From: Paracoccaceae bacterium
Lineage (GTDB): Bacteria > Pseudomonadota > Alphaproteobacteria > Rhodobacterales > Rhodobacteraceae
Direction of reading: 5' to 3'
DNA: 12,181 bases
Assembly (NCBI GenBank): GCA_003561595.1
Contig: PWWF01000089.1
Location: 1 to 12,181, forward strand
Shown: positions 1-12,181 of the stretch, piece by piece
Layout: each line of letters starts with the position of its first letter
Numbering within the stretch: the first letter of the stretch is position 1
The notes under the pieces: generated by a model
Seen by the model: the letters and a program-made list of their open reading frames with translations, nothing else
Told to the model about the DNA's origin: nothing
Database searches by the model: none
Translations under genes and position numbers: made by a program

Positions 1-1592
1 AGCCATTCCAGCGTGCCATGCGCGCCGATATGGACCAGCAGATCGGCCTGCGCGCGCAGCCAGAGGTAGAAGGCGACATAGGCATGGCGCGGGGTGCGTC
101 CCAGATCGTGGTATTCATCGGCGCGCAGCGCAGGCGTGCCGCGTTCGGGTTGCAGCGCGACCAGCGTGTCGCCCAGACGCGTGGCCGCGAATTGCAGAGC
201 GGTGCCGTCACAGGCGGGGTCATCCTCGGGCGCGCCCCAGACCTGTGCCAGATCATCCTGCAGGCGTTGCGGCAGCGTCGCAAGCGCGGCCCTGTAATCG
301 GCAAGCGGCCAGCTCAGACGCGCGCTTGCAAGACTGTCTGTCAGGGGGCGGTCGGGCGCGGGCGCATCCATCATCTGCAGGATTTCAGAGGCGCTGGCCA
401 CGGCATCAAGGCCCACGGCATGCGCCATGTTCCACGCCTTGCCCGGATAGGTCGAAAGCACCAGCGCCGCGCGGCTTGGCCCTTGCCGCAGCCCCACCCA
501 GGCCGCAACGCGCTCCGCGATGGCCGCGATCCGGTCCGGTTCGGCCCGGTGGGCGGCGCGGGCGAATTGCAGATCGGGGTCGGGGTCGCTGAATTCCTTG
601 AAACTGGCCACGCCCGCGAAGATGCGGCCATCAACCTCGGGCAGGACCACATGCATGGCCAGATCGGCAGGCGACAAACCACGTTCAGCCCCGGCCCAGC
701 GCGCGCGGTCATTGGTGGCAAGCGCCACCTGAAAGACCGGCGCACCGGCCCCTTCCAGCACTGCGCCATCTGCCCCCTGCGCCGAAAAGGCCGTTGCGTT
801 GACCACTGCCGCAGGGCCCAGCGCACGAACCCAGCGCGCCAGCCAGCCGCGCGCATCAGAGGCTTTCAGCGAGGGCGTGAACAGGCCCAGCACATCAAAG
901 CCGCGCGCGTCGAACGCACGGGCGAGCGCGGCAATCGGGTCGAGATCGGCGGCAGTGAGATAAGAGCGATAGAAGGTCAAAAGGATGCGCGGGCGCGTGC
1001 TGTGCATCGCAAAGGCTGCCGGGCACATTACGCCATCGGGTTGCCAGCCCCCCACCTGCGCTACCCCGCGCACCCCGCGCACAGGCGGGGCATAGAGGCC
1101 CGAGGCCAGCGCCATCTGTTGCAGCGCCGCCTGCGCAGCAACCGCGCCACCCAGATCGCACAGATGCTGCAAGTGGCGCAGGGTGCTGACCGGCAGGGTC
1201 GAGGCCGCATCCAGCGCAGGGTCGGGCCGCCCGTCGGCGGGCAGAACCGCCAGCGCCAGACCAGTGTCGCGCGCCAGCCGCTGCACCTGCGCCAATCCGT
1301 ATTCCCAGTAGGCCGCGCCACCGATCAGCCGGATCAGCACGCCCTTGGCACCTGCGAGCGTGTTTTCAATATAGGTATCAACCGACAGAGGATGTTTCAG
1401 CGCCGCGAGATTTGCCAGGCGTAAGGTGGGTAATTTACCCACCCTACCCGCGCCATCCGTCCACCCCGCCGCGAAAGCCCCCAGATCACTGTCGGAAAAG
1501 GACAGCACGACCAGATCCGCCGGGCTCTGGCCCAGATCGGTCGGGGTGTCGGCCTCTTCCAGACCGTGGCTTTCGCGAAAGATGACGTGCAT
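1..1592 (-). CDS. cobN: Cobaltochelatase subunit CobN (N-terminal part, runs off the window)
   Basis: CobN is the large subunit of the ATP-dependent CobN-CobS-CobT cobaltochelatase, which inserts Co2+ into hydrogenobyrinic acid a,c-diamide in the aerobic B12 pathway. The minus-strand frame starting at ATG 1592 (MHVIFRESHG) is open for 530 codons to the window edge. It contains the N-terminal CobN stretch RPRILLTFYRSYLTAADLD and ends in VHIGAHGTLEW (residues 520-530), the HxGxHG signature shared with the magnesium chelatase H subunit. Full-length CobN is about 1,100-1,300 residues, so the C-terminal half or more lies beyond position 1. The start is 6 nt after the cobW stop and has only a G-rich ribosome-binding stretch, so translation is probably coupled to cobW. 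No frameshift is seen. The long plus-strand ORF over the same bases is an antisense shadow. Confidence 0.95.
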   Translation of the reverse strand, partial: MHVIFRESHGLEEADTPTDLGQSPADLVVLSFSDSDLGAFAAGWTDGAGRVGKLPTLRLANLAALKHPLSVDTYIENTLAGAKGVLIRLIGGAAYWEYGLAQVQRLARDTGLALAVLPADGRPDPALDAASTLPVSTLRHLQHLCDLGGAVAAQAALQQMALASGLYAPPVRGVRGVAQVGGWQPDGVMCPAAFAMHSTRPRILLTFYRSYLTAADLDPIAALARAFDARGFDVLGLFTPSLKASDARGWLARWVRALGPAAVVNATAFSAQGADGAVLEGAGAPVFQVALATNDRARWAGAERGLSPADLAMHVVLPEVDGRIFAGVASFKEFSDPDPDLQFARAAHRAEPDRIAAIAERVAAWVGLRQGPSRAALVLSTYPGKAWNMAHAVGLDAVASASEILQMMDAPAPDRPLTDSLASARLSWPLADYRAALATLPQRLQDDLAQVWGAPEDDPACDGTALQFAATRLGDTLVALQPERGTPALRADEYHDLGRTPRHAYVAFYLWLRAQADLLVHIGAHGTLEW

Positions 1593-1598
1593 TGCGGA

Positions 1599-2636
1599 TC
1601 AGGCCCCCAGAGCCTCGCGGATGGTGGCCTCGTTCACATGGTCATGCTCGGCGATCACGACCAGCCGGGTGCGGCGCTGCTCGGACGCCGCCCACGGGCG
1701 GTCGAACTGGTGGCGCACCCGCGCCCCCACGGCCTGCACCAGCAGGCGCATCGGCTTGCCCGCAACCGCCGCATAGCCCTTGACCCGCAGGATATGCTGC
1801 TCCTCGGCCAGAGCGGCGATGCGCGCAGCCAGATCGGCCGGATCAGTGATCTCGCCCATCTCGACCATGATCGTGTCGAAATCGTCATGCTCGTGATCGT
1901 GATGGCCGTCATGGTGACTGGGCCGTGCGGCCAGATCATCCTCGGCCCCGGCCTCCAGCCCCAGCAGCACTGCGGGATCGACCACGCCCTCGGCAACCTC
2001 GACCACTGGCAGCGGACGCGGGGCTTCGGCCGCGATGACCTCGCGCGCACGGGCCAGCCCACCCGGACCTGCCAGATCCGGCTTGGTCAGCAGCACCAGA
2101 TCGGCGCAGGCGATCTGATCCTCGAACACTTCGGACAGCGGTGTCTCATGATCGATGCTGTCATCGGCGGCGCGCTGGGCGTCGACGGCAGCAATGTCCG
2201 GGGCGAAGCGCCCCGCCGCCACGGCCTCTGCATCGGCCAGCGCGATGACGCCATCCACAGTGATGCGCGACCGGATGGCGGGCCAATCAAAAGCCTTGAG
2301 CAAAGGCTTGGGCAGGGCCAGCCCCGATGTCTCGATCAGGATGTGATCGGGGCGCGGGTCGAGCTTGAGAAGCGCCTCGACCGTGGGGATGAAATCATCA
2401 GCGACGGTGCAGCAGATGCAGCCATTCGACAGCTCGACGATATTCTCGGCGGGGCAATCAGGGATGGCGCAGGATTTCAGGATCTCGCCATCCACGCCGA
2501 CCGTGCCGAACTCATTGACGACAACGGCCAGCCGCCGCCCGCCCGCATTGCGGATCAGATGCGAAATCAGCGTGGTCTTGCCCGCGCCCAGAAAGCCGGT
2601 GACGATGGTGACGGGGGTTTTCGACAGATCAGACAT
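1599..2636 (-). CDS. cobW: CobW, G3E-family GTPase and likely cobalt metallochaperone
   Basis: This 345-residue protein has the COG0523/CobW layout. The Walker A motif is GFLGAGKTT (residues 14-22), followed by NEFG (41-44), the metal-binding CxCC motif CICC (73-76), ETSG (102-105) and the guanine-specificity motif TKPD (184-187). A histidine/aspartate-rich linker follows at about 241-250 (HHDGHHDHEH), then a C-terminal CobW_C domain. The family is thought to bind Co2+ with GTP and hand it to CobN-containing chelatase; the position directly before cobN fits. I chose ATG 2636 (MSDLSKTP) over an upstream in-frame start because GGAGG lies about 8 nt before it. This start overlaps the end of the DUF1636 gene by 8 bp, suggesting coupled translation. 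B12 control comes from the riboswitch upstream of the operon. Confidence 0.95.
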   Translation of the reverse strand: MSDLSKTPVTIVTGFLGAGKTTLISHLIRNAGGRRLAVVVNEFGTVGVDGEILKSCAIPDCPAENIVELSNGCICCTVADDFIPTVEALLKLDPRPDHILIETSGLALPKPLLKAFDWPAIRSRITVDGVIALADAEAVAAGRFAPDIAAVDAQRAADDSIDHETPLSEVFEDQIACADLVLLTKPDLAGPGGLARAREVIAAEAPRPLPVVEVAEGVVDPAVLLGLEAGAEDDLAARPSHHDGHHDHEHDDFDTIMVEMGEITDPADLAARIAALAEEQHILRVKGYAAVAGKPMRLLVQAVGARVRHQFDRPWAASEQRRTRLVVIAEHDHVNEATIREALGA

Positions 2637-3018
2637 TCGGGGCCTCCAGCGGCGGGATACGAGCGATGCAATTCTTGCGGAAATGTTCGGGGCGTTCGCG
2701 CCAGGGCACAAGCCCGCCCTCGGCGTCACGGTATTTCTGCGCCCCCTCGATGATGGCAGGCAAATGCGCCTCGGGGGTCAGATTGCCATAGACATAAGTC
2801 CAGGCCCCGGGCTTGCGCAGCGCGATGGTGCAGCCGCGCGAGCAGTTGGACAGGCATTCCACCGGGATGATGCGCAGCCCGTCTGGCGCGGCCTGTTGCA
2901 GCCCGGCCGCAAGCACCGCACCCGGTCGCGGATCTTGCTTCTGGTCGGCCAGCGGGTTGGCAGGGATGGCGCTGCGACAGGTGGTGCAGACCAACAGTTC
3001 AGCCGTGCAAAGGGTCAT
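2629..3018 (-). CDS. DUF1636 family thioredoxin-like (2Fe-2S) ferredoxin
   Basis: The 129-residue protein has CTTC at residues 11-14, then ECLSNCSRGC in the middle and FRKNCIARIPPLE near the C-terminus. That cysteine pattern and tail are typical of DUF1636, a family related to thioredoxin-fold [2Fe-2S] ferredoxins and often found beside cobW in B12 clusters. An electron-transfer or metal-handling role in cobalt insertion, or in reduction of Co(II)-corrinoid, is inferred from context and is not proven for the family. The start ATG 3018 has GGAG about 7 nt upstream. The gene overlaps cobW by 8 bp and lies 62 bp below hupE, with a 12-bp GC hairpin in that gap. Confidence 0.88.
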   Translation of the reverse strand: MTLCTAELLVCTTCRSAIPANPLADQKQDPRPGAVLAAGLQQAAPDGLRIIPVECLSNCSRGCTIALRKPGAWTYVYGNLTPEAHLPAIIEGAQKYRDAEGGLVPWRERPEHFRKNCIARIPPLEAPNV

Positions 3019-3043
3019 TCAGATCTCCGAAACGAATGGAAGC

Positions 3044-3072
3044 GCGCGCGGCGCCCTGTCGGCGCCGCGCGC
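3044..3072. repeat. Perfect 12-bp GC hairpin between hupE and the DUF1636 gene
   Basis: GCGCGCGGCGCC (3044-3055) and GGCGCCGCGCGC (3061-3072) are exact reverse complements around a 5-nt loop, CTGTC. The hairpin starts 8 bp past the hupE stop. No T-run follows on the minus strand, so it is not a textbook Rho-independent terminator. An mRNA-stabilising or attenuating hairpin that sets the ratio of the upstream pair (cytochrome, HupE) to the downstream genes is a plausible inference. Its stem resembles the hairpin upstream of cobQ at 5494-5534. Confidence 0.75.
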
Positions 3073-3080
3073 ATGGGGAA

Positions 3081-3689
3081 TCAGGCGAGGAACATGGGTT
3101 CGACCGCGTCAAACAGAGACACCAGGCCAACCCCCAGGCAGACTGCAGCGGCCAGCCGGGCCGGCGCGGCATCCCGTTGCATCAGCCGCCCGGCCATGAC
3201 CGCAACCCCCGTCGCTATCGCGAACTGGATGATGCCAAAGCCCAGCAGATAGGCGAAAATCGGCATCGACGTGGACCCGACCACGGCCGCGCCATAGGCC
3301 CAGCCGTGGAACACCCCGGCCAAGGCAACCCCGCCAAAGGCGACCGGACCCGCGACCGTCCGCCCCATGACCAGCACTGCACCGAGCCCGATCACCGACG
3401 CCAGAATGATCCATTCGGCCAACGGCAATGTCATCCCGGCCAGATGCAGCGTCGTCCCCAGAAGCGTCGCGCCGATAAAGACCCCTGGCACCGCCAGAAT
3501 GCGCCCCGACAACGCCGCAGCCAACCCGATCAGCACGATGAAGGCCAGATGATCAAGCCCGATCACCGGGTGCGCAAGCCCCGAGATCAGGCCGTGAAAC
3601 ACGGTCTGCGGGGCCTCGCCACCCGTTGGGTGATGCGCCAGCGCAGGGCTCGCGATGAAAAGGGCGGGAAGAAGAAGAATGCGGTTCAT
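3081..3689 (-). CDS. hupE: HupE/UreJ family transporter, predicted cobalt uptake
   Basis: The 202-residue polytopic membrane protein begins with a probable signal peptide (MNRILLLPALFIASPALA), so the mature N-terminus would start His-His-Pro. The first family motif is HPVIGLDH (residues 40-47) and the second FHGWAYG (127-133). Hydrophobic segments fill the rest, about six helices in all. HupE/UreJ proteins are secondary Ni2+/Co2+ transporters, and members under a B12 riboswitch with cob genes are predicted to carry cobalt. The second motif departs from the His-rich FHGHAHGxE form: Trp and Tyr replace two histidines and the acidic residue is lost. The start is ATG 3689, 24 nt below the cytochrome gene, with AGGA about 10 nt upstream. 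Substrate is inferred from context, and nickel cannot be excluded. Confidence 0.88.
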   Translation of the reverse strand: MNRILLLPALFIASPALAHHPTGGEAPQTVFHGLISGLAHPVIGLDHLAFIVLIGLAAALSGRILAVPGVFIGATLLGTTLHLAGMTLPLAEWIILASVIGLGAVLVMGRTVAGPVAFGGVALAGVFHGWAYGAAVVGSTSMPIFAYLLGFGIIQFAIATGVAVMAGRLMQRDAAPARLAAAVCLGVGLVSLFDAVEPMFLA

Positions 3690-3713
3690 GAGAGTGGTCC
3701 TGTTACTGTGGGG

Positions 3714-4334
3714 TCAGCGTTGACGGAAATCGGCATGGCAGGCGACGCAGTAGTAGCGCAGATCGTGCAACCCGTTCACCAGATCGCCATCGTCTCGCAC
3801 CGTCTGCGCGAAGCGCGCGGATTCGTCACGGAACGCGGCCGTGTATTGCGAGAACCTCACAGGGTGCGCCCAGATCGCGGGCAGGGCACCGCGAGCGTTG
3901 TCGGGCGCGGGCGAGGCCACCGCGAAGAGCATGTCGATCTCGCGGCCCAGCGCGGCCAGCGCATCGGCATGGGTCTGAGTCATCTCCTCGCCGCCGGCAT
4001 CCGACAGCAGCGTGGCCGATACGGCGCGGAAATGACCGGACATCGCACTCATCGTTCGCCGCCGCCGCTCGGTCAGCCCTTCAGCGGCCGTCTCGAACAC
4101 GGGGGCCTGCGGGTGCCGATCCCCATGCGCGCCGAAAGGCCCGGTCAGCTGTTCGGCCTGATCGGCATCGACATGAGCATGGCCGTGGTCATGCGTGTGA
4201 CCGGCCGCCTCTGGCGCGGCGACTGCACCGAGCGACGGATCAGTCGGCACCGCGAAGGCCACAAGACCGGCGGCCAGCACATAGCCCGTCGCCGCCACAC
4301 CCAGCCCCGCGATCCATTTGCGAGAAGGCTTCAT
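3714..4334 (-). CDS. Histidine-rich periplasmic c-type cytochrome (c'/c556-like)
   Basis: The 206-residue protein starts with a basic N-terminus and one hydrophobic segment (residues 7-29), either a signal peptide or a membrane anchor. A low-complexity His-rich stretch follows (about 45-74, including HTHDHGHAH), then a helical domain (about 85-206). Its only CxxCH is CVACH at 196-200, seven residues from the end. A C-terminal heme site after a helical bundle is the class II (c'/c556) pattern. Met95 or Met98 in RRTMSAMSGHF is a candidate sixth ligand. It is the first gene after the riboswitch and 24 nt before hupE, so it should be made when B12 is low. Its partner is unknown. Metal capture for HupE or a redox role at the membrane are inferences from the His-rich segment and position. 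Confidence 0.78.
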   Translation of the reverse strand: MKPSRKWIAGLGVAATGYVLAAGLVAFAVPTDPSLGAVAAPEAAGHTHDHGHAHVDADQAEQLTGPFGAHGDRHPQAPVFETAAEGLTERRRRTMSAMSGHFRAVSATLLSDAGGEEMTQTHADALAALGREIDMLFAVASPAPDNARGALPAIWAHPVRFSQYTAAFRDESARFAQTVRDDGDLVNGLHDLRYYCVACHADFRQR

Positions 4335-4480
4335 TCAATCTCTTTCCCGCGCGACCACCCGTCACGCGCTGCTGGCGCGGGCAGGTCTGGCAGGGCCGGC
4401 AGGCGCAGGGCGCGATCCGCTTGGGCCCAACCAGAACACCCCGCTGGTTGACATGCCCCCCAAGCAAGGGGGCGGCTTTC
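4335..4480 (-). promoter_or_regulatory. Leader between riboswitch aptamer and first gene (expression platform)
   Basis: This 146-nt stretch joins the aptamer to ATG 4334. Just after the aptamer, GCCCCC (4455-4460) pairs with GGGGGC (4468-4473) around a 7-nt loop. That is the expected place for the loop that docks with the aptamer in B12 riboswitches. No U-tract follows, so translational or Rho-dependent control is more likely than intrinsic termination. The first gene has only a weak ribosome-binding stretch (GGGAAAGAGA). A 75-codon reading frame from TTG 4467 runs through the leader into the cytochrome gene in another frame; I do not call it a gene. Confidence 0.5.
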
Positions 4481-4672
4481 GGTGCTGGCAGGTCTCCCGG
4501 CTTGCGGATCTCCGAGGGGGGCCTCGGGCGGTCTGCCCGCCTTCCCGGCCTGTGCGGGCCAGTGGCGTCGGGCGACCTGTCCGGTCACGGTCGCGGGGGC
4601 GGCTGTGCTTGGGGCTTGATCTTGCGATCCAGCCTTGTCACATTCCCTTTTCACCTGTCATGAACAGGCACC
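4481..4672 (-). promoter_or_regulatory. Cobalamin (B12) riboswitch aptamer
   Basis: Read on the minus strand, the elements of the class appear in order. GGTGC (4672-4668) starts the outer stem, followed by AGGTGAAAAGGGAA, then the core CAGCCGCCCCCGCGACCGTGA. GCCACTGG comes next (4566-4559), then CCGGGAAGGC, and the B12 box AAGCCGGGAGACCTGCC (4503-4487). GCACC (4485-4481) closes the outer stem with the first GGTGC. The aptamer of about 192 nt is within the normal size range. Adenosylcobalamin binding normally turns such operons off, so the cytochrome-hupE-DUF1636-cobW-cobN unit should be expressed when B12 is scarce. Confidence 0.93.
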
Positions 4673-4679
4673 AGCAATA

Positions 4680-4699
4680 GCGTCATGCGGGCATGACGC
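4680..4699. promoter_or_regulatory. Perfect 20-bp palindrome, candidate operator
   Basis: GCGTCATGC (4680-4688) and GCATGACGC (4691-4699) are exact reverse complements around GG. The palindrome lies in the 54-bp gap between the riboswitch 5' end and the cobO start, covering the spacer and -10 of the minus-strand promoter. It has the size and symmetry of a dimeric regulator site. I do not recognise the regulator. It could also act as a hairpin in the cobO leader. Confidence 0.55.
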
Positions 4700-4710
4700 G
4701 CATGTGTCAA
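4682..4710 (-). promoter_or_regulatory. Putative promoter of the riboswitch operon
   Basis: The minus strand reads TTGACA (4710-4705), a perfect -35 hexamer, then a 17-nt spacer and CATGAC (4687-4682) as a weak -10 (3 of 6 matches). Initiation about 7 nt downstream would fall near 4675, just at the 5' edge of the riboswitch, which supports the assignment. The weak -10 lies inside a perfect palindrome, so an activator or repressor probably takes part. Confidence 0.5.
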
Positions 4711-4726
4711 GCAAGGATTCGACCCC

Positions 4727-5341
4727 ATGAGCGCGATCACCGACCCCGCCCGCCACCGCGACAAGATGCAGAAGATCAAGGCCGCGCGCGACCGGATGAT
4801 GGAGGGCAAGACCGGCGAGAAAGGGCTGATCATCGTCCATACCGGGGCGGGCAAGGGCAAATCCTCCAGCGGGTTCGGCATGATCATGCGCTGCATAGCG
4901 CATGGCATGCCCTGCGCCGTTGTGCAGTTCATCAAGGGCAACTGGAGCACGGGCGAGCGCGCCTTCCTGCGCGAGCGCTTTGCCGAGGAATGCACCTTCA
5001 TCGTGTCGGGCGAGGGGTTTACCTGGGAAACGCAGGATCGCGCGCGCGACATCGCCGCCGCCCGCGCGGGCTGGGAGAAGGCAAAAGAGCTGATCCGCAA
5101 CCCCGATATCCGCTTTGTCCTGCTGGACGAAATCAATATTGCCCTGCGCTACGATTACCTTCCACTTGACGAGGTGATCGCCTTTCTGCGCGATGAAAAG
5201 CCGCCCATGACCCATGTGGTGCTGACCGGGCGCAATGCGAAACCCGAGTTGATCGAACTGGCCGATCTGGTCACCGAGATGACGCTGATCAAACATCCGT
5301 TCCGCGACGGCATCAAGGCGCAGCAGGGGGTCGAATTCTGA
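4727..5341 (+). CDS. cobO: Cob(I)yrinic acid a,c-diamide adenosyltransferase
   Basis: The 204-residue protein is a CobA/CobO/BtuR-type ATP:corrinoid adenosyltransferase, which transfers the 5'-deoxyadenosyl group of ATP to the Co(I) corrinoid. The unusual P-loop of the family is HTGAGKGKSSSGFG (residues 38-51). VQFIKGNWSTGE and the Walker B-like FVLLDEINIALRYDYL follow, and VVLTGRNAKPELIELADLVTEM and the conserved C-terminal end with KAQQGVEF close it. Length matches the family. ATG 4727 has AAGGA about 8 nt upstream. The gene diverges from the riboswitch operon with no aptamer of its own, so its control may differ. A hairpin 25 bp after the stop suggests it is transcribed alone. Confidence 0.96.
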   Translation: MSAITDPARHRDKMQKIKAARDRMMEGKTGEKGLIIVHTGAGKGKSSSGFGMIMRCIAHGMPCAVVQFIKGNWSTGERAFLRERFAEECTFIVSGEGFTWETQDRARDIAAARAGWEKAKELIRNPDIRFVLLDEINIALRYDYLPLDEVIAFLRDEKPPMTHVVLTGRNAKPELIELADLVTEMTLIKHPFRDGIKAQQGVEF

Positions 5342-5366
5342 GCGGCATGCCGTGCCGTAGCGCCGG

Positions 5367-5386
5367 TTGGGGGGCTCGCCCCCCAA
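5367..5386 (+). terminator. Hairpin after cobO, probable transcription end
   Basis: TTGGGGGG (5367-5374) and CCCCCCAA (5379-5386) form a perfect 8-bp stem with loop CTCG, 25 bp after the cobO stop. Instead of a U-run it is followed by ACCCCCGAGGATATTTGG, the start of a repeat common behind genes in Rhodobacteraceae. Termination is inferred from position; the missing U-tract lowers certainty. Confidence 0.5.
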
Positions 5387-5392
5387 ACCCCC

Positions 5393-5415
5393 GAGGATAT
5401 TTGGACAAAGATGAA
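5393..5415 (+). repeat. Rhodobacteraceae-type intergenic repeat, copy 1
   Basis: The 23-bp element GAGGATATTTGG followed by ACAAAGATGAA matches the inverted copy at 5557-5579 in 21 of 23 positions. From general knowledge, elements of this kind recur in Rhodobacteraceae intergenic regions, often right after a GC hairpin, as here. Its role is not known to me. Confidence 0.65.
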
Positions 5416-5474
5416 TGAAGGGTTTGTTTACCTTTTTCGGGCAATGTGGGTTTGCGGTACAGGGAGGGATCCCG

Positions 5475-5630
5475 ATGACCGCCAAAGGTGAAAGCGCCGC
5501 GCATCCCCCGGTCCTGCGGTCAGATGCGCGGCGCCGCCTGGGGTTGTCCCTTGGCTTTCATCTTTGCCCAAATATCCCCGCCGGAGGCGCACATTCGCAA
5601 CACGGCACCCCCCCATGGGGGGCGCGATGA
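5475..5630 (+). CDS. Possible 51-codon leader ORF overlapping the cobQ start
   Basis: The frame starts at ATG 5475 with GGGAGGG about 6-7 nt upstream, a better ribosome site than that of cobQ. It ends in TGA 5628-5630, overlapping the cobQ ATG as ATGA, the classic coupling arrangement. The peptide ([17 protein letters not shown]...) has no recognisable domain. Much of it is encoded by the 12-bp hairpin and by repeat copy 2, which gives [11 protein letters not shown], so the open frame may be accidental. Treat it as a candidate translated leader rather than an established gene. Confidence 0.22.
5494..5534. repeat. 12-bp inverted repeat upstream of cobQ
   Basis: GCGCCGCGCATC (5494-5505) and GATGCGCGGCGC (5523-5534) pair perfectly around a 17-nt loop. 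No T-run follows. The stem sequence resembles the hairpin at 3044-3072 (shared GGCGCCGCGC core), which may mean a dispersed palindromic element or similar RNA-stability hairpins. Confidence 0.7.
5557..5579 (-). repeat. Rhodobacteraceae-type intergenic repeat, copy 2 (inverted)
   Basis: On the minus strand it reads GGGGATATTTGGGCAAAGATGAA, differing from copy 1 at two positions. The two copies face each other across about 140 bp in the cobO-cobQ gap. They could therefore pair in a read-through transcript. Confidence 0.65.
5609..5622. promoter_or_regulatory. C6-AT-G6 palindrome over the cobQ ribosome-binding site
   Basis: CCCCCC (5609-5614), AT, GGGGGG (5617-5622) is a perfect 14-bp palindrome ending 4 nt before ATG 5627. 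The G-run is the only Shine-Dalgarno-like stretch for cobQ. It could be masked by the C-run in a small hairpin with loop CATG, which would limit initiation unless an upstream ribosome opens it. The role is inferred. Confidence 0.4.
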
Positions 5631-7072
5631 CCGCGCTGATGCTGCAGGGCGCAGGGTCGAATGTCGGCAAATCCGTGCTGGTGGCCGGGCTTGCCCGCGC
5701 TGCGCGCAGGCGCGGGCTGTCGGCCGCGCCGTTCAAGCCGCAGAACATGTCCAACAACGCCGCCGTCACTGCCGATGGTGGTGAGATCGGGCGTGCGCAG
5801 GCGCTGCAGGCCATAGCCTGCGGGCTGGACCCGGTGACCGACATGAACCCCATTCTGCTGAAACCCGAAAGCGAGACAGGCGCGCAGGTCATCGTGCAAG
5901 GCAGGCGTCTGACGACGGTACGGGCAGCGGGTTATGCCGCGCTGAAGCCGCAGCTGATGGCCCCGGTGCTGGAAAGCTTCCAACGGCTGCGAGGCGCGTA
6001 TGATCTGATTCTGGTCGAGGGCGCGGGCAGCCCGGCCGAGGTCAATCTGCGCAAGGGCGACATCGCCAATATGGGGTTCGCGCGCGCGGCGGATGTGCCT
6101 GTGGCCCTGATTGGCGATATCGACAGGGGCGGGGTGATCGCGCAGATGGTCGGCACGAAAGCGGTGCTCGATCCAGCGGATGCCGCCTGCATCCGCGGCT
6201 TTGTCATCAACAAGTTTCGCGGCGACCCAAGGCTGTTTGACGATGGCTATGCCCTGATTTCGGCGCGCACGGGCTGGCCGGGTTTCGGCGTGCTGCCCTG
6301 GTTTGACCAGGCCCATCGGCTGCCAGCCGAAGATGCGCTGGATCTGCGCAGTGGCCCCGGCACGGGCGGTATCGTCATTGCCTGCCTCGCCCTGTCGCGG
6401 ATCGCGAATTTCGACGATCTCGACCCGTTGGCGGCGGAACCGGGGGTGGATCTGGTCATGGTCCGGCCCGGTCAACCCATTCCGGCGGCGGCCCGGCTGG
6501 TCATCGTGCCCGGCACGAAATCCACCCGTGCGGATCTGGCCTTTCTGCGTGCGCAGGGCTGGGATATCGATCTGCAGGCGCATTATCGCCGTGGCGGGCA
6601 TGTCATGGGCATCTGCGGTGGCTACCAGATGCTGGGGCGCGCGATTGCCGACCCCGAAGGGGTGGAGGGGGTCGCTGGTGAGGATGCTGCTCTTGGCCTG
6701 CTGGATGTCACGACACGGATGCAGCCCGACAAGCGGCTGGAACAGGTGCGCGCGACGCATGCGGCCTCTCACCTGCCGATTACGGGGTATGAGATCCATA
6801 TCGGCGTGACCGATGGCCCTGACCGCGCGCGCCCCTTTGCCCATGTGGATGGCACGCCCGAAGGCGCTGTGTCTGCCTGTGGCCGCGTCATCGGTTCCTA
6901 TCTGCATGGCATGTTTGTCTGCGATGCCTTTCGCACGCATATGCTGCAGGGGCTGGGGGTGCAGGCGGCGGGGGTGGATTACGCGGCAGGGGTCGAGGCC
7001 ACGCTCGACGCGCTGGCCGATCATCTGGAGGCGCATCTGGATGTGCCGGGGCTGCTGGCGCTGGCGCGCTGA
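5627..7072 (+). CDS. cobQ: Adenosylcobyric acid synthase (glutamine-hydrolysing)
   Basis: CobQ amidates carboxylates b, d, e and g of adenosylcobyrinic acid a,c-diamide, using glutamine and ATP. The 481-residue product shows the N-terminal dethiobiotin-synthetase-like ATPase with [10 protein letters not shown] (residues 7-16), [12 protein letters not shown] (37-48), [12 protein letters not shown] and DIDRGG. The C-terminal class I-like amidotransferase has [10 protein letters not shown] with nucleophile Cys330, GYEIHIG, and GSYLHGMF with His427. Length agrees with the roughly 484-residue model CobQ. I chose ATG 5627 over upstream in-frame starts because homology begins at MTALMLQG and a G-run precedes it. 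The AAA+ gene starts 54 bp downstream with no terminator in between, so the three genes from cobQ onward are probably one transcript. Confidence 0.96.
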
Positions 7073-7126
7073 GCGTGCTTGCCAAGTGCCGCAGGCGGGC
7101 CATCTTGTCGCGCAAGGAGAGTGCAG

Positions 7127-8239
7127 ATGGTCAATGCCCCGGCAACACCGACAGGACAGGCGCGCGATCTGCTGATGGCGGGCTGGCAGGCGCAAACAGA
7201 TGGGGGCTTGCGCGCAAGCTGGATGCTGCATGGCCGCCCCGGCATCGGCAAGACCGAGATCGTGCAGGACATGGCGCAGCGGATCGGCGCGCGGCTGTTC
7301 GATCTGCGCCTGACCACGATCGAGCCGCAGGACCTGCGTGGCCTGCCCTTTTTCGACATGGACGCGCAGCGCACGGTCTGGTTCCGCCCCGAGGATCTGC
7401 CCGATGACCCGGCCACCCCGTCGATCCTGTTTCTGGATGAGTTGACCGCCGCGCCGCCCCAGTTGCAGCCCACGGTCTACGGGCTGCTGCAGGAACGCCG
7501 GGTCGGGCGCCATATGCTGCCCGATAGCTGCTTTGTCGTGGCCGCCGGTAACATGGTCGAGGATGGCGCCATCGCCTATGAGATGGGCACGGCCCTGTCC
7601 GACAGGCTGATCCATCTGCGCCTGACCGCCACGGCGGATGACTGGTTGCAGAACTACGCCCTGCCGCAGGGGCTGGACCCTGCCGTGATCGCGTTTATCC
7701 GCACGCGCCCCGAATGCCTCGACACCACGGAAGAGGCGCTGCGCGCGGGCGAGATGATCGCCTGCACGCCCCGGTCCTGGGCGCGGGTGTCGGCGCTGAT
7801 GCGGGCGATTGCGGATCGGGGGCTGCGCAACACCGCCATCGCCGGGGTGCTGGGCGAGGCCGTGGCCGCCGAGTTCCGCCTGATCGCCGAGGATATTGCC
7901 GCCAGCGTGCATCTCGATGCACTGCTGGAGGCGAAATCGGGCAACCGGCTGGCGCTTTACCCGACCTCGCTGCACGGGCTGACGGCGCTGGTCTATGCGC
8001 TGATCACCCGCGCGGACGCGGCCCGGCTGCCCGCGATCATCGAGATCATGGCCGAACTGCGCGAATTGGGCACGCTGCGCGGCGCGCCCTTCAGTGCAAT
8101 GCCCTTGGCGGAACTGGGCACGCATGGGTTCGAGCTGCTGATTGCGCGCGCGTTGGAGCAGGGCTGGCAAGAGGCGTTTCTGAACTCGCCCGCCTATGCG
8201 GCCTATATGGCCGAGCGCGAGGCGGCGGGGCTTGGCTGA
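7127..8239 (+). CDS. MoxR-like AAA+ ATPase
   Basis: The 370-residue AAA+ protein has Walker A GRPGIGKT (residues 36-43), Walker B ILFLDE (100-105), sensor 1 AAGN with Asn142, and SDRL with Arg160 as the likely arginine finger, then a helical C-terminal region. These features place it in the MoxR/AAA_5 group, whose members remodel or load metals into partner proteins together with a VWA protein. AAGGAGA lies 7 nt before ATG 7127, which settles the start over an upstream in-frame ATG at 7079. The partner VWA gene follows with an 8-bp overlap. Because it sits behind cobQ, it may be confused with CobS. CobS pairs with an acidic-linker CobT, not with a DUF2201 protein, so I do not use that name. 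Confidence 0.88.
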   Translation: MVNAPATPTGQARDLLMAGWQAQTDGGLRASWMLHGRPGIGKTEIVQDMAQRIGARLFDLRLTTIEPQDLRGLPFFDMDAQRTVWFRPEDLPDDPATPSILFLDELTAAPPQLQPTVYGLLQERRVGRHMLPDSCFVVAAGNMVEDGAIAYEMGTALSDRLIHLRLTATADDWLQNYALPQGLDPAVIAFIRTRPECLDTTEEALRAGEMIACTPRSWARVSALMRAIADRGLRNTAIAGVLGEAVAAEFRLIAEDIAASVHLDALLEAKSGNRLALYPTSLHGLTALVYALITRADAARLPAIIEIMAELRELGTLRGAPFSAMPLAELGTHGFELLIARALEQGWQEAFLNSPAYAAYMAEREAAGLG

Positions 8240-9497
8240 GCCCCGCCATTCCGCGCGCGCCAGCCCCGCGCTGCAGGCATTGACCGAATGCGACCCGGCG
8301 CTGGCGACGCTGGCGCTGTGGTGTCGGCATCGCGACAGCGCCGAGGTCGAACTGGCCGAGACGCGCGGCACCGAAATCCTGTATGGCGCGGGGTTCGAGG
8401 CGCTGCCGCTGCATCAGCAGATCGGGGTGGCGGGGCATCACATCCTGCATGTGGCCTTGCAGCATTCCGCGCGAATGGAGGCGATGGCCACGCGGCTGGG
8501 CCCCGGTTTCTCGCCCGAATTCTGGCAGATCGCCTGCGATGCGATTGTGAATGAAACGATCCTGCGCGCGGGCCATGCCCTACCCCGCCCGGTGCTACGC
8601 CTCTCCGGTCTGATGCGCACGATCGGCGCGCCGGACGACAGTGACGGGCTGCTCTCGCAATGGGATGCAGAGCAATTGTATCACAAGGTATTGCGCGTGG
8701 GCGGTGGCGGCGGGGGTGAGGGCGCGCGTAGCGCCGTGCTCGCCTATGCCGAGGCGCAGCGCTTTCGCCCCGACCTGTCCCCCGGCCAGAACGAGGGCGA
8801 GGACGCAGAGGGCGACACGCGGCTGGATGCGGCCGATTGGCGCGGGCATCTGACGCGCGCGATGGCCGCAGGGCGTGCCGCTGGCGTGGGGCTGGGGGCG
8901 CTTGGCGCGCCGCTGGGCGATCTGCCCCGCCCGCAGGTGCCGTGGGAACTGGTCCTGCGCCGCTTGTTGCTGAACGCGACCCTGCCGCGCCATGCCCCCA
9001 ATCCGGGCCGACCCGCTCGGCGCTGGCTGGCGCAGGCGGGCCATGCCTTGCAGACGGGCGCAGAGCTGCCGCCCTGGCAGCCGCGCCAGATGGCACCGGT
9101 GCAGCAACCGCGTCTGGTGGTGGCGCTGGACAGTTCAGGCTCGATCCCGCCGGTTACCCTGCGCCTGTTTCTGGCAGAGATTACCGGGATCGTGCGGCGC
9201 ATGTCGGCAGAGTTGCGCTTGATCGTGTTTGACGAAGATATCCGGTCCGAAACACCCCTGAACAGCGCGACCATCCGGCGCACCCTGTCAGAACTGGCTC
9301 TGCCCGAAGGCGGTGGCACAGATTTTCGCCCGGCGCTGGCGCGGGCGGCGCAACTGCGCCCGGCCGCTCTGGTGGTGCTGACCGATATGGACGGCCCGAT
9401 GGGTGCGGCACCGCGCGGGCTGCGCGTCATCTGGGCCTGTCCGGCCGCCGAGCCCCCGCGCGCGCCCTTTGGGCATGTCCTGTCACTCGCCCGCTGA
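8232..9497 (+). CDS. DUF2201/VWA-like protein, partner of the AAA+ ATPase
   Basis: The protein is about 421 residues. The N-terminal third matches the putative metallopeptidase domain of DUF2201 proteins (AGHHILHVALQHSARM, then FWQIACDAIVNETI). A Gly/acid-rich linker follows, and then a C-terminal VWA-like domain with a complete MIDAS: DSSGS, GGGTDF and LTDMDG. Residues 69-73 read HHILH where HExxH is expected, so the catalytic glutamate is replaced by histidine and peptidase activity is doubtful. TTG 8232 is the likely start: it follows a G-rich ribosome site and overlaps the AAA+ gene stop by 8 bp, while the ATG at 8196 would overlap it by 44 bp. The last 15 bp overlap the convergent membrane-protein gene. 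Confidence 0.82.
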   Translation: MAEPRHSARASPALQALTECDPALATLALWCRHRDSAEVELAETRGTEILYGAGFEALPLHQQIGVAGHHILHVALQHSARMEAMATRLGPGFSPEFWQIACDAIVNETILRAGHALPRPVLRLSGLMRTIGAPDDSDGLLSQWDAEQLYHKVLRVGGGGGGEGARSAVLAYAEAQRFRPDLSPGQNEGEDAEGDTRLDAADWRGHLTRAMAAGRAAGVGLGALGAPLGDLPRPQVPWELVLRRLLLNATLPRHAPNPGRPARRWLAQAGHALQTGAELPPWQPRQMAPVQQPRLVVALDSSGSIPPVTLRLFLAEITGIVRRMSAELRLIVFDEDIRSETPLNSATIRRTLSELALPEGGGTDFRPALARAAQLRPAALVVLTDMDGPMGAAPRGLRVIWACPAAEPPRAPFGHVLSLAR

Positions 9498-10169
9498 GCG
9501 CGCGGCCATCAGGGCCGCCATCCGTGCGTGACCTGAAATCGTGGCCGGGTCCAGCGTCAGGTCATGCACCTCGATCCGCCGGGCCAGCCCGATATGCTGC
9601 AAGGCGCGTTCGGTCAGGGGCGGGGCGAACAGCTCGTTCGTCAGCATTTCGCGTTCACTGGCATCGAGCGCCAGCAGCTCCGGCCCTTCCTCGGATTGCA
9701 CGGACACAAGCGTCAGGGGCGGTACGCGCAACAGGTCCGACTGTTCGATCACCAGGTGCAGCCTGCCCGATTTTAACCCGCGCCGCGCGGCGATCCGGCC
9801 CAGCAGGGTGCGTGCCCGCGCGCGCAACGTATCCAGCCCCGCATCGGCCTGATCTTCCGTGACCAGCGCCTTGCGCCGCGCCTCTGACGCGCGCAGCATC
9901 CGCGATTCCACCAGAAAGATCACGATCAGCATGGGGATCGGGGCCTGCGCGATCACGACCGCGTAATCACGCCAGACCAGCGCCGCGATCACAAAGGGCA
10001 ACAGAGTCAGCGAATAACGCAGCCCCTCGCGTTCGAATATCAGCCGCGCCCATAGCCGGAAGCTGCCGCCCCTTGGCCAGACGGTCGTCAGCCCCAGAAA
10101 CTTGCGCGGCACCCATCGAATGCGCAGGGCGTCGCGGTTCAGGACTGTTGCATGGCTGAGCAGGAACAT
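9483..10169 (-). CDS. Membrane protein of unknown function with two adjacent helices
   Basis: I do not recognise this 228-residue protein. Residues about 53-66 and 70-87 are hydrophobic and separated by WRDY, which suggests a helical hairpin with both ends cytoplasmic. A basic N-terminal segment precedes them. An Arg/Ala-rich, possibly coiled-coil stretch (about 90-130) and a soluble C-terminal domain (GRLHLVIEQSDLLRVPPLTLVSV and on) follow. It is 48 bp downstream of lolA on the same strand and may be cotranscribed with it, which hints at an envelope role. No convincing ribosome-binding site precedes ATG 10169, but no better start is visible. Its end overlaps the convergent VWA gene by 15 bp. 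Confidence 0.7.
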   Translation of the reverse strand: MFLLSHATVLNRDALRIRWVPRKFLGLTTVWPRGGSFRLWARLIFEREGLRYSLTLLPFVIAALVWRDYAVVIAQAPIPMLIVIFLVESRMLRASEARRKALVTEDQADAGLDTLRARARTLLGRIAARRGLKSGRLHLVIEQSDLLRVPPLTLVSVQSEEGPELLALDASEREMLTNELFAPPLTERALQHIGLARRIEVHDLTLDPATISGHARMAALMAARSAGE

Positions 10170-10217
10170 GCCAGGATAAATGGCCCGAGGCGGCAGCGCT
10201 TCAAGCCTGCATAGCGA

Positions 10218-10823
10218 TCAGCGGCTACGCGAACTCACTTCAGCTGTGATATTGAATAGCCGCGCGGAGAGATCCTCGCCAAAGGTCAGATCACCCAGAA
10301 TGACCGTCGTCTCGTCACCCAGATCATCGCGGATCACCCATTGGCGCAATTCGGTGGGATTGGCCGAAAAGATCAGACGGATAGAGCCGTATTGCGGGTT
10401 TTCCGGGTCCTGGGCGACCACAGAGGTCGTGTTGTCATCGTGGAAGTGATCGACCACCATGTCGCGATTGGAGAAATCGACGTTGCTTTCCAGGATCAGG
10501 TTCAGCGGCGTGCGGCGCAGCGGGTATTGGTTCGGCCCCTGATTCGACCGCCCATCGAAAACGGCGACCTGCCCACCACCAGCCATCACCAGCGAGCGTT
10601 CCGGCGGGTCATATTCGAAACGCACCCGACCAGGGCGTCGAATGTATATCCGGCCCGTGCTGATCGATTCGTCAGGGTTGATCTGGGTGAACGTCCCCTG
10701 CGCAGTCGAGAAGCTATTGAAATAGCGCGAAATCTCGGTCAGCGGGATGGCCTGCGCGAAACCGGGGCGCGCGAGCGCCACGGCGGGCAGGGATAGCAAA
10801 AGCGATCTGCGGGTCATACTCAT
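10218..10823 (-). CDS. lolA: Outer-membrane lipoprotein carrier protein LolA
   Basis: LolA carries lipoproteins across the periplasm from LolCDE to the outer membrane. The 201-residue product begins MSMTRRSLLLSLPAVALARPGFAQA, a cleavable signal peptide with a twin-arginine-like TRRSLLL and an AQA cleavage site. The mature part shows the family pattern AQGTFTQINPDES..GRIYIRRPGRVRFEYDPP, then a VAVFDGRSNQ segment and RRTPLNLIL, in a half-barrel of about 175 residues. ATG 10823 is preferred over ATG 10817 and over longer starts, because the signal peptide begins here. No start has a clear Shine-Dalgarno sequence. It is 48 bp upstream of the unknown membrane-protein gene. Confidence 0.9.
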   Translation of the reverse strand: MSMTRRSLLLSLPAVALARPGFAQAIPLTEISRYFNSFSTAQGTFTQINPDESISTGRIYIRRPGRVRFEYDPPERSLVMAGGGQVAVFDGRSNQGPNQYPLRRTPLNLILESNVDFSNRDMVVDHFHDDNTTSVVAQDPENPQYGSIRLIFSANPTELRQWVIRDDLGDETTVILGDLTFGEDLSARLFNITAEVSSRSR

Positions 10824-10926
10824 GCGGGTTAGATATCGCATTTTAGGCGCGGCGGAAGGTCTGATCCGCTCACGCAGGCCACACAAGGCAGAGAGTTGCC
10901 GAAAACCCTGCCCGACCGCGCGGCAA

Positions 10927-11709
10927 TCAGCGACTTGCAAGGCGACGCATCACGCCAGAGCCCAGGTAGCCAGAGAACCCGCGCAGCCGTTTCACCAGAC
11001 CGATTTCCTGCTGCCCCAGCGCGCGCCACACCCCGATGGCCGAAGCCAGTTTGTTTGCGGATCTGGACCCCGGCGACACACGGTACTCCGCCAGAACCTG
11101 CGGCAGGCCCACGGCCACGCCGCCCTCGCGCATGAGCGACAACCAGAACACATAGTCTTCGGGCAGCGTGTCCACAGGCATACGGGCCTGCGCGAAGCGG
11201 GTACGGCGATACGCCCCGGTCGAGCATCCGATGGGATTGCCCGATAGCGCATTTTCCCATGTCACTACCGGCTTGGCCCGCACCACGCCCTTGCTCAGCC
11301 CGTTCTCATCCACGCGCCGGTAAGAACTGAAGACGATATCCGCCCCTTGCTCGAATGCCTCATGCTGCGCGGCTAGCTTTTCGGGCATCCAGCGGTCGTC
11401 AGCATCCAGAAAGGCCACGAAGTCACCCCGCGCCTGCGCAAGGCCAAGGTTGCGCGTTGCCGCGACCTGACGTGCGCGTTTCTGAGCGGGATCATGCAGC
11501 ATGCGCATGCGCGGGTCTTCTGCGCAGGCAGTTTGCAATATGGCAAGCGAGCCATCGGATGACGCGTCATCAACCAGAATCGCTTCCCAGTTTTCAAAGC
11601 TCTGCGCACGCAGGGAGTTCAGCGTTGCGGGCAGCGTCTGCGCAGCATTGTGAACCGGAACGATGACCGAGAAAACAGGCGCATCAAGATTTGTCTTGCC
11701 CTGAAACAC
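10927..11709 (-). CDS. Family 2 glycosyltransferase
   Basis: The 260-residue soluble protein has the GT-A fold motifs of family GT2: FSVIVPVHNAAQTL (residues 13-26), VDDASSDGS (46-54) for nucleotide binding, the metal-binding DADD (102-105), and PEDYVFWL with ED at 184-185 as the likely catalytic base region. It probably transfers a sugar from a nucleotide donor to a surface polysaccharide or lipid; donor and acceptor cannot be told from sequence. There are no membrane helices. The start is GTG 11709, with AGGAAGG about 9 nt upstream. It stands 103 bp above lolA and next to an AT-richer intergenic region, so it may be a lone accessory gene rather than part of a polysaccharide operon. Confidence 0.88.
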   Translation of the reverse strand: MFQGKTNLDAPVFSVIVPVHNAAQTLPATLNSLRAQSFENWEAILVDDASSDGSLAILQTACAEDPRMRMLHDPAQKRARQVAATRNLGLAQARGDFVAFLDADDRWMPEKLAAQHEAFEQGADIVFSSYRRVDENGLSKGVVRAKPVVTWENALSGNPIGCSTGAYRRTRFAQARMPVDTLPEDYVFWLSLMREGGVAVGLPQVLAEYRVSPGSRSANKLASAIGVWRALGQQEIGLVKRLRGFSGYLGSGVMRRLASR

Positions 11710-11785
11710 GAATACAGACCTTCCTGCCGCCCTAGCGCAGATATCGACTTCGGCAGTGGGTCTGCCCGGCCAACAGCCCGAATGT

Positions 11786-11838
11786 ACAACAAGTTGCGAC
11801 TATCGACGATAAAAACTTCGAAATTGCGTACTTGTTGT
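11786..11838. repeat. 9-bp inverted repeat with 35-nt spacer
   Basis: ACAACAAGT (11786-11794) and ACTTGTTGT (11830-11838) are exact reverse complements. The spacer contains the palindrome TTCGAA. The arms could be paired regulator half-sites upstream of GT2 or an RNA stem; nothing in the sequence decides between these. Confidence 0.5.
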
Positions 11839-11849
11839 GCAAGTGCACA
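11836..11849. promoter_or_regulatory. Palindrome TGTGCA-AG-TGCACA, candidate operator
   Basis: TGTGCA (11836-11841) and TGCACA (11844-11849) are exact reverse complements separated by AG. It sits between the divergent GT2 and oxidoreductase genes, overlapping the right arm of the larger inverted repeat. A regulator site is plausible; no family is assigned. Confidence 0.35.
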
Positions 11850-11896
11850 CCATCACTCTGCAAATTTACATGCTGAAATTAACAGGGCTTTGTCGC

Positions 11897-11966
11897 GCCA
11901 ACGGAAAACCAAGTCAACAGGGTGTCACTTGGTTCGCGCGGCCCGCGACATTTTTTTGCCGTTGGC
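11897..11966 (+). other. Nested inverted repeats, possible structured RNA (three-way junction)
   Basis: An outer pair, GCCAACGG (11897-11904) with CCGTTGGC (11959-11966), is extended by AAAA against part of the T7 run. It encloses a hairpin AACCAAGT (11907-11914) / ACTTGGTT (11927-11934) and a second hairpin TCGCG (11934-11938) / CGCGA (11944-11948). All arms pair perfectly. The fold would be a three-way junction in a transcript of about 70 nt. It is AT-richer than the surroundings and lies about 110 bp before the oxidoreductase start. It could be a leader element or part of a small RNA. Confidence 0.45.
11934..11957 (+). terminator. Candidate Rho-independent terminator
   Basis: The stem TCGCG/CGCGA with loop CGGCC is followed, after CA, by seven T residues (11951-11957). 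The stem is short, but the T-run is the only one of its kind in the window. No gene ends just upstream on this strand, so it would end a small RNA or attenuate the transcript leading to the oxidoreductase. The T-run also takes part in the alternative outer stem described for the larger element. Confidence 0.42.
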
Positions 11967-12074
11967 CGGGCGTTTCGGTGCCTGCCTGGGATGGTCAGAG
12001 CACCGGAACAAAATGCAGAAACGCCGCCCGTTTTTCGATTGCGCCCCAGTGGCCCCGCACCGTATCGAGATGCC

Positions 12075-12181
12075 ATGAGCAAGACCTTCGACGCCGCAGT
12101 AATTGGTGCCGGGATCGTCGGCGCGGCCACAGCGGCAGAACTGTGCCGCAGGCATCCGGGCTGGCAGGTGCTGGTGCTGGA
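12075..12181 (+). CDS. FAD/NAD(P)-binding oxidoreductase, N-terminus only (runs off the window)
   Basis: Thirty-five codons are visible: MSKTFDAAVIGAGIVGAATA, then AELCRRHPGWQVLVL. This is a Rossmann nucleotide-binding beta-alpha-beta unit with GAGIVG (residues 11-16), and the second strand ends where the acidic ribose-binding residue is expected. The pattern is typical of DAO/GlpD-type FAD-dependent oxidoreductases, including L-2-hydroxyglutarate oxidases, but too little is present to choose. ATG 12075 is the start. A GAGA about 5 nt upstream is a weak ribosome site. Confidence 0.72.
   Translation, partial: MSKTFDAAVIGAGIVGAATAAELCRRHPGWQVLVL

Follow-up and report, generated by a model that had tools for sequence, protein, structure and literature searches.

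HupE/UreJ permeases with an HPxxGxDH motif, encoded behind a cobalamin riboswitch, represent the B12-controlled HupE importers of proteobacteria and cyanobacteria. How HupE/UreJ permeases discriminate cobalt from nickel and how they gather metal at trace levels is, to our knowledge, an open question. Under B12 control there is also CbtB, a small membrane protein with a histidine-rich end that stands beside a multi-helix transporter. Cobalt import by HupE is reported for Synechocystis in the available text of a review (PMC7689651). HupE/UreJ-2 permeases with fused periplasmic metal-capture domains, the anglerases Ang-1 and Ang-2, are described in the available sections of another paper (PMC12537917). 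The accessible text of PMC2667541 treats HupE/UreJ and the predicted cobalt transporters CbtAB, CbtC-G and CbtX, and the word 'cytochrome' is absent from it. As far as the available text of PMC5317091 goes, the riboswitch precedes cobalamin transport genes and no cytochrome is named with it. In the literature searched, most subscription papers lying outside its scope, we came across no account of a cytochrome in a cobalt operon under B12 control.

We analyzed a window (the whole stretch of DNA under study, 12,181 nucleotides from a Paracoccaceae bacterium) that carries the same combination of cobalamin riboswitch and HPxxGxDH permease. In contrast to 13 riboswitch-hupE loci sampled in other genera, a class II c-type cytochrome gene intervenes between the two. 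The arrangement suggests, without proving, that a heme protein helps cobalt to enter the cell.

Layout of the operon and possible other routes for cobalt

The initial annotation of this DNA had described a frame of 206 residues with a single C-terminal CVACH and the histidine cluster HTHDHGHAH. The frame is present at exactly 3714-4334 of the minus strand, with all of these parts. Its surroundings had also been read correctly, because matches to RF00174 and PF04955 place the gene between a cobalamin riboswitch, 135 nt upstream of the cytochrome ATG, and hupE, whose start follows the cytochrome stop after 24 nt (Table 1). Further downstream, the DUF1636 and cobW genes overlap by a few bases and the gap between cobW and cobN is 6 nt, from which we infer that the operon is likely read as a single transcript.

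Table 1. Features of the cobalt operon, its neighbors and the encoded cytochrome (positions in the window)
Feature	Position	Strand	Basis
cobN, N-terminal (5') part, runs off the contig	3..1592	-	PF02514, E 2e-64; NF008973 partial, below its cut-off
cobW	1599..2636	-	TIGR02475, 533.8 bits (cut-off 332.1)
DUF1636 protein	2629..3018	-	PF07845, 6.1e-35
hupE, HupE/UreJ permease, predicted Co2+ importer	3081..3689	-	PF04955, E 8.5e-34, 117 bits (cut-off 23); HPVIGLDH (HPxxGxDH motif)
Class II (cytochrome c'-fold) c-type cytochrome with N-terminal His cluster, 206 aa, ATG start	3714..4334	-	
Four-helix cytochrome domain (predicted), residues 83-206	3717..4088	-	pLDDT 89-98 per 10-residue block; Foldseek to cytochrome c', E 4.9e-06
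Heme attachment motif CVACH, residues 196-200 of 206	3735..3749	-	Invariant in 10/10 copies; sole CxxCH
Met95, aligned with distal heme residue Leu16 of Alcaligenes cytochrome c'	4050..4052	-	Pairwise alignment
Conserved linker LTGPFGAHGDRHP region, residues 61-82, predicted beta-hairpin	4089..4154	-	Alignment; model strands 62-65 and 68-71
His cluster HTHDHGHAH, residues 46-54, candidate metal site	4173..4199	-	Alternating-His cluster in 10/10 copies
Hydrophobic N-terminal segment, residues 8-29, predicted signal peptide or membrane anchor, A-F-A near its end	4248..4313	-	Best 19-residue hydropathy 2.03
Cobalamin riboswitch aptamer, operon leader	4470..4690	-	RF00174, 86.7 bits (gathering score 31.5), model 1-189 of 189, not cut off
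cobO	from 4727	+	
cobQ	from 5564	+	

We know of no described role for DUF1636 in a cobalt operon; in the genus its gene lies between the riboswitch and cobW whether hupE is present or absent. Immediately 3' of cobQ, at 7079-9497 on the plus strand, a MoxR-type AAA ATPase is encoded, followed by a DUF2201 VWA protein. We take this pair to resemble chelatase-type ATPase/VWA partners, and it could have a tie to cobalt chelation. Roseinatronobacter thiooxidans ALG1, a strain that has the cytochrome-hupE pair, shows a second cobalamin riboswitch match some 3.5 kb upstream (locus L020, 1-145, plus strand), truncated by the end of the locus.

The HupE of the window (3689-3081, minus strand) and those of all 18 loci examined from other genera of the family (L053-L070) carry His-His-Pro where a signal peptide would end, which, judged by sequence, is a possible N-terminal metal site. 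In one hupE ortholog of the genus (G012) the permease motif reads HPVIGLEH, and PF04955 is still matched.

HupE need not be the only cobalt route of this organism, since its genome also encodes a CbiM-CbiQ-ABC ATPase locus (L139, contig G000:C12, 39-3415), which may be an ECF importer for nickel or cobalt. Two ORFs upstream of the CbiM, CbiQ and ATPase genes gave no Pfam match. A B12-box pattern found no matches above chance in this locus, a weak test given that the contig ends 38 bases upstream of the first listed ORF of the locus. CbiM occurs in 21 of 37 genomes of the genus, with and without hupE, so that no clean pattern of replacement emerges. CbtA (PF09490) was considered as a substitute in the members lacking hupE and was rejected, as it is found in none of the 37 genomes, the organism's own included. 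The locus differs from CbtAB in that the partner is HupE and the histidine-rich protein is a cytochrome.

The cytochrome and the constraint on its gene

The protein begins with the hydrophobic segment that would send it to the periplasm. An A-x-A stands at the same place in eight of the ten intact copies known from the genus, and a hypothetical cut after A-F-A would leave Val29 and not a histidine as the first residue. The linker that follows the histidine cluster is modeled with pLDDT values of 88 (residues 61-70) and 81 (residues 71-80). A profile built from residues 56-95 and run on the loci collected up to that stage matched only this cytochrome and its fused or decayed copies.

The C-terminal domain belongs to the class II cytochromes c. 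Pfam Cytochrom_C_2 (PF01322) covers residues 89-204 (49.6 bits with the cut-off at 26.5, E 9.8e-13) and is matched in all ten intact copies, the window's included; the NCBIfam search of the protein gave no model above cut-off. In a wider alignment of 30 class II sequences, the heme cysteine pair and histidine, Arg91 and Trp155 are present in every sequence, and Met is found at position 95 in 26, among them all ten copies. Structure prediction from an alignment of the ten copies gave a poor pLDDT of 50.1, which rose to 81.8 with 30 sequences; one sequence (L052) was excluded from alignment A2 for a spurious N-terminal extension. The modeled domain has the predicted fold of cytochrome c'. With the class II cytochromes (c', c-556, PF01322) the protein thus has in common the predicted four-helix fold, the C-terminal CxxCH, Arg91 and Trp155, whereas the histidine cluster and the predicted beta-hairpin linker before the domain are extra, as is the setting in a B12-riboswitch hupE operon.

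The label 'c'-type' given in the initial annotation agrees with the predicted fold. A five-coordinate, high-spin heme, as in c', and a six-coordinate, low-spin His/Met heme, as in c-556, are both compatible with a sequence in which Met95 aligns with the distal site. In cytochrome c-556 a first-helix Met at the corresponding position is a heme ligand, and the cytochrome c' of Rhodospirillum molischianum has an unbound Met at that same position. The best fold matches of the predicted structure are NO-binding cytochromes c', and cobalamin itself binds NO. One could therefore imagine a c'-type heme, made at low cobalamin, that shields HupE or the cobalt pathway from NO or oxygen. We regard such protection as very improbable: Met95 is a potential heme ligand and in that case would interfere with NO binding, and neither the histidine tail nor the position of the gene before hupE would be explained.

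The gene is under constraint. Identity to the window's protein is 70-81% in the other nine intact copies, and the median pairwise dN/dS is about 0.14 (NG86, 45 pairs), a rough value as the median dS of 1.3 is near saturation. Low dN/dS and ten intact copies led us to reject a chance open frame. One copy (G009) has an apparent TTG start behind GGAGG. CVACH and an alternating-histidine cluster of three to nine histidines are found in all ten copies; H50, H52 and H54 are invariant in their alignment while the tail sequence around the cluster drifts. A cluster that is kept throughout while its exact sequence drifts is as expected of a metal-binding tail. By its sequence, the metal could be cobalt, or nickel, copper or zinc.

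Conservation also extends to the heme motif. It is kept in all ten intact copies, and a functional heme-free form was not seen: in G023, which has a hupE ortholog, the cytochrome is decayed, its CVACH eroded like other parts of the gene, and a clear start is not seen. These observations would fit a partner of the cobalt reductase type, whose heme would either supply HupE with free Co2+ by reducing cobalt(III) or cobalt complexes in the periplasm, or poise the histidine-bound metal. We nevertheless find this unlikely, because no electron donor gene is among the identified operon genes, cobalt outside cells is usually Co2+ already, and no precedent was found in the literature searched. It likewise strikes us as improbable that a B12-repressed periplasmic cytochrome binds Co2+ through its histidine tail with the heme setting the redox state of the metal or its release to HupE; if true, such a heme protein would be a redox-active metallochaperone for cobalt.

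Co-occurrence of cytochrome and hupE in the genus

We searched 36 genomes of the (Roseinatronobacter-like) genus for the cytochrome, and 37, with G060 added, for HupE, DUF1636, CbiM and CbtA. Twelve of the 36 contain a cytochrome match, ten intact and two broken, and a riboswitch lies just upstream in all 12 cytochrome loci (L014, L016, L017 and L018 were left out of the Rfam scan, being on the same contigs as L003, L008, L010 and L006). Behind each of the ten intact genes hupE follows after 19-28 nt. True orthologs are thus not scattered but tied to both elements, and the link that the initial annotation had proposed from a single locus holds for every intact copy found in the genus.

The hupE ortholog itself (E < 1e-70) is present in 12 of the 37 genomes, ten of which have an intact cytochrome. 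The others are G023, with its decayed copy, and G006, where riboswitch and hupE are kept and the cytochrome is deleted. As hupE is found without an intact cytochrome in two of 12 genomes, the cytochrome is not an essential part of the transporter. Conversely, none of the 24 genomes without a hupE ortholog, among the 36 examined, has an intact cytochrome. Nine weaker HupE/UreJ matches also occur in the genus; all nine loci tested lie near a 5' ureB RNA, and these permeases are presumably linked to urease.

A strong DUF1636 match without a hupE ortholog was found in nine genomes. Two of these carry relics of the cytochrome, a fusion in G020 and an N-terminal relic in G031, showing that cytochrome and hupE were both lost there; no relic was found in the other seven (relic scan including G034, L101). 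In the G020 fusion (L012, minus strand, 1818 to about 1501) the last part of hupE follows in frame on the cytochrome's N-terminal half. It is the scar of a deletion that took most of the cytochrome and of hupE. In all eight of the nine genomes that were scanned (G034 left out), a riboswitch precedes DUF1636, and the interval contains neither a full hupE nor a full cytochrome.

Cytochrome and hupE hence act as a cassette between the riboswitch and DUF1636. Among the genus genomes examined, the cassette is missing either as a whole or minus the cytochrome alone, and an intact cytochrome was never seen without hupE, so the dependence looks one-sided. A hupE cassette inherited as a unit would stay linked regardless, and linkage alone is therefore no proof of function.

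On a CobW tree the cassette is scattered and found in both deep branches of the genus. The presence label is not more clustered than after shuffling (7 changes against a shuffled mean of 7.1), and the tree favors neither an ancestral cassette with many losses nor one that was passed around. G027 and G006 are sisters in this tree (support 99/96). Many genomes of the genus are drafts, which makes single absences unsure.

Search outside the genus and a possible role in cobalt import

We extended the search to 295 genomes of the family (294 genera), 385 of the class and 398 of the phylum, plus plasmids. Outside the genus, only distant PF01322 domains were found, in 11 family, ten class, one phylum and no plasmid records, with at most ten, eight and seven first-look candidates scored per genome of the family, class and phylum, so that a poorly ranked relative could be hidden. 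None of the 21 records tested out of these 22 (L136 left out) has a riboswitch beside it in the fetched flanks. The best and longest class match, from another alphaproteobacterial family (L105, 1375-1932, plus strand; E 2.1e-15, residues 62-202), is a class II cytochrome without the histidine cluster that adjoins a GTP cyclohydrolase I gene, not hupE; a GPWG motif before its domain resembles the GPFG of the linker described here.

The permease is more widely spread. hupE was matched in 45 of the 295 family genomes, the genus itself included. A locus was obtained for 30 of the 45, and riboswitch and partner were checked in the 18 best of other genera (E 3.6e-40 to 5.5e-20; L053-L070). Ten of the 18 have a riboswitch, and none has a CxxCH or histidine-rich ORF just before hupE. 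In the class, hupE was matched in 23 of 385 genomes; a riboswitch was found at three of 20 newly fetched loci (of 21, L135 left out), and a motif scan found no class II cytochrome partner at any of the 21. L122, one of the class loci, does have a CxxCH frame; it looks unrelated and sits at the outermost part of the locus, over 1 kb away from hupE. Taken together, none of 13 riboswitch-hupE loci of other genera has a cytochrome between the two. Among the genomes sampled the cytochrome is found in one genus only, and a broad occurrence of the association among cobalt operons was rejected as far as family, class, phylum and plasmids were sampled.

This narrow distribution bears on the main rival explanation, namely that an ordinary class II cytochrome of the c-556 or c' type was inserted behind the riboswitch as a passenger with an electron-transfer job of its own, its histidine tail being incidental or serving general metal buffering. 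Class II cytochromes are commonly stand-alone electron carriers, and a passenger might well be confined to one genus, be absent from the 13 riboswitch-linked hupE loci of other genera and be lost or decayed in two of 12 hupE genomes. On the other hand, in none of the 36 genus genomes does an intact cytochrome stand away from hupE. The histidine cluster and linker are missing from the 20 other aligned class II sequences, where the linker profile gave no match, and the organism already encodes a second, stand-alone PF01322 cytochrome that has no histidine cluster. We consider a passenger somewhat unlikely.

We give an even chance to a periplasmic class II cytochrome c that is an accessory of HupE cobalt import, its histidine tail capturing Co2+. 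Of the suggestion made in the initial annotation, an accessory of cobalt uptake, the link to a B12-controlled hupE is supported, though weakened by the occurrence in one genus and by the two of 12 genomes in which hupE persists without an intact cytochrome. In such an accessory role, scarce cobalamin would let the riboswitch permit expression of the operon. The cytochrome would be exported, supplied with heme by the Ccm system (CcmH, of this heme attachment system, is encoded in the genome) and placed on the periplasmic side of the inner membrane. There its flexible tail might take up Co2+ and enrich it at the mouth of HupE, and CobW and CobN would use the imported cobalt to make B12. As for the heme domain, it may be a scaffold for docking and folding, or keep the bound metal in a reduced state.

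As far as the available text of PMC12537917 describes them, the anglerases Ang-1 and Ang-2 are alike in having a periplasmic metal-binding module whose proposed task is metal capture on behalf of a HupE-type permease. However, the module and permease of the window are separate ORFs with a gap of 24 nt, whereas anglerase is fused to HupE/UreJ-2 in one protein. The partner is a PF04955 HupE here and a PF13795 HupE/UreJ-2 in that paper, and where anglerase has an N-terminal histidine, first after the signal peptide, the protein of the window has its histidine cluster in a low-confidence, probably flexible tail and carries a heme motif.

With a separate periplasmic partner in the same operon, open to deletion while the permease stays intact, metal selectivity and metal collection by HupE would become testable. 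Relatives with and without the cytochrome on the same riboswitch-hupE operon, such as the sisters G027 and G006, provide a natural comparison. If the heme matters, the cobalt pathway would gain a cytochrome.
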